A DNA stretch of 64,000 nt from a virus. The notes beneath the pieces are model-generated. The model searched no databases. It saw only the letters and a list, made by a program, of their open reading frames with translations, and was not told the origin of the DNA. Location: positions 61,422-125,421 of IMG/VR virus record IMGVR_UViG_3300021168_000016; one strand, given 5' to 3'. The stretch's first letter is position 1. Each line of letters begins with the position of its first letter. Position numbers and translations under genes: made by a program. Of the stretch, positions 1-64,000 are shown piece by piece.

Positions 1-34
1 GCCGAAGCTCACGCGATTTATTAATCAGCGACAT

Positions 35-65
35 AGAGTAGACAAACGTGACAGTTGTCTACTCT
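35..65. terminator. 11-bp perfect inverted repeat upstream of first gene
   Basis: AGAGTAGACAA (35-45) is followed after 9 nt by its exact complement TTGTCTACTCT (55-65). A weak T-run (TTTGAT) follows. It could be a terminator for genes left of the window or a leader hairpin for the gene at 102. No stronger assignment is possible. Confidence 0.5.
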
Positions 66-101
66 TTGATGTTGATATAAATCAATCAGATAGGAGATGT
101 T

Positions 102-479
102 ATGCGTCAGATTGGATCTGATCTTCGTGAAGTATATGGTTCGCACTATCGTCCCGAGCTAGTTGGTCAGCTTGGATCGGTTGTTAATGTTCAAACCCTT
201 AGGGTAGCAATGGGTCTACCGGCAGGCAAACTGCCAGTCGGCGCTGTTGATGCTCAGCTGATAGGTGATACCTATGTGGGTATTTCCAGCAGAGCAGTCG
301 CGGAATTGATGGCACCTAACTCACACAGGCCACATAGAATGTTTGCCCGTTGTAATCACTGTGGCCGTTGGATACCTGTCGGACGCTTTGGACAGCATCT
401 CGGCTTATACCGAATTGGTGGAAGAACTGCTGATGGCAAGCCACGATATGGCAAGCCATGTAAGGAGCGTGTATCATGA
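102..479 (+). CDS. Hypothetical Cys-containing phage protein
   Basis: 125 aa, not recognised. The start has a good ribosome site (AGGAGATGTT just before ATG). A CNHCGRW motif (C84, C87), a following His and a late Cys (about residue 120) suggest a single zinc-binding site in the C-terminal third. The stop overlaps the next ATG (ATGA), so the two are probably translated together. Confidence 0.7.
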   Translation: MRQIGSDLREVYGSHYRPELVGQLGSVVNVQTLRVAMGLPAGKLPVGAVDAQLIGDTYVGISSRAVAELMAPNSHRPHRMFARCNHCGRWIPVGRFGQHLGLYRIGGRTADGKPRYGKPCKERVS

Positions 480-991
480 CATCAGGACGCAGATTTTTCT
501 GGTCACCTAAAACCTCAATAGAACACATCAAACAGACAATAGGTGGCTCCACAATCAGCCATGAAGAGATGGAAAAGCTGAAGCAAGAACAGAAGACTGA
601 CATCGAGAAAGGAGCGGCTGAGGCTAGCCGCCAGCATCTCCGACTAATCGGGCTATTCCAGGAGATTGGAATGCATCCGACAGGTATTCACATCGGCATT
701 GAAAAAGGAGGAACACTCCTTTCGGATGATGGAGAGGAGCTTTGGAATGGAGCTATCTCCGCAGAATCATTCGAAGATACCATGATTGACTATCTCGAAT
801 CCATGCCTGAATCAATAGATCAGACCATCGAGTATGTCAGGCAGAAGTTGCAAGAGAAAAGAGACAAGGTAGCAGGTTGGAACAAGAAGGCACGCGCCGC
901 TGTTGATACAGCAACTTGTCCTGATTGCGGACACAAACTGCATACAGGAGTCTCTTGTCTGGAATCTGATTGCTGTGGGTGCGGAGAGTGA
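476..991 (+). CDS. Hypothetical protein with C-terminal zinc ribbon
   Basis: 171 aa. The middle is charged and probably helical. The last 26 residues contain CPDCGHKL, then C, CC and C, which looks like a small zinc ribbon. It starts on an ATGA overlap with the gene before and ends on a GTGA overlap with the small membrane protein after it. Function unknown. Confidence 0.7.
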   Translation: MTSGRRFFWSPKTSIEHIKQTIGGSTISHEEMEKLKQEQKTDIEKGAAEASRQHLRLIGLFQEIGMHPTGIHIGIEKGGTLLSDDGEELWNGAISAESFEDTMIDYLESMPESIDQTIEYVRQKLQEKRDKVAGWNKKARAAVDTATCPDCGHKLHTGVSCLESDCCGCGE

Positions 992-1146
992 TATCAACTC
1001 CGCTTTCACTCCTGTTTGTATGTCTAGTTGCTTCAACGATCCGAGCATTCTGTGAGGGTGCTGTGAAAGGAGTATACAAGCTCGTGCTATTGTTGGTATT
1101 TGTGAAATGTTTGATTATGTTAGCGGCACTAACGTCTGGGCAGTAG
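988..1146 (+). CDS. Small two-helix membrane protein (GTG start)
   Basis: 52 aa read from GTG at 988, overlapping the previous stop as GTGA. Two hydrophobic stretches (about residues 3-18 and 31-48) are separated by a short polar loop with RAFCEG. It fills an otherwise empty gap with the coupling style used throughout the window. The non-ATG start and small size make it less certain. Confidence 0.5.
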   Translation: MISTPLSLLFVCLVASTIRAFCEGAVKGVYKLVLLLVFVKCLIMLAALTSGQ

Positions 1147-1161
1147 AAGTGAGGTCTGGCC

Positions 1162-1359
1162 ATGCATGTTACACAAAGCGTTGACCGTGCTCCAATCACC
1201 AACATCACAATCAATTGCGATTGTGATGATTTACGTATGGAGACATTTTCTCTCTACGTGGAGATGTTGAATATATATGATGTTTGCGCCGCTGCTATTC
1301 CTGAATGGAGAAGGAGTCAACGCAGACATCAAAATCCAAATCCTAACTGGAAGAACTAA
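1162..1359 (+). CDS. Hypothetical small protein
   Basis: 65 aa, not recognised. The ribosome site is weak (GTGAGG upstream). The C-terminal end is basic and Asn/Pro rich. It is the only plausible frame in this gap, and a hairpin lies just after its stop. Confidence 0.4.
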   Translation: MHVTQSVDRAPITNITINCDCDDLRMETFSLYVEMLNIYDVCAAAIPEWRRSQRRHQNPNPNWKN

Positions 1360-1375
1360 AACATCTGCGACATAG

Positions 1376-1404
1376 ATCAGCCAGTCTGATATAGGCTGGC
1401 TGAT
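1376..1404. terminator. Hairpin ATCAGCCAG / CTGGCTGAT
   Basis: A 9-bp perfect inverted repeat with an 11-nt loop, followed by GTTTGTTT. It fits a rho-independent terminator, or a leader hairpin before the gene at 1443. Its CAGCC/GGCTG core recurs in the hairpins at 1688 and 3350. Confidence 0.55.
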
Positions 1405-1442
1405 GTTTGTTTCATGTGTTAAATCCAATAGAGGAGTTGTAA

Positions 1443-1667
1443 ATGACAACGACAGAACAACCTGACCAAAAATTCAGCTCAGCCGATGAAATAGCAAAGA
1501 CGCTATTACAGAAGCATCCCAACTGGAACGCCAGCCAAAATGAACTAAAGAACACAATCCTGGCAAGTCCGAAAGACTCCGGCACCGACGAAGCTCCAGT
1601 CTATGACGTCCAAAAGACGATGAAGAACATGGAGAAAATGAGCGAGCGCTGGGAGAAAGCTGCTTAA
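1443..1667 (+). CDS. Hypothetical small hydrophilic protein
   Basis: 74 aa, highly charged, without Cys or hydrophobic segments, and probably partly helical at the C-terminus (MKNMEKMSERWEK). ATG follows GAGGAGTTGTAA. It lies alone between two hairpins and may be a monocistronic unit. Function unknown. Confidence 0.65.
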   Translation: MTTTEQPDQKFSSADEIAKTLLQKHPNWNASQNELKNTILASPKDSGTDEAPVYDVQKTMKNMEKMSERWEKAA

Positions 1668-1687
1668 TACTGTTGTCGATCGATGAC

Positions 1688-1721
1688 AAAAGGCTGATGC
1701 AGAATATAGCATCAGCCTTTT
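1688..1721. terminator. Rho-independent terminator, 13-bp stem
   Basis: AAAAGGCTGATGC (1688-1700), an 8-nt loop, then the exact complement GCATCAGCCTTTT (1709-1721). The A-tract and T-tract make it usable on either strand. It closes the transcript of the gene at 1443. Confidence 0.8.
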
Positions 1722-1753
1722 GATGTGGATCGTCAATCAAGGGAGACTACAAA

Positions 1754-1942
1754 ATGCTTGGAGATTTGACTAGGCTGACAGATACACAACTGCTTGAATT
1801 CTTCATGTTGATCTTAAGCAAACCAGACAAAGAAATCTCACCATTCGATCACAGTGAAATGACTCAAATCAATGATGAATTCCTTAGACGGGGATTTGTT
1901 AGGGAAGCATACGCTGATTTACTGGCCAGTAAGGAGAAATAA
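1754..1942 (+). CDS. Hypothetical small protein
   Basis: 62 aa, helical and acidic in the middle (PDKEISPFDHSEMTQINDEF). ATG at 1754 follows AAGGGAGACTACAAA. The next gene starts one base after its stop. Not recognised. Confidence 0.6.
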   Translation: MLGDLTRLTDTQLLEFFMLILSKPDKEISPFDHSEMTQINDEFLRRGFVREAYADLLASKEK

Positions 1943-1943
1943 G

Positions 1944-2114
1944 ATGGACGAATGGTATTGCATGAATTGTGGGAAGCAACTAGTAAAAGTAAAGCTGGAT
2001 GAAGGTGATTTTCCTTGCTGCCTGGATTGTGCAATTAAGTATACAATTCATGGGACGGGAGTAGGCGATTCACTGTTCGTCGTAGGGGCTGACTCCCTTA
2101 AGATTACATTCTAA
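1944..2114 (+). CDS. Small zinc-ribbon protein
   Basis: 56 aa. ATG at 1944 follows AAGGAGAAATAAG, a better start than upstream in-frame codons. Two Cys pairs, CMNCGKQ (residues 7-10) and CCLDC (about 27-31), form a likely zinc ribbon. Partner and function unknown. Confidence 0.6.
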   Translation: MDEWYCMNCGKQLVKVKLDEGDFPCCLDCAIKYTIHGTGVGDSLFVVGADSLKITF

Positions 2115-2195
2115 GGTTGCCCTATAGAAGCAGTGATAACCCCAGCCATTCGTAGCGATCTTGGTCGCAACCTAGATAAGAAAGGAGGATAGCCA

Positions 2196-2414
2196 ATGCG
2201 GGAAAAGATGGTCATAGAAATTACTCCTGATCGCATAGAAAAGATGAAAAAGGTAGCAGTAGCCGTAGTCGAACTTATAGGTGCAAGCGACCTCACAGTG
2301 ATAGAAAAGTATCTCTGTCTTAAGTATCTGTCTGAGACGTTCACTGACACATATAAGATAGAGGCTGAAGTCTTTGAAGTCTCTACTGCAACTGATAGCA
2401 AAACTGCGAATTGA
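2196..2414 (+). CDS. Hypothetical small protein
   Basis: 72 aa, mostly helical, not recognised. ATG at 2196 follows AAAGGAGGATAGCCA, a strong ribosome site. The reverse strand is also open here, but the site and spacing support this strand. Confidence 0.6.
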   Translation: MREKMVIEITPDRIEKMKKVAVAVVELIGASDLTVIEKYLCLKYLSETFTDTYKIEAEVFEVSTATDSKTAN

Positions 2415-2421
2415 GGGACAA

Positions 2422-2625
2422 ATGAAAAAAGAAGACGAACAGTTGAATAAACTTCAAGCAGCGGGAAATGATGTCGTCTCCCTCCTTAATGAAAGGGGAT
2501 TAACCCCAATTGAAATGCTGCTAGTCATCACAGCGCTCTACACCTCCATGGCACAGGCTCTTGGAGTAGTAGATCCCGTTGGAATGCTAGCTTCAAAGAT
2601 GAAAGACAACAAAGGTAGGAATTAA
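2422..2625 (+). CDS. Hypothetical small helical protein
   Basis: 67 aa, starting at ATG 2422 after GAGGGACAA. The sequence is amphipathic helical, with TPIEMLLVITALYTSMAQAL near the C-terminus. Organisation resembles the preceding protein and both may pack as helical bundles. No family recognised. Confidence 0.6.
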   Translation: MKKEDEQLNKLQAAGNDVVSLLNERGLTPIEMLLVITALYTSMAQALGVVDPVGMLASKMKDNKGRN

Positions 2626-2723
2626 GGACGAATGCAGTGATCCTGCAGACCTGATGGCCATGACGATGGCCATCTTGAAGTAAATAGTTAAAACGGCTTA
2701 GTTAAAACTAAGGGAAGGAACAT

Positions 2724-2924
2724 ATGCCACGCAAACGACGAGTAATCGTCACAATGAAACCCGACAGCATGTACTATGCTGTCTCAATCGAAGTAGAGGG
2801 AAAGTCGAAAGGGAGTTGGGAAGCAGTTAGGCCGGCAAAGTTGATCCACAAAAGGAGAATCGAGGCGAACCGATTAGGGTATATGATTGCAAGTATGCTA
2901 GTCTTGTCCGCCAAGGAGAAGTGA
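2724..2924 (+). CDS. Hypothetical basic small protein
   Basis: 66 aa, strongly basic at the start (PRKRRVIV) with a beta-strand-like middle. ATG follows AAGGGAAGGAACAT. The 98 bases before it contain a GATGGCCAT direct repeat and no gene. Function unknown; nucleic-acid binding is possible from charge alone. Confidence 0.55.
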   Translation: MPRKRRVIVTMKPDSMYYAVSIEVEGKSKGSWEAVRPAKLIHKRRIEANRLGYMIASMLVLSAKEK

Positions 2925-3008
2925 AGCTGTTATATTAAGAGCTCATTGGTATCTTACTGTATTGAAAGACAAGATTTGGGGTTGACAAGCAAATGAAAGG
3001 ATCTCAGA

Positions 3009-3308
3009 ATGGAACTCTACAGATGCCTCGACTGTGATTTCGTTGGTAATCTTGAGAAAGGAGGATGCTCCAAATGCTGTAGTCAGGCGACAATTTCTGA
3101 GGAAATTGTCAGGATTCACGATATAGAGTATGAAGTAATCAACACAGAAAGAGAAAGAGAAGAGGAATGTGCCTCTGTTCTAGTTGCAACTCCGCTCCCT
3201 GTAGCTGTAAGAAAGAAGAGTCAGTTAACTCTTCTTTTGATCATGATTTCCTCCGCTACCAGAACAAAATTCTCTTCAATGTCATCCAAAGGGGTAAAAT
3301 CCAGGTAG
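3009..3308 (+). CDS. Cys-rich protein, possibly frameshifted into the next frame
   Basis: 99 aa. Residues 1-53 look real: YRCLDCDF and CSKCC give a zinc-ribbon pattern. After about residue 54 the composition changes to an Ser/Leu-rich tail typical of a wrong frame. The overlapping frame beginning at 3167 carries a second Cys cluster. Either two overlapping genes or one gene broken (or programmed) by a frameshift near 3150-3170. Confidence 0.5.
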   Translation: MELYRCLDCDFVGNLEKGGCSKCCSQATISEEIVRIHDIEYEVINTEREREEECASVLVATPLPVAVRKKSQLTLLLIMISSATRTKFSSMSSKGVKSR

Positions 3309-3340
3309 AGAGTAGCCCCAAACCAAACCCTTCTAAGTAG
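3167..3340 (+). CDS. Cys-rich small protein overlapping the previous gene
   Basis: 57 aa from ATG 3167, preceded by GAAGAGGA. It begins CLCSSCNSAPCSC, two adjacent CxxC-like pairs, and then has a polar region ending PKPNPSK. It overlaps the gene at 3009 by 142 nt in another frame. It may be the true C-terminal half of that protein. Confidence 0.45.
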   Translation: MCLCSSCNSAPCSCKKEESVNSSFDHDFLRYQNKILFNVIQRGKIQVESSPKPNPSK

Positions 3341-3349
3341 ATACTGAAC

Positions 3350-3384
3350 TCAGCCGTCATGTTTCAAGTAATTATGACGGCTGA
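3350..3384. terminator. 11-bp hairpin TCAGCCGTCAT / ATGACGGCTGA
   Basis: A perfect 11-bp inverted repeat around a 13-nt loop, followed by TTTGTG. It lies between the Cys-rich pair and the gene at 3408 and is probably a terminator. Confidence 0.65.
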
Positions 3385-3407
3385 TTTGTGTATCTAAGGG
3401 AGAAGAA

Positions 3408-3665
3408 ATGAATAACGATAGAGTCGTTCATGCGTTTCAGATGGTTATGTCAGTCCCTTTAGCACCTGATGATAAAGAAGAATACTTGCAGATGAAGCAC
3501 ACGGTACTCAATTGTCTTGCGATAATCGCAGAAGCAGGAAAGTTAGAAGTGGAGCTCAATCAAGCACTTGAAAACATAACCGCAATAGTAAAGGGATCAG
3601 AATTCCGTAACTTTATAAATGAGTATCACAAAGCTGAGAAAGGAAAGAAGGACCATGCTAACTAG
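3408..3665 (+). CDS. Hypothetical helical protein
   Basis: 85 aa, helical and charged, no Cys clusters. ATG follows AAGGGAGAAGAA. Its end overlaps the next gene by 11 nt. Not recognised. Confidence 0.65.
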   Translation: MNNDRVVHAFQMVMSVPLAPDDKEEYLQMKHTVLNCLAIIAEAGKLEVELNQALENITAIVKGSEFRNFINEYHKAEKGKKDHAN

Positions 3666-3936
3666 CCTATTGAAGGCAGATGAACATCAATACATGAAAG
3701 AAATGATTGAAGAAGCAGAATATCAAAACTTCTGCCGAGAGCATCCTCACCTAAAGAAATTCACAGAGACATTTCGACGGATGAAATATCTCAGCAGAAC
3801 ACAGATTAACCGAAAGGTCATATGCCCAATCTTGGGCCATGACATACAAAGATGTACATTCTTTGAGGAATCCAGAGGAGTAGAGGCTTTCTGGTGTAAC
3901 CGCTGTGACCATTCTGGTCATAACAGATTGTACTGA
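3655..3936 (+). CDS. Hypothetical zinc-binding protein
   Basis: 93 aa, starting at ATG 3655 after GAAAGGAAAGAAGG. The C-terminal half has CPILGHD, C, and CNRCDHSGH, a likely Cys/His zinc site. The N-terminal half is helical. Function unknown. Confidence 0.6.
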   Translation: MLTSLLKADEHQYMKEMIEEAEYQNFCREHPHLKKFTETFRRMKYLSRTQINRKVICPILGHDIQRCTFFEESRGVEAFWCNRCDHSGHNRLY

Positions 3937-3957
3937 GGTATATACAGGTAAGCAGCT

Positions 3958-4308
3958 ATGAAACACTATTATTGGATTCTGGATGAGAATGGAAATCCAC
4001 TAAAAGTAAACGATCCTCTTACCTGGGCCGCTTGGTATGAGACAGCGGAGCGGCATATCGGTAATGATTTCCTTCCTGGCGGCATTCAGATTTCAACTGT
4101 CTTTCTGGGACTGGACCATAGCTTTTCCTTCTTGGAAGAAAGTCCTCCGGTTCTATGGGAGACAATGATATTCGGAGGAGAAGAAGATGGCTACCAGGAA
4201 CGCTACTGTACCAAAGAGGAAGCACTTGAAGGGCACAAAATAGCAGTCATGTTAGCACAGATGAGCTTGTCCTCAAAGGAAGTAGGAGGTAGCAATGACA
4301 ACACGTGA
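3958..4308 (+). CDS. Hypothetical protein
   Basis: 116 aa. It opens with YYWILDENGNPLKV and is rich in Trp and Glu, resembling small phage proteins with a beta-sheet core. I do not recognise a family. Its last 14 nt overlap the following gene. Confidence 0.65.
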   Translation: MKHYYWILDENGNPLKVNDPLTWAAWYETAERHIGNDFLPGGIQISTVFLGLDHSFSFLEESPPVLWETMIFGGEEDGYQERYCTKEEALEGHKIAVMLAQMSLSSKEVGGSNDNT

Positions 4309-4570
4309 GTTCCATTTTATGCTGATAGGATTCAACATCGCCATGTGGCTCTGCATAGCTATCTCTTGGGTAGCGAGGAGAAGATTGAATCACAGGAAAT
4401 GTGAGCATTGTAAGAGAAAGTTTTGGACGAGGGATTCAACCTGCAAGGATCATCCTAATCTGTTCTGTACCGATTATTGTGAAACAAGCTACGGGATAGA
4501 TTTCCTAATCTCTGAAGGCATTCCTCCAGAGGTAGCTATCAAGATAGTATGTGCTCAAGAATCAAAGTAG
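4295..4570 (+). CDS. Membrane-anchored Cys-rich protein
   Basis: 91 aa. One hydrophobic segment (about residues 8-27) is followed by a basic stretch and CEHCKRKFW, C, and CTDYC, a treble-clef-like zinc site on the cytosolic side (positive-inside rule). It starts with an overlap into the gene before. Role unknown. Confidence 0.6.
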   Translation: MTTREFHFMLIGFNIAMWLCIAISWVARRRLNHRKCEHCKRKFWTRDSTCKDHPNLFCTDYCETSYGIDFLISEGIPPEVAIKIVCAQESK

Positions 4571-4615
4571 TATAACCCCCAACCTCCAACCAAATCTATA
4601 AAGAGGATATAGAAG

Positions 4616-6031
4616 ATGTCACAAGAGAGAGAATTATTGAACGAAGCCAGAGAACAAATTCAACGTCAACAAGAACAGCTGGAGGAACTGGCCAATCCTA
4701 GCGCTGTCAAACTGGGTACTGTGATGGCTGTCTATTCAGATTCCATCGTTGTTAGCTCGGGAGATGGTCTCTTCCAACTCATGAATCAACCGACAACTAA
4801 GCAATTCAAACCGGGAGATACCGTCTGCCTCCATCCAATGACCAGTAACCTGATAGGGAAGTCAGATTATGAAAGGTATGGGAAGACAGGAACAGTTCAG
4901 TCCATTGGGACTGACTTCATAGAAGTCATTATCGACGGTAGTTCAACCTTTGTCTCTCAGACCAGAGTGAAGGGACTGGAAACAGGTGATCGTGTACTTT
5001 GTGATGTCACCAACACTATCATCGTGAAGAAGCTCGAGAGTGAAGCTGAGAAGTACTTGTTCGCTGAACAAGTCAACCTCGACTGGAGTGAGATTGGTGG
5101 ATGTGATGAAGCAAAGAAAGAACTGAGAGGGACGATTGAGAAGCCAATGCAGCACAGCAAACTCTTTGCTGCTTTTAAGAAGAAGACACCAAAAGGCTTC
5201 TTACTTCACGGTCGTCCAGGCAATGGAAAGACTATGCTGGGAAAGGCAGTGGCAACAGCAATCGCTAAGGCTCAAGGGAAGCAAGCGGCACCTTCTGCTT
5301 TCTGCTATGTGAAGGGACCAGCAATATTAGACAAGTTCGTCGGTGAGACGGAAAAGATGATCCGAGCACTCTTTGAACAATGCCGGCAGCATAAGCAGAA
5401 ACATGGCTACCCTGCTGTCATGTTCGTCGATGAGGCTGATGCGATATTGGCTAATCGGACATCCAGTAAGCACATTGGACTTGGGATGACAGTTGTCCCC
5501 CAATTCCTATCAGAAATGGATGGACTTGTGGACAGTGCTGCCATTGTCATACTGGCTACAAACCGCCCAGATACATTGGATCCTGCCGTAATTCGTCCAG
5601 GGAGAGTAGATCACAAACTCTATATTGCTCCCCCATCCAAGGAGAATGCTACCGACCATATCGCTATCCATATGCGAGAGATTCCAACCAGTGAGGATGA
5701 TTTAGCTAGTCGGGTAACAGAAGAATTGTATACCGAAAGCTATCCTCTCTACAGGATGGTCGCTCATGGGCAGTGGGTCTTCTTTGGATTAAAAGACTTA
5801 ATCTCAGGAGCCATGCTAGCTTCCATCGTTGAACAAGCAACGTCCAATGCCATCGATAGGAACATAGAATCAAAGAGTTCTAAAATCAATGGCGTTAACT
5901 TCTGCGATTTCCAATCTGCCTTAAAGTCGATGCAGAAATCACAGTATGGTCTCAACCATGAACTGGAAGTTCAGGAGTTCGCGGAAGCTCGCGGCTTCAA
6001 ACCATCCACAATCCAGTGGGTAGGAGTCTAA
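4616..6031 (+). CDS. AAA+ ATPase, ARC/Mpa (proteasomal ATPase)-like
   Basis: 471 aa. The order matches proteasome-activating ATPases: N-terminal coiled coil (residues 3-27), OB-like beta domain (30-140) and one AAA module. Walker A is GRPGNGKT (199-206), Walker B FVDEADA (about 270-276), sensor ATNRPD and arginine finger RPGR. The stretch KGPAILDKFVGETEK followed by VVPQFLSEMDG is especially like actinobacterial ARC/Mpa, which unfold Pup-tagged proteins. The C-terminus (IQWVGV) lacks the HbYX proteasome-docking motif, so a host 20S partner is not indicated. Two small paralogous proteins follow it directly. Role in phage infection is inferred only: substrate unfolding or remodelling. Confidence 0.85.
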   Translation: MSQERELLNEAREQIQRQQEQLEELANPSAVKLGTVMAVYSDSIVVSSGDGLFQLMNQPTTKQFKPGDTVCLHPMTSNLIGKSDYERYGKTGTVQSIGTDFIEVIIDGSSTFVSQTRVKGLETGDRVLCDVTNTIIVKKLESEAEKYLFAEQVNLDWSEIGGCDEAKKELRGTIEKPMQHSKLFAAFKKKTPKGFLLHGRPGNGKTMLGKAVATAIAKAQGKQAAPSAFCYVKGPAILDKFVGETEKMIRALFEQCRQHKQKHGYPAVMFVDEADAILANRTSSKHIGLGMTVVPQFLSEMDGLVDSAAIVILATNRPDTLDPAVIRPGRVDHKLYIAPPSKENATDHIAIHMREIPTSEDDLASRVTEELYTESYPLYRMVAHGQWVFFGLKDLISGAMLASIVEQATSNAIDRNIESKSSKINGVNFCDFQSALKSMQKSQYGLNHELEVQEFAEARGFKPSTIQWVGV

Positions 6032-6032
6032 G

Positions 6033-6233
6033 ATGCAGATACAAAGGCAGCGACAGAAGGAAGGAACTGAGAACAGGAACAAGCAGATCCCATCGGGAGT
6101 TCCTGTCATTGACAACTCCGATCTCCTGGATAAGCTTCAGGAAGCGGGCAAGGAGGATGAAGGAACAGACTTTGACTCCATGGATGATGGTTCGCCATTG
6201 GATGATGGAGAAGGAGGCTGCACATGCTGGTAA
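6033..6233 (+). CDS. Small acidic protein with C-terminal CTCW
   Basis: 66 aa, very polar and probably disordered. Residues 21-37 (IPSGVPVIDNSDLLDKLQ) match the next protein, so the two are paralogues. The second half is Asp/Glu/Gly rich and ends GGCTCW. It starts one base after the ATPase stop, so co-expression is expected. The size, disorder and position recall a Pup-like tag, but no Pup signature (terminal GGQ/E) is present. The CxC end may bind metal, form a disulfide or be modified. Confidence 0.65.
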   Translation: MQIQRQRQKEGTENRNKQIPSGVPVIDNSDLLDKLQEAGKEDEGTDFDSMDDGSPLDDGEGGCTCW

Positions 6234-6439
6234 AGAAACAGAAGAAAGAAGAAGTTAAGGAAAGCATCCATGACCAAAAGATTCCTCAAGCAGTGCCAGT
6301 CGTAGATTCCTCAGAACTGGTGAAGAAACTACAATTGGCTGAGGAAAAGAAGAAACGGGAAGAATCCCAAATCGAGAAATTGGAAAGAGAAGTAAGGCAA
6401 TTAATGAGGGAAGCAGAAAGGAAATGCGGATGCTTCTAA
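6224..6439 (+). CDS. Small coiled-coil protein with C-terminal CGCF
   Basis: 71 aa, paralogue of the protein before it: IPQAVPVVDSSELVKKLQ aligns with its central segment. The second half is a highly charged helix (EKKKREESQIEKLEREVRQL) instead of an acidic tail. It also ends in CxC plus an aromatic residue (CGCF). It overlaps the gene before by 10 nt. A helix able to pair with the ATPase coiled coil is a plausible but untested role. Confidence 0.65.
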   Translation: MLVKKQKKEEVKESIHDQKIPQAVPVVDSSELVKKLQLAEEKKKREESQIEKLEREVRQLMREAERKCGCF

Positions 6440-6567
6440 TAAACTACTGGAAGACAACATATTGGAAGCATGTTTTGTTAGCAAAACCGATAATATGGGG
6501 AGTCGACTCCAACTTCAATCCGCCAAAGAAGTACATTAGAGTATTGGGGATTGCCATATGCTGGTAG
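6424..6567 (+). CDS. Possible small Trp/Lys-rich protein
   Basis: 47 aa from ATG 6424 (or 45 aa from ATG 6430, which has better spacing to AAAGGAA). It fills the gap between its neighbours and overlaps both, as is usual here. No known family; a short hydrophobic end could touch the membrane. Confidence 0.4.
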   Translation: MRMLLINYWKTTYWKHVLLAKPIIWGVDSNFNPPKKYIRVLGIAICW

Positions 6568-6884
6568 AATGGTTAGAGATAGGATACCTCTCGCTAGGCA
6601 CATCAACCATCACCCTAACAATAACCCGAGCAAAGGTATCTAAGCCCCTGCGGGCTTGGATATCTTCTCATAGTAGTTACCTAGGCGAAATGATTAACTG
6701 CCCGTACTGCACCAGTCATTGGGTAGCATTTCTGCTATGTGGAATCTATCATCCACGACCCTTCCCACTGAACTGGTTAACTGACTGGTTTGTCAGTTCG
6801 ATGGCAGTCGTTGCGATTTCCTCAGTTCTAAGTCGGTTCGTGTTTTCAGCTATAACCAAAATCTATCCGCCAAAAGAGGATTAG
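6558..6884 (+). CDS. DUF1360-like membrane protein
   Basis: 108 aa. The pattern 'TxTITRAKVSKPLR ... INCPYCTSHWVAF ... transmembrane helix' matches the DUF1360 family of small bacterial membrane proteins, where CPxCxxxW is the signature. Hydrophobic segments lie near residues 8-24, 55-65 and 78-96. The biochemical role of the family is unknown. ATG at 6558 overlaps the putative gene before it. Confidence 0.7.
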   Translation: MLVEWLEIGYLSLGTSTITLTITRAKVSKPLRAWISSHSSYLGEMINCPYCTSHWVAFLLCGIYHPRPFPLNWLTDWFVSSMAVVAISSVLSRFVFSAITKIYPPKED

Positions 6885-6885
6885 C

Positions 6886-7173
6886 ATGCAGATAAAACAG
6901 ACTGTAAAAAGAGCTGAAGAGTCGATAGAGAGATTCAGGCAAAGAGTAGGCGGAGATATCTACTTATTCCTTTGTAGTATGATCCTATTACTCAACGGCC
7001 TGATCCTGGCTGCCGCAGGGATCTACATGATCTTTACGCGAGACTGGAAACACGGATTTGCTGTACTCCTAGTAGGAGCTGGTGCTACTATTCTCGCTCG
7101 TGTTTTCTTCTTGCTATCTCACTGGTTCAAGAGGCTAATAGACAGATTGTTTGAGAAACTTTGGGGAAAGTAG
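6886..7173 (+). CDS. Two-helix membrane protein
   Basis: 95 aa. Two clear membrane segments (about residues 26-50 and 57-80) with a short connecting loop and basic, cytosol-type ends. It follows the DUF1360-like gene by one base and the next gene follows directly, so the three likely form one unit. Not recognised; holin-like function cannot be excluded. Confidence 0.6.
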   Translation: MQIKQTVKRAEESIERFRQRVGGDIYLFLCSMILLLNGLILAAAGIYMIFTRDWKHGFAVLLVGAGATILARVFFLLSHWFKRLIDRLFEKLWGK

Positions 7174-7467
7174 ATGACAAAAGCAGAGATTAAGCAATGG
7201 TGTACCGATAACCTCTTTGGGCAGCGAAAGATATATGGAGTTGAGATACCGCTGACTCGAGCACAAAGAGCTATACTCCAGCTGGCCGTAGCTGTCATCC
7301 TTAAATGGGAGGCGAGAGATGAAGCAACAAAGGAAGTATCCAGCAAAGTTACTCCGTCGGCTAAGAAGAGAGTTGATCTTTTGGCAGACAGAGTACCTTC
7401 TGCTGGTAAAGAAGAATTACCCAATTTCGTACAGGGACCAGATATTCAAGACAAGTCTTCGCGCTAA
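7174..7467 (+). CDS. Hypothetical protein
   Basis: 97 aa, basic N-terminal half (TKAEIKQWCTDNLFGQRK) and a low-complexity C-terminal half. ATG immediately follows the previous stop (TAGATG). No family recognised. Confidence 0.6.
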   Translation: MTKAEIKQWCTDNLFGQRKIYGVEIPLTRAQRAILQLAVAVILKWEARDEATKEVSSKVTPSAKKRVDLLADRVPSAGKEELPNFVQGPDIQDKSSR

Positions 7468-7494
7468 GCAAGTCCTCAAGAATTAGGGGGTAAG

Positions 7495-7743
7495 GTGGAA
7501 AACAATGACAGCTTTCAAAAGCCGCCAATCAAGCCACCAACTAAGCCGCCATTCGTCGGGGATACCAATTATGTAAGATTGGATAACCGAACAAAAGTCA
7601 GCCTGATGGCAGCTATCATGTTTGCACTCGACGGCTCGATCACAGAAGATCAAGCAGTAGAATATGCAATCTCGTTGGACAATAAGGTGGCAGAGAGACT
7701 TCGACAAATTAAACACGAAAGAAGGATGAAAGGATTTCAATAA
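7495..7743 (+). CDS. Hypothetical protein with Pro-rich start
   Basis: 82 aa from GTG 7495 after TTAGGGGGTAAG. A PPIKPPTKPP stretch is followed by two or three helices. Not recognised. The 102 bases after its stop hold no gene; a CCGGAGAACACTCCG inverted repeat is the only structure seen there. Confidence 0.55.
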   Translation: MENNDSFQKPPIKPPTKPPFVGDTNYVRLDNRTKVSLMAAIMFALDGSITEDQAVEYAISLDNKVAERLRQIKHERRMKGFQ

Positions 7744-7845
7744 AGCACCATACTGGTTGCTGCGGTTACTTTCTACTATTTGCCTGTAGAGATAATCCGG
7801 AGAACACTCCGCAACTAATCAACCAACGGCAACTAGGAGAAGGTA

Positions 7846-8058
7846 ATGAGAAAGGAATACGTTGGTAAGGTCAAAGAGTACAGTACAGATTCAAGGCGGA
7901 ATCCATACACGGTAATACTTGTGGAGATGCCTTCACATCTAGACTATAGGATCTTTGTTCCTGGACAGGAGTTTCTGTTCGGTGACAAGATAAGAGTAAT
8001 CCTTGAACAAACCCAAAAAGAAAAGAAAGGAAATGAGCCTGATGGCAACAAAGGATGA
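7846..8058 (+). CDS. Hypothetical small beta-rich protein
   Basis: 70 aa. Alternating hydrophobic residues (PYTVILVEM, LDYRIFVPGQ, DKIRVIL) suggest an OB- or SH3-like small barrel. ATG follows AGGAGAAGGTA. It overlaps the start of the large ATPase and may be its partner. Confidence 0.6.
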   Translation: MRKEYVGKVKEYSTDSRRNPYTVILVEMPSHLDYRIFVPGQEFLFGDKIRVILEQTQKEKKGNEPDGNKG

Positions 8059-9562
8059 AATTCGAGCAGAAATATTGGATCTTCTCGAAGGTGGTGATAA
8101 AAAGAAGGTTCACATCGCAGAGGTAGTACGAACTGGAGAAAAGATCATCATTCCGAAAGGGATGAAAACCAAAACAGCCATTGAAACACTGCAGAAACAA
8201 ATGCAGTATGACAACGAAACAGTCAGGATGACTTTCGACTTCAACTACTTCTACTGGGATGGAGCTTATGCTCTATCACAGGCAATGGAAAAGAGGTATG
8301 GATTTGTCTTCGGAAAGACAGAAAAGACCTTCTTCGGAGATTTTCCGCCTCAACTCGTTGGCGTCGAAGTTGAACAAGGGAAGTCTATCCTTATTCCCTA
8401 TGGAAAGTTCACGGCTCCTTCAGTAGCGGATTCAGTCTTTGAAACTGGATTCCAGATAAAAGACGGAAGGATGAACTTTCAGTACAGTGTGACCTGCAAG
8501 CACATGTACGAAGAAGAAATGAAGAAGCTTCGAGATGAAGTAGAGAAGTATCTCGAAGAACATTCAATCTACAAAGGGAAAGCAATTTCAATTCGGTTCA
8601 AGAACGATAAGGGGGAGAATCTTATAGATCTCAAACAAGTCCCAACCCCAAAGTTCTTGGATCTTTCAAAGCTTGTCGAAGATGATCTGGTCTTCAGCAA
8701 GAAGGTCGGGGATGCAATCGACACGAACCTGTTCACAATCCTTGAGAAGCCTGAACTCGCAAGGAAGGCCGGTATCCCAATCAAGAGGGGTATCCTGCTT
8801 GCCGGTGATTATGGGACAGGAAAAACACTCACAGCTTATGTAGCCGCGCAGAAGGCTGTGAAGCACAGCTTCTTCACATATATCTACTGTGAACAACCTC
8901 AGGAATTCACGCAGATTATGCGATTCGCTGCCCAGTATGCTCCTGCCCTTGTCTTCTGTGAAGATGTCGAGAAGATCGCGGGACTTGACAAGGACAAAGG
9001 TGTTGATGAACTCGTCAACATCATTGATGGCGTGGAGACGAAGAATGTGGAGATTATCGTGGTCTTCACGACCAATGTCATCAAGAATGTGCATCCTTCT
9101 TTACTGCGTCCTGGTAGGATGGATGCAGTTATCCCAATCTATAAACCAGATGCAGAGGCTGTTCAGCGTCTCGTCTGGAACTATTGTGGTCAGTTCCTGG
9201 AGATGAACGCAGATCTTTCACAGGTCGGCGAATTGCTAAAGGACAACATTCCCTCTGTAATTCGAGAAGTCTGCGAAAGGTCAAAGCTTTCTGCTCTACG
9301 CTTTGTTAATAAAGGTGAAGAGTTGAAAACAATCCCGGTAGAAGCCTTAACCGAGGCTGCTACGACAATGACAATGCAGTTAGAGCTTCTGAGTAACCGC
9401 TCAGTAACTCCTCTAAAGCCTGAAGTACAGGCCCAAGCTGATATTGCTAAGGGTCTTCTTAGGATAGCGGAAGCAATTGCTCTTTCTGCAGGGAAGAGTT
9501 TACCCGAACCAACGCCTGTAAAGATCAACAAGGAAGTCGAAGAGGTCACAGCGGCGCGCTAG
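8042..9562 (+). CDS. AAA+ ATPase, CDC48/proteasomal-ATPase-like
   Basis: About 506 aa from ATG 8042 (ATG 8033 is also possible). A long N-terminal region (1-240) without a recognised fold is followed by one AAA module: Walker A GDYGTGKT, Walker B ALVFCEDVE, a sensor with FTTN and arginine finger RPGRMD. The pore-loop region (YIYCEQPQEFTQIM) differs from the ATPase at 4616. A C-terminal helical region follows. Jumbo phages often carry AAA proteins of this type, and two in one window suggests a remodelling or proteolysis-related theme. Substrate unknown. Confidence 0.85.
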   Translation: MATKDEIRAEILDLLEGGDKKKVHIAEVVRTGEKIIIPKGMKTKTAIETLQKQMQYDNETVRMTFDFNYFYWDGAYALSQAMEKRYGFVFGKTEKTFFGDFPPQLVGVEVEQGKSILIPYGKFTAPSVADSVFETGFQIKDGRMNFQYSVTCKHMYEEEMKKLRDEVEKYLEEHSIYKGKAISIRFKNDKGENLIDLKQVPTPKFLDLSKLVEDDLVFSKKVGDAIDTNLFTILEKPELARKAGIPIKRGILLAGDYGTGKTLTAYVAAQKAVKHSFFTYIYCEQPQEFTQIMRFAAQYAPALVFCEDVEKIAGLDKDKGVDELVNIIDGVETKNVEIIVVFTTNVIKNVHPSLLRPGRMDAVIPIYKPDAEAVQRLVWNYCGQFLEMNADLSQVGELLKDNIPSVIREVCERSKLSALRFVNKGEELKTIPVEALTEAATTMTMQLELLSNRSVTPLKPEVQAQADIAKGLLRIAEAIALSAGKSLPEPTPVKINKEVEEVTAAR

Positions 9563-9578
9563 AGCATTAGTCTCGCTC

Positions 9579-9608
9579 AAGAGCATATCAGGATATCGAT
9601 ATGCTCTT
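9579..9608. terminator. Terminator hairpin after the second ATPase
   Basis: AAGAGCATATC (9579-9589), an 8-nt loop, then GATATGCTCTT (9598-9608), followed by TATGAGGG. The 11-bp stem sits directly between the ATPase stop and the ATG at 9624. Confidence 0.65.
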
Positions 9609-9623
9609 TATGAGGGACTATCT

Positions 9624-9836
9624 ATGCAAGGACCAGGAAAGTATGATGCAGAGTGCAAAGCGGTTGTCAACCAGACAGAGGCAGATGGAGCTATCTTGAT
9701 TATCTTTGGTGGTAAGCGAGGTTCGGGAATGGCAACGATAGCTAACGCTGAAGCCCTCACTAGTATACCGGGAGTACTTCGATACGTTGCAGATATGATA
9801 GAAAAGGATATGATAGAAATGGGAGGAAAAGCATGA
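9624..9836 (+). CDS. Conserved small phage/bacterial protein
   Basis: 70 aa. The centre (DGAILIIFGGKRGSGMATIA) resembles a widespread small protein family with a GGKRGxG loop and a C-terminal helix, often seen in phages and prophages. Function is not known to me. It ends on an ATGA overlap with the next gene. Confidence 0.6.
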   Translation: MQGPGKYDAECKAVVNQTEADGAILIIFGGKRGSGMATIANAEALTSIPGVLRYVADMIEKDMIEMGGKA

Positions 9837-9967
9837 AAAAGAAGTGTTGGTGCTGTAAAACTCCTAAAGCGATTCATTTCTACTCAAAGGCAGAATGGAC
9901 AAAGAACATTCCAATGTGTACCTCATGCAGAAGTAAAGAAAACAAAGGAAGGCCTAAACGAAGATGA
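9833..9967 (+). CDS. Small zinc-finger protein
   Basis: 44 aa. CWCCKTPK (Cys 5-8) and CTSCRSKEN (about 30-33), spaced about 22 residues apart, form a four-Cys zinc site; the tail is basic (GRPKRR). It resembles the Cys-rich part of phage HNH-associated small proteins. Starts and ends on overlaps (ATGA; AGATGA). Confidence 0.6.
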   Translation: MKKKCWCCKTPKAIHFYSKAEWTKNIPMCTSCRSKENKGRPKRR

Positions 9968-10395
9968 GAGAACTTCGACTGATCATTTGTGGAGACAGGT
10001 TCTGGCAGAATAGAGATATTATCTATTTCACAATGAGAACTCTCAAGGATAATCTCGGAAACTACACAGTTATTGAAGGAGAGGCTCCTGGAGCTGATTC
10101 AATGGCTAGGGCGGTAGCCAAGATAAACCTTAATCTTCCTTACGCTCCTTATCCAGCTAAATGGGAGACTTACGGAAAGGCTGCTAGCCCTATGAGGAAC
10201 ACACAGATGAGAATCGATGGGAGAGCTGATGCTGTAGTTGCCTTCCATTACGATCTAAAGCGCAGTAGAGGCACTAAGAACATGGTAGAACAGGCGATGA
10301 GAGCAGGACTGCCTGTATGGATAGTAAGTGAAGGTCCTGCCAAGCTAGCTGAATTCATCATACGGCTAAAGGAAATCCAAAGGGAGGAAGAATGA
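9964..10395 (+). CDS. SLOG/DUF2493-family nucleotide-binding protein
   Basis: 143 aa. It has the DUF2493 pattern: an N-terminal strand ending in CGDRFW, IEGEAPGADSMARAVA, then PAKWETYGKAASPMRN, then a later strand with a GTKNM loop. This is a Rossmann-like DprA/SLOG fold thought to bind nucleotides or nucleotide-derived ligands. Length fits the family. In phages its job is unknown; it may sense or process ADP-ribose-type signals (inference from SLOG relatives). Confidence 0.8.
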   Translation: MRELRLIICGDRFWQNRDIIYFTMRTLKDNLGNYTVIEGEAPGADSMARAVAKINLNLPYAPYPAKWETYGKAASPMRNTQMRIDGRADAVVAFHYDLKRSRGTKNMVEQAMRAGLPVWIVSEGPAKLAEFIIRLKEIQREEE

Positions 10396-10697
10396 ACTAC
10401 TATTCACTCGACGAAATCCACCACATCTTTGTCGAAGTTGTTGATGGGCGCGGCCGGCATGGAGATTTCCTTAAGAAATATGCGGCGGCATTTCTTCAAG
10501 CAGATGACGAGAATGCTTTACTACTAAAGGTCTCGGCACTCATGCTGATCAAAAAGTACCATCTTGACGCTTATCTTGACAACTACCAGCCTGAAAAGCT
10601 TGGTGAAGATGCATGGATACGACAGAAAGCAGCAAAAGAAGACGGCGCTATTGTCTCGGCTGGTCATATGACAAAAGAGGAGAAGAAAAATGGCTAA
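10392..10697 (+). CDS. Hypothetical phage protein
   Basis: 101 aa. The motif DGRGRHGDFLKKYAAAFLQADDEN followed by LIKKYHLDAYLD looks like small conserved phage proteins with an all-helical fold. ATGA overlap with the SLOG gene. Not assigned to a named family. Confidence 0.6.
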   Translation: MNYYSLDEIHHIFVEVVDGRGRHGDFLKKYAAAFLQADDENALLLKVSALMLIKKYHLDAYLDNYQPEKLGEDAWIRQKAAKEDGAIVSAGHMTKEEKKNG

Positions 10698-11097
10698 GAA
10701 GGGGTATATGATTCCGCAGCAAAGTGAAGAGCATGTCTATCTCGATATCTATGACGCCTGGAATAACCAAAGCGAAGGTAGTGATATTGTTAAAGTTGAA
10801 GTCAGTGAACTCTTAGCGATTGAAATCGTCCACGAGTGGACCTGTCCGGGATGTGAACAGGTAACTACTGGTCTGCGCGAGGAAGATAAAATCTTCTGCA
10901 TATATTGTTCTACATGGCAGGAAAATAGAGGATCACACGCCTGGAGTGACCTTGAAGCAGTTACTACTCGATTAATCGAGCTAGCCATCCAAAAGCTCAC
11001 GGATGAGGGGAAGGATAAAGAAGAGATCAACAAGATCTTCAAGCACTTCGTTGCCGTATCAAACGAAATGGAGAAAGAGAAAGAAGATGCCGTCTAA
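10690..11097 (+). CDS. Hypothetical protein with zinc ribbon
   Basis: 135 aa. CPGCEQVTTG and CIYCSTWQ form a central zinc ribbon (about residues 55-75), followed by a charged helix. Overlaps both neighbours by a few bases. Function unknown. Confidence 0.6.
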   Translation: MAKKGYMIPQQSEEHVYLDIYDAWNNQSEGSDIVKVEVSELLAIEIVHEWTCPGCEQVTTGLREEDKIFCIYCSTWQENRGSHAWSDLEAVTTRLIELAIQKLTDEGKDKEEINKIFKHFVAVSNEMEKEKEDAV

Positions 11098-11290
11098 CCT
11101 CGCAACCCTCATTAAGATAGCAAAACTGTACATCGCAATTCCTTCAAAAGTAGTGAAGGAGCACCTTGGTCCCAAGAAGTACCATGAACTGATGGAATGT
11201 TACACGCAAGTAAGCCATCTGATTGAGCACCAAGGAGAACTCTTTAAGAAAGAGAAATCTAATGTCAGAAAGTCTCATGAAAGTAGTTGA
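11087..11290 (+). CDS. Hypothetical small helical protein
   Basis: 67 aa from ATG 11087 after GAGAAAGAAG. Helical, with the basic N-terminal half typical of small phage regulators, but no HTH is evident. Overlaps both neighbours. Confidence 0.5.
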   Translation: MPSNLATLIKIAKLYIAIPSKVVKEHLGPKKYHELMECYTQVSHLIEHQGELFKKEKSNVRKSHESS

Positions 11291-11456
11291 GTGCAGATTT
11301 TGTGAAAGAAGATTCCATAGCTACAACCACGATAGATTCACATGCGAGCAATGTTCAATTCTCTACCAAGCTGTAGCGAGCACTGATCCTAGGGTACTTA
11401 GAAATATAATCAAGGAGGTTTTCAAGATAAATGTCACCTCAGACAGAGAAGTGTGA
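11262..11456 (+). CDS. Small zinc-ribbon protein
   Basis: 64 aa from ATG 11262. CRFCERRFHS and CEQCSILYQ, about 17 residues apart, form a clear zinc ribbon; a helical tail follows. Function unknown. Confidence 0.55.
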   Translation: MSESLMKVVECRFCERRFHSYNHDRFTCEQCSILYQAVASTDPRVLRNIIKEVFKINVTSDREV

Positions 11457-11727
11457 TTTCTGCTATTCTGATCAACCAATCAAAGCCTATACGCATCCTG
11501 AGATAACTTTACCTCCTCCAATTGGGATATTATTCCTCGCGGGAGAATGGTCTGCTTGTAAAGAGTGCGCTGATTTGCATGAAGCAGGTAAGCTTGAGGA
11601 ACTGATAGAGAGGGTAATGGCATCTCCTTCTGTAGCCAATCGTAACATAGACAGAGATCGAGCACGTCGGGATCTTAGATACATGTATCCACAAATCTCA
11701 CGAGAAGGAAGGTCAATATTAAACTAA
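11431..11727 (+). CDS. Conserved Cys-rich phage protein
   Basis: 98 aa. KCDFCYSDQP near the start and GEWSACKECADLHEAGKLEELIER in the middle match a small phage/bacterial family with the pattern CxFC ... WxACxxC. The two CxxC pairs probably bind zinc. ATG follows AAGGAGG at suitable distance. Function unknown. Confidence 0.65.
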   Translation: MSPQTEKCDFCYSDQPIKAYTHPEITLPPPIGILFLAGEWSACKECADLHEAGKLEELIERVMASPSVANRNIDRDRARRDLRYMYPQISREGRSILN

Positions 11728-11930
11728 TGATAACACTAAGCGAAAAGTGGCAGGATCGTCTAGCTTCCCAACCAGAAACAGGGATGGGCTACCAAATCTG
11801 TTCAATCAAATTAACAGATGGACGTGAATTAAATGATGTAACAGTCCTATCTGGCCAGGCTGTTGTATCCGATGAGATTTCTTCAGAGGAACAAATCGAG
11901 AGTATAGAGGTAACAAGATTAAGGAGATGA
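11727..11930 (+). CDS. Hypothetical small protein
   Basis: 67 aa. The pattern 'YQICSIKLTDGRELNDVTVLSG' and a C-terminal IESIEVTRL strand suggest a small beta barrel. Its ATG overlaps the previous stop (TAATG). Not recognised. Confidence 0.6.
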   Translation: MITLSEKWQDRLASQPETGMGYQICSIKLTDGRELNDVTVLSGQAVVSDEISSEEQIESIEVTRLRR

Positions 11931-11931
11931 T

Positions 11932-12216
11932 ATGAAAGTTAGACTTCCTGGAGTCCCAATTGATGTTGAAGTAGTCAGTGAACAGAAGTGCTTAGAAGCA
12001 GACGTAATTCGAGCAGCACTTCCCAAAGCTATATACGATAAAAGTGTCGCAGCAGGTGACGAATATGTTCCCGGTACTAAAGGGGGATTCTTCTGCATAG
12101 TCTGCGGATGTGAAGTCGTATTAGCTCCTTCTGGTCAGCGGATTGAGGCCCAAGGGGGCGGATACACTTGCATGAATTGCGTTCTAAAAGCAGCGAAAGA
12201 AGAGGATCACAACTAA
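11932..12216 (+). CDS. Hypothetical protein with zinc ribbon
   Basis: 94 aa. FFCIVCGCEVVLAPSG and YTCMNC form a zinc ribbon in the C-terminal half; the Pro/Gly turn between them (LAPSGQ) resembles the protein at 34769 (VSPAGL). The start follows AAGGAGATGAT. Function unknown. Confidence 0.6.
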   Translation: MKVRLPGVPIDVEVVSEQKCLEADVIRAALPKAIYDKSVAAGDEYVPGTKGGFFCIVCGCEVVLAPSGQRIEAQGGGYTCMNCVLKAAKEEDHN

Positions 12217-12558
12217 ATGCTTTTCAAGATCAAACATCCGTGCGAACTTTGCCCTTTTAGAAAAGATGTAAGACCTTTTCTAAGAAGAGCTCAATCGATT
12301 GCAGAACAGATGGAAGATGATCACTTTTGGTTCGCTTGCCACGAAACTACTGGGGTGAAAAGCGGCAGACGTGTTCGCCCCGCGAAGCAATCACACTGTG
12401 CTGGATTGATGGGTGTCCTTTGGAAAATGAAGCGACCTAATATCGCGATGCGGCTCGCACTAATGTATAAAATGATCACAGTCAAGCAATTAAATTCTAT
12501 CCAGAATGTATTTAACTCGTTGAACGAATTCAAGAACCACCATGATGAGGAGGTGTAG
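12217..12558 (+). CDS. DUF6283-like phage protein
   Basis: 113 aa. The pattern CELCPFRKDVRPFLR, then FACHETT, then SHCAGLM fits small phage proteins annotated DUF6283, with conserved Cys/His likely to bind metal. A basic loop (KSGRRVRPAK) precedes the last Cys. ATG directly follows the previous stop. Function unknown. Confidence 0.65.
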   Translation: MLFKIKHPCELCPFRKDVRPFLRRAQSIAEQMEDDHFWFACHETTGVKSGRRVRPAKQSHCAGLMGVLWKMKRPNIAMRLALMYKMITVKQLNSIQNVFNSLNEFKNHHDEEV

Positions 12559-12559
12559 T

Positions 12560-12832
12560 ATGTCAGTAGGGAGCATCGGAATGCGAGTATATCTTCCACC
12601 GGTTGACGGTGAAAGAGTAAAAACACTCGTCGGAGAATTAGTGAAAGTTCAACCAAAGCCCGAAATAGTCGGCAGATATGGGACAATCACAGATTACGAA
12701 GTAATAGACTTCATCGGTAGGCCAATCCACATTCCAGTTATCACACTGGATGATGGGAAAATAGTCAGAGGTTATGAATGCTGGTGGACTGAATCGAATG
12801 GAGATGACCCGTGCCATCAAAGGAAGAGCTAA
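12560..12832 (+). CDS. Hypothetical beta-rich protein
   Basis: 90 aa from ATG 12560 after GAGGAGGTGTAGT. A strand-rich sequence (RYGTITDYEVIDFIG ... HIPVITLDDGKIVRG) suggests an SH3-like barrel. Overlaps the next gene by 22 nt. Confidence 0.55.
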   Translation: MSVGSIGMRVYLPPVDGERVKTLVGELVKVQPKPEIVGRYGTITDYEVIDFIGRPIHIPVITLDDGKIVRGYECWWTESNGDDPCHQRKS

Positions 12833-13164
12833 GTGATGACTCAATCGGAGAGATCTGGGAATGGGTCGGAGTTGCTACTAGGAAATCAACTCCACAACCT
12901 AAACCTGACGTAATCCTACCTTATGGTACTCTGGTTGAAAATACCAGAGCTACAATTATAGGAATAGGTACCAGCTTAAAGTGGGTAGCTATTCTTCCCA
13001 ACGGAGATCTAGTTATCGGGCCTGGAATGATTACACACACAGCGAACGAAGAGAATTATCAACTAGGGATTGAAGCCAAAGAATTTAGGAATGATATGAT
13101 CTTCCTGAAGAAAGCTATGGTACATGGGACAATCAACCTCAAGAACATTCCGAAACTGAAGTAA
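12811..13164 (+). CDS. Hypothetical protein
   Basis: 117 aa read from GTG 12811. Beta-rich centre (IIGIGTSLKWVAILPNGDLVIGP). Not recognised. The ribosome site is poor, so a later start is possible. Confidence 0.5.
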   Translation: MPSKEELSDDSIGEIWEWVGVATRKSTPQPKPDVILPYGTLVENTRATIIGIGTSLKWVAILPNGDLVIGPGMITHTANEENYQLGIEAKEFRNDMIFLKKAMVHGTINLKNIPKLK

Positions 13165-13175
13165 GGAGGAAAAGT

Positions 13176-13592
13176 ATGGAATGGAAGAACAGTGAAAACC
13201 TACTCACAGAAGTAATAGGTGAAATCGGCCAAGCTGACGGTGGGATGTTTACGCCGCCTGGAAAGATTTGCGTCCATGAAAAGAAACTCTTTGTCTTAGA
13301 AGATGCTTTTCTGAGAAAGATGTTTGCACTAACAACATTTTATGCCCGGGAAGCAGGACAACTCAAGGTTAAGCTGCAGTATGAGCCTGACAACAAGGAA
13401 TTGCAAATCGAGTTTCAGAAGATGGATTCGAAAGAAGATCTTCTTCGTGAAATGCTCTGGTACTGCATCCGTACCAAATACGATCTTTGGCGGTACCCTT
13501 CTCTTGGCATCCGGGAGGGCTGGAACATCATTGAAGACTGCCATGAAGACGGTGATGCTCCTGAATTCCTTCGGAAGCTACTTGGGAGCTAA
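13176..13592 (+). CDS. Hypothetical phage protein
   Basis: 138 aa, mixed alpha/beta with a helical centre (QYEPDNKELQIEFQKMDSKEDLLREMLW). ATG follows AAGGAGGAAAAGT, the strongest ribosome site nearby. No family recognised. Confidence 0.65.
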   Translation: MEWKNSENLLTEVIGEIGQADGGMFTPPGKICVHEKKLFVLEDAFLRKMFALTTFYAREAGQLKVKLQYEPDNKELQIEFQKMDSKEDLLREMLWYCIRTKYDLWRYPSLGIREGWNIIEDCHEDGDAPEFLRKLLGS

Positions 13593-13594
13593 CC

Positions 13595-14065
13595 ATGGCG
13601 AAACTTCAATCCAGTTGGAGTAGAGGGATAGACCTTGAAGGCTTGAATGAGACCGACAAGAAGCGAATTAAACAAGTCGGCCTCAATCAGTGGATGGATG
13701 AACTGTCTGCTAAGAATGAAAAGTCAGTAACCGAGAAGAAGTCAAAGGAGGTGATGCCAAGTGCCCCAATGGGAGCCATTAAGGAACAATCTGCTGTAAC
13801 GGGGGTGCACCGAGCCGAAACGAGTGCTGATCCAATCCTCGAGTTAGCTATATCAAAACTCAATAAAACACAGAAGCAAGTAGTTGCTTTCATAAAGGTT
13901 TCTAAGGAAAACGGTGGTGTTGTTACCTTTGAGCAATCTGCCAAAATTAACCCAAAGTACCCCGCGGATCCGGTATATTATGCTAGGAAGGCCGGTTGGG
14001 CAGTGGAAACAGACCGAAAAGCAAAAGTCTTCAGGGTAGGTGCATATGTTCCTAAGACATCCTGA
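13595..14065 (+). CDS. Hypothetical protein, possible winged-helix C-terminus
   Basis: 156 aa. The N-terminal half is polar and probably disordered. Residues 90-155 (KTQKQVVAFIKVSKENGG, FEQSAK, PVYYARKAGW) have helix-turn-helix-like spacing and a terminal strand. A DNA-binding role is possible but unproven. Overlaps the next gene by 20 nt. Confidence 0.6.
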   Translation: MAKLQSSWSRGIDLEGLNETDKKRIKQVGLNQWMDELSAKNEKSVTEKKSKEVMPSAPMGAIKEQSAVTGVHRAETSADPILELAISKLNKTQKQVVAFIKVSKENGGVVTFEQSAKINPKYPADPVYYARKAGWAVETDRKAKVFRVGAYVPKTS

Positions 14066-14240
14066 TGGGGACGTAATCCTCAAAATGAGCCCGGACGATT
14101 ATGATACTGTCCTTATGGCTCTTGGCTACTTCACAGGTGGGATGTCGAAACACAACCCTCAAGGTATGAATGATATGCTTAAGCTGATAAACAGGCTTAA
14201 TGACGGAAACCCGCAGTACACACCATATGAAACGAAGTAA
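14046..14240 (+). CDS. Hypothetical small protein
   Basis: 64 aa from ATG 14046, with AGGGTAGG six bases upstream. Helical, includes GGMSKHNPQGMNDMLKLINR. Not recognised. About 100 bases of spacer follow. Confidence 0.55.
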   Translation: MFLRHPDGDVILKMSPDDYDTVLMALGYFTGGMSKHNPQGMNDMLKLINRLNDGNPQYTPYETK

Positions 14241-14343
14241 GGAGTTCTCTTTAAATCAAGGGAGGACAATGAGTGGTATCATGGGGAGGGCACGAACACC
14301 ATGAGAGGATTTAACAATGCCGGTACAGGAGGATACCCTCAAA

Positions 14344-14577
14344 ATGAGATTGGTTCGGTTATCAATCTGTCCATGCGGTTTCTCAACTTTAGACGATTCG
14401 ATTCTTGTAGGACAGACGTATGTCGTCTACCCAGGTACCATCAAAATGGGATTTAGCTACTTCTGTGGCGGCTGTAAAAGAACACTCACAAATATCGTTG
14501 CTATCAAGGCAGATCAGATTATAGAGACTGATCTAAAACCTGAATACTTACCTCTAAGATTATTCGATACGGAGTAA
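14344..14577 (+). CDS. Small zinc-ribbon protein
   Basis: 77 aa from ATG 14344, chosen because AGGAGGA lies eight bases upstream; an ATG at 14317 has no such site. CPCGFSTLD and CGGCKRT form a zinc ribbon. Function unknown. Confidence 0.6.
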   Translation: MRLVRLSICPCGFSTLDDSILVGQTYVVYPGTIKMGFSYFCGGCKRTLTNIVAIKADQIIETDLKPEYLPLRLFDTE

Positions 14578-14579
14578 CT

Positions 14580-14867
14580 ATGAGCAGAGAGAAACATGAC
14601 GATAATTGCCGTGGCTGTATGCCGGCAGTCCTTGATCCAAAAACAGGAAAAGTACTTCCTGACACTCACTGGATTATGAAAGCTATCTACTCTGTCTGGA
14701 ACCAAACGACATTGGAAGAAAGAGAAGCATTCCATCATGTCACAATCGATAACTCTCGTGATCCCAAAGAGATGGAGCTGTTCACAACGTTAGGAACAAA
14801 GTTCCAAGAGGCTATGATATTTGCGGAGGAGCAGAATGAATGCGGATACAGCAGCAGTAATACTTAA
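14580..14867 (+). CDS. Hypothetical protein
   Basis: 95 aa, helical, with one early CRGC motif. Starts two bases after the previous stop and overlaps the next gene by 32 nt. Not recognised. Confidence 0.6.
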   Translation: MSREKHDDNCRGCMPAVLDPKTGKVLPDTHWIMKAIYSVWNQTTLEEREAFHHVTIDNSRDPKEMELFTTLGTKFQEAMIFAEEQNECGYSSSNT

Positions 14868-15024
14868 ACTAACGAAAATGCTTACTCCTGAGGAGTATGT
14901 ATTCTTCCTAAACACTTCAAACCCATACATCGGTGGCCGTGAACCACAGGAGTTACTTGACAGCGACCCTGAACGAGTACTCTCACTAGCACAAACATTT
15001 AAGCATCCTGCTGATGTATTTTAG
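14836..15024 (+). CDS. Hypothetical small protein
   Basis: 62 aa from ATG 14836 after GCGGAGGAGCAGA. Helical, without motifs that I recognise. It precedes the SNF2-type ATPase by six bases. Confidence 0.55.
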   Translation: MNADTAAVILKLTKMLTPEEYVFFLNTSNPYIGGREPQELLDSDPERVLSLAQTFKHPADVF

Positions 15025-15030
15025 GAAACA

Positions 15031-16635
15031 TTGATCTTGTCATTCCAAGGCGTCCGTTTTGTCGCACGCGAGACGTCTTCGAATGACATAGAAATGGTAA
15101 AGAAGGCAGGATTCCACTGGGACGGTAGTATTCGCGCTTACTGGACATCAATTGCATATCTTGCTGCTTCCTTCAAGCAGTATGCAGATGCTAGTGCACA
15201 GGTAAGGATTGGATATGACGATTCGCAGATTGCTCTTTCGCACGCTCTCGGTTCTACTCTACGTATTCCTGTTCCTGATGGTTTATGTTACCTTCCTTTC
15301 CAGACCGTAGCAGCAGAGTATGCAATCCAGCGCAAAGATACACTGATAGCTGACCCTCCAGGTGCAGGGAAGAGCATTGAAGCTATTAGTATCATTAACT
15401 TCTTACCTGAAATCAAAAAGATCTTAATCATCTGTCCGGCATCATTAAGAATTAACTGGTCAAGAGAATTAATGCGGTGGCTAACAAAGGAGTTAACTGG
15501 AGGGTTTGCTCTAGGAGGGCAGTTCCCAGACACTAACATCATTATCACGAATTACGAACAGGTCAAAGCGTTTAGAAAGAGAATTGACAAGGAGAAATGG
15601 GATCTTGTCATCTTTGATGAGAGTCATATGTGTAAGAACCCAAAATCGCAACGAACGAGGGCTAGTCTTGGCTGGGTAAGTGAAACTGGTAAGACACACA
15701 TTCCTCCCATTGATGCAGGTATGAGATTGTTCTTAACGGGTACTCCAATCCTTAACCGCCCTGTTGAATTATGGCCTATGCTAAGGATCGCAGATCCTGA
15801 TGGATTAGGAGCCAATCAACTCCAGTTCGAAAAGCATTACTGTGCTGCGTGGGATGCCCCTTGGGGGTATGACGCAACTGGAGTTTCAAAGAGACACTTA
15901 GAAGACTTACAGAAACGTCTACGAAGTAAATTGATGATCCGCAGATCAAAAGAATTGATCCTTCCTCAGTTACCTCCAAAGAGACGCCAAATCATTACAC
16001 TACCGGCAGAAGCTGCTAGGCAGGCTATTCAAGCGGAACTTGATTACTACGAAAGAAATCAGACGGTCGTTGAAGAGGCTACAAAGAATGCGGCAGCAGA
16101 GATTGATTACCAGCAGGCAGCAGATCAACTAACAGAAGGTAAGGCCGCTCAGCTCTGGGAAATGAGTCGTTTACGTCACGCTACGGGACAAGCGAAGATC
16201 CCTTACATCATTGAATACCTTGAACAAGCATTAGCAGAAAGAGAGAAAGTAGTAGTCTTTGCACATCACAGAGATATAATTGACGCAATCGTAAAGCATT
16301 TCAAGAAGAAAGCAGTGTCTCATCACGGTGGGATGACAAATGATGAGAAGCAGAAAAGTATTGACAGGTTTCAAGGGGATAAGTCGGTCAACATATTTGT
16401 AGGTTCAATCACAATGGCAGTTGGATATACGTTGACAGCCGCTAGTCTAGTGGTAATAGCTGAACTTGACTGGCGAAGTTCTGTCGTTCTTCAGGCAGAA
16501 GATAGGTTACATCGAATTGGACAAATGAATCCTGTCCAAGTTTCTCATCTCATTTTCGACAACAGTTTGGATTCAAGAATAGTGTTTCGTGTAATTGAGA
16601 AGGAAGAAATAGCAGAAAAAGCATTAGGGAGTTGA
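15031..16635 (+). CDS. SNF2-family (SF2) DNA translocase/helicase
   Basis: 534 aa. A short N-terminal beta domain (1-70) resembling the one before SMARCAL1-type ATPases leads into two RecA-like lobes. Motif I is DPPGAGKS (about 109-116), Ia CPASLRINW, II DESH (about 195), III FLTGTP (about 236). Lobe 2 has VVVFAHHRD and the motif V-VI region TAASLVV, QAEDRLHRIGQ. Family members move along dsDNA and remodel or anneal forks. The start is TTG at 15031 or 15037; no ATG fits. It may act in replication or recombination. Confidence 0.85.
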   Translation: MILSFQGVRFVARETSSNDIEMVKKAGFHWDGSIRAYWTSIAYLAASFKQYADASAQVRIGYDDSQIALSHALGSTLRIPVPDGLCYLPFQTVAAEYAIQRKDTLIADPPGAGKSIEAISIINFLPEIKKILIICPASLRINWSRELMRWLTKELTGGFALGGQFPDTNIIITNYEQVKAFRKRIDKEKWDLVIFDESHMCKNPKSQRTRASLGWVSETGKTHIPPIDAGMRLFLTGTPILNRPVELWPMLRIADPDGLGANQLQFEKHYCAAWDAPWGYDATGVSKRHLEDLQKRLRSKLMIRRSKELILPQLPPKRRQIITLPAEAARQAIQAELDYYERNQTVVEEATKNAAAEIDYQQAADQLTEGKAAQLWEMSRLRHATGQAKIPYIIEYLEQALAEREKVVVFAHHRDIIDAIVKHFKKKAVSHHGGMTNDEKQKSIDRFQGDKSVNIFVGSITMAVGYTLTAASLVVIAELDWRSSVVLQAEDRLHRIGQMNPVQVSHLIFDNSLDSRIVFRVIEKEEIAEKALGS

Positions 16636-16648
16636 AAGGAGGAAAGAA

Positions 16649-17119
16649 ATGTCAATCATGCTAGAGCAAGGTAAGAGTCTTGGATTATGGAGCTTTGCAC
16701 TTCCAAAAGGTTGGAAGTATGATGAAACCCATATCGGAGGAGACTACCTAAGCCACCTTGGATATGATGAGTTTAATGGGGAGAAGGTCATTAAACTAAC
16801 CTATCGATTCAGATATTACAACGTTGTTGACACAAATGATCCGTACAAGGATGATGATATCAAGAACTGGTTTAGCGTAATCCTTGACCTTGAAAAGGTA
16901 ACAGAAGCCTATGCCATTGCATCAACTCGTGAAATGATGCAGGAAATGGCATCAGCAGCAGGAACTAAACTCCATGAATTCCTTGTCGGAAATGATTTTA
17001 AAGCGTTCTCTGAGAGAGTTCAGGACGCGCCTTTTGCTTACTCAAGGATGGCTACTAAAGAAGAAATGGAGGACTTAAGAAGAGAACACATTGCCGAACA
17101 AGTAAAGAAGGCAGGTTAA
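16649..17119 (+). CDS. Hypothetical phage protein
   Basis: 156 aa, alpha/beta, with a C-terminal charged helix. It follows the SNF2 gene after GAAAGGAGGAAAGAA. It may be a partner of that ATPase, judging only from position. Confidence 0.6.
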   Translation: MSIMLEQGKSLGLWSFALPKGWKYDETHIGGDYLSHLGYDEFNGEKVIKLTYRFRYYNVVDTNDPYKDDDIKNWFSVILDLEKVTEAYAIASTREMMQEMASAAGTKLHEFLVGNDFKAFSERVQDAPFAYSRMATKEEMEDLRREHIAEQVKKAG

Positions 17120-17185
17120 CCAAAACAAACAGAAGGTAACCGGAGATTCTCAAATAGAGATTCTCTACATAGGAGAAACACAAAA

Positions 17186-17755
17186 ATGAGAGGAGAAACA
17201 AATGAACGACAATCCGGAGAAGAACGAGAGTACGAAGGAAGAGAGTACGAAGGCCACGTCACGTTCGCGAGTGGTTACGTTACGCGGTACCTCGAAGATT
17301 ATGCCCACGGAATTAACGTCGCTTCGAGCGACTTTGCCGACAGGGTGGTCTCACTTATTCGTACCGCGCAGGGCAGGGAAGTACGTGGGGCTGATAATCA
17401 TGTGTCCCCATTGCGACGCAACGGCACCGAAAACAATCAAGCCGTGGAACCGCTGGAGGTACATGGCCTGCCACATAGCGAAACACAAGTAAGAAAGCCT
17501 CGCCGAGTTGATCTTCCTGTCAGATGTAAAATCTGTAACAGGTTATTTCCCACTCGAAGTAAATTCATGTCACACAAACTCAGGAAGCATAGTCCTGGAA
17601 AGACAGGAGCAGAAGTCCACAGAAAGAATGTAAGTAAGGGAGCTGTCGGTTACTGGTCACAATTTACTCCTGAACAACGAAGTGCGGAGATGAGAAGGAG
17701 GCAAGATGTATCAAGGAAGAAAAAGCTTGAAGAAGTAAGAAGAAAGGCAGCATAA
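17186..17755 (+). CDS. C2H2-type protein whose N-terminal half overlaps another gene
   Basis: 189 aa. The C-terminal half has a C2H2-like finger (CKICNRLF ... HKLRKH) then a basic GYWSQFTPEQRSAEMRRRQ region. The first 100 residues share DNA with the gene at 17202 in a different frame. ATG 17186 has its own AGGAGAAACACAAAA site. No usable ATG, GTG or TTG start occurs between the end of that gene and the finger, so either the full overlap is real or the finger is reached by a -1 frameshift. Confidence 0.6.
   Translation: MRGETNERQSGEEREYEGREYEGHVTFASGYVTRYLEDYAHGINVASSDFADRVVSLIRTAQGREVRGADNHVSPLRRNGTENNQAVEPLEVHGLPHSETQVRKPRRVDLPVRCKICNRLFPTRSKFMSHKLRKHSPGKTGAEVHRKNVSKGAVGYWSQFTPEQRSAEMRRRQDVSRKKKLEEVRRKAA
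17202..17492 (+). CDS. Zinc-finger protein nested in frame overlap
   Basis: 96 aa, ATG 17202 after AGAGGAGAAACAA. A disordered Ser/Thr/Glu start is followed by a beta stretch GWSHLFVPRRAGKYVGLIIM and CPHCDATAP ... CHIAKHK, a CCHC/C2H2-like zinc site. It lies completely inside the gene at 17186 in another frame. The shared DNA is visibly more GC-rich than its surroundings, as expected for two-frame constraint. Confidence 0.6.
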   Translation: MNDNPEKNESTKEESTKATSRSRVVTLRGTSKIMPTELTSLRATLPTGWSHLFVPRRAGKYVGLIIMCPHCDATAPKTIKPWNRWRYMACHIAKHK

Positions 17756-17806
17756 AAACTTCCTTCAGGAGCAGGCTTCGCAGAGCCTGCTAAGTGGGAG
17801 GTTTTT
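17754..17806 (+). promoter_or_regulatory. Long hairpin covering the ribosome site of the gene at 17809
   Basis: The inner stem AGCAGGCT/AGCCTGCT (8 bp) is extended by AAAAACTTCC pairing with GGAGGTTTTT (one wobble). The right arm contains GGAGG, the ribosome site of ATG 17809. It can act as a terminator for the upstream gene and as a lid on translation of the next one. Confidence 0.6.
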
Positions 17807-17808
17807 CT

Positions 17809-18111
17809 ATGAATGAAAATGATTATTCTTTTGTGACAGTGAAGAGTATGGAAAAAGCAGTAAACCAGCTAGGTTCTGAAGAAATGGCTGCTCATCCTGA
17901 GATGCATGAATTAGTCAGTAAGATTACAGAAGCTATGAAGGCTTCCGATCTTGTCGCTTACTTTCTAAAACAGCTGATTAGAAATGCAGGTAAACAGGGC
18001 GAACTTACTAAGAATGTATTGACCGCGGCGATAGCTTTTACATCTGGTGTTAATGTTGGGATTAACATAACACTCAATGAAGAAAAGGAGAGGTATGATG
18101 GCAAATCGTGA
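17809..18111 (+). CDS. Hypothetical helical protein
   Basis: 100 aa from ATG 17809, helical with a mildly hydrophobic C-terminal half (FTSGVNVGINITL). Overlaps the next gene. Not recognised. Confidence 0.6.
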   Translation: MNENDYSFVTVKSMEKAVNQLGSEEMAAHPEMHELVSKITEAMKASDLVAYFLKQLIRNAGKQGELTKNVLTAAIAFTSGVNVGINITLNEEKERYDGKS

Positions 18112-19168
18112 ATCCATAAAGTTTGTATCTGCGGCTTTGGATGAGGACGGCAATGGAAATATTGTTCTGAGAGGAGTAATTGAACCTGCTTCACTCTATT
18201 TGTTAAAAGTAGGGGCTTATCAGCGGGAGATACTCCCAATCACAAAGATTAAAGATCTCGAAGAGGTCTTTAGTACAGGTGGACGGATTCCTGATATCGA
18301 TTTAGGTATGCGTGGAGGCAACTTCCTTGAGAAAGAAAGTGCATTCTTTCTACAGGACGACACATATATTATCGATGGCCTCCAGCGAGTTACAGCAGCA
18401 AAGAAAACAATAGAATCAGGAAAGGTTCCACGGTTGGGTGGCATTGTCCATTTCAACACCACAGAAGAATGGGAAAGAAATCGGTTCAGAATCCTCAATA
18501 CAATGAACACGAAGCTGTCACCAAATGTGCTGCTTCGTAACATGCAGACAGAATACAATGCAATAGAATTACTCTACACAATATCAAAGGATAAAAGCTT
18601 CGTACTTGGAGGGAAGGTTTGCTGGCAGCAGCGAATGAAGAGAGACGAATTAATCACAGCCTTAACAATGCTGAGAGTGGCGGGCATCATCCATGCAATT
18701 TATGGGCCGTCAAGAGGGGGAAACTTTAAGATAGCTGCGGCTCAGCTTGAGAAGATCTATAACAAGATAGGAAGGAACAACCTCCGTGAGAATATCAAAA
18801 CATTCTGGAGTATGATGGATCAAAGCTTTAAGTTGAGTTTTGTCACATATAAGGAGAGGCAAACCTTCCTAAAGTCTGCGTTTATACTAACGCTGGCTGG
18901 TGTAATCGGTGATCACGCTAACTACTGGAAAGACGCAAAGCTGTTCATCTCGAAAGAACAGATTCGACAGATTGCTCAGTTCCCAATCAACGATCCGCAG
19001 ATTGTCTCCTTAGCCAGTTATTCCATAGGGGGATCATCGGGAGATCTTCTATACCAGATTTTACTCAAGCATCTGAACAAAGGAAAGACAAAAAACCGAT
19101 TGATTTCTCACAGAAAGTCGCTTAGGCAGAGCAAGAAAGAACAAACACAGGAATTATCAGAGGAATAG
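18095..19168 (+). CDS. DGQHR/DndB-like protein
   Basis: About 357 aa from ATG 18095 or 18098, downstream of AAGGAGAGG. The motif YIIDGLQRVTAA (about residue 95-106) followed by a region of helices resembles DGQHR-domain proteins (DndB-like), in which DGxxR sits in a ParB-like fold. DndB relatives regulate phosphorothioate modification; other DGQHR proteins have unknown roles. The surrounding genes contain no dnd set. ParB/DUF262-type nucleases share a similar DGxxR motif, so this is a family-level guess. Confidence 0.55.
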   Translation: MMANRESIKFVSAALDEDGNGNIVLRGVIEPASLYLLKVGAYQREILPITKIKDLEEVFSTGGRIPDIDLGMRGGNFLEKESAFFLQDDTYIIDGLQRVTAAKKTIESGKVPRLGGIVHFNTTEEWERNRFRILNTMNTKLSPNVLLRNMQTEYNAIELLYTISKDKSFVLGGKVCWQQRMKRDELITALTMLRVAGIIHAIYGPSRGGNFKIAAAQLEKIYNKIGRNNLRENIKTFWSMMDQSFKLSFVTYKERQTFLKSAFILTLAGVIGDHANYWKDAKLFISKEQIRQIAQFPINDPQIVSLASYSIGGSSGDLLYQILLKHLNKGKTKNRLISHRKSLRQSKKEQTQELSEE

Positions 19169-19175
19169 ACAAAAC

Positions 19176-19583
19176 ATGACAATGAAAAAGAAGATACCTG
19201 CCCCTCTCTCAATCGAACAACTCAAAGCTAAAGTAAAGGAAATACCGGCTGTGATTCCTAAGCACGCAACGATGCCGAGTACATCTAGTCGTGTAAACAG
19301 TAAAGATATAGCAACAGGGAAAGCAAAGTTCAGTCACACTGATATCTCAGCAATTGGCTACTCTGAAGAAGTTGTCGGAGTAGATACGGATGGAAAGGAA
19401 CATAAGTTTGGTGGTGGCGTATGGATCAATCTCAACTGGTCAGTACCTGGATTTGGTTTCGGTGAGATAGAATTAAGAAAGACACCGGGAGGCAAGATCC
19501 AAATCCAAACAGAAAGACTGGGCAAGGAATTTGCCAAAGCAATGTTCTGTGATCTAATAGACAGAGCAGAGGAAAAAGAATGA
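19176..19583 (+). CDS. Hypothetical protein
   Basis: 135 aa. Disordered N-terminal third, then a beta-rich region (GVWINLNWSVPGFGFGEIEL, GGKIQIQTERLGKEFA). Follows the DGQHR-like gene closely and overlaps the next. Not recognised. Confidence 0.6.
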   Translation: MTMKKKIPAPLSIEQLKAKVKEIPAVIPKHATMPSTSSRVNSKDIATGKAKFSHTDISAIGYSEEVVGVDTDGKEHKFGGGVWINLNWSVPGFGFGEIELRKTPGGKIQIQTERLGKEFAKAMFCDLIDRAEEKE

Positions 19584-19759
19584 TTAACATGAAGGACTAC
19601 TTCAACTTCGGTAGTAAAGTCAAGGCACACGGGAAGGAATGGTACAAAATCCTTCCCGTAGGAATCGACTGCTACCTTGCCATCTCAGCAGATGCTGAGG
19701 ATTACCCTGCAGAGATCTTTCTGATTAAACCTGACAAAAACTACCCTGCACCGAAATAG
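19580..19759 (+). CDS. Hypothetical small protein
   Basis: 59 aa from ATG 19580, overlapping the previous stop (ATGA). Aromatic-rich with WYKILPVGIDCYLAISA in the centre, suggesting a small beta sheet. Identified from the gap between annotated neighbours. Confidence 0.55.
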   Translation: MINMKDYFNFGSKVKAHGKEWYKILPVGIDCYLAISADAEDYPAEIFLIKPDKNYPAPK

Positions 19760-19772
19760 AAAGGAAGATATC

Positions 19773-20294
19773 GTGCATCGTGTCAAGGACAGTAGTAATG
19801 TTTACGGCCTGGATTGGAAAGATAACAATCTCGACGTAACCTATAAACTCAACAAGAATTCAGACATGCCGGGAGAGACGTATCGTTATTTTGGGGTTCC
19901 TGAAGGAATATTTATTCTTTGCTTAGCCGCAAGATCTAAAGGGGAATACTTAAACACATGGGTAAAACAGGTGGGGTATAGATACGAGAAACTACCACAG
20001 GCCCATGCTATAGCGAAAGAAGTCGAAAAGGAAGAAAGTGCGGAAGTCGACGAGGTCATTAAGTATTTAGAAGAGAAAGGACTAGTCAGAACAGAACTAG
20101 ACGACAATATGGTTAGACGTGTCGTTGTAACAGGAGATATTGCTCATGAAATCATTAACTCTTTTGTCTCACTGCCTGAAAGAATGAAGAAAAGTAAGAA
20201 TGCTCTGCGGAGAATCGTTGAAGGTATACTCAGACAGAATCTTGATCCAATACCGAAAGCACTAGCAGAATATATTCGGGAGAGGAAGAAATGA
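19773..20294 (+). CDS. KTSC-domain protein
   Basis: 173 aa from GTG 19773. Residues 4-75 (VKDSSNVYGLDW ... YRYFGVPEGIF ... SKGEYLNTWVKQVGYRYEKL) match the KTSC domain, a small domain often found in phage and toxin-related proteins. The C-terminal half is helical and charged and resembles nothing known to me. Overlaps the next gene (ATGA). Confidence 0.75.
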   Translation: MHRVKDSSNVYGLDWKDNNLDVTYKLNKNSDMPGETYRYFGVPEGIFILCLAARSKGEYLNTWVKQVGYRYEKLPQAHAIAKEVEKEESAEVDEVIKYLEEKGLVRTELDDNMVRRVVVTGDIAHEIINSFVSLPERMKKSKNALRRIVEGILRQNLDPIPKALAEYIRERKK

Positions 20295-20545
20295 GATGGT
20301 TCGGAGAAAACTGGGGTGCTCCTATCTGTAAGACGACTAAGCACGCGCCAACTCCTGAAGGTTTACCCTGTGCTCATAACTGTCAACACAGCATCAGAGA
20401 GGGAGATATTGGAGTGCTTATCCCTTATACAGGTCCTCCTTTAGTACATGGGCAATACATAATGGCAGCTGGAATACCGCACATTGGCTACCACCTCGTC
20501 TGTTTCTTTGATGAAATCGGTATACGAGGGAAAACACATGACTGA
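20291..20545 (+). CDS. Hypothetical protein
   Basis: 84 aa with several conserved-looking Cys/His (PICKTTKH, PCAHNCQHSI, HLVCFF), possibly metal binding. Overlaps both neighbours. Not recognised. Confidence 0.55.
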   Translation: MRWFGENWGAPICKTTKHAPTPEGLPCAHNCQHSIREGDIGVLIPYTGPPLVHGQYIMAAGIPHIGYHLVCFFDEIGIRGKTHD

Positions 20546-20771
20546 ACACATAGAAAAGATATACGCTCCTTGGACAGAAAGTGAAGTTCACGCTCTGAAT
20601 AAGTACCAGGTTTCTGGGCTTATGCATCCATTCACATGCGGTGAAGAACACGGGAGAGAATCTGTTCTAGAAGCTACAGTAGATGGATGGGTATGTCCAG
20701 TGCCCCTTTGCTATTACACCCAAGATTGGTGCTACAGCTGGATGATAAATATTGGAAAGGAAGAGGTATGA
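20538..20771 (+). CDS. Hypothetical Cys-containing protein
   Basis: 77 aa from ATG 20538. HPFTCGEEHG and CPVPLCYYTQDWCY could bind a metal. Overlap with the previous gene is 8 nt and with the next 4 nt. Confidence 0.55.
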   Translation: MTEHIEKIYAPWTESEVHALNKYQVSGLMHPFTCGEEHGRESVLEATVDGWVCPVPLCYYTQDWCYSWMINIGKEEV

Positions 20772-20980
20772 CGGAAGTACATCTTGATGCAATAATGCCA
20801 AAGGAGCATGTACAGGAATTTCTGCAATTAATGCGTACATTTGATCTGACACATCCTGACTGTCATTTTGAGGTAACAACGAATGATACTAATATGACAG
20901 CTGAGGAAGCAAGAGCAATCCTAGAAAAGATTCAACCGCCATTCTCAAGTTTGAAGGAATATAAGGGAGGGAATTCATAA
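20768..20980 (+). CDS. Hypothetical small protein
   Basis: 70 aa from ATG 20768 (ATGA overlap). Acidic and helical; no family. The last gene before the promoter-like motif at 20988. Confidence 0.55.
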   Translation: MTEVHLDAIMPKEHVQEFLQLMRTFDLTHPDCHFEVTTNDTNMTAEEARAILEKIQPPFSSLKEYKGGNS

Positions 20981-21002
20981 TTTTAGAGTAGCGGTATATA
21001 TA
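20974..21002 (+). promoter_or_regulatory. AGTAGCGGTATATA promoter motif, copy 1
   Basis: GAGTAGCGGTATATATAA, with TTCATA (20974-20979), a 17-nt spacer and TATATA (20997-21002). The predicted start point is at or beside 21009, the A of the next ATG, and no ribosome site precedes that ATG, so the mRNA may be leaderless. Shares its core with 35581-35596 and 40083-40098. Confidence 0.6.
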
Positions 21003-21008
21003 AAATAT

Positions 21009-21479
21009 ATGGTCTACTTCATTCAAAGTGCCTGCCCAAAAGGGCTTATCAAGATAGGTAATTCGGATAAACCCTTAACCAGGTTGAAAGAACTTCAAAC
21101 AGCTAATGGTTACAAACTGACATTCCTGAAGATTATTCAGGGAGGTTATCAGGAAGAATTAATCACAAAGAAGAGATTCAGGCAGTTCCGTGTTTTGGAG
21201 GGCGGAACCGAGTGGTTTAAACCAGAAAAGGAACTACTCGATTACATCAAATCACTGGTATTAGAACAGGCATTTGAAATGCCTACTACTTACCAAGAAA
21301 TACCTGGAAAGTATGATCCGAGTATTATATCACAAACAGCACTACTTTCTTTGTCTAGTCGAAGACAACTTTCAAAGAGGACTGAGATAAGCAATGAACA
21401 ACTTCTTTCAACGGTGAAGAAGCAAGAATTACCTTCACGAATTGATTTTTCGTTACAAATCAAACTAAGGAGAATATGA
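21009..21479 (+). CDS. GIY-YIG-like (T5orf172/MUG113 type) protein
   Basis: 156 aa. VYFIQSACPKGLIKIGNSDKP, RLKELQT, then 'ELITKKRFRQFRVLEGGTEWF' follows the T5orf172/MUG113 branch of the GIY-YIG nuclease fold (V/I-Y-x-I, KIG, R, E, GEWF-like). The C-terminal third is extra and polar. Such proteins are common in phages, with unclear targets. Preceded directly by promoter motif copy 1. Confidence 0.7.
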   Translation: MVYFIQSACPKGLIKIGNSDKPLTRLKELQTANGYKLTFLKIIQGGYQEELITKKRFRQFRVLEGGTEWFKPEKELLDYIKSLVLEQAFEMPTTYQEIPGKYDPSIISQTALLSLSSRRQLSKRTEISNEQLLSTVKKQELPSRIDFSLQIKLRRI

Positions 21480-21480
21480 T

Positions 21481-22134
21481 ATGAGTACAGCAGAAGTAAT
21501 TCAGTTTGAGGAATCTGAATCTCAAGAGATTTCTCTTACAAAGATGTATGAAATCGCAGTAGAATCACTAAGTCCCGTCGGATTCGGACGATACTATGAA
21601 CGAGAATATCCGGCAACACCTGTGGAACAAAACAATAAAGAGACGTATGAAGAACGGACTTGGATGAAACGCCTCTGGATAAACGAAGACGGTAAAGTCT
21701 TCATTCCTGGAGTATCATTCAAAGGGGCGTATGTAAACGCTGCGGGACAGAATATGCTCCCTGATAGAGTTCCAAATACTGGGAATAAAGGGACTTACAC
21801 GAAACACTTCGCTGCTGGTTTCCATGTTATCAACAATGTTGTTACTGAATATACTGAAGCAGATGTTGTCAGGAATAAATGGGGAAAGTGGTTACATGTT
21901 CCCGCAAATGCACAACGAGGAGGGAAGACAAGGGTTATGCGCTGCTTCCCAACAATCCCAAAGTGGGCCGGCAAACTACAGGTAATCACCCATGATCCTT
22001 GTTTGACTAAAGATATCCTAAAGCGTTTCGGAGATGCAGCAGGGTTAGTAATTGGCGTCGGTTCTCTTCGTGTCCAAAACAACGGAATGTGGGGGCAATT
22101 CCGAGTAGTTTCTGTAGAAGAAAAAGCTTTTTAA
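21481..22134 (+). CDS. Phage protein with RAMP-like features
   Basis: 217 aa. 'EDGKVFIPGVSFKGAYVNAA' and the region RVMRCFPTIPKWAGKLQV ... VIGVGSLRVQNNGMWGQF recall a widespread phage/prophage family in which a similar VMRxRPxFxxW ... GIGxxRP...GxxGxF arrangement occurs. 'IPGxSxKG' also occurs in Cas7/RAMP proteins. No cas gene or repeat array is nearby, so a CRISPR role is not supported; a single-stranded nucleic-acid-binding role is only an inference. Confidence 0.55.
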   Translation: MSTAEVIQFEESESQEISLTKMYEIAVESLSPVGFGRYYEREYPATPVEQNNKETYEERTWMKRLWINEDGKVFIPGVSFKGAYVNAAGQNMLPDRVPNTGNKGTYTKHFAAGFHVINNVVTEYTEADVVRNKWGKWLHVPANAQRGGKTRVMRCFPTIPKWAGKLQVITHDPCLTKDILKRFGDAAGLVIGVGSLRVQNNGMWGQFRVVSVEEKAF

Positions 22135-22445
22135 GATTCGATGCGATGCAATACGCTGAAATATGATAGGATTTGATGGAATATAATCTAATCGGATTAG
22201 ATTTGATAAGATACGAAGTATTTTTATACTGGAATTATGATAGGATCAGATCAAATCTGATGGAATCAAATCGGATAAAATAAGATCGAATGTGATCTGA
22301 GAGAATGAGATTTAATTTGATAAGATATGAAGTATTTTTATACTGGAATTATCATGCGATGAGATAAGATGTAATATAATCTGATACCATCAGCCAAGAT
22401 CTGTTTTGATGGGACCGGATGCGATATGATACGAGATTTTTCACT
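22135..22445 (+). repeat. GATNN pentanucleotide island with 38-bp direct repeat
   Basis: A gene-free stretch built from degenerate 5-nt units GATNN/AATNN (GATAA GATAC, GATGC GATGC, GATCA GATCA). Inside it, 22201-22238 and 22315-22352 are the same 38 bp with one mismatch and each contains a small hairpin AGTATTTTTATACT. No ORF, promoter consensus or tRNA seen. Confidence 0.8.
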
Positions 22446-22459
22446 TTCGGAGAATCTCT

Positions 22460-23164
22460 GTGCTACAAGACTCCCTCGACAAAATAATCGGAACATACTT
22501 TGCAGGAATTACTCGATCAAGTTTTACTTACAAAGACAGAGTCTACCCACCACAAAATCTTTTAGTAAGTCATTTGTTGTTTAGAGGATACACTTGTCCT
22601 GAAAATTGTGGAGGGTGTTGTCCGCGATTTTCTCTGGATTACCTGACCTCAGAGTACTGTCCGATGCCACAAGTCAAACTCAGGGAAGTTGACTTTAATG
22701 GGAGTAAGATTCCCATTATATCCGATATGCAACTTGATCATCAGGACCACCATTGCAAAAATCTGACTAAATCAAACGGCAGATGCGGAATTCACGGAAA
22801 CCAACCATTTTCATGTGATTTTGAATTATGTCGATTTCTAACCTTCAATGACAGAAATGTATTAACTTCCAAATTATTCGGTAGAGGCTGGGCTTTTCTT
22901 CGAACCGATAACGAAAGAGGAGCTCTTTGTGAGATGCTTCCAGTCACTAAAGAAACGATTGACGAAGTCATAAGGAAGCTGATCCGATTAAAGCAGTGGG
23001 CAGAGTATTTCGGCGTCGATCATTGCTTAGACGCTATAATCCAATGGGCAAGATCAGGATCAGGAATGGATCTTCTTATCCCGAAACACAAAAAGGTGGG
23101 ACTAAATATAAAAAGCATTTCCGGCCCGCAAGAAGAAGACCCGTTAATTCAAATAGAGTTATGA
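22460..23164 (+). CDS. YkgJ-type cysteine-cluster protein
   Basis: 234 aa from GTG 22460. CPENCGGCCPRFSLDY (about residues 46-61), then CPM, HHCKNL, GRCGIHGNQPFSCDFELCRF fit the zinc/iron-chelating YkgJ/CxxCxxCC family. Members are proposed to bind Zn or an Fe-S cluster; no enzymatic role is established. Its last 20 residues (GLNIKSISGPQEEDPLIQIEL) recur, diverged, behind the HNH gene at 23613-23684, indicating that the original gene end was displaced. Confidence 0.75.
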   Translation: MLQDSLDKIIGTYFAGITRSSFTYKDRVYPPQNLLVSHLLFRGYTCPENCGGCCPRFSLDYLTSEYCPMPQVKLREVDFNGSKIPIISDMQLDHQDHHCKNLTKSNGRCGIHGNQPFSCDFELCRFLTFNDRNVLTSKLFGRGWAFLRTDNERGALCEMLPVTKETIDEVIRKLIRLKQWAEYFGVDHCLDAIIQWARSGSGMDLLIPKHKKVGLNIKSISGPQEEDPLIQIEL

Positions 23165-23613
23165 AAAAACTACCTATTAGAAACAGAAAACTCCCTAAGA
23201 AGGGGCTGCTTCGCAAGAAAAAGGAATTCTGTAAAACAAGCCACCCATTGTGGAATGTTTACTCTAGTATGGACACTAGGTGTAATAAGGATAATAGTTC
23301 CGACTACCGCCACTATGGCGGACGAGGAATTAAAATGTGTGAAAGATGGTCGTCTTCACTTAAAAATGATAAAGGCTTCTGGAATTTTATAGAAGATATG
23401 GGTCCAAGACCTGAAGGTCGTACACCTTCAGGAAAACGGCCTGCTTTCACACTAGAACGTAGAGATAATAATCTAGGTTACAGCAAAAAAAACTGCTACT
23501 GGGCACCTTGGAAGGAACAAGCCAATAATAGACGAAAACCTAAAAGCATCGCTCAACTGGCTAGAGCCAAAGCGTTTACTAATGTTATGAGATTAGGATT
23601 CTACGGTAGTTAA
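23161..23613 (+). CDS. HNH homing endonuclease-like protein
   Basis: 150 aa from ATG 23161, overlapping the YkgJ-like stop (ATGA). The series HPLWNVYSSMDTRC, YRHYGGRGIKMCERW, DMGPRPEG, LERRDNNLGYSKKNCYWA, QANNRRKP is the standard pattern of free-standing phage HNH nucleases. It presumably cuts gene copies lacking the insertion. It lies between the restored and the displaced tail of the YkgJ-like gene. Confidence 0.8.
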   Translation: MKKLPIRNRKLPKKGLLRKKKEFCKTSHPLWNVYSSMDTRCNKDNSSDYRHYGGRGIKMCERWSSSLKNDKGFWNFIEDMGPRPEGRTPSGKRPAFTLERRDNNLGYSKKNCYWAPWKEQANNRRKPKSIAQLARAKAFTNVMRLGFYGS

Positions 23614-23684
23614 AGAAGGTAGGCTTGAACATAAAGAGTATCGGACTCGTAGAAGAAGAACCTCTCATCCAAATTACACATTAG
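23613..23684 (+). pseudogene. Displaced 3' end of the YkgJ-like gene
   Basis: In frame this reads KKVGLNIKSIG ... EEEPLIQITH then stop, aligning with the end of the gene at 22460 (KKVGLNIKSIS ... EEDPLIQIEL). The DNA differs at many third positions, so the intact tail upstream came from a related but distinct gene copy. There is no start codon or ribosome site; it is not expected to be translated. Confidence 0.75.
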
Positions 23685-23764
23685 TAATCATGAATTTCGG
23701 ATTTTTCATCTGATGATGAAGCACGAATCGTGATGTTTACAAATAACAGAAAAGGAGAAGAAAA

Positions 23765-24046
23765 ATGCCGGAAGATAGAATGAAAGTTATTGCAGCTAAA
23801 CTGCTCAACCTATTCGGTGCTAGAGGCCAGCACTGGATAAGAGGTGAAGAAAGCAACGGTAATGGCGACTACTGCCTGATAGGTGGTATGAAAGAGTTAA
23901 ACCTTACTCATGAAATGAAAACGTTACAAAGAGCTGTACGTGAAAAGACAAAGCATACTTCCATCGCAGCATTTAACGACCAGCACTACTGGCCTACCAT
24001 CAAAGACTTTCTCTGCAGTTACATCCGTCCGAAAGTAAAGAAATAA
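23765..24046 (+). CDS. DUF6197-like hypothetical protein
   Basis: 93 aa. A region of YCLIGGMKELNL followed by IAAFNDQHYWPTIKDFL resembles small proteins with the pattern 'CxxGAL ... FND ... F' (DUF6197). Good ribosome site (AAAGGAGAAGAAAA). It precedes the four-gene paralogue cluster. Confidence 0.5.
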   Translation: MPEDRMKVIAAKLLNLFGARGQHWIRGEESNGNGDYCLIGGMKELNLTHEMKTLQRAVREKTKHTSIAAFNDQHYWPTIKDFLCSYIRPKVKK

Positions 24047-24058
24047 AAGGAGGCTGTC

Positions 24059-24475
24059 ATGCCACTAAATGTACCACTTCTACGCGAAATTCAGAAGCAG
24101 ATACTGGAGAAGCCCAACACTTTCTTCATGAGAAATTGGATAAGAAGAAAAAAGTTTGAGGGTTCTACCTACATTAATGATGAAGGACTCAGTACTAGAT
24201 ACGCTGAGTGTGGAACTGTTGGCTGTATAGCTGGGACCGCCTGCCTGATAATGGAGCGTGAAGGGAAACTTTCCGAACTTAACGGCGCAGATGACATCAA
24301 AAGCGGGGCAATTGACCTACTCGGCCTTAAGGACGTAGGAAATTCACTCTTCTACGTGGATAACTGGGACTGTGAAATTCGTAAGGAGTACAGAGAAGCA
24401 CCAACAGCTAAGTGTCGGGCTGTTGCGGCGTGTAAACAGATCGATCTGTACATCGAACAACACAAAGGAGAATAG
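24059..24475 (+). CDS. CGTxGCIAG-motif protein, paralogue 1
   Basis: 138 aa. N-terminal helix PLNVPLLREIQKQILEKPNTF, then RNWIRR, ECGTVGCIAGTACLI (about residue 51-65), then a helix and VDNWDCEIRKEY ... ACKQIDLYIEQH. The family occurs singly in many bacteria and phages without a known function; the paired Cys could bind metal or an Fe-S cluster. First of four tandem copies. Confidence 0.7.
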   Translation: MPLNVPLLREIQKQILEKPNTFFMRNWIRRKKFEGSTYINDEGLSTRYAECGTVGCIAGTACLIMEREGKLSELNGADDIKSGAIDLLGLKDVGNSLFYVDNWDCEIRKEYREAPTAKCRAVAACKQIDLYIEQHKGE

Positions 24476-24477
24476 CT

Positions 24478-24924
24478 ATGCCAAAGTTAAACGTACCTCT
24501 ACTGAGAGAAATACAGAAGCAGATCCTCAGGGAACCAAATGGCTTCTTCATGAGATCTTGGATACGCAGAAGAAGTCATGATAATGAAGAATTCTTTTCT
24601 GGCGATATTGTAGCAGGAGGATCAGATCTACAAAGATTTCCTGAGTGTGGTACAGCTGCATGTATTGGAGGCTGGGCAGTATTACTTTCCGGAGGCACAT
24701 ATAACGAGAACGTAGAACCTATAGCCAAATCCCTTCTAGGCCTTTCTAGTACTTGGCTCTTCCAAGTTTCGACTTGGGATAGAGATCTCCAAGGAAAGTA
24801 TTGGTCTGAGCCATCAGTCGAGTGTCGTGCAGCTATCGCTGCTGAACAAATCGAACGTGTCATTCAACGCTACGGAGAAAAGGAGAGTGAAAGTGAAAAA
24901 GTCACTAAATGTGAAGCTACTTAG
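24478..24924 (+). CDS. CGTxGCIAG-motif protein, paralogue 2
   Basis: 148 aa. Same order as paralogue 1: KLNVPLLREIQKQILREP, RSWIRRR, ECGTAACIGGWAVLL, STWDRDLQGKYW, AAEQIERVIQRY. The core Cys pair is CGTAAC instead of CGTVGC. Starts two bases after paralogue 1. Confidence 0.7.
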   Translation: MPKLNVPLLREIQKQILREPNGFFMRSWIRRRSHDNEEFFSGDIVAGGSDLQRFPECGTAACIGGWAVLLSGGTYNENVEPIAKSLLGLSSTWLFQVSTWDRDLQGKYWSEPSVECRAAIAAEQIERVIQRYGEKESESEKVTKCEAT

Positions 24925-25309
24925 AAAGGTGCAGAAGCATATCATGAAGGAGCCTAAGCGTCTCCTCATGGGAGAGTGGCTAGTCACCAAATCTAAGAAA
25001 GTTCCCCAGTTTGAGAACGATGCAGGCGAATGGGAACATTTTCCGAAGTGTAATACAGCTGCCTGTATAGCCGGATGGGCAGTTATGTTACATGATAAAC
25101 ATCCTCCACGAGGAAAATCAATTGAGACTAGAGCTACCAAGATATTGGGTGGTAGCTCTATGGACAGCTTGTTTTATACCTCTCTGTGGAAGCTAGAGCA
25201 CGAGTTCAACACAGCAGAAACTCCTCGTCAACGAGCTAAGATAGCCGTTAAAGAGATCGATCACTTCATCAAAGAACATGAGAAGAAAAAAAGGAGTTTA
25301 GGTAAGTAG
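24893..25309 (+). CDS. CGTxGCIAG-motif protein, paralogue 3
   Basis: 138 aa from GTG 24893, seven bases after AAGGAG; it overlaps paralogue 2 by 32 nt. NVKLLRKVQKHIMKEPKRLLMGEWL and KCNTAACIAGWAVML show that it belongs to the set, but the first Gly of the motif is Asn (CNTAAC). Ends with a basic Lys-rich tail. Confidence 0.7.
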   Translation: MKKSLNVKLLRKVQKHIMKEPKRLLMGEWLVTKSKKVPQFENDAGEWEHFPKCNTAACIAGWAVMLHDKHPPRGKSIETRATKILGGSSMDSLFYTSLWKLEHEFNTAETPRQRAKIAVKEIDHFIKEHEKKKRSLGK

Positions 25310-25344
25310 CTTTGGAAGTTAAATAAGGATGAAAGGAAAATCAA

Positions 25345-25800
25345 ATGCCGCTAAATGTTAAACTGCTTAGAAAGATACAGAAACGTATCCTAACCCAACC
25401 ACAGGCATTCTTTATGCACGACTGGATACGTAGAAAAGAGTATTCCTCCAACAATACATTCCAGAATCCAGACACAGGTAAAGTGACAGAATTTACCACC
25501 TGTGGTACTGCTGGCTGTATAGCAGGATGGGCTATCCTGTTAACAGAGAAGAAAGGAGATGCGAAACTCATCTGGTCTAGCCAAATCCAGGAGAAGGCCA
25601 CAGAGATACTTGGCCTAAGCCCCGGTGAGGACCTCATATTTGGTTCACCAAACTGGGGGACAGAACTTAGCGATGCTTACGAAAATGCTAAGTCTGATCT
25701 TTGTCGTGCTGCTGTAGCGGTGAAAGCAATAGACAACCTGATTGAGCGGCACAAGGCAAAGAAACCTAAGGCTGTATTAAGCTCCTTTGAGAGCTTCTAA
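25345..25800 (+). CDS. CGTxGCIAG-motif protein, paralogue 4
   Basis: 151 aa. NVKLLRKIQKRILTQPQAF, HDWIRRK, TCGTAGCIAGWAILL, then NWGTELSDAYENA and VKAIDNLIERH. It is the copy closest to the family consensus. Followed by the strong terminator at 25808. The four copies share about half of their motif residues and look like an old tandem expansion. Confidence 0.7.
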   Translation: MPLNVKLLRKIQKRILTQPQAFFMHDWIRRKEYSSNNTFQNPDTGKVTEFTTCGTAGCIAGWAILLTEKKGDAKLIWSSQIQEKATEILGLSPGEDLIFGSPNWGTELSDAYENAKSDLCRAAVAVKAIDNLIERHKAKKPKAVLSSFESF

Positions 25801-25807
25801 TCAGCAG

Positions 25808-25848
25808 CAAAGGCTCTTGGATTAGGAAATGTTATCCAAGAGCCTTTG
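25808..25848. terminator. Bidirectional terminator, 15-bp stem
   Basis: CAAAGGCTCTTGGAT (25808-25822) pairs exactly with ATCCAAGAGCCTTTG (25834-25848). It lies between the convergent paralogue cluster (+) and the Ig-like protein gene (-). Confidence 0.85.
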
Positions 25849-25867
25849 GGGTTTGGGCTGGGACAGA

Positions 25868-26542
25868 TTACAGGGCTGCTTCGGTAACAGTGAATCCAAC
25901 TGCACTGTTATCTGCAACGATGTCAACTGGAGCTGAGGTAGCAGTGATAGTTCCCGTAGCCAATGTGTCAGAGAACCCAACAGTTACTCCCGTAGCATCA
26001 ACCACAGGCTTAACCACGGATCCTAAGAACACGAGTCCGGTCGTATCAGCTGCGCGGGGAGGAGTAGCGGTGGGATCGCCGGGATCAGCTGCTACGGTTA
26101 AGGTAGCCGGTGCAGAACTAGTCGCGACCACTACCGTGCCGGTAGGAAGGGGTACGGAACCGCCTGCTGCATTGACGGGAGTAAGGGTGAAAAGAACACC
26201 CTTACCGTCGTCTAGAATTTGTAGGTCAACTGTCGCCTTAGCCTTTGCCATTAGTTTCTCCTTTGATAGAACGGTTTCAGTTACAGTAAATCCAACCGGA
26301 ATTTGAGAGGGCTCCAAATAGCTAAGGATGGTATCAACCTTAGTACTCATTGCCGATTGTACTACAATCACTTCTTTAATCAAGTTTAGAAGTTGTATAT
26401 GAGCAGCTTCAGTCTTACCGACAGTAGAGGCAATCAAATCTACTGTGAATTCAATCTCGTCTATATCCTGTTGCAGCCTATTCAACTCATTAAGAATGCT
26501 ACAGGTGTCTCTTCCTACCCAACCTCTGTTATCATCAAGCAT
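25868..26542 (-). CDS. Ig-like domain protein with coiled-coil start
   Basis: 224 aa. A helical N-terminal third (LNELNRLQQDIDEIEF ..., about 15-75) is followed by Thr/Val/Ala-rich beta sequence with repeated 'VGFTVTE' at about residues 88 and 216. This matches bacterial Ig-like domains, often found on phage virion surfaces or host-recognition proteins. It probably forms an oligomeric stalk with one or more Ig-like modules. The only gene of this kind in the window. Confidence 0.65.
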   Translation of the reverse strand: MLDDNRGWVGRDTCSILNELNRLQQDIDEIEFTVDLIASTVGKTEAAHIQLLNLIKEVIVVQSAMSTKVDTILSYLEPSQIPVGFTVTETVLSKEKLMAKAKATVDLQILDDGKGVLFTLTPVNAAGGSVPLPTGTVVVATSSAPATLTVAADPGDPTATPPRAADTTGLVFLGSVVKPVVDATGVTVGFSDTLATGTITATSAPVDIVADNSAVGFTVTEAAL

Positions 26543-26618
26543 AGGATTTTCTTGAAACTAACTATAGACTTTTAAGACTAATAGTAGGACACTTTCACAA
26601 TAAAGTCAAGAGGTATTT

Positions 26619-27176
26619 ATGGCCGGTGACAACAAATACTGGAGAGGATTCGCTCGGTTAATCCTTTGGCCTGTAACTATCGTCGACAACGGAACAGAGC
26701 GAACATGCCATTGGTTTCAGAGGATGACAGGCTTAACTAATTACTGGCTACTAGGGAAGGAATCAATTGGCGTCTCATTCACCGTACTGGCTGAGTTCAT
26801 GGCACATGCAGCTGGATTGAAAGGATATGCTTGGTTCACATCCCATCTGATTCCGGGAGGTTGGCCATGGAAGATTGTTGCTGGGGCTGTCATAGTGAAC
26901 TATCTAGTTGATGGGGCATTCTACTGGAAAGTAAAAGAGCAGAGAGCATTTATACGGCTCTCACATGGGTTAGCTAACCCTAACAAGATGAATTTGATTA
27001 GAGTCTACCGCCTACTTCTGCTTGCTACCTGCTGGATTGACATGTATTTACTCGCACTAATGATCTATTTCTTTCTGGATTCCTGTGATCCTTTACCTCC
27101 ATGTAAAGGGAAGGTTAGAGAGTGGTGGGAGAATAGGAACAAGAAGTTAATCCCTGTTGAGGTGATAGAACAATGA
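26619..27176 (+). CDS. Membrane protein
   Basis: 185 aa. Hydrophobic segments at about 50-68, 82-100 and 128-150 with a Trp-rich N-terminus. A central KMNLIRVYRLLLLATCWI segment is typical of inner-membrane phage proteins. Not recognised. Overlaps the next gene by 4 nt (ATGA). Confidence 0.6.
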   Translation: MAGDNKYWRGFARLILWPVTIVDNGTERTCHWFQRMTGLTNYWLLGKESIGVSFTVLAEFMAHAAGLKGYAWFTSHLIPGGWPWKIVAGAVIVNYLVDGAFYWKVKEQRAFIRLSHGLANPNKMNLIRVYRLLLLATCWIDMYLLALMIYFFLDSCDPLPPCKGKVREWWENRNKKLIPVEVIEQ

Positions 27177-27463
27177 AAGAAAGATATGATTTCTCCGAAG
27201 GAACACAAGGGAAGTATGCTCAGGCGAAGGAATGGATAGTACTGCTTAATGCCTGGAGAGCAGCAGCTGCTCTATTGATGCAACACATCCGTACCTGTGC
27301 TATCTGCCATGCAGCAGAAGCAAATGGAGGAGTATCGTACTGTGAGATGAATGATAGGATGTGGGAAGAGATGATGTCGTATGAATACAAGGTGAAGGCT
27401 GTACTACCTGAGATGCGTGATGCTGGTGTAGATGTAGATAGTGTTATAAAGGATTTTAAGTAG
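27173..27463 (+). CDS. Hypothetical helical protein
   Basis: 96 aa, helical, with CAICHAAEANGG and C in the middle that could bind a metal. Last gene of the + unit before a 435-nt gap. Not recognised. Confidence 0.6.
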   Translation: MKERYDFSEGTQGKYAQAKEWIVLLNAWRAAAALLMQHIRTCAICHAAEANGGVSYCEMNDRMWEEMMSYEYKVKAVLPEMRDAGVDVDSVIKDFK

Positions 27464-27898
27464 ATAACTAAATGATATATACAGTACTCATCCTCCCTAC
27501 TACTATGTGTTCTGTATAGTAGATCTCTATTTATAACGTATACATACAAGCATCAAGCAATAGAGAAAACAGTATCAGAAAGCAATAGTATATACATCCG
27601 TAGTAGGATGTTAAAGCATAGCCGGTAAACCACTTATACACCAGTTGATTTGTAGTAGTAGGATCCAACCAAGGACGTCGAGTTTCATATGCCTCGTATG
27701 CGATATGCGAATGTGCGCTGTGCATTAAACGACATATGGTGGAATCAAGTATCCACTCCGTTCCGATGGGAAAAACCTCTTTCGAGGACAACCAGCTTTC
27801 ATGGCTTACATGTGCCCTACACACGCGACTATTACAGCACTCAATAACAGCAGCCCGTTGTTTGTTGCCGGAGGTTACACGTTGCTGCGAAGTTCCTC
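27464..27898. other. 435-nt gap with no convincing gene
   Basis: No tRNA-like T-arm, no homopolymer terminator and no strong + strand ORF. A minus-strand frame (27531-27902, 123 aa) starts with an ATGA overlap to the gene at 27899, but it has no ribosome site and an unnatural composition. Small hairpins (CCTCTTTCGAGG; GTGGA/TCCAC) are present. Either a decayed gene or a non-coding region. Confidence 0.5.
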
Positions 27899-28261
27899 TC
27901 ATACAACTCTGGCTAAACTCAACTTAAATTCTCTATCAATTTCTTCGATTTCGTGCTTAGTAGTAGCACTTCTTTTAATCATTCTTTCATGCAATCTTTG
28001 CTGTCGTCTTACCCACTTCTGTTTCCTCTTGGAAACATCCTTAACAGGCTTAAGCTTTTCCTGCTTAGGTTCACTCGCTATGTTAACCTGATAGGCTTCG
28101 TAATGGAAGCCTTCATAGGAACTGAGTCTGCGTTCCTTAGTAAGCAGAGGCTTTATGCCTTGTTCAGTCAAGCAGGAAGGACACTCGTTAGCGAACCCCG
28201 GCTTGCCAGGAAGCAGTTCAAATTCTTCTGAGCAGTGTCTACAAGTTAAGATTCTGTTCAT
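27899..28261 (-). CDS. Zinc-ribbon protein with charged helical tail
   Basis: 120 aa. LTCRHCSEEF and ECPSCLTEQG form an N-terminal zinc ribbon; the second half is very basic (KRKQKWVRRQQRLHERMIKR), typical of nucleic-acid binding. It is transcribed away from the gene at 28518 from a shared promoter region. Confidence 0.7.
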   Translation of the reverse strand: MNRILTCRHCSEEFELLPGKPGFANECPSCLTEQGIKPLLTKERRLSSYEGFHYEAYQVNIASEPKQEKLKPVKDVSKRKQKWVRRQQRLHERMIKRSATTKHEIEEIDREFKLSLARVV

Positions 28262-28325
28262 ATAGCTATTCTGTTTGTCTTGAATTAGGTCTTGACAGGA
28301 AAGACTTTCTCTCGACAGTGATGTT

Positions 28326-28366
28326 ATATAATATTTGCTTGACTTTTGTCAAGCATTATTTATAAT
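28326..28366. promoter_or_regulatory. Divergent promoter pair sharing an inverted repeat
   Basis: GCTTGAC (28337-28343), TTTT, GTCAAGC (28348-28354). Rightward: -35 TTGACT 28339-28344, 16-nt spacer, -10 TATAAT 28361-28366. Leftward: -35 TTGACA inside the other arm, 18-nt spacer, -10 TATAAC. The inverted repeat contains both -35 boxes, so one regulator could block or switch both directions. Confidence 0.7.
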
Positions 28367-28418
28367 GAATGCTCCAACCTTCAGACCTTTTCTCGACAAA
28401 AAGCTCGAAGAAATCAAC

Positions 28419-28438
28419 GCCGACGAGCCATCGTCGGC
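28419..28438 (+). promoter_or_regulatory. Leader hairpin in the 28518 transcript
   Basis: GCCGACGA, loop GCCA, TCGTCGGC: a perfect 8-bp GC-rich stem followed by TTTGGTTTG. It could attenuate transcription before ATG 28518. Confidence 0.5.
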
Positions 28439-28517
28439 TTTGGTTTGTATTGACCTTTTATACCGGCCTATTAATCAACTGATAGGTGTAGTAAAATCCA
28501 ACGAAGGAGTTAACAAA

Positions 28518-28805
28518 ATGTCACCGTTTGCACAAAACTCCATGCTGTCACAACAACAACAACAGGGACAACAATCTCAGACCAGCGAGTATAAGCCGAA
28601 ACTGGTTTATGCTACTCGTCAGAACCATCATGAGGATCCCGTGGAGCTGGCATTTGCAGTCACCGATCCAGCGACCGGATCTGAAAAGATAATCACCGTT
28701 AACAACATCGACAGCCTCACCCTCTTTGAGTCTACCCAAGAGGGACAGCAATGGGTGCAGCAGGTGAAACAGCAGAGCCAACGCAACATTCGTCGCGTGG
28801 CCTAA
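28518..28805 (+). CDS. Hypothetical Gln-rich protein
   Basis: 95 aa from ATG 28518, eight bases after AAGGAG. A poly-Gln stretch near residue 13-20 is followed by a beta-rich region. The frame is open further upstream to 28365, but that ATG overlaps the -10 box and would not be transcribed. Followed by the terminator at 28865. Not recognised. Confidence 0.65.
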   Translation: MSPFAQNSMLSQQQQQGQQSQTSEYKPKLVYATRQNHHEDPVELAFAVTDPATGSEKIITVNNIDSLTLFESTQEGQQWVQQVKQQSQRNIRRVA

Positions 28806-28864
28806 CCTCGCTCTTGTCTACCGCTTAACCTTTAACTAGCCTACCTTTAAACATAGTCGTGATG

Positions 28865-28888
28865 GGGCGAGGACGCGATTCCTCGCCC
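28865..28888. terminator. Rho-independent terminator
   Basis: GGGCGAGG (28865-28872), 8-nt loop, CCTCGCCC (28881-28888), then TTTCTTTAT. Ends the 28518 transcript. Confidence 0.8.
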
Positions 28889-28909
28889 TTTCTTTATAGG
28901 GAAGGTAGT

Positions 28910-29092
28910 ATGACCCCACACAAACAGATTACAAAGAAAGTCAGTGCTAACTGCTTGAAAGGGAAGCACAGCATCTGCTACACAGATAGTTGCCAATGCA
29001 GATGCCCCACCCATCTTGGACATACCAGTGAGAACCGACGACCTAGCTATAAGCTATCACAGAATTCTAAAGTAGAAAGGAGTCAATCATGA
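28910..29092 (+). CDS. Hypothetical Cys-rich small protein
   Basis: 60 aa from ATG 28910. CLKGKHSICYTDSCQCRC shows six Cys in about 20 residues, then a polar tail. Metal or disulfide binding is likely; function unknown. Confidence 0.5.
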   Translation: MTPHKQITKKVSANCLKGKHSICYTDSCQCRCPTHLGHTSENRRPSYKLSQNSKVERSQS

Positions 29093-29141
29093 GGAATCAT
29101 TTAACTATGATTCAAATCTGTTCGAGAAAAGAAGGGGTAGT

Positions 29142-29801
29142 ATGCAACCAAGTCTCAAAACCTCCCTAGTATTGCTATGTCTTCTGCTGGTTACATTCCC
29201 AGCATTAGCACAGCAGAAGATAACAGGTGCTCATGTCACTGCAGCTTATGCGAATGGCAAAGCAACCTTCACAGTTTACAATGATTCTGATCGAGAGATA
29301 AAGGTGTGGCAGATCAGAACCGTCGCCAAGTATCCAAATGGACATGAACAGATCGGAGGTAAAGGAGAAATCAATTCTTTGCCTGCGGGAAAGTCTGTCG
29401 TGTTCGAAGATGCTAACGATTATGGACCTGCGGTTTCAGTCACGGCTGAAGTCACCCTAGTTGTCTACGGTGACAACAGTGCTGAGGCAACCGACGAAAT
29501 CGCTCTTGCTAGAATAATTGCAGAGCGAAAGAGTCGTGCTTACACGACTGCTCTTTTGTCCTCAACCCTTAGGACAGCAGCCATGGACGAACAGCCGACT
29601 GCACGGCTGAGAAGTGATCTGCAGTCGCTCATGTCATCTCCTGATAAGAGGATAAATAAAGCCTTGATATCAGGGGCCATCGACGATATTAAAAATATCG
29701 CTGATGATGGTCATGAGCGGGAAGCGATACAACAGAGAGCTACCTTCTTTCAACGGATGTCTAAAGCCAATGACACCGGTGAGATTAGGAGGCTCCAATG
29801 A
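29142..29801 (+). CDS. Secreted protein with signal peptide
   Basis: 219 aa. A classical signal peptide (hydrophobic LLLCLLLVTFPALAQ-like core, cleavage near residue 23) is followed by a beta-rich domain (about 28-115, IgG-like pattern) and an Ala/Glu-rich helical region. The style resembles host periplasmic proteins. It is followed by another secreted protein with a 4-nt overlap. Role unknown. Confidence 0.7.
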   Translation: MQPSLKTSLVLLCLLLVTFPALAQQKITGAHVTAAYANGKATFTVYNDSDREIKVWQIRTVAKYPNGHEQIGGKGEINSLPAGKSVVFEDANDYGPAVSVTAEVTLVVYGDNSAEATDEIALARIIAERKSRAYTTALLSSTLRTAAMDEQPTARLRSDLQSLMSSPDKRINKALISGAIDDIKNIADDGHEREAIQQRATFFQRMSKANDTGEIRRLQ

Positions 29802-30868
29802 AAATCCTATTTGCTGTATTGGTTCTAAGTTGCTGCCTGCATGCTCAGGACCCTAACTGTAGCTATGGGACAATGACCCCGACCGGAGTGGCTGCTGGTT
29901 GCCAAGCTGGTCCGGGTCAAACTCCTCCCTTCCAACCTGGTACAGTAGTTCCCAATCCAACTACTTACTCGTTCAACGATCAATGTTGGGACGATTCGTC
30001 CGGCATTTCCAAGTTGTACGGGAGCATGGGCTCATCCGTTACGGGACAGGGCCAATGCCTGAGTCTAGGATACCATCCTGGAATTACCTGGCAGCTGTGT
30101 TTCCCGCAGAGTGCTCCCGTGGAGATAGATGCTTTTACCTCCGGTGGATATAACCAGTTTTACAATTACGCCTACGATTACTATTTTGTAGTAAGCGGCG
30201 GGGGTATAGCTGGAGGACCAATAAAAGGGTCATGTCAACCGACGGGAACTGGGAAGTTTGATCTGAAGCAATGTCACGCCAAAGCCTGCCTCTTCTGCGG
30301 TAATGGGGGAGGCAGTCCAATCATCCTGGACGTAACGGGAGAAGGGTTCCATCTAACGTCAGAAGAAAATGGAGTTAAATTCGATATTCTGGCTGATGGA
30401 AATCCTGTCCAAACGTCCTGGACTGATCCACATTACCACACAAGCCTCCTGGTACATGACGTTCCCACGAACGGCAGACTCACTGGGAAGAACTTGTTTG
30501 GGAACCATACTTACAATGGCTGCAGAAATGGTTACTGTGCTTTAGCCGAGTTTGCTCGCGTAGACTTGACTAAGACTAGTACCATTGACAGCAGCAACGC
30601 AGCCTTTGCTAAGTTGAAACTGTGGGATGATGTCAATCATGATGGTATTGCTCAACCTAACGAGTTGAGTAGTTTGTCATCGAAAGGAGTGACTTCGTTG
30701 AGTGTGGTTGGCACGTCGAATTCTTACACCGACGTCTACGGTAATTCCTTCAGGTATAAGGGGAAGGTAAATCCGTTGGGCCAACCATCAACAGATCACG
30801 TCGATCGAACTAGCTATGACGTGTTCTTTGTATTCCAAGAACCACCTCAACCAGAATGTGTTTACTAA
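29798..30868 (+). CDS. Secreted EF-hand-like protein
   Basis: 356 aa. Signal peptide (residues 1-16), a Cys- and Gly-rich region of unknown fold, then residues 172-300 with 'SPIILDVTGEGFHLT ... NGVKFDILADG ... LWDDVNHDGIAQPNELSSL'. This last part matches a secreted bacterial family in which DxNxDGxxxxxE is a calcium-binding EF-hand/dockerin-like loop. The first half of the usual repeat is degenerate. It is host-like and fits a lysogenic-conversion or surface role (inference). Confidence 0.7.
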   Translation: MKILFAVLVLSCCLHAQDPNCSYGTMTPTGVAAGCQAGPGQTPPFQPGTVVPNPTTYSFNDQCWDDSSGISKLYGSMGSSVTGQGQCLSLGYHPGITWQLCFPQSAPVEIDAFTSGGYNQFYNYAYDYYFVVSGGGIAGGPIKGSCQPTGTGKFDLKQCHAKACLFCGNGGGSPIILDVTGEGFHLTSEENGVKFDILADGNPVQTSWTDPHYHTSLLVHDVPTNGRLTGKNLFGNHTYNGCRNGYCALAEFARVDLTKTSTIDSSNAAFAKLKLWDDVNHDGIAQPNELSSLSSKGVTSLSVVGTSNSYTDVYGNSFRYKGKVNPLGQPSTDHVDRTSYDVFFVFQEPPQPECVY

Positions 30869-30982
30869 TGACAAGAAGTTAGACAACAATCAGCTGGTAC
30901 CCATTTAGATATCTAGCAGCCCTCACTGGTTATGTGGGGGCTGTCTTTACTGGTATATTACTCTAAAAAGGAGAAAATAACA

Positions 30983-31240
30983 ATGGCAACAGCAGTTGAA
31001 GTACCAAAAGCAAAGAACACCATTCACACTCTTAACGAGTCAGGCGATACTCGCTTGATGTGGTCCGTTGACAACCCAGACGAAACAGCAGCCGCTAAGC
31101 TCATGTTTCAATCACTGAAGGCAAAGCATTTCATTGCCTATAAGGCGGAGGGGAAGGAAGGAAAGAAGGGAGAGATCATTCACGAGTTCGATCCTACCGC
31201 AGAACGAATCATCATGGTGCCACGACAGGTAGGAGGGTAA
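30983..31240 (+). CDS. Hypothetical protein
   Basis: 85 aa from ATG 30983 after AAAAAGGAGAAAATAACA. Beta-rich centre (LMWSVDNPDETAAAKLMF) and a basic loop (KAEGKEGKKGE). Directly precedes the next gene. It may be a small virion or accessory protein; not recognised. Confidence 0.6.
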   Translation: MATAVEVPKAKNTIHTLNESGDTRLMWSVDNPDETAAAKLMFQSLKAKHFIAYKAEGKEGKKGEIIHEFDPTAERIIMVPRQVGG

Positions 31241-31241
31241 C

Positions 31242-31850
31242 ATGCCCTATGCCTATACCAGCTCTAGCCAAAATATAGCTGTCTCTACCGGTGTTGCCTG
31301 TACAGGAGGGAACATGTACGGTAGCTGGCCATTTGATACAGGCACAGGAACAAATGTCACTACAGTCGCCCAGTTGGGTAACTGGCCCTTCATCTACATA
31401 CAGGAAGGACAACTAACCCAGCAAGGTATGACCCAAATAGCTATGCAGTATACTTACAACGATAGTCAACCGACACAAAAGGAGATTGCCCTTCGGATTG
31501 CCCAGCAAGAAGAAGAAAATGAGAGGTACAAGAAAGCACTTGAGCAGAAGCTAAAAGCTGAAGCTCGGGCTGATGAATTGCTTCTCTTGTTCTTGAATGA
31601 AGAACAGAAGAAGCAGTACAAAGAACTAGGCTACTTCGAAACTGAAGTGAACGATACCAGGTATCGTCTCCATAGAGGGAGAGCTGGGAACGTTTACAAG
31701 ATCGATTCAAAGGGGAAGCCTGTAGAACAGCTGTGCATCCATCCCAAAGAGTGGCTTCCTGACAGTGACAACGTGCTCGCTCAATTCCTGGCTCTAACAA
31801 CAGATCCAGTAGAGTTTGAGCGGACCGCCAACCATACGAGGTTAAGCTAA
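31242..31850 (+). CDS. Conserved hypothetical protein
   Basis: 202 aa. A Ser/Thr/Gly N-terminal part is followed by a helix (residues 85-130) and the stretch 'LLFLNEEQKKQYKELGYFE ... YRLHRGRAGNVYKID ... CIHPKEWLPDSDNVLAQFLAL', which resembles a domain found in many phage and bacterial proteins with the sense 'L.EEQ...Y...G.F.V...YR..RGR.GNV'. Function unknown. Confidence 0.65.
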   Translation: MPYAYTSSSQNIAVSTGVACTGGNMYGSWPFDTGTGTNVTTVAQLGNWPFIYIQEGQLTQQGMTQIAMQYTYNDSQPTQKEIALRIAQQEEENERYKKALEQKLKAEARADELLLLFLNEEQKKQYKELGYFETEVNDTRYRLHRGRAGNVYKIDSKGKPVEQLCIHPKEWLPDSDNVLAQFLALTTDPVEFERTANHTRLS

Positions 31851-31868
31851 ATCCACGCTAAACCAACA

Positions 31869-31892
31869 GGGCGGGAGCATAAGCTCTCGCCC
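31869..31892. terminator. GC-rich hairpin before the PEP-CTERM gene
   Basis: GGGCGGGAGC, ATAA, GCTCTCGCCC with one G-T wobble. No T-run follows; instead GGAGG of the next gene follows immediately. It could be a terminator or control translation. Confidence 0.5.
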
Positions 31893-31901
31893 GGAGGATC
31901 T

Positions 31902-32408
31902 ATGAAAACAGCGATTGCAGTCCTGTCGTTAGCAGGTGCAGCGTTTGGGAATTCAATCAACATCAACGGAGTTGGAAGTGCAGTATCACTGAATAAGACG
32001 CCTTATGGATTAGATGTAGAGTTCTCATCGAGCAATCGAGGGAACCCACATTTCTATCTGGCGCTGTCGAGTGTGAATGAATCCTCTTTCACTGGAGGAT
32101 TCTCAGTAGCAATAGGAGACACAGAATATCGGATGGCATTGCCAGTGGCCGACTTGAAAGACAACATTCTGAGTGGGAACTTCACGGGATTCGAGTATCA
32201 AAGATTAGGTCCACGGGATTGGGTTTACTACGCGATTGCAGGGACATTCACAGAGGGAGTTAACTTCACAATACCCAATCAGCAAGCAACAGTCGATATC
32301 ACACAGTCTACATTCCTGGGACCAATCGTTATAGCGCCGGAGCCTTCGGCGCTGATGCTGATGGTCACTGGGATATTGGGAATGTTTGGGATAAGGAAGC
32401 GCCGTTAA
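31902..32408 (+). CDS. PEP-CTERM exported protein
   Basis: 168 aa. Signal peptide (1-16, cleavage after FGN region), a beta-rich body and the C-terminal signature APEPSALMLMVTGILGMFGIRKRR-like: PEP, hydrophobic helix and Arg cluster. PEP-CTERM is recognised by exosortase in Gram-negative hosts and releases the protein to the outside or an extracellular matrix. No exosortase is encoded in this window, so the host's is presumably used. Strong evidence for a Gram-negative host with that system. Confidence 0.85.
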   Translation: MKTAIAVLSLAGAAFGNSININGVGSAVSLNKTPYGLDVEFSSSNRGNPHFYLALSSVNESSFTGGFSVAIGDTEYRMALPVADLKDNILSGNFTGFEYQRLGPRDWVYYAIAGTFTEGVNFTIPNQQATVDITQSTFLGPIVIAPEPSALMLMVTGILGMFGIRKRR

Positions 32409-32431
32409 GTTACTTTAAACGACGTCAGGTT

Positions 32432-32628
32432 GGCGGTGTTGACCTTGAATCGCCCATCGTGGTTGGGTGGTGGGTAGTTAACAGCACGGTAACGGTTCAG
32501 AAAACCGCCATTTAAGTTTGGGAAGTGTGGTGTAAGTAGGTCAGTAAACAGCATATAGCTGCTGGAGGGGTTCTGCAGGACGATTCCAGCACTGATTCGA
32601 ACACCTGACGTGTAAGCGTGCTTCCCAA
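32432..32628 (+). ncRNA. Structured intergenic RNA candidate
   Basis: Between two genes, nested pairings are visible: TGGCGGT (32432-32438) with ACCGCCA (32504-32510); TTGGGAAG (32518-32525) with CTTCCCAA (32621-32628); inside the latter, TCAGT with ACTGA, CAGC/GCTG and TGCTGG with CCAGCA, forming a branched stem. It does not fold as a tRNA. Could be a small RNA or the leader of the gene at 32647. Confidence 0.45.
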
Positions 32629-32646
32629 TTCATTAGGAGATCTGTT

Positions 32647-32901
32647 ATGCATCCAGACAGTTTCGAATTCGGCTGTGCCATTTTCATAGTTTGTTTGGCG
32701 GGATTTATATACTTAACGTATCAGCAGGCAAGCCTTATGCGGTGGGGTATAGTAAATGTAATTACGATAATAATTTGGGTAGGCATGTGTGGGCTGATGC
32801 TATCTAGCCTGGGCTGGATCATCTGGCACCTAAACGATTACTACCCGCTAGCTAAGACAGTTCATCCACCCGATCATTGGTTCATGATTAGCCGACATTA
32901 G
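32647..32901 (+). CDS. Two-helix membrane protein
   Basis: 84 aa. Hydrophobic segments at about 9-27 and 36-62, ending in a His-rich tail (YYPLAKTVHPPDHWF). ATG follows TAGGAGATCTGTT. Not recognised. Confidence 0.65.
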   Translation: MHPDSFEFGCAIFIVCLAGFIYLTYQQASLMRWGIVNVITIIIWVGMCGLMLSSLGWIIWHLNDYYPLAKTVHPPDHWFMISRH

Positions 32902-32911
32902 GAGATAATAT

Positions 32912-33169
32912 ATGGAGATGAGTAAACTGCTTCTTCTCCCACCGGACTTCTTTCCCATTGAAATAGAAGCATTTAGAGAGGATACAAAAGAAGTTGTCTG
33001 GACTACATTAGTAGAACGCCCGAAAGAAGATGAAGCTAGTCAGATACATGTTCCTCCTTTGAAGAAGATCCATGGAGTTCCTATAGGGATACGCATAAGT
33101 TATGCAAACGGTATCAAACACGAAGTCACTAGTGAAGAGAATGACAGTGAAGAACAGATTCGAGATTAA
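32912..33169 (+). CDS. Hypothetical protein
   Basis: 85 aa, mixed alpha/beta, no signal peptide. Centre reads EAFREDTKEVVWTTLVERPK. Not recognised. Confidence 0.55.
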   Translation: MEMSKLLLLPPDFFPIEIEAFREDTKEVVWTTLVERPKEDEASQIHVPPLKKIHGVPIGIRISYANGIKHEVTSEENDSEEQIRD

Positions 33170-33180
33170 GGAGGATCAGA

Positions 33181-33429
33181 ATGCAACCTAAAGTTGACAG
33201 AAGGAAATTCCTCTCTATGTTCGCAGCAGGATCGGTTGGCATGTCTGTTGTAGATAAGGTCGATCTCTTAGCTGATATGTCGAAATGGGTATTGTCTCCC
33301 AGCAAGACGATATTCATTCCTCCACCTCTGTCTGAAATCCGATTCGACTACTTTGAAACTCCTGTGTATGGCAAATGGGAAGCCTGGCAACAGATACAGT
33401 GTGTCAGCATGATGTTCTACGCCAAATAA
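33181..33429 (+). CDS. Exported protein with Tat-type leader
   Basis: 82 aa. DRRKFLSMFAAGSVGMSVV at the N-terminus is a twin-arginine signal (RRxFL). The short mature part includes FDYFETPVYGKWEAW. Tat leaders are rare in phages and suggest capture of a host gene. Function unknown. Confidence 0.65.
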   Translation: MQPKVDRRKFLSMFAAGSVGMSVVDKVDLLADMSKWVLSPSKTIFIPPPLSEIRFDYFETPVYGKWEAWQQIQCVSMMFYAK

Positions 33430-33432
33430 CCC

Positions 33433-33461
33433 TTGACATTGCGATTCGATTTCTGTAGAAT
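33433..33461 (+). promoter_or_regulatory. Strong sigma-70 promoter with operator-like repeat
   Basis: TTGACA (33433-33438), 17 nt, TAGAAT (33456-33461), followed by a ribosome site and ATG 33484. GCGATTC and GAATCGC (33441-33447 and 33458-33464) form a 7-bp inverted repeat that overlaps the spacer and -10 box, a good position for repressor binding. Confidence 0.75.
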
Positions 33462-33483
33462 CGCTCTGTCAGGAGAGATATTC

Positions 33484-33687
33484 ATGTCATACAGTAACGT
33501 TACTGTTAATCTTATTGGTGGCGCGAATGTCAGTTCAATTCTAACAACTTCTGACCTATCTAGTGCACAGACTTACATCCAAATGGTGGCGAAGAATGCA
33601 GGGATCTGGTTGCCTCTTGTGAACGCTACAAGCAGCTATCAAGTCTTTTATCCTACGTCCAGCATTCTGTCGATCACAGTAGGTTAG
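33484..33687 (+). CDS. Hypothetical protein
   Basis: 67 aa from ATG 33484 after AGGAGAGATATTC. Ser/Val/Thr-rich and beta-like, resembling small structural proteins, but not recognised. Transcribed from the promoter at 33433. Confidence 0.6.
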   Translation: MSYSNVTVNLIGGANVSSILTTSDLSSAQTYIQMVAKNAGIWLPLVNATSSYQVFYPTSSILSITVG

Positions 33688-33697
33688 GAGAATTAAA

Positions 33698-33892
33698 TTG
33701 GAAATCTATTGGTCACTCCTTATCTGTCTCCTCGGATTAGTTATTTACTTCATTACAGCTAACCCAGCCCCTCCTCCATCGACCCTGAATATGAAGTTTA
33801 ACGTAGTCGGTCTGCATATGTTCTGGGTAGGTCTATTTGTATTCTTGATGCAAGTTGGACCGACGATGACTGGCTTCGCTACTCATCGATAA
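33698..33892 (+). CDS. Small membrane protein
   Basis: 64 aa read from TTG 33698 after AGGAGAATTAAA. Two hydrophobic segments (about 4-22 and 40-58). Not recognised; holin-like function is possible but without evidence. Confidence 0.55.
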   Translation: MEIYWSLLICLLGLVIYFITANPAPPPSTLNMKFNVVGLHMFWVGLFVFLMQVGPTMTGFATHR

Positions 33893-33902
33893 GGGAGACA
33901 GA

Positions 33903-34055
33903 ATGTATCTGATTCTAATAGTTGTACTGATCTTGGTGCTCATTGGAGCTGTTCCTTCATGGCCACATAGTGCGGGATGGGGATATGGTCCTTCAGGAAT
34001 CGTAGGTCTTATCCTGATAATTGTTATCGTACTATTTCTAGTGGGCAGATTGTAA
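33903..34055 (+). CDS. DUF3309-like small membrane protein
   Basis: 50 aa. The sequence pattern 'hydrophobic helix - GAVPSWPHSAGWGYGPSG - hydrophobic helix - GRL' matches the DUF3309 family closely. Such proteins are widespread in Gram-negative bacteria and their function is not known. Length agrees with the family. Confidence 0.8.
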   Translation: MYLILIVVLILVLIGAVPSWPHSAGWGYGPSGIVGLILIIVIVLFLVGRL

Positions 34056-34056
34056 C

Positions 34057-34200
34057 ATGGAGAAAGAAAAGAAATCTTATCCTGAACATAAGAATGCAGG
34101 GGATTTGGTTAATCCCAATGCTCCTGTCGACGGGAAAGATCAAGCAGCTGGTAAGAAGCAATACCCAGAAAAAGATGACGGTATAAAGAAACCAGTATGA
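34057..34200 (+). CDS. Small hydrophilic protein
   Basis: 47 aa, almost entirely Lys, Asp, Glu, Pro and Gly, probably disordered. It starts one base after the DUF3309-like stop and ends just before the HTH gene. Not recognised. Confidence 0.45.
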   Translation: MEKEKKSYPEHKNAGDLVNPNAPVDGKDQAAGKKQYPEKDDGIKKPV

Positions 34201-34201
34201 A

Positions 34202-34450
34202 ATGGGAGTACTTAGAGATCAACTAACCGCTAGGCGCCAGCTTCGCGAGCAGCAGGTAATTGAATTACTACTACAAGGCTGCGAAGACTCAGAAATAGCC
34301 AGTCAACTACACGTAGCAAAAAGAACAATCAAGATGAACATGAATGTGTTGTTCCGCCGATTCAAAATCTCCGGCGGAATCAAGCGTGTGAAACTTGCAG
34401 TTATCCTGTATCGAATACAGGTAAGGCAGAACGCTACTCCGCCAGTTTAA
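34202..34450 (+). CDS. LuxR-type (GerE) helix-turn-helix regulator
   Basis: 82 aa. REQQVIELLLQGCEDSEIA, then LHVAKRTIKMNMNVLFRRF follows the GerE/LuxR HTH pattern (reread: helix, DSEIA turn, recognition helix with RTIK). It is a stand-alone DNA-binding domain without a sensor. A transcriptional role in the phage is likely. Convergent with the next gene, overlapping by 4 nt. Confidence 0.75.
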   Translation: MGVLRDQLTARRQLREQQVIELLLQGCEDSEIASQLHVAKRTIKMNMNVLFRRFKISGGIKRVKLAVILYRIQVRQNATPPV

Positions 34451-34710
34451 ATCTTACTGGGATCCGGTTCACGCCCATCATGGTATCGAGTATCATATAC
34501 CTTCCCAGTAGATTGTGGTTTAGGCGGAGTGTTAGGAGTAACGTCCTGCTGTGCATCCGCAGGATTCTTATGCGATGATGGATTCGGTCTGCCATCATTT
34601 CCCTGCTGTGTAGGATGTACCTGCTTGTCTTGCTTAGCCTGATCTGGATGCGGGATAACAGGTGCTGCGTTCGTATTAGATGTGATATCTACTTTCCTAG
34701 TTCCTGCCAT
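34447..34710 (-). CDS. Hypothetical disordered protein
   Basis: 87 aa from ATG 34710 on the minus strand, with GGAGG on that strand at the right distance. Extremely Pro, Gln, Asp, Asn and Lys rich; no fold expected. The frame extends further upstream but the ribosome site supports this start. Confidence 0.6.
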   Translation of the reverse strand: MAGTRKVDITSNTNAAPVIPHPDQAKQDKQVHPTQQGNDGRPNPSSHKNPADAQQDVTPNTPPKPQSTGKVYDTRYHDGREPDPSKI

Positions 34711-34768
34711 TGTAGTAACCTCCAAGGATATTTTAATGAGACTGGCAGAAAAGTCAATAGGAGAATGT

Positions 34769-35065
34769 ATGAAAATCAGAGTGGTAATGATGATGGTCTG
34801 TGCTGGAGCAGATAGGCCCACCGGTCATAAGTGTTCTATCTGCGAATGTGATCTGGCTGTTTCACCTGCCGGACTGGAGAAGATGGAACAAAGTAAAGTT
34901 CATCTCTTCTGTAATCCATGCGGACTTGAATGCTCAAAAGCTCTTGAAGAAGCAGGAGTCCTCCAAGGAGTAGGGTTGAATCCGAGAGCACTTGAGAAGC
35001 TAAAGAATGGGGAGAAGGGTCCTGTAGCAGATTGGGTACGAAAACATTACAAGGAGGAGAACTGA
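34769..35065 (+). CDS. Hypothetical zinc-ribbon protein
   Basis: 98 aa from ATG 34769 after AGGAGAATGT. KCSICECDLAVSPAGLEK and FCNPCGLEC are two Cys pairs. The motif DLAVSPAGL resembles the one at 11932. Function unknown. Ends one base before the next start (TGATG). Confidence 0.6.
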   Translation: MKIRVVMMMVCAGADRPTGHKCSICECDLAVSPAGLEKMEQSKVHLFCNPCGLECSKALEEAGVLQGVGLNPRALEKLKNGEKGPVADWVRKHYKEEN

Positions 35066-35337
35066 TGAAATCAAAGATGGATATTTCTACATTCCCAAAG
35101 AATGATCTAGTCGAACACGGACTAGAATGGCGTGGGATCGACACACCTTGTACTAAGTGTGGAGGTACGGGATACGTTGTCTACGGGTCAACAGCCACCT
35201 TTTGGGGTGGGATAGGCGGTCAAGCTATGACTAAAGATGTTTGTAATAAGTGCTGGGGAAGTGGAGATATGCACCGCCCTTGGCCTTCACACAAAGAATT
35301 TAGTATACTTAAACAACAGGAGAAAAAGAAGACATAA
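35065..35337 (+). CDS. DnaJ-type zinc-finger protein
   Basis: 90 aa from ATG 35065. CTKCGGTGYV and CNKCWGSGD are the two halves of a DnaJ-like zinc finger (CxxCxGxG repeats). No J-domain. It may bind protein or RNA as a small chaperone-like module; partner unknown. Confidence 0.65.
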   Translation: MKSKMDISTFPKNDLVEHGLEWRGIDTPCTKCGGTGYVVYGSTATFWGGIGGQAMTKDVCNKCWGSGDMHRPWPSHKEFSILKQQEKKKT

Positions 35338-35338
35338 C

Positions 35339-35548
35339 ATGTCCTACGATAAGGATGAAATCAAAAGGCTAGTAGTCCAAACAATAATGCGGCTTGAAAC
35401 CTCGGGCCTAACCTATGAGGAAGGAATAATTGTACTGAAAACTGCATTGGAGGTACTGGATAAGATAGGAACTCAATTCAACGATGTTGAGGCAGCTAAC
35501 AACTTCCTTGATTTCTACATCGATACGCTAATAAAGGAGGTAGCATGA
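35339..35548 (+). CDS. Hypothetical helical protein
   Basis: 69 aa from ATG 35339, acidic and helical (GIIVLKTALEVLDKIGTQF). Starts after AGGAGAAAAAGAAGACATAAC. Not recognised. Confidence 0.55.
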   Translation: MSYDKDEIKRLVVQTIMRLETSGLTYEEGIIVLKTALEVLDKIGTQFNDVEAANNFLDFYIDTLIKEVA

Positions 35549-35567
35549 GCATGAAAGAAAATTATCC

Positions 35568-35596
35568 TTGACCTTTATTAAGTAGCGGTATATAAT
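35568..35596 (+). promoter_or_regulatory. AGTAGCGGTATATA promoter motif, copy 2
   Basis: TTGACC (35568-35573), 17-nt spacer containing AGTAGCGG, TATAAT (35591-35596). The predicted start point coincides with the ATG at 35603, with no ribosome site, so a leaderless mRNA is likely. Best -35/-10 of the three copies. Confidence 0.75.
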
Positions 35597-35602
35597 AATG
35601 TG

Positions 35603-35914
35603 ATGCTTATAACAGAAAAGCAGCTTTCCCACCGCCTGGAAATTACACTTCCTTCCCTTAATAGGTGGAGGAAGGCAGGCAACCTGCCGTTCCACACAAT
35701 TAAACTTCCTGAACATAAGCTAAAGAATTCAATCCTTTATGACGTCGAGGAGGTAAGGCAGTGGCTCCTTGCCTCCAGACCGTTGTTAGTAAAGAAACTA
35801 ATGGAGAATGTCTGTGGCTGCAAACACTGTCAAGAAGGAAGAATTGACATCCTCCCAGAGGATTTTCATCGCCGCGTTGAGGCAGATACTACCAACCCTC
35901 CGCCAACAGCCTGA
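35603..35914 (+). CDS. MerR/excisionase-type HTH protein
   Basis: 103 aa. LITEKQLSHRLEITLPSLNRWRKAGNLPFHTIKL has the winged-HTH pattern of AlpA/excisionase-like proteins. The C-terminal half has CGCKHCQEG, an extra zinc site. Transcribed from promoter motif copy 2. DNA-binding regulator or recombination directionality factor. Confidence 0.7.
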   Translation: MLITEKQLSHRLEITLPSLNRWRKAGNLPFHTIKLPEHKLKNSILYDVEEVRQWLLASRPLLVKKLMENVCGCKHCQEGRIDILPEDFHRRVEADTTNPPPTA

Positions 35915-36203
35915 CAATAGGATAGCTGAAAGAATAGGATATCAGAAACTCCAAGATGTTTGTGATGATCTATTTGGATTTATTGATTCATCCGTTGAAG
36001 GTACTCTTACTCAAAATGAGTATTTCGCTTTAGCCTGTCAAGTTCTAAAGTGTCTTTCTAATTACTTAACGACTGTCATGCAAATCCCAAGCACTATAAA
36101 TACGATTCCGGCTCAAATGGGTCTATTGGAATGGGCTGTGGATCAGGCATACCCAGGATATGCATCTGCTAGGATGCTCAAATGGACAATCAAACCGAGG
36201 TGA
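35808..36203 (+). CDS. Hypothetical helical protein
   Basis: 131 aa from ATG 35808, overlapping the previous gene by 107 nt. The start may be later, but no better one is present. The C-terminal half (TLTQNEYFALACQVLKCLSNYL) is helical. Not recognised. Confidence 0.5.
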   Translation: MSVAANTVKKEELTSSQRIFIAALRQILPTLRQQPDNRIAERIGYQKLQDVCDDLFGFIDSSVEGTLTQNEYFALACQVLKCLSNYLTTVMQIPSTINTIPAQMGLLEWAVDQAYPGYASARMLKWTIKPR

Positions 36204-36206
36204 TAT

Positions 36207-36386
36207 ATGTTTGCTCTTCGCGAAAGAGAGGAACAGGTGTGGTATGTTCAAGCACAGATTCAAGCACATCCTCAATACATACCGCTATTCAGCACTCAAC
36301 AGGATGCTGAGGATTTTCGTAGAAATTATATCGTAGAGTATTTACGATATGAAATAGTTGAAGTTGGTTATCTGAAGGAAGTCTAA
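36207..36386 (+). CDS. Small hypothetical protein before the primase
   Basis: 59 aa from ATG 36207 after GAGGTGATAT. Mixed charged sequence with aromatic residues. Ends in TAATG with the primase start. Not recognised. Confidence 0.55.
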   Translation: MFALREREEQVWYVQAQIQAHPQYIPLFSTQQDAEDFRRNYIVEYLRYEIVEVGYLKEV

Positions 36387-37249
36387 TGGATCTTAGACGC
36401 CTATTCGATCGGCACCAGATTCCTTGGAAAGACACGGGTCCCAACACCCACAGAGGCAACGTGAATATTCGTTGTCCTTGGTGTCCGGATGATCCATCAT
36501 TCCATCTGGCTGTATCAGATCACTCGAACGAATTCTATTGCTTTAGGAATCCAAAACATGCTGGGAACAACCTTGGTAGGATCTTCTACGCTCTTAAGAT
36601 ACCGTCATCTGAGTGGCGGGATTACAAGTTTACGACCGTTGAGAGAGTATACATTGCTGACGGCAGAGATTACAGTGCATTCCGATACTTTCTTCCGGCA
36701 TCCGAATCCCCTGAAGCCATTGATTACCTCTACGCAAGATTATTTGAACGCCCGTTGGAGATATGCCAGCAATTCAACCTTAAAGTCGCGAAAGAAGGGG
36801 AATGGGCGGGCAGGTTAATCGTTCCTTTAACCATAGGATGGCTGGGCAGATCTATGAGATCTCACCTGCTTTTAAGGTACAAGGCCCATACTAGTGCCGA
36901 TGGTTTCTTTAAGTATTCTCACGGTGGTACGTCTGTGCTTGTGCTTGAAGGCAGTATCGACTGTATGCGATGTGCTTCTGTTTCATCACAGTACGATGTC
37001 GTGGGCAAGTGTGGCAACAGGCTATCAGCTGCCCTACTTGATTACTTGAAGTCAAAAGATTACGTCACAATCTATAACAGTCCGGATTCAACTGTACCAT
37101 TCCTGCAGTATTTCGAGGAGACGAAGATCCTTCGAAGCTACTGTACTAAATCACGTGTAGTAAGAACTTCTATGCCGGAAGGCGAAGGAAAAGACTATGG
37201 CGCAACAACTGAGTCAGCTACAAGGAGACTCCTTTCGAGTCTTGCTTAA
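36386..37249 (+). CDS. DnaG-type DNA primase (zinc plus Toprim)
   Basis: 287 aa, shorter than bacterial DnaG (about 580 aa) because the C-terminal helicase-binding domain is missing. The N-terminal CHC2-like zinc domain shows NIRCPWCPDD and FYCFRNPKHAGNN. The Toprim part has VLEGSIDCMRC (motif with catalytic Glu) and a DS-type acidic pair near residue 235. Overlaps the next gene by 53 nt. It makes RNA primers at the fork together with the helicase at 61205. Confidence 0.75.
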   Translation: MDLRRLFDRHQIPWKDTGPNTHRGNVNIRCPWCPDDPSFHLAVSDHSNEFYCFRNPKHAGNNLGRIFYALKIPSSEWRDYKFTTVERVYIADGRDYSAFRYFLPASESPEAIDYLYARLFERPLEICQQFNLKVAKEGEWAGRLIVPLTIGWLGRSMRSHLLLRYKAHTSADGFFKYSHGGTSVLVLEGSIDCMRCASVSSQYDVVGKCGNRLSAALLDYLKSKDYVTIYNSPDSTVPFLQYFEETKILRSYCTKSRVVRTSMPEGEGKDYGATTESATRRLLSSLA

Positions 37250-37496
37250 GAAGATAGTAGATAAGTATGTTGACGAATATGGCTTTATGGCTGTCAACGC
37301 AGTATTCAAACATGGACAGCTATTTCTTAAAGTACAGGACATGGAAAGCTGTGAGGAATGCCGCCTTGTCCATAACGAACTCGTCAAGCAGGGATACAAA
37401 GAGATTAAGAATCAGGAGCAGTATGATGAAGCTGTAAAGAAGCATGGGATCCCAAAAGCATTTACTTCAAAGCCAGAGGAGAAATTCGATGCCTAA
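37197..37496 (+). CDS. Hypothetical protein
   Basis: 99 aa from ATG 37197. Helical, with one CEEC motif (residues about 54-57). Overlaps the primase and the next gene. Not recognised. Confidence 0.55.
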   Translation: MAQQLSQLQGDSFRVLLKKIVDKYVDEYGFMAVNAVFKHGQLFLKVQDMESCEECRLVHNELVKQGYKEIKNQEQYDEAVKKHGIPKAFTSKPEEKFDA

Positions 37497-37773
37497 AGCC
37501 TCCGGAATTGTACCAGTTGATAACTGGAAAGAGGTAGTAAACACCTACCTGAAAATAGATGGATATGTAATCCATGGGACTACCGAAAAGTTTGAAATCG
37601 GTGTGATACTATGTGATCGCATGACCGATGTACCATGGAAGATTATCGGTGAGGCTACCTATGAAGATGCAGTACGTCAGTTTAAAATCTTAGCTTCAAT
37701 GGCTAGAATGGATGAAGACGTAGTTCTACCTCCACCAAATTACTTATACTACAAAACAGTACCGGCTGACTGA
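37489..37773 (+). CDS. Hypothetical protein
   Basis: 94 aa from ATG 37489 after AGGAGAAATTCG. Beta-rich N-terminal half, Pro-rich end. Not recognised. Confidence 0.55.
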   Translation: MPKASGIVPVDNWKEVVNTYLKIDGYVIHGTTEKFEIGVILCDRMTDVPWKIIGEATYEDAVRQFKILASMARMDEDVVLPPPNYLYYKTVPAD

Positions 37774-37782
37774 AAGGACCTT

Positions 37783-38319
37783 ATGCCTGAATTCTCTGTA
37801 CTATTGTCTGAGTGGGACAAACCGGGTAACCCTTTCAAAGGATTTGCTGCGGCTTACGTTCGAAAGCATCAATGGCGTGTACTCTACTTGCTGGGTGGCG
37901 ACATAGAAGACGCAATGGCTGAATGTGAATTGTTCTGGGTACAAGTTTGTAAGTTCTATCCTGCTATTACTGAGCCTGCATCGATGATGCACATGTACAA
38001 ATTGTGGATTTCAGGACAGTTCAACGATTACTCAACGAAGGATACGCGAAGTCGTAACACAATGGAAGTCCTCTCTCGTGGAGATCTATCTATAAACTCA
38101 GAAGGAGATCTTGCTGTTAAGTTAGACGAAGCCAGTTCTGACTTAAAGCAAGTGCTGAACATCTTTATGAATGCTCCTCAGGAGATTATAGATGTGATAA
38201 AGCAGGATACCAAAGGGTGGACGACAAAGCTGTTTATAAAAAAAATCCTCATGCACCTCAATCTGAACCCAAAGAAAACGGATTCAATAATTAACGAACT
38301 GAAGGAGATCTTGTCATGA
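37783..38319 (+). CDS. Sigma-factor-like protein
   Basis: 178 aa. The helical region 'GDIEDAMAECELFWVQVCKFYPAI ... MMHMYKLWISGQFNDYSTKDTR' is like sigma-70 region 2 in reduced phage sigma-like proteins. A C-terminal helical part (residues 120-178) could act as region 4-like DNA contact. A late-transcription role is possible; the assignment needs structural comparison. Confidence 0.5.
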   Translation: MPEFSVLLSEWDKPGNPFKGFAAAYVRKHQWRVLYLLGGDIEDAMAECELFWVQVCKFYPAITEPASMMHMYKLWISGQFNDYSTKDTRSRNTMEVLSRGDLSINSEGDLAVKLDEASSDLKQVLNIFMNAPQEIIDVIKQDTKGWTTKLFIKKILMHLNLNPKKTDSIINELKEILS

Positions 38320-38477
38320 CAATAGACCAGGTTTGGTCTGCAATCAGGAGAGTTGCTGAAAGTGAAGACGATAGAGATAGCTGCAAACTCTCTAAAACAG
38401 CATGTAAACTTCTTCTAGAAGAACGTAACGTTATAAGGCAGCTGCTACAACAGGGGGTGTACAGTGAAACTAAGTGA
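38316..38477 (+). CDS. Small hypothetical protein
   Basis: 53 aa from ATG 38316, overlapping the previous stop and the next GTG start. Charged, helical, ends LLQQGVYSETK. Not recognised. Confidence 0.5.
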   Translation: MTIDQVWSAIRRVAESEDDRDSCKLSKTACKLLLEERNVIRQLLQQGVYSETK

Positions 38478-38811
38478 AGCAATTCGGTTGGGAAGTATGA
38501 TCAAACCTCAAGCCTTTGGATCCTTCTTTACTGCTTCTGGAAGCTGTGCTTTAGGAGCAGCAATGGATGCTACTAATATGACTAGCGACGCCTTCATTGG
38601 GCCTACATGGCCTTGGCTACAACAACAGGACCGTCAATGCCCGGTATGTTCGTGCGTACGGATGGTCTGCAGAACTGACGCTATGATAGTCCATCTAAAT
38701 GATGAACATGAATGGACACGGGAAGCAATTGCTGACTGGGTAGAGACAATTGAGCCAGCGGAAGTCGTGAAAGAAGAGAAGAAAGAAGTATTAGAGGAGA
38801 TATGTGTGTGA
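38464..38811 (+). CDS. Conserved hypothetical protein with zinc site
   Basis: 115 aa from GTG 38464. 'SEAIRLGSMIKPQAFGSFF ... CALGAAMDA' and 'CPVCSCV ... IVHLNDEHEWTREAIADWVE' follow a bacterial/phage family with the second part as a conserved helix. The CxxC and His suggest zinc binding. Role unknown. Its end overlaps the RNA ligase start. Confidence 0.65.
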   Translation: MKLSEAIRLGSMIKPQAFGSFFTASGSCALGAAMDATNMTSDAFIGPTWPWLQQQDRQCPVCSCVRMVCRTDAMIVHLNDEHEWTREAIADWVETIEPAEVVKEEKKEVLEEICV

Positions 38812-39503
38812 AGCCTGAGAAGCCTCTCGGTAGAAAGAACTACGGCAGTATAGGACATCTTCCTAATAGCAGGATCGGTCCGGGAGATCATCACGTCCAC
38901 GCAGGACAAGCTGTGATCTGCTGCAGTAAGGCTCGTGATAAGCATGACAGAATCATTGTCACAGAGAAACTCGATGGGTCTAACTGCGGAGTTGCTCTAA
39001 TCAATAACGAGATTGTCGCTCTAGGTAGAGCAGGTTACCTTGCGTCCACATCTAAGTATGAGCAGCATCAACTCTTTGCTCATTGGGTGAGAGAGAATGA
39101 GCCTAGATTTAAACTTCTTCTTCATGAAGGAGAAAGGGTTGTGGGAGAGTGGCTTGCGCAGGCACATGGAACTCGATACAATTTAATCCATGAGCCGTTT
39201 GTGATCTTTGATATAATGACTGAAAGTGATCGTACTCCTTGGGATACTGTTGTAGCAAGATGCAAAAACTTTGAATTTACAACGCCTCATGTACTGAGTG
39301 ATGGACCTCCCTTTCCTATATCCCAGTTAGAATCTCAACAGTCCTATCATGGAGCAATCGATACAGTTGAAGGAGCCGTCTGGCGCGTAGAAAGACAAGG
39401 TGAATTTGACTTCATGGCAAAGTGGGTTCGTCCTGATAAGGAAGATGGTAAATATCTTTCTGAAATAAGCTTACAGGAAGACGTCTGGAACTGGAGGCCG
39501 TAG
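38802..39503 (+). CDS. RNA ligase (T4 Rnl2-type)
   Basis: 233 aa. Motif I EKLDGSN (Lys about residue 49) is the nucleotide-attachment site; later motifs are GEWL, FVIFDI, EGAVWRVE and MAKWVR (motif V). The size fits single-domain Rnl2-like ligases of phages. It seals 3'-OH/5'-phosphate RNA ends, for example in tRNA repair after host anticodon cleavage. The next gene overlaps by one base. Confidence 0.85.
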   Translation: MCVKPEKPLGRKNYGSIGHLPNSRIGPGDHHVHAGQAVICCSKARDKHDRIIVTEKLDGSNCGVALINNEIVALGRAGYLASTSKYEQHQLFAHWVRENEPRFKLLLHEGERVVGEWLAQAHGTRYNLIHEPFVIFDIMTESDRTPWDTVVARCKNFEFTTPHVLSDGPPFPISQLESQQSYHGAIDTVEGAVWRVERQGEFDFMAKWVRPDKEDGKYLSEISLQEDVWNWRP

Positions 39504-39793
39504 TGAACAAACAAGAATACGAAGCTAAGTTTCACGCCAATGAAAAGATAACTGGATATGGTAGTGAAGTCACTATGCATATGCCATGTCCATTCTGCGC
39601 AGAGCCTGACTTCATTACTCACAGAGTTATTGATAGTGAAGAAGCCTATGAGAAAGGTGCTGTCTGTAAGTATTGTAAACGAGGCGCGAAAGCTATCTTC
39701 AAACATACTGCGGGTGGAGTTGAATTTGAATTTGTGCAGACAGTCGGTGATCCTATCCCTGATTACCTACCACCTATGAGGAGAGTAGAATGA
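39503..39793 (+). CDS. Zinc-ribbon protein
   Basis: 96 aa from GTG 39503. MPCPFCAEPDF and CKYCKRGAKA form a zinc ribbon. Followed by a Val-rich strand. Possible nucleic-acid-binding accessory of the RNA ligase, judged only from position. Confidence 0.6.
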   Translation: MNKQEYEAKFHANEKITGYGSEVTMHMPCPFCAEPDFITHRVIDSEEAYEKGAVCKYCKRGAKAIFKHTAGGVEFEFVQTVGDPIPDYLPPMRRVE

Positions 39794-40074
39794 AAAGATT
39801 CTTTGCTAAGGATCACGAAGGAAGAAAGATATATATGGCAGAGACAGATAAAGTCTCTCAGAACAGAGAGGCTATGGATCAATTACTGCTACTGATTGGA
39901 GACTACATGGAATGGAACGGAGATATCTCACATGTATTTGTTTCCAATGAGAGCCAGCTTAGCGACTTTGGTTTAGATGACGCTGAGGTTAAGCAGCTAT
40001 CAGACAGACTGGAGTTCACAGTTACGCAGCAAGACTACCTAGTAGATATTGCCATTCGAATGAAGCCGTATTAG
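39790..40074 (+). CDS. Hypothetical protein
   Basis: 94 aa, mixed alpha/beta, acidic. ATGA overlap with the previous gene. Not recognised. Promoter motif copy 3 follows its stop. Confidence 0.55.
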   Translation: MKRFFAKDHEGRKIYMAETDKVSQNREAMDQLLLLIGDYMEWNGDISHVFVSNESQLSDFGLDDAEVKQLSDRLEFTVTQQDYLVDIAIRMKPY

Positions 40075-40082
40075 GGTTTAGC

Positions 40083-40108
40083 AGTAGCGGTATATATTAC
40101 TAAGGAGG
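40083..40108 (+). promoter_or_regulatory. AGTAGCGGTATATA promoter motif, copy 3 (queC)
   Basis: AGTAGCGGTATATATTAC with TATATT as -10 (40093-40098). The -35 is weak (TTAGGG near 40071). The AGGAGG ribosome site at 40103-40108 lies just after, so the leader is very short. Starts the queC unit. Confidence 0.6.
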
Positions 40109-40112
40109 GAAT

Positions 40113-40823
40113 ATGAAAAAGGCTTTAGTGGTATTATCCGGTGGGCAAGATTCAACGACCTGCCTTTACTGGGCAAAGAAAGAATTTGAAGAAGTTGCTG
40201 CTATAACATTTAACTATGGGCAGAAGCATATTGCAGAAATCGACGCTGCTTTGAAGATAGCCAACCTAGCTCAAGTAGACCTCGAAATAATTGACGTTCC
40301 TGATATCCTAAAGAGTAGCTCTCCTCTTACGGATCCTACAGTAGAACTTGAGACCTATAGTAACTACAATGAGATGGAAAAGATTATTGGAGACCGAGTT
40401 GAATTAACTTTCGTCCCCATGCGAAATGCTTTCTTCCTAACAGTAGCGGCCAACCGAGCAGTCTATGCTGACTGTCTTAATCTCGTGACTGGCGTCTGTA
40501 GTATGGACGGCACGAACTACCCGGATTGCCGTCCCGGTTTCATCAACAAGCAAGAAGAGACCATCAACCTCGCTCTCGGATATGAAAATAAGATTGTCTT
40601 TAGAATTCATACGCCGTTGATTGACTCAACTAAAGCAGAGACTGTTAAGTTGTCTAAATCACTTCCGGGTTGCTGGCAAGCCCTTGCTTATAGTCACACA
40701 TGCTATGCTGGTAAAGTGCCTCCATGCGGCACCTGTCACGCATGTACATTGAGGGCTGAAGGATTTAAACAAGCCGGATTAAAAGATCCACTGATTGAAA
40801 GGTTTGAGAAGGTTAGTCAATGA
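40113..40823 (+). CDS. queC: QueC, 7-cyano-7-deazaguanine synthase
   Basis: 236 aa, usual length. P-loop SGGQDSTTC at residues 8-16 binds ATP; PMRNAFF near residue 101 and the C-terminal zinc motif CYAGKVPPCGTCHAC (about 203-217) are diagnostic. It converts carboxydeazaguanine to preQ0 using ammonia and ATP. Preceded by promoter motif copy 3, followed by a gene overlap of 4 nt. Part of the DNA-modification set with folE, dpdA, queE, queF and queD. Confidence 0.93.
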   Translation: MKKALVVLSGGQDSTTCLYWAKKEFEEVAAITFNYGQKHIAEIDAALKIANLAQVDLEIIDVPDILKSSSPLTDPTVELETYSNYNEMEKIIGDRVELTFVPMRNAFFLTVAANRAVYADCLNLVTGVCSMDGTNYPDCRPGFINKQEETINLALGYENKIVFRIHTPLIDSTKAETVKLSKSLPGCWQALAYSHTCYAGKVPPCGTCHACTLRAEGFKQAGLKDPLIERFEKVSQ

Positions 40824-41392
40824 AAACGATCTTTCAAAGCTTCTTTGAATGTGTTAGACTACAGGGATTCAAAGTACAGGATCAGTCACAGACTGATGAG
40901 GAGTATATACGGGCATTCTGCTGGGCTATAGCAAAAATCCCAGCTGATATGTACAATTTACTTCCATCGGCTGCGCATACTTGGTATAGTAATACAGCCC
41001 GCTATATTAACAACAAGCGGGAATATGAAACCTGGCCAAAGTGTGAGGGGTTCGTAAGCATACATCCAGCACCGCCCCCGCCACGTCTGTTTCCGCCGCC
41101 TCAGAAGAAGAAACGAGTTGGCCCTAAGTACAGCAAGTTTAAAGGAGTAATACAGGAGATTCAGAAGATGGTTATGTTACATCCTGACTGGCCAGCGAGG
41201 ACTATCCACAAATACCTCGATGCAGCAGGCTTTTCTGGTCTAAGCTTTGATGTAGTATCTGTTACATGTTCTGAAGTACGTGCTATGATGTACCTAGCAC
41301 AAGAACTTGGCTTCTGGCGACCGGTATCTATATATGAGAAAGAGATCCCACTTGATCCGACCGAAGTCCCTAAAGAAAAGCAGCAGATTTGA
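40820..41392 (+). CDS. Hypothetical protein within the deazaguanine unit
   Basis: 190 aa. N-terminal helical part, a Pro-rich linker (PAPPPPRLFPPPQKKK) and a helical C-terminal half (IQEIQKMVMLHPDWPARTIHKYL). Unknown family. Its location between queC and folE suggests, but does not prove, a link with modification. Confidence 0.6.
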   Translation: MKTIFQSFFECVRLQGFKVQDQSQTDEEYIRAFCWAIAKIPADMYNLLPSAAHTWYSNTARYINNKREYETWPKCEGFVSIHPAPPPPRLFPPPQKKKRVGPKYSKFKGVIQEIQKMVMLHPDWPARTIHKYLDAAGFSGLSFDVVSVTCSEVRAMMYLAQELGFWRPVSIYEKEIPLDPTEVPKEKQQI

Positions 41393-42029
41393 AGTTAATC
41401 TTTTAGAGGAGCAACTTCGAGAGGTTCTGTACTTTAGCGAAAAGCCATCACGTGAGATGGCTTTAGCGGCGGTGAGTATTCTTCTTGGCTATATTGGAGA
41501 AGATCCAAACAGAGAGGGTTTGTTAAAGACACCTGAACGGGTGGTGAGGGCCCTTGAGTCAGAATGGTGTATTGGGTACAACAGAAAGTATATTCAACAG
41601 CAGACATTATCTATCCTTGGAGCACAGTTTGCAGATGGTGCAGAGAATTATGATACGATGATTGTCGTAAAGGATATTTCCTTCCATTCGATGTGCGAAC
41701 ATCACATGGCTTTGTTTAGCGGCATTGTAAGCATTGGCTATATCCCATCGCAAGGAGGACGTATACTAGGGTTGTCTAAGCTAGCTAGGATAGTCAATAT
41801 GTTCTCCCGGCGCTTGCAGGTGCAGGAGAGGCTAACCACACAGATTGCAGACTTCATTAACATTCACTGTAAGCCACTCGGCGTAGGCGTCATTGTACGA
41901 GCTAAGCACTCATGTATGGGTTCACGTGGTGTCCACCAGCCTAACTCAGAGGCTGTTACATCAGCACTACGCGGACAGATGTTAGATCAACAGGACGTCC
42001 GCCAAGAATTCCTTTCCCTTGTGAGGTAA
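41334..42029 (+). CDS. folE: FolE, GTP cyclohydrolase I
   Basis: About 231 aa from ATG 41334 (an ATG at 41307 adds nine residues); it overlaps the previous gene. REGLLKTPERV, then the zinc-binding MCEHHMALF and the substrate region GRILGLSKLARIV and LTTQIADFI, then HSCMGSRGV are the standard motifs. It converts GTP to 7,8-dihydroneopterin triphosphate, the first step of the preQ0 pathway. Cysteine and histidine zinc ligands are present. Confidence 0.92.
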   Translation: MRKRSHLIRPKSLKKSSRFEVNLLEEQLREVLYFSEKPSREMALAAVSILLGYIGEDPNREGLLKTPERVVRALESEWCIGYNRKYIQQQTLSILGAQFADGAENYDTMIVVKDISFHSMCEHHMALFSGIVSIGYIPSQGGRILGLSKLARIVNMFSRRLQVQERLTTQIADFINIHCKPLGVGVIVRAKHSCMGSRGVHQPNSEAVTSALRGQMLDQQDVRQEFLSLVR

Positions 42030-42033
42030 AATC

Positions 42034-42309
42034 ATGAAAAAGAGATACATCGAAGAACAGTGGAACGAGTTCCGTAGGAGCGTTCTATCGAAAGACGCTC
42101 CTCAGATTCAAATAGATGAGATGCGGAAAGCCTTCTTCGCTGGAGTAGTAGCATTATTCGGCCATGTGCTGGGTAACCTTTCTGAAGGCAATGATGTTAA
42201 AGAGCAGGATCTACAAATGATGGCTAGCATCCATGAGGAGCTCGAGGAATTCAGAGATGAAATAGCTGTAATCATTGCATCTCAATCCAGGAAAGTAGGA
42301 AAGACTTGA
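42034..42309 (+). CDS. Conserved small phage protein
   Basis: 91 aa. 'EEQWNEFRRSVLSKDAPQIQIDEMRKAFFAGV' is a pattern seen in many phage proteins of about this size; function unknown. Overlaps the dpdA start (TTGA). Confidence 0.65.
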   Translation: MKKRYIEEQWNEFRRSVLSKDAPQIQIDEMRKAFFAGVVALFGHVLGNLSEGNDVKEQDLQMMASIHEELEEFRDEIAVIIASQSRKVGKT

Positions 42310-43364
42310 AGCCGAAGATCAGATTGATGGTAGATTCAGGCGCGTATAGCTCCTGGACGCAAAATAAGCCGATCTCCCTTCCTGAATACACAGAGTTCGT
42401 TCTAAAGAATCAAGAGGTAATAGATTCTGTAGTTAACCTTGATGTAATACAACCCGGCTCGCCTGAGACTGCGGCTGCGGCAGGAAGAGAAAACTTCTTA
42501 AAGATGAGGGAGGCTGGTGTCATTAGCCTCCCTGTCTTCCACGCTCGTGAGAGTCTAAAGTGGTTCGATCTTATGCTGGAGGAATGTCCTTACATTGGGA
42601 TATCAGCCACTAGTCTGGTTAGTCCTAGAGAGCAGCAATCATTCCTTGATCTAGCATTCCATTATGGAACAGATAGTAAAGGCTATCCAATTGCTAAGTA
42701 TCATGCATTCGGAGATACAGCTCCAAAGTCCCTGTTGTCATATCCATGGTTTAGTTGTGATAGCGCCACCTGGATGATATCAGGATGCAGAGCAGGCTCT
42801 GTCAAGCTGAAAGGGAAGACATATAGACTACGTTCTAAAGTAGTCTCTGATACTAATTACATTTCAGATCACGATGCTCTTCCTCAGAAAGAGGCTTGGC
42901 AAAACGAATTCAGAATGCTGGGATTAGATCCTGATGCTGTGATGTCTGTTAAGACTACACCTTCCCAACTGGCTATGATTAGATCCTATCTTGTAGCTAG
43001 TGACATCTTGAAGCTCCAAGAACAGACAAGAGGAGTAACACGCTTTAAGAAGCCAGGAGCACTCATCATCAATAAGAAGCAGGAGGCTGGTGGAATAGAA
43101 AGAGAAGGTCCTATCCGTGTCATATTTGTGATTAGTCCATCGGCAGCGTTTATGAACTTCCCAGTTATATGTGCTCTTGGGATCAAGGATATCTTGGCGT
43201 CTTACTTTTATATTGCGAAGGAAAAACCTAGATTTTGGCACGAACGATTAGTCCCCTTTCTACACGACCCAATGGCTTTCATTAAAAGTGATATGAAAAT
43301 GTCTGCTTTCTATTCTAAACTTCAGGAGGTGTTACTAAAAAAGGAATCGACGATTTTAGTATAA
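42306..43364 (+). CDS. dpdA: DpdA, phage DNA-guanine transglycosylase
   Basis: 352 aa from TTG 42306, overlapping the preceding stop. MVDSGAYSSW near the N-terminus and NLDVIQPG match the catalytic Asp regions of the tRNA-guanine transglycosylase superfamily as seen in phage DpdA; FHARESLKWFDLML, ECPYIGISAT and YHAFGDTAPK follow. It swaps guanine in DNA for a deazaguanine base. Tail residues after about 260 are phage-specific. No tRNA TGT zinc motif is seen. It completes the pathway. Confidence 0.85.
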   Translation: MKPKIRLMVDSGAYSSWTQNKPISLPEYTEFVLKNQEVIDSVVNLDVIQPGSPETAAAAGRENFLKMREAGVISLPVFHARESLKWFDLMLEECPYIGISATSLVSPREQQSFLDLAFHYGTDSKGYPIAKYHAFGDTAPKSLLSYPWFSCDSATWMISGCRAGSVKLKGKTYRLRSKVVSDTNYISDHDALPQKEAWQNEFRMLGLDPDAVMSVKTTPSQLAMIRSYLVASDILKLQEQTRGVTRFKKPGALIINKKQEAGGIEREGPIRVIFVISPSAAFMNFPVICALGIKDILASYFYIAKEKPRFWHERLVPFLHDPMAFIKSDMKMSAFYSKLQEVLLKKESTILV

Positions 43365-43370
43365 GATTTG

Positions 43371-43672
43371 ACATGGCCTGACCCGGTTAGGTAGGGTAAG
43401 GTTAGCTCCGGTGACACCAGGTTAGGTGCGGCTGGCAAGGATTAAGATTTGACACGGTGAGGTGTGGTCGCGTATGGCGGGGTAAGGTTTATCTTGGCGA
43501 GGTAAGGTTAGGCTGGCTAGGTGAGGTTCGTTGCGGTACGGTTAGCCACACTTTGGCTAGGTAGGGTAGGACGCGGTTAGGCTGACGTGGTGGAGCAGGG
43601 CACGGCTTGAAATGGCTCGGTGTGGTAGGGTTGGGCGTGGACCGGCAAGGCCGTTCTATTTTTGGTGTCAAC
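43371..43672 (+). repeat. GGTNN pentanucleotide island, copy 1
   Basis: Between dpdA and the gene at 43697 the + strand is almost wholly made of degenerate 5-nt units GGTNN/GGCNN (GGTTA GGTAG GGTAA GGTTA; GGTGA GGTGT). Two 'AAGATTTGACA' repeats (about 43365 and 43445) lie inside. Closely spaced GG runs could form two-layer G-quadruplexes. No ORF or terminator. Confidence 0.8.
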
Positions 43673-43696
43673 TCGAGGACGAAGAGGAAAAAGAAT

Positions 43697-44089
43697 ATGC
43701 CTACACAAGAACAATTAGCGATGGATGAAGCTATAAAGGTAGCTGCTATGTATCTACTTTACGACAAAGAGAACGAAACATCTTTGAGGGTAGCATTCGC
43801 TGCTCTTGCACAGGAAAGACATAATCATTTTCATACTAAAAGGGAGAAGAATGAAGACTGTGAAGTAGACTTCCCTGAGTGTAAGAATGATATCTGTCAG
43901 GCTGCTTTCAAAATACTTCAGGAGGCAAGAGAACCTGCTGTTGAATTCACACCTCTCAGTCTAGAACTAATAGATAACTACACGATGAAGGTAGAAAAGA
44001 CACAGAATATCTGTCGTGTAGAACTTGTAAAAAAGAGTAGTGTTGCACCTGCAACACTGAAGGAAGGCTCCGTTAAACTAACGGTATAA
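43697..44089 (+). CDS. Hypothetical protein
   Basis: 130 aa from ATG 43697 after GAGGAAAAAGAAT. Helical N-terminal half with MDEAIKVAAMYLLYDKEN. Not recognised. First gene of the replication block. Confidence 0.6.
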   Translation: MPTQEQLAMDEAIKVAAMYLLYDKENETSLRVAFAALAQERHNHFHTKREKNEDCEVDFPECKNDICQAAFKILQEAREPAVEFTPLSLELIDNYTMKVEKTQNICRVELVKKSSVAPATLKEGSVKLTV

Positions 44090-44107
44090 CAATATGGAAG
44101 GGAAGCT

Positions 44108-45205
44108 ATGCTCGTTAAGAATCTAACAGCCATCTGTAAACTGGCAGGTAGGATATCAAATCCTTCTTCGCTAACAAATCTGTATCGAAGCATCCAACTC
44201 GACAATACTACAGCACGTGTGAATTCTGAGTTCGGGAATATGGAGATCAAAATGGAGGAGGAGACTGGACTGTCAAAACCTCGACTCCTTCAGTTGAAAG
44301 ATCTCAGTGCTGTGAAAGAATTACCGCAGAACTCAGAGATTATCTTCACTGAGAAAGAGAACCACTTAGCGTGGAAGTGTGGATCTGCATCAGGTAAGTG
44401 GAACTTTGTCTTTGCTGACTATTCTATCCCGCAGATAGACCATAAAGATTTCCCTTGGACTCCGCCTGATAATTTAGCTACAGCATTACGCTTAGCTAGT
44501 GCAGCTTGTCAATCAGCTAGCCTCTCTGTTGGCTTATATGGACTCTCTATTGAAGTCGTTGGAGAAGAACTCTACCTAATGAGCTGTAATTCAGTCAGTC
44601 TTGCTGCTACAAGGATTGCGAAGGGATCATTCCCAATAGATAAGATTGTATTACGTCCTCCAGTCCCTGAGATCATTGCTGCACTTGTAGGTGAATGTCC
44701 AGGATGTAAACTTGATATCACAGATGAGGGTATATTCATTGATGGTGGCTGGTTGAAAGCACAATTACCATTTGGGCAGAAGCTAGATCAGGATCTTAAG
44801 AAGATCTATGATAAGTGGACTACTTCAGCACAGCATACAGCGAAGATTGATTCAGGTGTAATCAAGAAGTTTATCGCAAGGGCACGTATTCTGAGTGATA
44901 AGCATACTTCTTTCACCATATCGATGAAAATCGTTGATGGTAAATTGTTGCTGTCACACTCAGGTATATCCTCTAGTTCAGAAGAGTTCTTTATCTGTGA
45001 AGGATTAGATCCATCTATCAGCTTTACTTCTTCCCAAGAAGTAGAAGAGGGAGAAGAGAATCGGGGTATAGCTCTCGAAGCTGTATTAATACTTGTAGCA
45101 CTCTCATTTGTTGATGAAGCTATCTTTGATTACCTTCCTCAGAACACTCTAGTTCTGAGAGGGAATGATCCAAATTACTGTTACGTTCTTGGCGGCGGGC
45201 AGTAA
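44108..45205 (+). CDS. Sliding-clamp-like protein (DnaN family)
   Basis: 365 aa, the usual length of the bacterial beta clamp. The N-terminal helix LVKNLTAICKLAG, the following strands and similarly spaced later segments (DNLATALRLASAACQ; KIDSGVIKKFIARARIL) fit three repeated clamp domains. It sits directly before the polymerase (one-base overlap) and close to a clamp loader, supporting the role. Sequence similarity to DnaN is weak, so it is a strong context call. Confidence 0.65.
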   Translation: MLVKNLTAICKLAGRISNPSSLTNLYRSIQLDNTTARVNSEFGNMEIKMEEETGLSKPRLLQLKDLSAVKELPQNSEIIFTEKENHLAWKCGSASGKWNFVFADYSIPQIDHKDFPWTPPDNLATALRLASAACQSASLSVGLYGLSIEVVGEELYLMSCNSVSLAATRIAKGSFPIDKIVLRPPVPEIIAALVGECPGCKLDITDEGIFIDGGWLKAQLPFGQKLDQDLKKIYDKWTTSAQHTAKIDSGVIKKFIARARILSDKHTSFTISMKIVDGKLLLSHSGISSSSEEFFICEGLDPSISFTSSQEVEEGEENRGIALEAVLILVALSFVDEAIFDYLPQNTLVLRGNDPNYCYVLGGGQ

Positions 45206-47706
45206 TGGGCTTAATTTCTTACGATGGCTGTGACAATTGTCCCATTCGAAAGACTTGGCCACTGCTTCATTCTCCGAAGATGGCATTCACAGAACCTACT
45301 GTTCCTGTAGATATTAATCTACTGTGTTTAGGGGAAGCGCCTGGACAAGAAGAAGATGCTGTGGGTGAGCAGTTCGTCGGTAAAACCGGAAAATATCTTA
45401 GAGAACGTATCCCTCGAGAGTGGAGAGATAAACTATACTTTCAGAATGCAGTTCGCTGTCGTCCTACCGATACACAGGAGAAGAATAGAAATCCTTCTAT
45501 TACAGAGATCAGTTGCTGCAGTACATATCTCAAGGAGGATCTTCTTACTATTAGACCAAACGCTATCTTGGGAGTAGGTAGTATACCTCTTTCTAACTTC
45601 TGGCCTGATCTAATCATCTCAAAGATCAGGGGTATTCCTTTCCCAATTCAGTTCACAGACAAAACATCATGTTGGTACTACCCGACGTTCCACCCTTCAT
45701 ATGTTTCTAGGCTAGAGAGGAGAGATGAAGATGGCAGCTACACGAATTATGCTGAACCAGTCTTTAGAAACGATCTTAGGATCTTCTTTGAGCAGGTTAG
45801 AACGAAGTTCGCTACTCGTCCTAGGATTTATTCTCCTCCTAAACAGATTGATTATCCTAAGAGTGCAGAAGAGGCTTGGAAGCTATTCCAGCAGTTAGAA
45901 GAACCTTATGCAATCGACTTTGAAACATTTAAGCTCCGTCCATACATGCGTGATGCGTTACTCCTTACCTGTGGATGTTCAGATGGCAAAACGACATTTG
46001 CTTTCCCTGTGATGTGGCCGGGAGACATGAATCCTTGGGGTAAATCTTTTTTGGCCAAAATGGCGAGGACGAAGAAGAAATGGATTGCTCAGTCCTCGTC
46101 CATGGAATTAACCTGGATGCGGTATATAACTCAGGAGCATGATCACATATTTGAAGATACAGAGATACTGGCTAGGTTAAATCACAATAGGAAAGGTCTA
46201 GGATCGCTTGACATACTCTCTAAAGTCTATTTAGGATTTGATATCAAGGCATTGAACCCTAACATGGATAAGAATAGGATGAGGGAATATCCTTTACCTA
46301 AAGTCCTGAAGTATAATGCTCTAGATGCTTGGGCTACCGTTGAAATCTTTCATCTACTTGGAGCTGAATTAGCTCAGAAGCCTAATCAGTTAGAGAACTA
46401 TTATCGTTCTATCGATACAGTTTCCAGTTGTACAGATATGGAATTGAAAGGATTGGATGTAGATATCAGTGTGGCTGAGGAGATGCAGAAAGTGCTCTAC
46501 AAGCAGTCAGTTGAGCAAGGTAGGCAGGCTAAAGCCATCCCTGAAGTAAGGGCATTTGAGAAGAAGGAAAGTAGGATATTTAGTCTTACAGCACCGGATG
46601 ATGTAGCAGCTGTCTTAGTTAGATACTGTGGAGTAGATTTAGAACAAGATCATGAGACTAAGCATTACTCAACGAAAGAAGAAGTACTCACACCCTTATT
46701 AGGGTTACATCCTTTAGTCGATCTGACACTAGAGTCGCGTGGTACAGAGAAGCTTCTCTCTACATACATACTTCCTATCCTATCAGGTGAAATCATAGCT
46801 GTAGATGGTAAGATTCATTCCCAGTATCGAGTTGTACATGTTTCAACTTTCCGATTATCGTCAGAAGCGCCAAACATGCAGAACTGGCCTACCCGGAGAA
46901 ATCATGAGATCAGACGAATGATTAAAGCGCCTCCTGGGTATGTAATAGTCAAGTTTGACTACGCAGGACTGGAAGTACGAGTCTTGTGTATGGCAAGCAG
47001 GGATCAAAATCTGATGAACGATATCCTAGACGCACCAAAGAATCTAGGACAGAAAGATATCCATTGGTACTGGCTTAAGAGGATTTTACAACTCTATCCA
47101 AAGTATATGGATCGACTGGCTGATAAGACAGGCGAGAAAGAAGAACAAGCAATACTTGATGGCGGTAGAACTATCATCAAAACAGACTTTGTCTTTTCTA
47201 GCTTCTACGGATCTAAAGCAGGAGCTATCGCCAACAAGACGCTTATTCCTGTCGATGTACTTAAGGAACTCCACCTAGAATTCTGGAATCGTTACGCTGC
47301 TACTAGGAAATGGATTGATGGACAAACTAGATTCTATCAGCAGCATGGCTACGTACAATCACTTACAGGCAGGATGAGGAATGAAGTATTGCCCGGACAA
47401 GAAATTGTGAACTCACCGATTCAGGGTACAGGAGCTGAAATCGTATTGGAAGCACAGAACGCTCTCCATAATAGAGCCATGCAGGAAGATATTAACTTTC
47501 TCCCTCGAATGAACGTGCATGACGACATAACATTTTTCCTACCAGACACCAGTGACCTTGAACGGTATATACAAGTGATAGGAGCAGACATGACAATGGC
47601 TAGATTCCCATTCGTTACGGTACCACTGGCTGTAGAATGTTCATTGGGATACAATTGGGCTGATACCGAAAAGGTTAGCGTTATAACAGGAGCAGCATAT
47701 GCCTGA
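45205..47706 (+). CDS. DNA polymerase I-type polymerase fused to a family 4-like UDG
   Basis: 833 aa. Residues 1-200 are a uracil-DNA-glycosylase-like domain: CDNCPIRK, GEAPGQEEDAVGEQFVGKTG, later Cys near 87 and 103 and HPSYV, the pattern of iron-sulfur UDGs. Next is a 3'-5' exonuclease (IDFETF, about residue 234-239; YNALDAWATVE). The polymerase has motif A FDYAGLEVRV, the O-helix (RTIIKTDFVFSSFYG) and motif C MNVHDD. It is probably the replicative enzyme and removes uracil from template. Ends with an 8-nt overlap with the clamp-loader gene. Confidence 0.9.
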   Translation: MGLISYDGCDNCPIRKTWPLLHSPKMAFTEPTVPVDINLLCLGEAPGQEEDAVGEQFVGKTGKYLRERIPREWRDKLYFQNAVRCRPTDTQEKNRNPSITEISCCSTYLKEDLLTIRPNAILGVGSIPLSNFWPDLIISKIRGIPFPIQFTDKTSCWYYPTFHPSYVSRLERRDEDGSYTNYAEPVFRNDLRIFFEQVRTKFATRPRIYSPPKQIDYPKSAEEAWKLFQQLEEPYAIDFETFKLRPYMRDALLLTCGCSDGKTTFAFPVMWPGDMNPWGKSFLAKMARTKKKWIAQSSSMELTWMRYITQEHDHIFEDTEILARLNHNRKGLGSLDILSKVYLGFDIKALNPNMDKNRMREYPLPKVLKYNALDAWATVEIFHLLGAELAQKPNQLENYYRSIDTVSSCTDMELKGLDVDISVAEEMQKVLYKQSVEQGRQAKAIPEVRAFEKKESRIFSLTAPDDVAAVLVRYCGVDLEQDHETKHYSTKEEVLTPLLGLHPLVDLTLESRGTEKLLSTYILPILSGEIIAVDGKIHSQYRVVHVSTFRLSSEAPNMQNWPTRRNHEIRRMIKAPPGYVIVKFDYAGLEVRVLCMASRDQNLMNDILDAPKNLGQKDIHWYWLKRILQLYPKYMDRLADKTGEKEEQAILDGGRTIIKTDFVFSSFYGSKAGAIANKTLIPVDVLKELHLEFWNRYAATRKWIDGQTRFYQQHGYVQSLTGRMRNEVLPGQEIVNSPIQGTGAEIVLEAQNALHNRAMQEDINFLPRMNVHDDITFFLPDTSDLERYIQVIGADMTMARFPFVTVPLAVECSLGYNWADTEKVSVITGAAYA

Positions 47707-48634
47707 ATCTACACCTCTTATTACAAAGTATCGACCGATTGCCTTCTCTGAAGTTATCGGTAATACTGAGATTATTAAAGGATTAACGGATGCTGTAAGA
47801 GGACCAAATTGTCCTCACGGATTCTTATTCACAGGATCAGCTGGGATTGGCAAGACAACTTTAGCTAGAATTATTGCTAAAGAAATCAATGCCTCTATCA
47901 TAGAAATCGATGCTGCCTCCAACTCCGGAGTCGATGATATGCGTCTGGTAGTTGAAGCTTCAGGATTTAGTTCTATCACACTTCAGCCAAACAGATTGTA
48001 TATCATCGATGAAGCTCACAATCTCAGCTCTAAGGCTTGGCAACCTTTACTTGCTCTTATCGAAAATGCTCCTAAGTCAGTCTTTGTAGCTTTATGTACA
48101 ACTGATCCAAAAAACATCCCTACTACAATCATATCACGTTGCCATCCTGTTCCATTACGTCCTCTGAAATCTCGAGAGATAGAAGATTTAGTTGTCGTTG
48201 TAGCTGAACTTGAAGGATGGCCTCTACATGGAGATATTATCATGCCTTTAGTTATGTCTGCTGAAGGCAGTGCAAGGAGAGCTTTATCTAATCTACAAGC
48301 ATGCCACCTAGCACAATCAAGAGAAGAACTTTCTAAACTGCTACTAAAAGTTGAGTCAGAAGATGATCCGGCCATTAAGCTATGCAAGTATCTGATGACA
48401 GGAAAGCGTGAATGGAGACAGATCCAATCTTATCTAATTGAAGTTGATGATCATGATAGAGCATTACAGGACATGACTCGATACCTAGTTGGGGCAATGG
48501 GGCGCAGCGAAGAAAGCCAAGCACACGAACTCTGGCTACTCGTGCAAAAGTTTACAGCTCCTTCGATGTGGGATAGAAAGGTGCAACTTTATGCTGCTGT
48601 CGGGAATTCTCTTTGGGGGCAAATCCCCTTTTAA
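47699..48634 (+). CDS. Clamp-loader ATPase (DnaX/RFC small-subunit-like)
   Basis: 311 aa. GSAGIGKTTLARI is Walker A, IDEAHNL Walker B, then CTTDPKNIPTTIISRC (sensor and arginine-finger motif SRC). Fits a phage gp44-like clamp-loader subunit. It loads the clamp at 44108 at primer ends. Immediate overlap with the polymerase gene. Confidence 0.88.
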   Translation: MPESTPLITKYRPIAFSEVIGNTEIIKGLTDAVRGPNCPHGFLFTGSAGIGKTTLARIIAKEINASIIEIDAASNSGVDDMRLVVEASGFSSITLQPNRLYIIDEAHNLSSKAWQPLLALIENAPKSVFVALCTTDPKNIPTTIISRCHPVPLRPLKSREIEDLVVVVAELEGWPLHGDIIMPLVMSAEGSARRALSNLQACHLAQSREELSKLLLKVESEDDPAIKLCKYLMTGKREWRQIQSYLIEVDDHDRALQDMTRYLVGAMGRSEESQAHELWLLVQKFTAPSMWDRKVQLYAAVGNSLWGQIPF

Positions 48635-48642
48635 GTTTACGG

Positions 48643-48757
48643 TATAATACTTATGTAAGCGGAAATGACGCGGCTAGGTTGGGCGCTGCGTGGACTGGTA
48701 TGGTAAGGTCCGGCGCGGTTGGGTATGGTAAGGTTAGGCAGGCAAGGAAAGGTAAAT
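48643..48757 (+). repeat. GGTNN pentanucleotide island, copy 2
   Basis: After TATAAT (48643-48648) the + strand shows the same GGTNN pattern as 43371 (GGTAAGGTC, GGTATGGTAAGG, GGTTAGGCAGGCAAGG). It leads to ATG 48760. The TATAAT suggests a promoter before the island; a matching -35 is not clear. The preceding CCCC/GGGG hairpin ends the clamp-loader transcript. Confidence 0.7.
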
Positions 48758-48759
48758 CA

Positions 48760-49227
48760 ATGGGGGAAGATCGAGAACCAACTTTCAAGGCTGAAAAGTA
48801 CCGCTGGTTGAAGCAGAGAGTTCGACTTGATCTTCTCTACATTGACGAAGATATTCAGGAACTACCTATTCTTCTTCAGGAAGCAGGAGAAAACACAGCA
48901 GTAGCACTAGAGCGAAGAGAATCAACGAAGGCAGATCTTGAGACACAGGAAGCAGTAACAGCAAATAGGCTTAGGCGGGATGAGTACAATGGAAAGAAGT
49001 CAGAGGCTGCTATCGCAAGCATGATACCGCTTGATGAAGACTACCAAAGGATCCAAAAAGATCTAAGCGAAGCTAGACTAGATGCTTCACTCTGGATGAA
49101 TTTGATGGATACGTTACGCTCTAAATCGTCTCTAGTCAGAGCTTCAGCAGATCTAGTACAAGCAGGGTTTATTTCTACCGTTCACTACACCGAAAAGAGA
49201 AAACGAGACTTGAGAACGCCGTCATGA
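48760..49227 (+). CDS. Hypothetical coiled-coil protein
   Basis: 155 aa from ATG 48760 after AAGGAAAGGTAAATCA. Almost all helical, many Glu/Lys/Arg, with LTQE-like segments; probably a coiled coil. Overlaps the next gene by 4 nt. It may support the SSB or clamp. Confidence 0.6.
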   Translation: MGEDREPTFKAEKYRWLKQRVRLDLLYIDEDIQELPILLQEAGENTAVALERRESTKADLETQEAVTANRLRRDEYNGKKSEAAIASMIPLDEDYQRIQKDLSEARLDASLWMNLMDTLRSKSSLVRASADLVQAGFISTVHYTEKRKRDLRTPS

Positions 49228-49358
49228 ACTTTTGGATTTATATCTTGTCTGTACCTTTGATCCTAGTATTCTTGTACCTCGTAACAAGGATGGTAACGTC
49301 TGCGTATTTCAAATCTAAGAGTGAATATCTCAAAAAGAAGTGGGAGGAAATGAAATGA
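49224..49358 (+). CDS. Small membrane protein
   Basis: 44 aa, one hydrophobic segment (residues 3-24) and a charged tail KKKWEEMK. ATGA overlap on both sides. Not recognised. Confidence 0.5.
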   Translation: MNFWIYILSVPLILVFLYLVTRMVTSAYFKSKSEYLKKKWEEMK

Positions 49359-50401
49359 GTAGCTTCAAATATGCGCCTCGCAGCAACGAGGCATGGGCAA
49401 AGCGTGAGAAGGGAAGCACCTTCGAGGGCTTTATCAAAGATCAGTACATGGGTTTCTCACCTAAGAAGGATAACTGGATTCGCTTCCTTCCTCCGACATG
49501 GGATAATCCATCTCACTATGGTATCGATATTTGGGTTCATTATTCTGTTGGACCTGAGAACGCAAACGTACTCTGTCTCTATAAGATGACAGGGAAGCCA
49601 TGTCCTGTCTGCGAAGCACATGCAGTCGCTGAAGCTGCGGGACGTGAAGATGCAAACAATCTAAAGGCAACTCGTCGAGTGCTTGTCTGGGTTGTCAATA
49701 GGAAAGAAGAGAAGGATAGGAAGCCGCAATATTGGGCACAACCCCAAACCGTAGATAAAGAGGTCACTAAGATCTGTCGTGATAGGGTTACAGGACAGCT
49801 TTACTACATCGACCATCCGGATCAAGGATATGATGTAACCTTTGATAAAGATGGTGAAGGGATGACCACTAAGTACAACGGCTTCCAAATCGCTAGGCAG
49901 GCATCATCTGTTGAAGATGTCTATCTAGACTATGCCTTGGCCAATCCACTGCCTGAAATCTTGCAGTGGCGATCGTATGATGAAGTTAAAGACTTGTTTG
50001 AAGGCACAGCCGGACCCACTACTCAGCTTCATCCGGGACAGGCATCACATCCTATAGCTGAGGTGCCGAAACCAATTGCTACAGGGCCGGTGGTTGTACC
50101 AACTCCTTTGCCCCAACCGCCACCGCCCCAAGTCAACACAGTTGTATTACCTCCACCTGCTGCTCAGTTCTGCGCCTTAGAAGTTGAGTACCAAGGTAAC
50201 ATGTTCGGATGTAATTACGCACCCGGACATTCAGGAGATCATCACTATCAACGGTACCTGCGTCAGGCACAGCCACAAGCGCCTGTTGTTCCACCCCATG
50301 TAGCTTCTCCGGGTAATTCAGGAGTAGTACCCCAAACAACACAATCAGCAGCTGATCGTGCTGCTGGATTGAGAGATCGGTTTAAGACCGGACCGAGGTA
50401 A
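49355..50401 (+). CDS. Single-stranded DNA-binding protein (gp32-like)
   Basis: 348 aa from ATG 49355. Residues 30-60 (KKDNWIRFLPP) and CPVCEAHAVAEA (about 84) fit the zinc-binding core of T4 gp32-like SSBs. The tail after residue 230 is Pro-rich with another Cys/His site (CALEVEYQ ... HSGDHHYQ) and ends basic, not acidic as in typical SSBs. It coats template strands for the polymerase and RecA. Confidence 0.7.
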   Translation: MSSFKYAPRSNEAWAKREKGSTFEGFIKDQYMGFSPKKDNWIRFLPPTWDNPSHYGIDIWVHYSVGPENANVLCLYKMTGKPCPVCEAHAVAEAAGREDANNLKATRRVLVWVVNRKEEKDRKPQYWAQPQTVDKEVTKICRDRVTGQLYYIDHPDQGYDVTFDKDGEGMTTKYNGFQIARQASSVEDVYLDYALANPLPEILQWRSYDEVKDLFEGTAGPTTQLHPGQASHPIAEVPKPIATGPVVVPTPLPQPPPPQVNTVVLPPPAAQFCALEVEYQGNMFGCNYAPGHSGDHHYQRYLRQAQPQAPVVPPHVASPGNSGVVPQTTQSAADRAAGLRDRFKTGPR

Positions 50402-50403
50402 AT

Positions 50404-51954
50404 ATGTTAGCAGTTAATGAGATCTACGGACCAGTAGCACAGGGAGAAGGGGCATCCTCTGGGATGCCCTGTATCTTCCTTCGGCTATCCGGATGTAACC
50501 TAGCCTGTATTTGGTGTTTCATAGGCTATACAAAGATTGCTACGCCTAAAGGATCAAGGAACATCAAGGACATTCGCGTTGGAGACTTAGTACTAAGCTC
50601 TGACGGAAGAATCATAGTCCCAAAGAAAGTAACGAAAATCTTTAAAAGAGAAACTTCTAAAGATGAAATCGTTAGAGTTTTAGTTGAGGGCGATCCGGGT
50701 GTGGTAAATAATAGAGTCTACTGTACTAAGAATCATGAATTCTCAACAAATAGAGGTTGGGTTTCTGCGCAAGATTTAAAGCCCGGTGATGAAATTGAAT
50801 TTGTAGATAACATCAACTGGCATATGAAAAATGATAACCCCTCCTGTAGACCTGAAGCTAAGCAACGATTATCGGAAATGGGTAAACGAATACATACCGG
50901 TAGAAGGGCATCTACAGAGACACGACTACGGTTAAGAGCATCTAAGTTGGGACCCAAGAATCCGCGGTATACCGGAACCTGTAATGATCCGGGATATTTA
51001 ACTCTTTGGTATAGAACAAGGAGGGATGTTCTAAAGAGGGATGGGTACAAATGTCAGAACTGCGGATCGACAGAAAACCTAGAAGTTCATCATAGTATTC
51101 CCTTCAAGATTTCTAAAAGTCATGATCCAGGTATTCTAATTACCCTCTGTAGATCATGTCATCGACAAGCCGAAAGACAGTTTCTTCACAACGGTAAGAA
51201 AGTTGTATCAGTAACACCTGTCAGCGTGAAGCAAGCAGCAAGATTCAATGGCAATAGTAAGGTAATTGAGGTCTACAATCTAGAAGTAGAGGATAACCAT
51301 ACCTACTTCGCCAATAGTTTTCTTGTGCATAATTGCGATACCCCTTACACATGGAATTGGGGAGGGACTAAGTTCGAGCATCCTGACAAGTATGATCCTA
51401 AACTTGAAATGCACACGATGTCTGTACAAGAGGTTAGTGATGAGATTTACGAGAAATCAGAAGGAATTAGGCTTCTAGTTATTTCAGGAGGCGAGCCGAT
51501 GCTACAGCAGTCAGCATTGATACACTTTCTGAGGAAGCTAAAAGATGAGAATCCCAACTGGTGGGTAGAAGTTGAGACTAATGGGACAGTTGAACCTCAT
51601 GATGAATTCATTACGTTGATAAATCAGTTCAACTGCTCTCCAAAGCTATCTAACGCAGGAAAGGATAACCCTCGTAGCAAGAGATTAAAGTTTCATGTAC
51701 TAAAGAAGATTAAGAATTCAGGTAAAGGTACATTCAAGTTTGTGATCCAATCAGAAATTGATCTAGAGGAGATGAGAGAGATTCTCCATATGGCTGAAAT
51801 ACCGCCAAGTAGTGTTTGGCTCATGCCGGAAGGACGTACTCGTGAGGAGCAGTTAGCTAGACAAGAGCAGGTTGAGCGGATGACTAAGGAACATGGCTAC
51901 AACTTTAGTCCCAGACTACACATCCTTGAACATGATAATAAGCGAGCTGTGTGA
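50404..51954 (+). CDS. queE: QueE, 7-carboxy-7-deazaguanine synthase, with intein
   Basis: 516 aa. The exteins together give 243 aa, normal for QueE. The radical-SAM CxxxCxxC cluster is CNLACIWC: after C35 and I-W, an intein of 273 aa (C38 to VHN) sits before the third Cys of CDTPYTW. After splicing CNLACIWCDTPYTW is complete; SGGEPMLQ and the substrate region VEVETNGT follow. It makes carboxydeazaguanine from CPH4. The stop overlaps the small zinc-finger gene (GTGA). Confidence 0.92.
   Translation: MLAVNEIYGPVAQGEGASSGMPCIFLRLSGCNLACIWCFIGYTKIATPKGSRNIKDIRVGDLVLSSDGRIIVPKKVTKIFKRETSKDEIVRVLVEGDPGVVNNRVYCTKNHEFSTNRGWVSAQDLKPGDEIEFVDNINWHMKNDNPSCRPEAKQRLSEMGKRIHTGRRASTETRLRLRASKLGPKNPRYTGTCNDPGYLTLWYRTRRDVLKRDGYKCQNCGSTENLEVHHSIPFKISKSHDPGILITLCRSCHRQAERQFLHNGKKVVSVTPVSVKQAARFNGNSKVIEVYNLEVEDNHTYFANSFLVHNCDTPYTWNWGGTKFEHPDKYDPKLEMHTMSVQEVSDEIYEKSEGIRLLVISGGEPMLQQSALIHFLRKLKDENPNWWVEVETNGTVEPHDEFITLINQFNCSPKLSNAGKDNPRSKRLKFHVLKKIKNSGKGTFKFVIQSEIDLEEMREILHMAEIPPSSVWLMPEGRTREEQLARQEQVERMTKEHGYNFSPRLHILEHDNKRAV
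50515..51333 (+). mobile_element. Intein with HNH endonuclease in QueE
   Basis: 273 aa. Block A begins CFIGYTKIATPKG; block B is TKNHEFSTNRG; blocks F and G are EVYNLEVEDNHTYFANS and FLVHN before the +1 Cys. An HNH nuclease is present in the middle: CQNCGSTENLEVHHSIPF and CRSCHRQAERQF. All residues needed for splicing (Cys1, TxNH, terminal HN, Cys+1) are present. Confidence 0.92.
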
Positions 51955-52220
51955 GAAATTGGTCTAACAATCGATTTGTAACTAGATGTAAGCATGCAGC
52001 GCATGCTCGGAAGAACTGGGAAAAGACTAAAGATAACTTACATCCTGACTGCGGTAAGTTCAATAAGAACAAAAAGAGGTGTAAACGTGGACATCTTTTC
52101 ACACAAAAGAATACTCTCATTAACGCCGATGGAGCCCGGGTATGCAGAGAGTGCAGACGATACAACGAAAAGGCAAGGTATGATGCTAACGCAGCTAGGC
52201 CAAAAAGTAGAAACAGCTGA
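51951..52220 (+). CDS. Small zinc-finger protein between queE and queF
   Basis: 89 aa from GTG 51951 (GTGA overlap with queE). [18 protein letters not shown] and [12 protein letters not shown] follow the pattern of small HNH-associated zinc-finger proteins. Overlaps the queF start by about 40 nt. It may be a remnant or a co-factor of mobile HNH elements. Confidence 0.6.
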
Positions 52221-53637
52221 ATCGCCTGAGAAGTCTACTATAGAATGTGTCCCTGTTGAGATGGCAGAACTCAGGAATGCCGTAGCGAGATATTCTTGTC
52301 CTGAGTTCACTAGCCTTTGTCTGGCTGGTGATACACTAGTCGATGTATGTTGTAATGAAACAGAGTACCCAAAAGGTATTCCCATACAGCAGCTTGTAGG
52401 CACTGAAGGTTATGTATTCTCTTTTGATCCTTCAATGCGTCAACCGGTTGTCAAGAAATATTTCGATGTAAGAAAAACACAGGAAAATGTCCCTGTAGTT
52501 AAAGTTGAAATGCTGGCACTTCGAGGGACAAATACAATGGGAAGGAAATCAGAAACTGTAACAATACGTCTGACACCTGATCATTTAGTTCTTGTCATTA
52601 GGGGGTGGAATGGATACGAATGGGTTCCCGCAGGGAAACTAAAAATAGGAGACAGGATTTTCTCAGACCAACGTGGCAGAGGAGATACAATTAGATGTCA
52701 TTCAAGACATTCTCTAATTGCCCAATGCTTAATAGGAAGGAAACTTCGATCTGATGAAGATGCACATCACATCAATACTAATCATTTTGACAATACACCG
52801 ATAAATATAGAGGTACTAGCAGATGGAGAGCACTCTCGATTACATAGAAGTATGCAATATGGTTACGACGATATTATCGATGTGAATAAACTTGTTAAAC
52901 TTTATGAATCAAACCCAGAAATTTCTATCATTGATATTGCACAGGAATACAGATGCGATCCTTCAACAATTGAATCGAGACTTAAAGGAAGGACAAGAAT
53001 TAAATCGCAAGCTGAAATACTCCTAGCAAGGCGTTCTCGGGAACTTGAAAACGCTATGGAAGAATGTTCTGATTTGTATCAGGAGGGCTATACGACCAGA
53101 GAAATTAGTATGTACTTTGAAGTACATGATACAACTATATTGCAGTGGCTTAGAAAAAAAGGAATACAACTACGTGAATCAAATAGGAGTAGGGCATTAA
53201 GAAAGTCACTCGACTTACCGTCGTTAAATCATAAAGTTATTAGCGTTACTAGTGACGGTACTTCAGATGTTTACAATATGGAAGTTGAAGACACTGAATG
53301 TTTCTTCGCTAATGAAATCGTAGTTCACAATTGTCCTGTTACTGGACAGCCTGACTATGCAAAGCTATATATTGATGTAATTCCCAACATGTGGCTACCT
53401 GAATCAAAGAGCTTAAAGTTATTCCTAGGTGCCTTCAGACAGCACGGCGGCTTTCATGAAGAAACCACTGTCTATATTGGGACAAGGCTGCATGATGCTT
53501 GCCATCCCACATGGATCAGGATTGCAGGACTATGGTTTCCTCGCGGCGGCATCGGGATTGATTGTTTCTGGGAAAAAGGCCACAAAGGAACTACCTACGT
53601 ACCTACATTAAGGCAGAGAAATTATGAGGGAAGATAA
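52180..53637 (+). CDS. queF: QueF, preQ0 reductase, with intein
   Basis: 485 aa from ATG 52180 (or 52183). Removing the 338-aa intein leaves 147 aa, normal for single-domain (type I) QueF. Extein motifs are [16 protein letters not shown] with the nucleophilic Cys, ESKSLK (NADPH-binding) and HGGFHEETT. The intein lies before the nucleophile, so only spliced protein can form the covalent thioimide with preQ0. It reduces preQ0 to preQ1 and decides the final DNA base. Confidence 0.9.
52318..53331 (+). mobile_element. Intein with HNH endonuclease in QueF
   Basis: 338 aa. Block [13 protein letters not shown]; block [10 protein letters not shown]; blocks [19 protein letters not shown] and VVHN before Cys+1. 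The inserted nuclease has an HNH motif ([21 protein letters not shown]) and two helix-turn-helix segments ([32 protein letters not shown]). It differs in length and nuclease type from the QueE intein, so the two arose separately. Confidence 0.92.
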
Positions 53638-53638
53638 C

Positions 53639-53827
53639 ATGTCAATGTGTCCCCATTGCAACTATCCATTAATACCTAGACCCCAATCGCAATCAGGTAT
53701 TCCCGGTACAGTGGCTTATATGGTATCATGCACTCACTGTGAAGCTATCCTGCGGGTTGAAATAACCACTTTGAAAGAACCTGATCAAGAGAGGATTCAA
53801 CGAGGAAGGAAAGAGAAGATAGCATGA
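53639..53827 (+). CDS. Small zinc-ribbon protein
   Basis: 62 aa from ATG 53639. CPHCNYPLI and CTHCEAILR form a zinc ribbon. Ends on an ATGA overlap with recA. Unknown role. Confidence 0.55.
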   Translation: MSMCPHCNYPLIPRPQSQSGIPGTVAYMVSCTHCEAILRVEITTLKEPDQERIQRGRKEKIA

Positions 53828-54837
53828 GTGAAATACTTACGGATGCTGATGTACGATTCATTAATAGTGGCTCAACTCTTTTAGATCTCGCTTTAGGTGG
53901 AGGATGGGCTATTCCTCGTATCTTTAATCTCGTAGGAGATAAGTCGTCTGGGAAGACCCTCCTTGCGATAGAAAGCTTTGCCAACTTCTCTAGAGCATTC
54001 CCTGATGGACGTATGCGCTATGCAGAAGCTGAGAGCGCCTTCGATGAAGTCTATGCTTCTATCCTTGGCTTCCCAAAGAACGTAACTAAACCTGCTGATG
54101 GTATGTTAACTACTGTCCAGGAGTTCCAAGAGGATCTAAAGAAGTTTGTAGCAGAAGGAATCGAATCAAAGACGCCCGGACTATACATCCTAGACTCACT
54201 GGATGCACTCAGCGATGATGCTGAAGTTAAGGAGTTCTTTAGGGAAAAGAAACCGGATGAGGATCCAAAGGGATCCTATGGAATGAGTAAGCCGAAAGAG
54301 ATGTCAAAGCTATTCCGCGTGCTTACACAGGAGATTGAAAAGAGTAACACTAGCCTTGGGATCATCAGCCAGATAAGAGATAACATCAGTACCTTCCCAA
54401 TGAGAGGAGAGTCAAAGACTCGGTCTGGTGGCCACGCATTAGACTTCTACTCAAGTCAAATCGTCTGGCTTAGGGAGATAGATAAACTTAAAAGAGTATA
54501 CCTCGGTGAAGAACGCACTATCGGGATTGAGGTAGAAGCAGTCGTTAAGAAAAATAAGGTTGGCTTCCCTTTCCGTACAGCTAAATTTCCAATAATCTTC
54601 GCCTATGGAGTAGACGACGAACAAAGCATCCTGGATTGGTTGAAGCTACGAGGTCAGATCACAGGTGAATCTAGTTTAATCTTTAAGAAGAGGTTACACG
54701 CTGCTAGAGAGAAGAAGGACTATGTAGATCTCAAAGCAATCAAATCAGAGTTAGTACTGGATGCCTGTAGGGTCTGGGCAAAGATCCAAGATGAAATGGC
54801 GCCTCCAGTTAGGAAGTACGCAGAGGAATTACGATGA
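53824..54837 (+). CDS. recA: RecA-like recombinase
   Basis: 337 aa. Walker A GDKSSGKTLLAIESF, catalytic Glu in YAEAESAFDEVYA, Walker B LYILDSLDAL, and the ssDNA/ATP-sensing region SLGIISQIRDNIS with Gln. Length matches RecA/UvsX. It forms filaments on the ssDNA from the SbcCD-like nuclease and pairs homologous DNA. Confidence 0.88.
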   Translation: MSEILTDADVRFINSGSTLLDLALGGGWAIPRIFNLVGDKSSGKTLLAIESFANFSRAFPDGRMRYAEAESAFDEVYASILGFPKNVTKPADGMLTTVQEFQEDLKKFVAEGIESKTPGLYILDSLDALSDDAEVKEFFREKKPDEDPKGSYGMSKPKEMSKLFRVLTQEIEKSNTSLGIISQIRDNISTFPMRGESKTRSGGHALDFYSSQIVWLREIDKLKRVYLGEERTIGIEVEAVVKKNKVGFPFRTAKFPIIFAYGVDDEQSILDWLKLRGQITGESSLIFKKRLHAAREKKDYVDLKAIKSELVLDACRVWAKIQDEMAPPVRKYAEELR

Positions 54838-55031
54838 AGGCAATTAGAGTAATCATTGGGCTTATAGGAGTATTCATTAGAATACCGATTTGGTATTTCC
54901 TATTGTATACGCTGCTCAAAGCAGTCCTTGTTGACAGGCTTGTATGGTTTCTATTCTGGATATACGTTCCTCTGGGAATCTTCCTTGAACTGGTAGAGTT
55001 AACTGTAAAGAATCTTACGGAGGAGAAGTGA
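54834..55031 (+). CDS. Two-helix membrane protein
   Basis: 65 aa. Hydrophobic segments at about 5-25 and 38-53. ATGA overlaps on both sides. No family. Confidence 0.55.
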   Translation: MKAIRVIIGLIGVFIRIPIWYFLLYTLLKAVLVDRLVWFLFWIYVPLGIFLELVELTVKNLTEEK

Positions 55032-55519
55032 AGCCGGGTGCCGGCAAAGGGAAAGGCAGCAATTACGAAAGAGAAGTAGGAGCGAAACTGAGCTTATGGA
55101 TCAGTAAAGGAGAACGAAAGGATCTAATCTGTCGTACTGTTCTATCTGGCGGACAGTTCACGATGGCATCTATAGGGAATGCAGGTGATCTAATGGCCCA
55201 GCATCCTTTAGCATTTCCTTTCTTTGCTCGAGTAGTTGTTGAATGTAAGTGCTGGAGAGATCTACAACTTATTAGATTCCTATACAAAGATGGGGATCTG
55301 TATAAGGCTCTTCTGAAAGTACAGATGGAAGCAGGGAAGGTAGGAAAGACATGGTGGCTAGTCTGTAAACAAAATCATGGACCTACTCTACTTTTTACAT
55401 CAGAAAAGCATCCACTCGAATCGTGTCACATACTATTCAATGGTTCGGTATACATGTTTAAGCTAGATGAATTCTTAAGAGCAATATCTCACGATAGATA
55501 TATAGGAGATAAAGGATGA
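55028..55519 (+). CDS. PD-(D/E)XK nuclease-like protein
   Basis: 163 aa from GTG 55028. Starts GKGKGSNYEREVGAKLSLWI, then GNAGDLM and VVECKCW: the E ... GD ... ExK pattern of the PD-(D/E)XK fold, with order and length like small phage Holliday-junction-resolvase-type nucleases. Position between recA and the recombination nuclease genes fits. The exact substrate is unknown. Confidence 0.65.
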   Translation: MKPGAGKGKGSNYEREVGAKLSLWISKGERKDLICRTVLSGGQFTMASIGNAGDLMAQHPLAFPFFARVVVECKCWRDLQLIRFLYKDGDLYKALLKVQMEAGKVGKTWWLVCKQNHGPTLLFTSEKHPLESCHILFNGSVYMFKLDEFLRAISHDRYIGDKG

Positions 55520-56382
55520 TAAACCTTAAACAGTCTATACAAGCAGCAGTTCCTAACTGGAAGGGTGATCTGCTTGTACACGTAATGGGATGGTTCGGTG
55601 ATGGTAAAGTTCATCGTGTGAACCGTTACACTTCTAACAATCCCGGTGTCATTGCTAAGCAGTTAAACGCAATGGAGGCAATTGGAATCGATGGAATAGT
55701 ACTGACTTGGCAAGGTCCTACTGTTAACCCTTTCCTGCACAACACAGCTATCAAACTGTGGGAAGGCTGTATGGAAAGACAGATGCTATTTGCATTGCTG
55801 CTTGATCCATGGATCGCTAAGAACCAACCGAATCCTACCCAAGCAGTTATCACTGCGTTGCAGTCTGCAGATTGTCAAATGATACTTGCGTCTCCCGCTT
55901 ATCTACTTGAAGACTATATCCTTGAGTTTGATTTAGCCAATTCAGCCGGAGTAAATATACAGACAGTTCAAGCAGCTATTCCTGATATACCTCTCCTGTC
56001 TTGGCATACAGGATTCTCCTGGCCTAATATCGGAGCTAATCCTTCTAATCCTACAGATTCTTTGGCGACACTGAAGGCAGATAACGCTAAGCCTACAATG
56101 AAGGTTGCAGGTGTAAACATAGGATTTAATGATGCGGGATCACCTTTGCCTGTAGGAGCTACACCATCTAATTTCCTTGGTGTTAGGAATTACGGTACAT
56201 CTGTCTGGGGTGGTCCACCTAGGGTTATTGATCATCAGGCAGGCAATTGGTTCTACGATCAGCTAGCTGTAATCCCTTCCTCAGTCCCTTATATCTCATT
56301 AGTCACATGGAATGATCATGATGAAGGCACAGGGATTGAACAAGTTATTGCTGCGTTAACAGGCGTTAGGATTGGAATATGA
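55516..56382 (+). CDS. Glycoside hydrolase GH71/GH99-like protein
   Basis: 288 aa. 'HVMGWFGDGKVHRVNRYTSN', 'AMEAIGIDGIVLTWQG' and 'LVTWNDHDEGTGIE' resemble the TIM-barrel families GH71/GH99, where acidic residues near the strand ends cleave alpha-mannans or alpha-glucans. No signal peptide. It is out of place in a recombination unit and may act on host polysaccharide at lysis or on nucleotide-linked sugars (speculation). Confidence 0.45.
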   Translation: MINLKQSIQAAVPNWKGDLLVHVMGWFGDGKVHRVNRYTSNNPGVIAKQLNAMEAIGIDGIVLTWQGPTVNPFLHNTAIKLWEGCMERQMLFALLLDPWIAKNQPNPTQAVITALQSADCQMILASPAYLLEDYILEFDLANSAGVNIQTVQAAIPDIPLLSWHTGFSWPNIGANPSNPTDSLATLKADNAKPTMKVAGVNIGFNDAGSPLPVGATPSNFLGVRNYGTSVWGGPPRVIDHQAGNWFYDQLAVIPSSVPYISLVTWNDHDEGTGIEQVIAALTGVRIGI

Positions 56383-57068
56383 ATTATATTTTATACCTGA
56401 TAACTAATCTTATAACTGGGAAGGTCTATGTTGGACAGACTATCCAATCAATTTCTATAAGATGGGTTGAACATTGTTGTACAAGAGATAAAGATTGTTT
56501 CTACCTACAAAATGCCATAAAGAAATATGGAAAGAAAAACTTTAAGATAGAAGAATTATGTAGAGTATCTACACAAGAGGAATTAGATTTTGTAGAAATA
56601 CTATTTATACAAGCACTTCATGCAACTGACCTCAACTTTGGTTACAATCTACGTGATGGAGGTAGTCGAGGAGCACACTCAGCACGTAGTAGGCAGTTAA
56701 TGTCAATCGTAGCTATAGGTAGACCGAAGTCAGAAGAACATAGAAAACATGTCGGGGATGCAAGAAGGAGGAAATGTATAGAAGATCCAGCATTTAGAAA
56801 GAAACTTAGTGATATAGGAAAGGCCAGAACAGCAAAATTTACCCTTGAAGAACGTCGTAAACAAACAGATTACATGCGTACCTTCATAAAGCCGCTATCA
56901 AAAGAGGTGCGTAAAAGGATAGGAGAAATAAACAGTACTAAGAAAAGAACAGAAGCGGAGAAAGCTCATCTCAGAGAGTGTACAATTCGTCAATTTGCGA
57001 AGAAAAGAATGGGTAAATTTCATTATATTCAAATTCAAAGAACGATTTCTATGGGTCTCTGTATATGA
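56379..57068 (+). CDS. GIY-YIG homing endonuclease
   Basis: 229 aa, ATGA overlap with the hydrolase. YILYLITNLITGKVYVGQT (GIY-YIG), SIRWVEHC, YGKKNFKIEEL and the acidic pair in 'QEELDFVEILF' are canonical; two or more NUMOD3-type helices follow (SEEHRKHVGDARRR, FTLEERRKQTDYM). It lies just before the SbcD-like gene and may home into the hydrolase/sbcD region. Confidence 0.85.
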   Translation: MNYILYLITNLITGKVYVGQTIQSISIRWVEHCCTRDKDCFYLQNAIKKYGKKNFKIEELCRVSTQEELDFVEILFIQALHATDLNFGYNLRDGGSRGAHSARSRQLMSIVAIGRPKSEEHRKHVGDARRRKCIEDPAFRKKLSDIGKARTAKFTLEERRKQTDYMRTFIKPLSKEVRKRIGEINSTKKRTEAEKAHLRECTIRQFAKKRMGKFHYIQIQRTISMGLCI

Positions 57069-58054
57069 ATTATCTTCTTACCGGTGATCTTCACTTAACT
57101 GATCATCCTATGGATGAGTATAGATGGGCTATCTTTGATGTATTGAAAGAGTTTTCTATAAAGCACAAAATCAACCAAGTATTTTTCTTAGGTGATATTT
57201 GGGATAGACGTGACAGGCACTCTTCACTTCTTGTCAATAGATCAGTAGCAAGTATAATCGATTTACAGGCTATCGGCCATACGGAAGTAATTATAACAGC
57301 AGGCAATCATGATAAACCAGTTAACGGCCCTTACTTCTGGGAGTTTCTAAATGAAGCAAACCTTAGATATATCACGAAACCTTTATTACTTAGTGATATA
57401 TGGCTACTACCATTTTCTTCTGATCCCGTATCTGAATGGAAGGATTTAGATTTCAAGTCCGCTAAAGCAATTTTCATGCATCAAACTGGACAAGGAGTAA
57501 CGATACAAGATCACGAACTTACCTCTAATAATCTTCCTACTTTCCCAGAAGGAGTTCCTGTATTTTCAGGTGATGTTCATACACCGCAGGAAGCTAATGG
57601 GATCGTCTACGTTGGGACGCCATACCCGATAAAGTTTAGCGAATCATGGGGTAATCGTATCATCCTCGTTAAGGATGATAATTTCAGAGATTACCAGTCA
57701 GTTCCAGTAGATATCATGCAGCGAGCAATTCTCGATATCAGTTCATCTGATGAGATGGGAACCTTTAAATTAAATCCCGGGAGTCAAGTTCGGATACGGT
57801 ATAGATTAACAGGCGCCAATTTGGCCAATTGGCCAGTAGAAGAGCACCTTGTTCGCGGCTGGTGTGAAACAATGAAGATAAATCCTGTAAGTATAGAAGC
57901 AGTCCTTGAAGGGGGTGGGTTAACGCCTGAAGTAAAAAGTAATCAGATCGAACTTTTATCTCCTGAGGAAATTATAAAGATGTTCTGTAAAGAAGAGAAG
58001 CTCAGTGAAGATATCCTAACTTGTGGCCTACAACTTGTACAGGAGAGTAAGTAG
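57065..58054 (+). CDS. SbcD/Mre11-like nuclease (gp47)
   Basis: 329 aa. GDLHLTDHP, FLGDIWDRRDRH, TAGNHDKPV, MHQTG and FSGDVHTPQ are the calcineurin-like metal motifs in the right order. With the SMC-type partner at 58355 it cuts and resects DNA ends. Starts on an ATGA overlap with the homing endonuclease. Confidence 0.88.
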   Translation: MNYLLTGDLHLTDHPMDEYRWAIFDVLKEFSIKHKINQVFFLGDIWDRRDRHSSLLVNRSVASIIDLQAIGHTEVIITAGNHDKPVNGPYFWEFLNEANLRYITKPLLLSDIWLLPFSSDPVSEWKDLDFKSAKAIFMHQTGQGVTIQDHELTSNNLPTFPEGVPVFSGDVHTPQEANGIVYVGTPYPIKFSESWGNRIILVKDDNFRDYQSVPVDIMQRAILDISSSDEMGTFKLNPGSQVRIRYRLTGANLANWPVEEHLVRGWCETMKINPVSIEAVLEGGGLTPEVKSNQIELLSPEEIIKMFCKEEKLSEDILTCGLQLVQESK

Positions 58055-58055
58055 T

Positions 58056-58358
58056 ATGAAAAAACAACTTGCTGTAGTTCTTATGCTGATTACATTCTCT
58101 GCGTGTGCTGATGTCAATACGAGAGATATACCTAGCCCCTATAAAGATAAGATAGCTGGCTACAAAGCTGATGTTGTATCCTTACAGCATAAATGTGCTG
58201 ATCTACAGAAACAAATGGCTGAGCTACAAGCGCAGGTTGGGTGGGATACCCAACAACTTGATATCACAACCAATGAAGCTCTAAGTTCTCTTGGTTATTC
58301 AAACAAACAGTGGACCGTAAATATTGATAAGATGAAGATCGAACCTAAACAGAAATGA
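58056..58358 (+). CDS. Small lipoprotein with coiled coil
   Basis: 100 aa from ATG 58056. Signal peptide KKQLAVVLMLITFSAC with a lipobox-like FSAC (lipid Cys 17), then a coiled coil VVSLQHKCADLQKQMAELQAQV. It separates sbcD from sbcC, an odd place for an envelope protein. Possibly Rz1/spanin-like, but no Rz partner is seen. Confidence 0.65.
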   Translation: MKKQLAVVLMLITFSACADVNTRDIPSPYKDKIAGYKADVVSLQHKCADLQKQMAELQAQVGWDTQQLDITTNEALSSLGYSNKQWTVNIDKMKIEPKQK

Positions 58359-60253
58359 AAACTATAACTCTAAATAGTCTAGTTCTTAAGAACTTCCGTT
58401 CGTATCAGGATGAGACTGTTTATTTTTCTCACACAATAGGACTAAAACTACTGGGCGGAGATAATCATATAGAAACTCGACTAGGAAGCAATGGGAGTGG
58501 GAAAAGCTCTTGTTGGAGTGGAGTTTGTTGGGTAGCTTATGGAACAGGAATTCGTGGAGAGAAGATATCATCTTTGCTTTCATGGGGTGAAGATAAAGCA
58601 GAAGGAATACTTAATCTAACTATTGACGGGATTGCGAATGTAATCCAACGTACAGGTCCACCAAATAAAGTTACTATCAATGGGGAAGCCGCAACACAGG
58701 AGCAAGTCGATAACCTCATTGGGTTACCCAAACATCGATTTCTAAATAGTGTTATCTTTGGACAAGGAATCCCGTTATTCCCTGATCTTACAACTCCTGA
58801 ACGGGGCCAGCTACTCGATGAGGTGTTGAATCTCGATCTTTGGAACAAGTGTTCAGAGACTGCCACTAAGAAATACACTAGCCTAGAGAAATCTAAGTAC
58901 GATGTACTACTCCAACTCTCATCTATTGAAGGGAAGATATCTGGACTAGAGACAGAGCAAGAGATCAACTATAAGCTAGCCATTTGGAACGAATCTAGGA
59001 CTAACGCGATCGGTGATCTTAAACAGAAGCGAAGCGATTGGAAAGAGAATATCATCCGATCTGCTGAAGATAAAGAAAGAGAACTCACCCAACTCGAAAC
59101 TGAAATCAATGAGACAGTAGATATACTGTCCGATCAGACTACAGGAGATGAGGATCAGATAGAAGAAACAGAAAAGATACTTTCGGGCTACTACACAAGG
59201 TATAGTGAAATACAGGGAGAATATCATCACGCAAAAGTTACGATTGAGAACTTATCTACCGCAGAGGGATTCTGGATAAATGATAAGTGTCCTGCATGTA
59301 GTCAACCTATCACGAAAGAACAGAAAGAAACTTCTTTAGCAACTATCAACATTTCAAAGAAAGAAGCTATCCAAGAGAAGGATAGAACAGAAAAACTCAG
59401 TTTACTTATCGATGATCAGATCCAAGAATTGAAGAAGCTACTTGATAAATACAAGAGAGGTTCAATCGAGAAGCAAACAAAGCAGATAGCAGCAGAAAGA
59501 GAATACAATAAGCTTGGTGATAGAATTAAACAGTTAAAGAAAGAGGGAGAACGACTAGTCTCAGAGCTTGAGAAAGATTCAGATCCTTACTCTGCACAGA
59601 TAGTACAGCTGCAGCATCAAGAGAATCCTTACACGAAAGCATTGAATGAGAACAAGCTAAGGCGAAGGCAACTGACAGCAGACCTAACAAAGTATCAGGA
59701 AGAGCTTAAGAAGGCTGAGAGTTCGTTAGTTGCTGTTGAATTCTGGAAGACCGGCTTTAAACGTATTCGGTTATATTTCATTCAGCAAATTCTTACATCA
59801 CTAGAAATAGAAATCAAGTCAGCCATATCAGCTCTTGGGTTGGAGGGTTGGTCCATAAAGTTATCCACAGAACAGGAAACTAAAAGTGGGTCTGTGAGAT
59901 TGGGTATATCCTTACAGGTCACAAGCCCAACAGCTACCAGTAGCTGGGAAAGTTGGTCAGGCGGTGAAGCGCAAAGACTACGACTTGCAGTTGCTCTCGG
60001 CCTTGGTTCACTCATCCAACGAGCTAGCGGTACGAGCTTTTCATTTGAGATATTTGACGAACCAACTAATTTCCTCTCTACCGAAGGAATTGAAGACCTC
60101 CTTGAAGCACTTAATTACCGAGCCCAATCGCAGCGAAAACAAATATGGATTGTAGACCATCGCGCGCTAACCTACAGTGGCTTCAGCGAAATCTGGAGTG
60201 CAGTGAAAGGCATTAAAGGAACTAAAATTATTAAACTTAGCGAGGCGGCATGA
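58355..60253 (+). CDS. SbcC/Rad50-like ATPase (gp46)
   Basis: 632 aa. Walker A LGSNGSGKSSCWSGVC; long coiled coil interrupted by zinc hook CPACSQPI (about residue 313); signature WSGGEAQRLR and Walker B FEIFDEP near the end. Works with the SbcD-like protein in end processing and recombination-dependent replication. ATGA overlap at the end with the next gene. Confidence 0.9.
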   Translation: MKTITLNSLVLKNFRSYQDETVYFSHTIGLKLLGGDNHIETRLGSNGSGKSSCWSGVCWVAYGTGIRGEKISSLLSWGEDKAEGILNLTIDGIANVIQRTGPPNKVTINGEAATQEQVDNLIGLPKHRFLNSVIFGQGIPLFPDLTTPERGQLLDEVLNLDLWNKCSETATKKYTSLEKSKYDVLLQLSSIEGKISGLETEQEINYKLAIWNESRTNAIGDLKQKRSDWKENIIRSAEDKERELTQLETEINETVDILSDQTTGDEDQIEETEKILSGYYTRYSEIQGEYHHAKVTIENLSTAEGFWINDKCPACSQPITKEQKETSLATINISKKEAIQEKDRTEKLSLLIDDQIQELKKLLDKYKRGSIEKQTKQIAAEREYNKLGDRIKQLKKEGERLVSELEKDSDPYSAQIVQLQHQENPYTKALNENKLRRRQLTADLTKYQEELKKAESSLVAVEFWKTGFKRIRLYFIQQILTSLEIEIKSAISALGLEGWSIKLSTEQETKSGSVRLGISLQVTSPTATSSWESWSGGEAQRLRLAVALGLGSLIQRASGTSFSFEIFDEPTNFLSTEGIEDLLEALNYRAQSQRKQIWIVDHRALTYSGFSEIWSAVKGIKGTKIIKLSEAA

Positions 60254-60840
60254 TACTAAAGATAGATCACAGTATTCATGACATTAATCTAGAACCATTC
60301 CTTCAGTATGGTAGCCCTGATACTAAAGGATATCTTATCCTGGGCGCTGGAGTAGACCAATATAAATTACTGGCATGCCTTTCTAAGCAGCTACCACTAG
60401 GATCACGGGTTGGCGACCTTGGTACTTTCTACGGGAATTCAGCTATTGCATTAGCATCTAATCCAGGCATTAGTGTTCTAACTTGTGATACTACAGATCA
60501 TGTTCGGGGGGAATGTATTGGTTACAAGAATATGGGTAACATAGGTTATCAACGTTGTCCCGCAATTGAGCTGTTACCTCTTCTAATAAATGCCGCCTTA
60601 ATAGTTGTAGATATTGGATTACACACCGGGCCACTTGAACAGGAAGTTCTCGATTATCTTATCGCTCATCGCTACAAAGGGATCGCAGTATTCGATGATA
60701 TCCATTACAGTGAAGGAATGAAAGCATTCTGGAATAATATCAAGCTGAAGAAGTTTGATGTTACACCGGTAGGGCACTGGTCAGGATCAGGGATTGTAGT
60801 CTTTGATCCAAGTACGATTGATGTAGAGGTGAATCTATAA
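60250..60840 (+). CDS. Class I methyltransferase-like protein
   Basis: 196 aa. SRVGDLGTFYGNSAIALA is a GxxGxxG-like SAM loop; VLTCDTTD and LIVVDIG follow as strands beta2/beta4; VFDDIHYS. A Rossmann fold close to methyltransferase_24 or cephalosporin-hydroxylase types. TAATG overlap with queD makes a link with base modification thinkable, but this is unsupported. Confidence 0.6.
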   Translation: MILKIDHSIHDINLEPFLQYGSPDTKGYLILGAGVDQYKLLACLSKQLPLGSRVGDLGTFYGNSAIALASNPGISVLTCDTTDHVRGECIGYKNMGNIGYQRCPAIELLPLLINAALIVVDIGLHTGPLEQEVLDYLIAHRYKGIAVFDDIHYSEGMKAFWNNIKLKKFDVTPVGHWSGSGIVVFDPSTIDVEVNL

Positions 60841-61208
60841 TGTTTACGATTAGAAAGCAGTTCTCATTTGAAGCTGCCCATCACTTAGTTGGCCTACACA
60901 AAGATCATCCCTGCATGAGGCAACATGGCCACTCGTATCGTGTAGAAGTTACTCTTCAATCCGAGACTCTTAACGATGTTGGATTTATAGTTGACTATCG
61001 AGAACTCGATGAATTGAAGCAGTATATCGATCGTAAATTCGACCATAAAGATTTGAACGATGTTGTTGAAATAACAACAGCTGAAAGTCTCGCAAAGCAT
61101 TTCTTCTTTTTCTGTAGGTCTAGATGGCCGCTGGTTACTAAAGTGGGAGTTAGTGAGACACAGAAGACATGGGCTGAGTATTCTTCTCCAAGTTTTGAGA
61201 TCCTATGA
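60840..61208 (+). CDS. queD: QueD, 6-carboxytetrahydropterin synthase
   Basis: 122 aa, usual length. FSFEAAHHL, the zinc His in QHGHSYRVEV, FIVDYRELDELK and the C-terminal VGVSETQKTWAEY with the conserved Glu. It converts dihydroneopterin triphosphate to CPH4. An annotated Cys in CMRQHGH is present (the catalytic Cys region). Feeds QueE. Confidence 0.92.
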   Translation: MFTIRKQFSFEAAHHLVGLHKDHPCMRQHGHSYRVEVTLQSETLNDVGFIVDYRELDELKQYIDRKFDHKDLNDVVEITTAESLAKHFFFFCRSRWPLVTKVGVSETQKTWAEYSSPSFEIL

Positions 61209-62578
61209 TATCTCCAAGCAAAATCGAGCAGGCTGTCCTTAGCCTCCTGTGTTTCTCTACAGAACAGGCATCGCTGTTTGCATTAAAGGTTACAGACCAG
61301 AAGTTCTTTACCAATAGGACAAACAAAGCTATCGCCAAAACAGCCTTAGATTACATCTCTAAGTATAGTACTGCCCCACAGATGCAATTGGAAGCTTTAC
61401 TTGAAACAGAATTACGTAGAGGCGAAGAAGGAATTCTCTTACGGAAGACTATAGAAGAGTTGCAGATTCTACTCCCATCGCTTGATCCAAAATTCATCTA
61501 CGAGGAGCTCGATCAGTTCCTTGAAAGCCAGACATTAACGCTCCACTTAACCCAAGCCTTAGAATTGCTACAGGAAGGAGATCTTGCGAAGGCTAAAGAG
61601 ACAATGTATAAACAGTCTCTGCGGGTAGCAGAAGGCACACCAGGTATCTGGTTAACCGATCCCAGACAATCCTTAAAGTTTATGGATGCCGATGAAGAAG
61701 GTGATTTCTTCTCATCTGGGATCGATTATCTAGATACTAAAGGAATCAGGCCCGATAGGAAGACCTTCTTATTGATGATGGCAGCAGCTAAGAAAGGGAA
61801 GAGTTGGTTCCTAGTACAGTGTGGTAGATCAGGAATACAGTTTAGACATAAGGTACTGCATGTCACACTTGAACTTAGCGAAGATAAAACATCACGAAGA
61901 TATATTCAGTCTCTCTTTGGATTAACCTCTTCTGTAGCAATGGAGATTAAGACTACAATATTCCAATATGATCGGGCAACAGAATCAGTTCGATTTGACG
62001 TAGCTAATTTCCAACGTAATTCTGTCTATGCAGAGAAAAAGGATATTCAAGATAAGCTTTTATGGAGCAGAGGTGAGTTGCTGATTAAAGAATTCCCCAC
62101 GGGTACGCTGTCAACCGAACACCTACTCCTATATCTGGATACCCTAAAGCGTGAAAGGGGCTTTGTTCCCGACCTAATAATACTTGATTATGCAGACCTT
62201 ATGAAACTAGATGCAAGGGAACTACGCATTGACACAGGGCGGTTGTACAAAGAGCTGCGCGGTATCTCTGGGTTAGGCTATGCTTTGGTATCAGCCTCCC
62301 AAGGCAACAGAGATTCGGCAAATGCAAAGGTTGTGGACGTAACCAATGTTGCTGAAGACTGGTCTAAGATAGGAACAGTGGACGTAATACTTACGTATAA
62401 CCAAACTGCTGCAGAGAAACAGCTGGGACTTGCGAGGATATTCGTAGCAGGAGGAAGGGATGCTGAAGATAGATTTATGACATTGATCTCGCAGAGTTAC
62501 GATACGGGACAATTCGCTATTTCAAGTACGCCAATGAATCTAGAACTGGCTGACAAACTTGCCGCAATGACAAGTTAG
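61205..62578 (+). CDS. DnaB-type replicative helicase
   Basis: 457 aa. N-terminal helical domain (1-100), linker, and RecA-like domain: Walker A region AAAKKGKSWFLVQ (first Gly replaced by Ala), ELSEDKTSRR (H2-like), Walker B PDLIILDYADL, SASQGN (H3) and ARIFVAGGRD. It opens the fork with the primase at 36386. Convergent with the minus-strand genes, stops overlapping by 4 nt. Confidence 0.85.
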   Translation: MISPSKIEQAVLSLLCFSTEQASLFALKVTDQKFFTNRTNKAIAKTALDYISKYSTAPQMQLEALLETELRRGEEGILLRKTIEELQILLPSLDPKFIYEELDQFLESQTLTLHLTQALELLQEGDLAKAKETMYKQSLRVAEGTPGIWLTDPRQSLKFMDADEEGDFFSSGIDYLDTKGIRPDRKTFLLMMAAAKKGKSWFLVQCGRSGIQFRHKVLHVTLELSEDKTSRRYIQSLFGLTSSVAMEIKTTIFQYDRATESVRFDVANFQRNSVYAEKKDIQDKLLWSRGELLIKEFPTGTLSTEHLLLYLDTLKRERGFVPDLIILDYADLMKLDARELRIDTGRLYKELRGISGLGYALVSASQGNRDSANAKVVDVTNVAEDWSKIGTVDVILTYNQTAAEKQLGLARIFVAGGRDAEDRFMTLISQSYDTGQFAISSTPMNLELADKLAAMTS

Positions 62579-62814
62579 TATACTTCAACAAAGACGTGCA
62601 GATCCCATACCTTAAGCAGTGGTTCAGGCACATAATACAACTTCATATTCTTCTGTACCCATACACGTAATTCAGAGCTTTCTCTTTGCTGGTCAAATGT
62701 TTCTAATTTAAGGAGCTCACACTTCTTGTCAAAAGCTGTTGGGTGGGGAAGGCCAATCGGTTCTGGAGGGCAATGCATACCCCAGTGTGATGTTTTACTA
62801 CTGGGACGGGGCAT
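62575..62814 (-). CDS. Hypothetical protein
   Basis: 79 aa, mixed, with one Cys pair spaced widely. Last of the minus-strand unit and overlapping the helicase stop. Not recognised. Confidence 0.5.
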   Translation of the reverse strand: MPRPSSKTSHWGMHCPPEPIGLPHPTAFDKKCELLKLETFDQQRESSELRVWVQKNMKLYYVPEPLLKVWDLHVFVEVY

Positions 62815-63009
62815 TTAAGCCTCAAATCCAAATTGTTTGATAGATGTAAAATGGATTCCGCTAGTAACGAATCCATTCTCATCGATTAGCAAGATATTAT
62901 CACCTAAAAGAATAGCGTCCTGATATGGAGTTATACATTGAGCTGACCAAATCGCTCCCATAAGTCCATCTGGTTCAACCATATTAGGATCAATAATATC
63001 AGAGCCCAT
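62815..63009 (-). CDS. Hypothetical protein
   Basis: 64 aa from ATG 63009, immediately upstream of the gene at 62814. Beta-rich (DAILLGDNILLIDENGFVTSG). Preceded by a GAGAGGAAATCTAA site on the minus strand. Not recognised. Confidence 0.5.
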   Translation of the reverse strand: MGSDIIDPNMVEPDGLMGAIWSAQCITPYQDAILLGDNILLIDENGFVTSGIHFTSIKQFGFEA

Positions 63010-63021
63010 TTAGATTTCCTC

Positions 63022-63555
63022 TCATAAACAGTTTGTCTGTGTCCAGTGATAGACACCTAGTCCATGCTTCGCTCCTAGTACTAATGGTGTTGTGTAAGGC
63101 GCAATCCGTATATTAATCTTACGGAGAAAGAGATCGAAGATCGTTACTCCTCCAAACGTTGCCCAATCTACAGTTCCCATACGACCAAATGATACGTGAT
63201 AGCCACCAGAATTGCCTTGTTCTAAGCAGCCGTGACTCTCTCCACGTAAGGTTACATATTCATCAGCAACTATTCCAAGAGCACCTATACCGTGCATAGT
63301 CCAGAATAGTTTGCCGTTGAATGTTTTCTTCCAGCTGAGTGGAGTTGCACTATAACCTGCTCTATACTTATGCTCCGGCCACTGTGGAATACCTTCGCAG
63401 AATACTTCTTTGTATGTTACATTACCTTGTTCATCAATTGAACTGCCTTGCTGACACATCGTACCCGAGAGCGAACTAGACGCACTCGGAGCATCAGGAA
63501 ATTCTTGTGCTATAGCTGTACCTGTTAAGACCAACAATAGTAAAACATACTTCAT
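63022..63555 (-). CDS. Secreted host-like protein with PDAPSAS motif
   Basis: 177 aa from ATG 63555 after GGAGGTAAA. Signal peptide (residues 1-16), then EFPDAPSASSS, a motif I associate with exported proteins of Acidobacteriota. Four Cys and a Gly/aromatic-rich domain follow, with two possible membrane or beta segments (residues 80-105). Function unknown; a host-derived origin is likely. Confidence 0.7.
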   Translation of the reverse strand: MKYVLLLLVLTGTAIAQEFPDAPSASSSLSGTMCQQGSSIDEQGNVTYKEVFCEGIPQWPEHKYRAGYSATPLSWKKTFNGKLFWTMHGIGALGIVADEYVTLRGESHGCLEQGNSGGYHVSFGRMGTVDWATFGGVTIFDLFLRKINIRIAPYTTPLVLGAKHGLGVYHWTQTNCL

Positions 63556-63566
63556 TTTACCTCCGT

Positions 63567-64000
63567 CTACCAAGGATGGCCACTATGTACGATCTTGAGA
63601 TCTGTATCTGGCGAGTCAAGAACAGTTAAAGCCATCCAAAAGAATCCTTTAAGTCCCCACGAAGCTCCCCAGCTGTTCTGGATTAACGCAGAAGGAGGAC
63701 TGTCCTTAGGACGTAAAGTAGGATTAATACCATTATCATATCCTACCATCAGTACTTCATGTCCGCCAAGATCTTGCTCTCCAGGTTGTGGGTTGTACAC
63801 ACCAGTCTTTGATGTCTGGTTAGATTCAAAAGACTGATATACAGTAAAGCCAATTTCTACAGGCCAAGGAGTAGGATCAGCGAGCACACTCATTGCTACC
63901 TGTGCACTAACTAATCCATGATATGCCCCTAAAGCAAACAACCGAGCATCAGCATCTTGTTCGGATGTAGGAACTGTAATTGTTCCGGGAATATACGGGA
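63567..64000 (-). CDS. Papain-like (C1A) peptidase, partial at the window edge
   Basis: C-terminal about 144 codons only; the frame stays open to 64000, so the catalytic Cys is outside the window. GGHEVLMVGYDN contains the catalytic His and IQNSWGASWGLKGFFWM the catalytic Asn-Ser-Trp-Gly segment. VEIGFTVYQSFES fits the family before the His. Probably secreted; the target may be host or competitor proteins (inference). Confidence 0.8.
   Translation of the reverse strand, partial: PYIPGTITVPTSEQDADARLFALGAYHGLVSAQVAMSVLADPTPWPVEIGFTVYQSFESNQTSKTGVYNPQPGEQDLGGHEVLMVGYDNGINPTLRPKDSPPSALIQNSWGASWGLKGFFWMALTVLDSPDTDLKIVHSGHPW

Follow-up and report, generated by a model that had tools for sequence, protein, structure and literature searches.

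How can a homing endonuclease gene enter the coding end of another gene and leave that gene whole? In the usual view, homing endonucleases gain access to coding sequences only within self-splicing introns or inteins, and otherwise lie between genes. The question is raised by a locus of a 125,421-base IMG/VR phage record, in which an HNH endonuclease gene is bordered on both sides by the end of the same gene. The initial annotation of this DNA had proposed that the HNH gene arrived with a replacement tail of its own, derived from a related phage, and that the old tail was thereby pushed downstream. The window analyzed here is a stretch of 64,000 nucleotides from that record, and the coordinates of this phage refer to it.

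The End of the Host Gene Is Duplicated Around a Free-Standing HNH Gene

The host gene (22460-23164, plus strand) is intact and encodes a YkgJ-like protein of 234 amino acids with a CxxCxxCC putative metal-binding domain, matching Pfam PF03692 at E=2e-4, slightly below the gathering cut-off, and phrog_16018 at E=2e-36. Its working 3' end, at 23090-23164, is KKVGLNIKSISGPQEEDPLIQIEL, then TGA. The HNH gene follows on the same strand (23161-23613, 150 amino acids), with its ATG at 23161 overlapping the host TGA in the form ATGA, and stops with a TAA at 23611-23613. The last base of this TAA is the first base of a second tail, the stop codon being formed at the junction. The second tail (23613-23684, plus strand) is KKVGLNIKSIGLVEEEPLIQITH at 23613-23681, then TAG at 23682-23684. 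Since it has an in-frame TAG immediately upstream and lacks a credible start codon, it is a remnant and not a gene, probably the old 3' end of the host gene, displaced and no longer translated. The tail homology starts at the left boundary of the insert (23085-23095), where the original break would have fallen at the KK|VG codons; upstream of this boundary no sequence is duplicated. The right junction, between the HNH 3' end and the displaced tail, lies at 23608-23616.

In the surroundings of this locus, a stretch of about 300 bases of short, GAT-rich repeats with a 5/10-base periodicity lies directly 5' of the YkgJ-like gene (22135-22440), and four tandem diverged paralogues of the phrog_889 type are located shortly 3' of the displaced tail (24059-25800). 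Two genes of GIY-YIG type, at 21009-21479 (T5orf172/MUG113) and 56379-57065 (GIY-YIG), are candidate homing endonucleases.

The HNH protein matched phrog_8790, phrog_3377 and phrog_374, each with an E of about 1e-29. It carries the core YGGRGI...C.RW...FIEDMGPRP...LERRDN..GY...NC.WA common to nine homologues, with two short insertions relative to them, and no solved structure matching the HNH profile was found. The gene is free-standing, being of the HNH family, with a start and a stop of its own, outside any intron and intein: Rfam gave no intron match in 21400-24800 even at E<=1, no intein (Hint) domain was detected at the locus, and the host stop codon precedes the HNH gene. The flanks of the other HNH gene of the same genome were without duplication.

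Both the DNA and the translations confirmed the duplicated gene end. The two tails align with 18 of 21 residues identical and one codon gap, and the 21 aligned codons comprise 5 identical, 13 synonymous and 3 non-synonymous differences, so that 13 of the 16 changed codons are silent, in line with the mainly silent differences noticed in the initial annotation. Synonymous divergence (pS) is saturated and pN is 0.10 (P = 3e-7 versus neutral divergence). When the 24-residue tail was compared with the six frames of the 125-kb record, the second copy scored 73 and the best unrelated place 36; the resemblance is therefore not a matter of chance. No third copy of the tail and no second family member were found in the genome. 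This pattern requires two copies that each evolved for a long time as coding sequence, and fits neither a local duplication of recent date nor a copy that has long been dead. Compared with random 24-codon stretches of the genome, the codon fit of the downstream tail ranked at the 64th percentile and that of the upstream tail at the 4th. The downstream tail thus looks native and the upstream one slightly foreign, in the direction anticipated by the initial annotation, although this contrast, with about 20 codons, is weak and of borderline weight, and the tails are only 22-24 codons long.

Close relatives of this particular phage were not recovered. A nucleotide search of the window region against phages gave no match, and protein searches with the YkgJ gene or its upstream neighbor in viral and bacterial contigs yielded no close relatives. 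A profile search gathered 42 YkgJ relatives, the best with about 57% identity; none above this value was found in the phage, viral-contig, plasmid and genome collections, and the plasmid search gave no relatives. None of the YkgJ relatives was found to have the full KKVGLNIKSI tail, some ending in a similar motif such as KKTGLGL, and a degenerate DNA pattern for KKVGLNIKSI had no match in viral contigs. At the homologue loci inspected there was no second adjacent YkgJ copy. Nor was the downstream tail seen as part of an unrelated conserved gene, the arrangement named at the outset as contrary to displacement.

The Same Layout Recurs at Other HNH Loci

HNH genes of the same family were collected from viral and bacterial contigs, and the DNA of both sides was compared in translation. 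A first scoring was inflated by low-complexity frames of high GC content, and shuffle-normalised scoring with control ORFs was used instead. The strict filter retained 9 of the 165 HNH loci (seven real cases, three of which form one clade, and two artefacts), but only 1 of the 461 control ORFs taken from these contigs. In total, seven further independent cases with a gene end duplicated around the HNH gene were obtained among the 165 loci, such elements making up about 4% of the HNH loci sampled; L207, L227 and L185 did not pass the strict filter and were accepted after inspection. The 3' end is duplicated in a DUF7484 gene of phiKZ-like phages (L075, L142/L143 and L144), in a small ORF (L129), in the Amidase_2 endolysin gene of a Paenibacillus prophage (L207), in the gene of a Rha regulator (L185) and in a gene without assigned function (L078). 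At L102, on the opposite strand, and in the NinB gene of L227, the duplicated part is the 5' end. L097, an HNH tandem, and L070, of low complexity, were rejected as false positives, and L220, L101, L130, L137, L157, L109 and L151 were not accepted as cases.

Silent changes exceeded the neutral expectation in every case except L185, least strongly in L227, L078 and L129. Counting the window, all seven 3'-end families have an HNH ORF whose end lies at or within the displaced tail. The overlap is one base in the window and five bases in L075/L143; the ORF directly abuts the displaced tail in L078; in L129 and L185 it is fused in frame to the old tail, and in L207 its stop codon falls within the displaced KLEPE codons. 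The unit therefore consists of the replacement end and the HNH gene, joined directly to the target.

The displaced endolysin tail of L207 (3254-3326 of that locus) has been split by a short insertion (reading LKLEPE, then EFRRLGFLK) and is an instance of displaced-tail decay. The amidase relatives of L207, with 40-49% identity, share the C-terminal motif EMRRLGFLA and are too distant for the tails to be assigned. Searches of phages for empty sites of L129 and L102 matched only HNH or unrelated tail proteins. At L227 (2624-3749) a truncated old NinB head is followed by the HNH gene and then by an intact NinB with a different head, and the ATGA start/stop overlaps of this locus suggest translational coupling through the HNH gene.

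Empty Sites and Exchanged Tails in the DUF7484 Family

A relative without the HNH gene, running straight from the gene body into the displaced tail, had been predicted by the initial annotation, and such relatives were found for the homologous DUF7484 element of the phiKZ-like phages. L259, L260-L262 and L266 have the gene body, a single tail, a terminator-like hairpin and a shared downstream gene, and are collinear with the displaced tail and downstream gene of L075 and L143. The displaced tail of the L075/L143/L144 element is the native one, common to close relatives.

Between L143 and L144, identity is 98.8% in the gene body and 99.7% downstream, yet their tails are exchanged: L143 has the order X-HNH-Y and L144 the order Y-HNH-X. 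When the displaced tail of L144 is aligned with the tail in use in L143, 50/51 nt agree; for the displaced tail of L143 and the tail in use in L144, the figure is 48/51 nt. Hence a displaced tail has served as the working tail in a phage that is nearly identical elsewhere. In L075/L143, the hairpin that follows the working tail matches that of the empty-site L259 at 18/19 nt, which suggests that the unit took a gene end plus hairpin from an L259-like lineage. In the stretch 3681-4876 of L143 and of L144, the HNH gene is recombinant, with 81% identity in the N half and 99.6% in the C half, and this, together with the swapped tails, suggests repeated gain and loss. The tail swap would be accounted for if recombination between the two tails had removed the element and the site had then been invaded anew.

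A Probable Mobile Unit Carrying Its Own Gene End

The reading that best fits these observations, and which we regard as very probable, is that the HNH gene and the tail preceding it form a mobile unit, the old tail having been displaced downstream and the host gene kept whole. In the window this unit would span about 23090-23612 and consist of a replacement host-gene 3' end plus a free-standing homing endonuclease. The endonuclease would cleave the tail in a copy of the gene that has not been invaded, and the break would be repaired from a donor carrying the recoded tail and the HNH gene (tail*-HNH). Homology in the gene body would serve the left side of the repair; on the right side, the founding event would involve joining, one-sided or by microhomology, at the cut end or close to it, and in later rounds the displaced tail would provide a homology arm, making the process ordinary homing. 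The product would be body-tail*-HNH-old tail, with the donor tail substituting for the old one so that the gene remains whole, and the silent differences in the donor tail would plausibly shield the donor from its own enzyme. The arrival of a replacement tail from a related phage, as first proposed, is supported by the relatives, the synonymous divergence, the codon use and the lack of an intron or intein. Displacement is well supported, mainly by relatives, and in this phage the transfer would presumably have brought in the upstream tail.

Other origins of the duplicated end were weighed against the same observations. Two full tandem YkgJ genes, of which an HNH insertion or deletion left only the last 23 codons of the second, would fit the large synonymous divergence, which is natural between paralogues, and tandem paralogues do exist nearby (24059-25800). 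However, the remnant starts exactly at the HNH stop codon and holds the gene end only, the inspected homologue loci are without a second adjacent copy, and the HNH-less DUF7484 relatives hold just one copy of the gene, followed by the same DNA downstream, so that we consider this history unlikely. Being short and placed right beside the insert, the duplicated stretch is as expected if the target had been duplicated on insertion, like a target-site duplication, and the copies had drifted in place. Nevertheless, synonymous sites are saturated while the untranslated copy keeps the protein sequence, a long-drifting non-coding copy would be expected to gain non-synonymous changes and frame breaks, and the displaced tail in L144/L143 matches the working tail of another phage and not its own, all of which makes a local duplication very unlikely.

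Phage introns often contain HNH genes, and in the window the second tail can still be read in frame to its stop codon, as could the second exon of a self-splicing intron (or the rest of an intein-bearing gene) from which two C-termini were made. Against splicing stand the negative Rfam and intein searches, the start codon that the HNH gene has of its own after the host stop, the upstream tail that already completes the gene, and an HNH ORF that itself reaches the junction and leaves no space for a 3' intron core; we hold it to be very improbable. Also quite unlikely is ordinary recombination of diverged phages at this gene end, in which the HNH gene would be a bystander. Phage genomes are indeed mosaic, with HNH genes at mosaic boundaries (PMC10448857), but HNH genes show this layout repeatedly, across unrelated hosts and genes and always with their ORF ending at the junction, and other ORFs rarely show it.

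The Host Gene and DNA Base Modification

The best YkgJ homologues, those of Pseudanabaena phage Pan1 and Mycobacterium phage Knocker, lie within queuosine/7-deazaguanine gene clusters. The phage of the window itself encodes QueC (40113-40820), a DpdA/TGT-like protein (phrog_887; 42306-43361), QueD/PTPS (60840-61205) and a QueE-like protein, and probably carries 7-deazaguanine-modified DNA. Because of these two circumstances, the YkgJ-like host gene probably belongs to DNA base modification as well. No account of DpdM/YkgJ in 7-deazaguanine phages was found in the open literature. The QueE-like radical SAM gene (50404-51951) holds an HNH intein (Hint, Intein_splicing, HNH and Radical_SAM domains). 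With the intein in this gene and the tail-type HNH element at the YkgJ-like gene, the base-modification pathway would have been colonised by homing endonucleases in two ways.

Significance and Comparison With Known Systems

In engineered home-and-rescue gene drives, a Cas9-based insert is placed in a gene, and a recoded gene end keeps the function of the gene and resists cutting. Those drives are man-made and the likeness is one of design analogy only; the elements described here would be a natural example of the recoded-rescue design. On balance, we lean towards the general view that phages and prophages host recurrent HNH homing elements inside coding sequences by means of a recoded 3' or 5' gene end, a third solution beside introns and inteins, and that these act as natural home-and-rescue drives whose cycles of gain, loss and re-invasion swap gene ends. 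A tail-carrying HNH element could hold a conserved coding site without splicing, and such elements would account for some of the mosaicism seen where phage genes end. Former cut sites would be marked precisely by the point at which the displaced tail begins, and the phiKZ-like family, in which empty, X-HNH-Y and Y-HNH-X alleles all occur, allows a direct test of the mechanism. Displaced gene ends are not described in the phage HNH reviews and surveys consulted within the open-licence literature, and an earlier description is possible.

Fungal mitochondrial genes offer a precedent, with hybrids bearing mobile endonuclease ORFs in atp6 of Allomyces macrogynus and in atp6, atp9, cox2 and nad3 of Glomus sp. 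(PMC3630166). As in these hybrids, the endonuclease ORF of the window lies behind a gene whose C-terminal part is duplicated, and the tails have diverged mostly at silent sites. The inserted tail of the fungal hybrids replaces the native one, which is found downstream and resembles that of close relatives (PMC3630166). By contrast, the fungal endonucleases are of the LAGLIDADG or GIY-YIG type and ours is HNH, the setting here is phage and prophage genomes instead of mitochondria, with tails of 9-24 codons, and our cases also include start ends (L102, L227) and HNH genes ending inside the displaced tail.

The free-standing Seg and Mob endonucleases of T4 are likewise selfish genes without an intron, spread by double-strand break repair with co-conversion of the flanks (PMC2988022). 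For the T4 introns, one-sided homing with microhomology joins has been documented (PMC2988022) and could explain the founding event proposed above. Unlike our elements, the T4 genes are intergenic and their products cut hundreds to thousands of bp away (PMC2988022), whereas here the HNH gene is placed within a coding region and brings along a replacement for the part cut off. Among the Cluster J mycobacteriophages, the HNH insertion of Omega gene 51 beside lysin A gave lysin A a new 3' end (PMC3706429), and so is tied, as in the window, to the new 3' end of a neighboring gene. In Omega, unlike the window, 35 bp of the target were lost and no displaced old end was reported, the event being read as a repair error or as the result of a distant donor (PMC3706429). 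Given the fungal precedent the principle is not new, and in phages the Omega insertion is the nearest report found in the open-licence literature.
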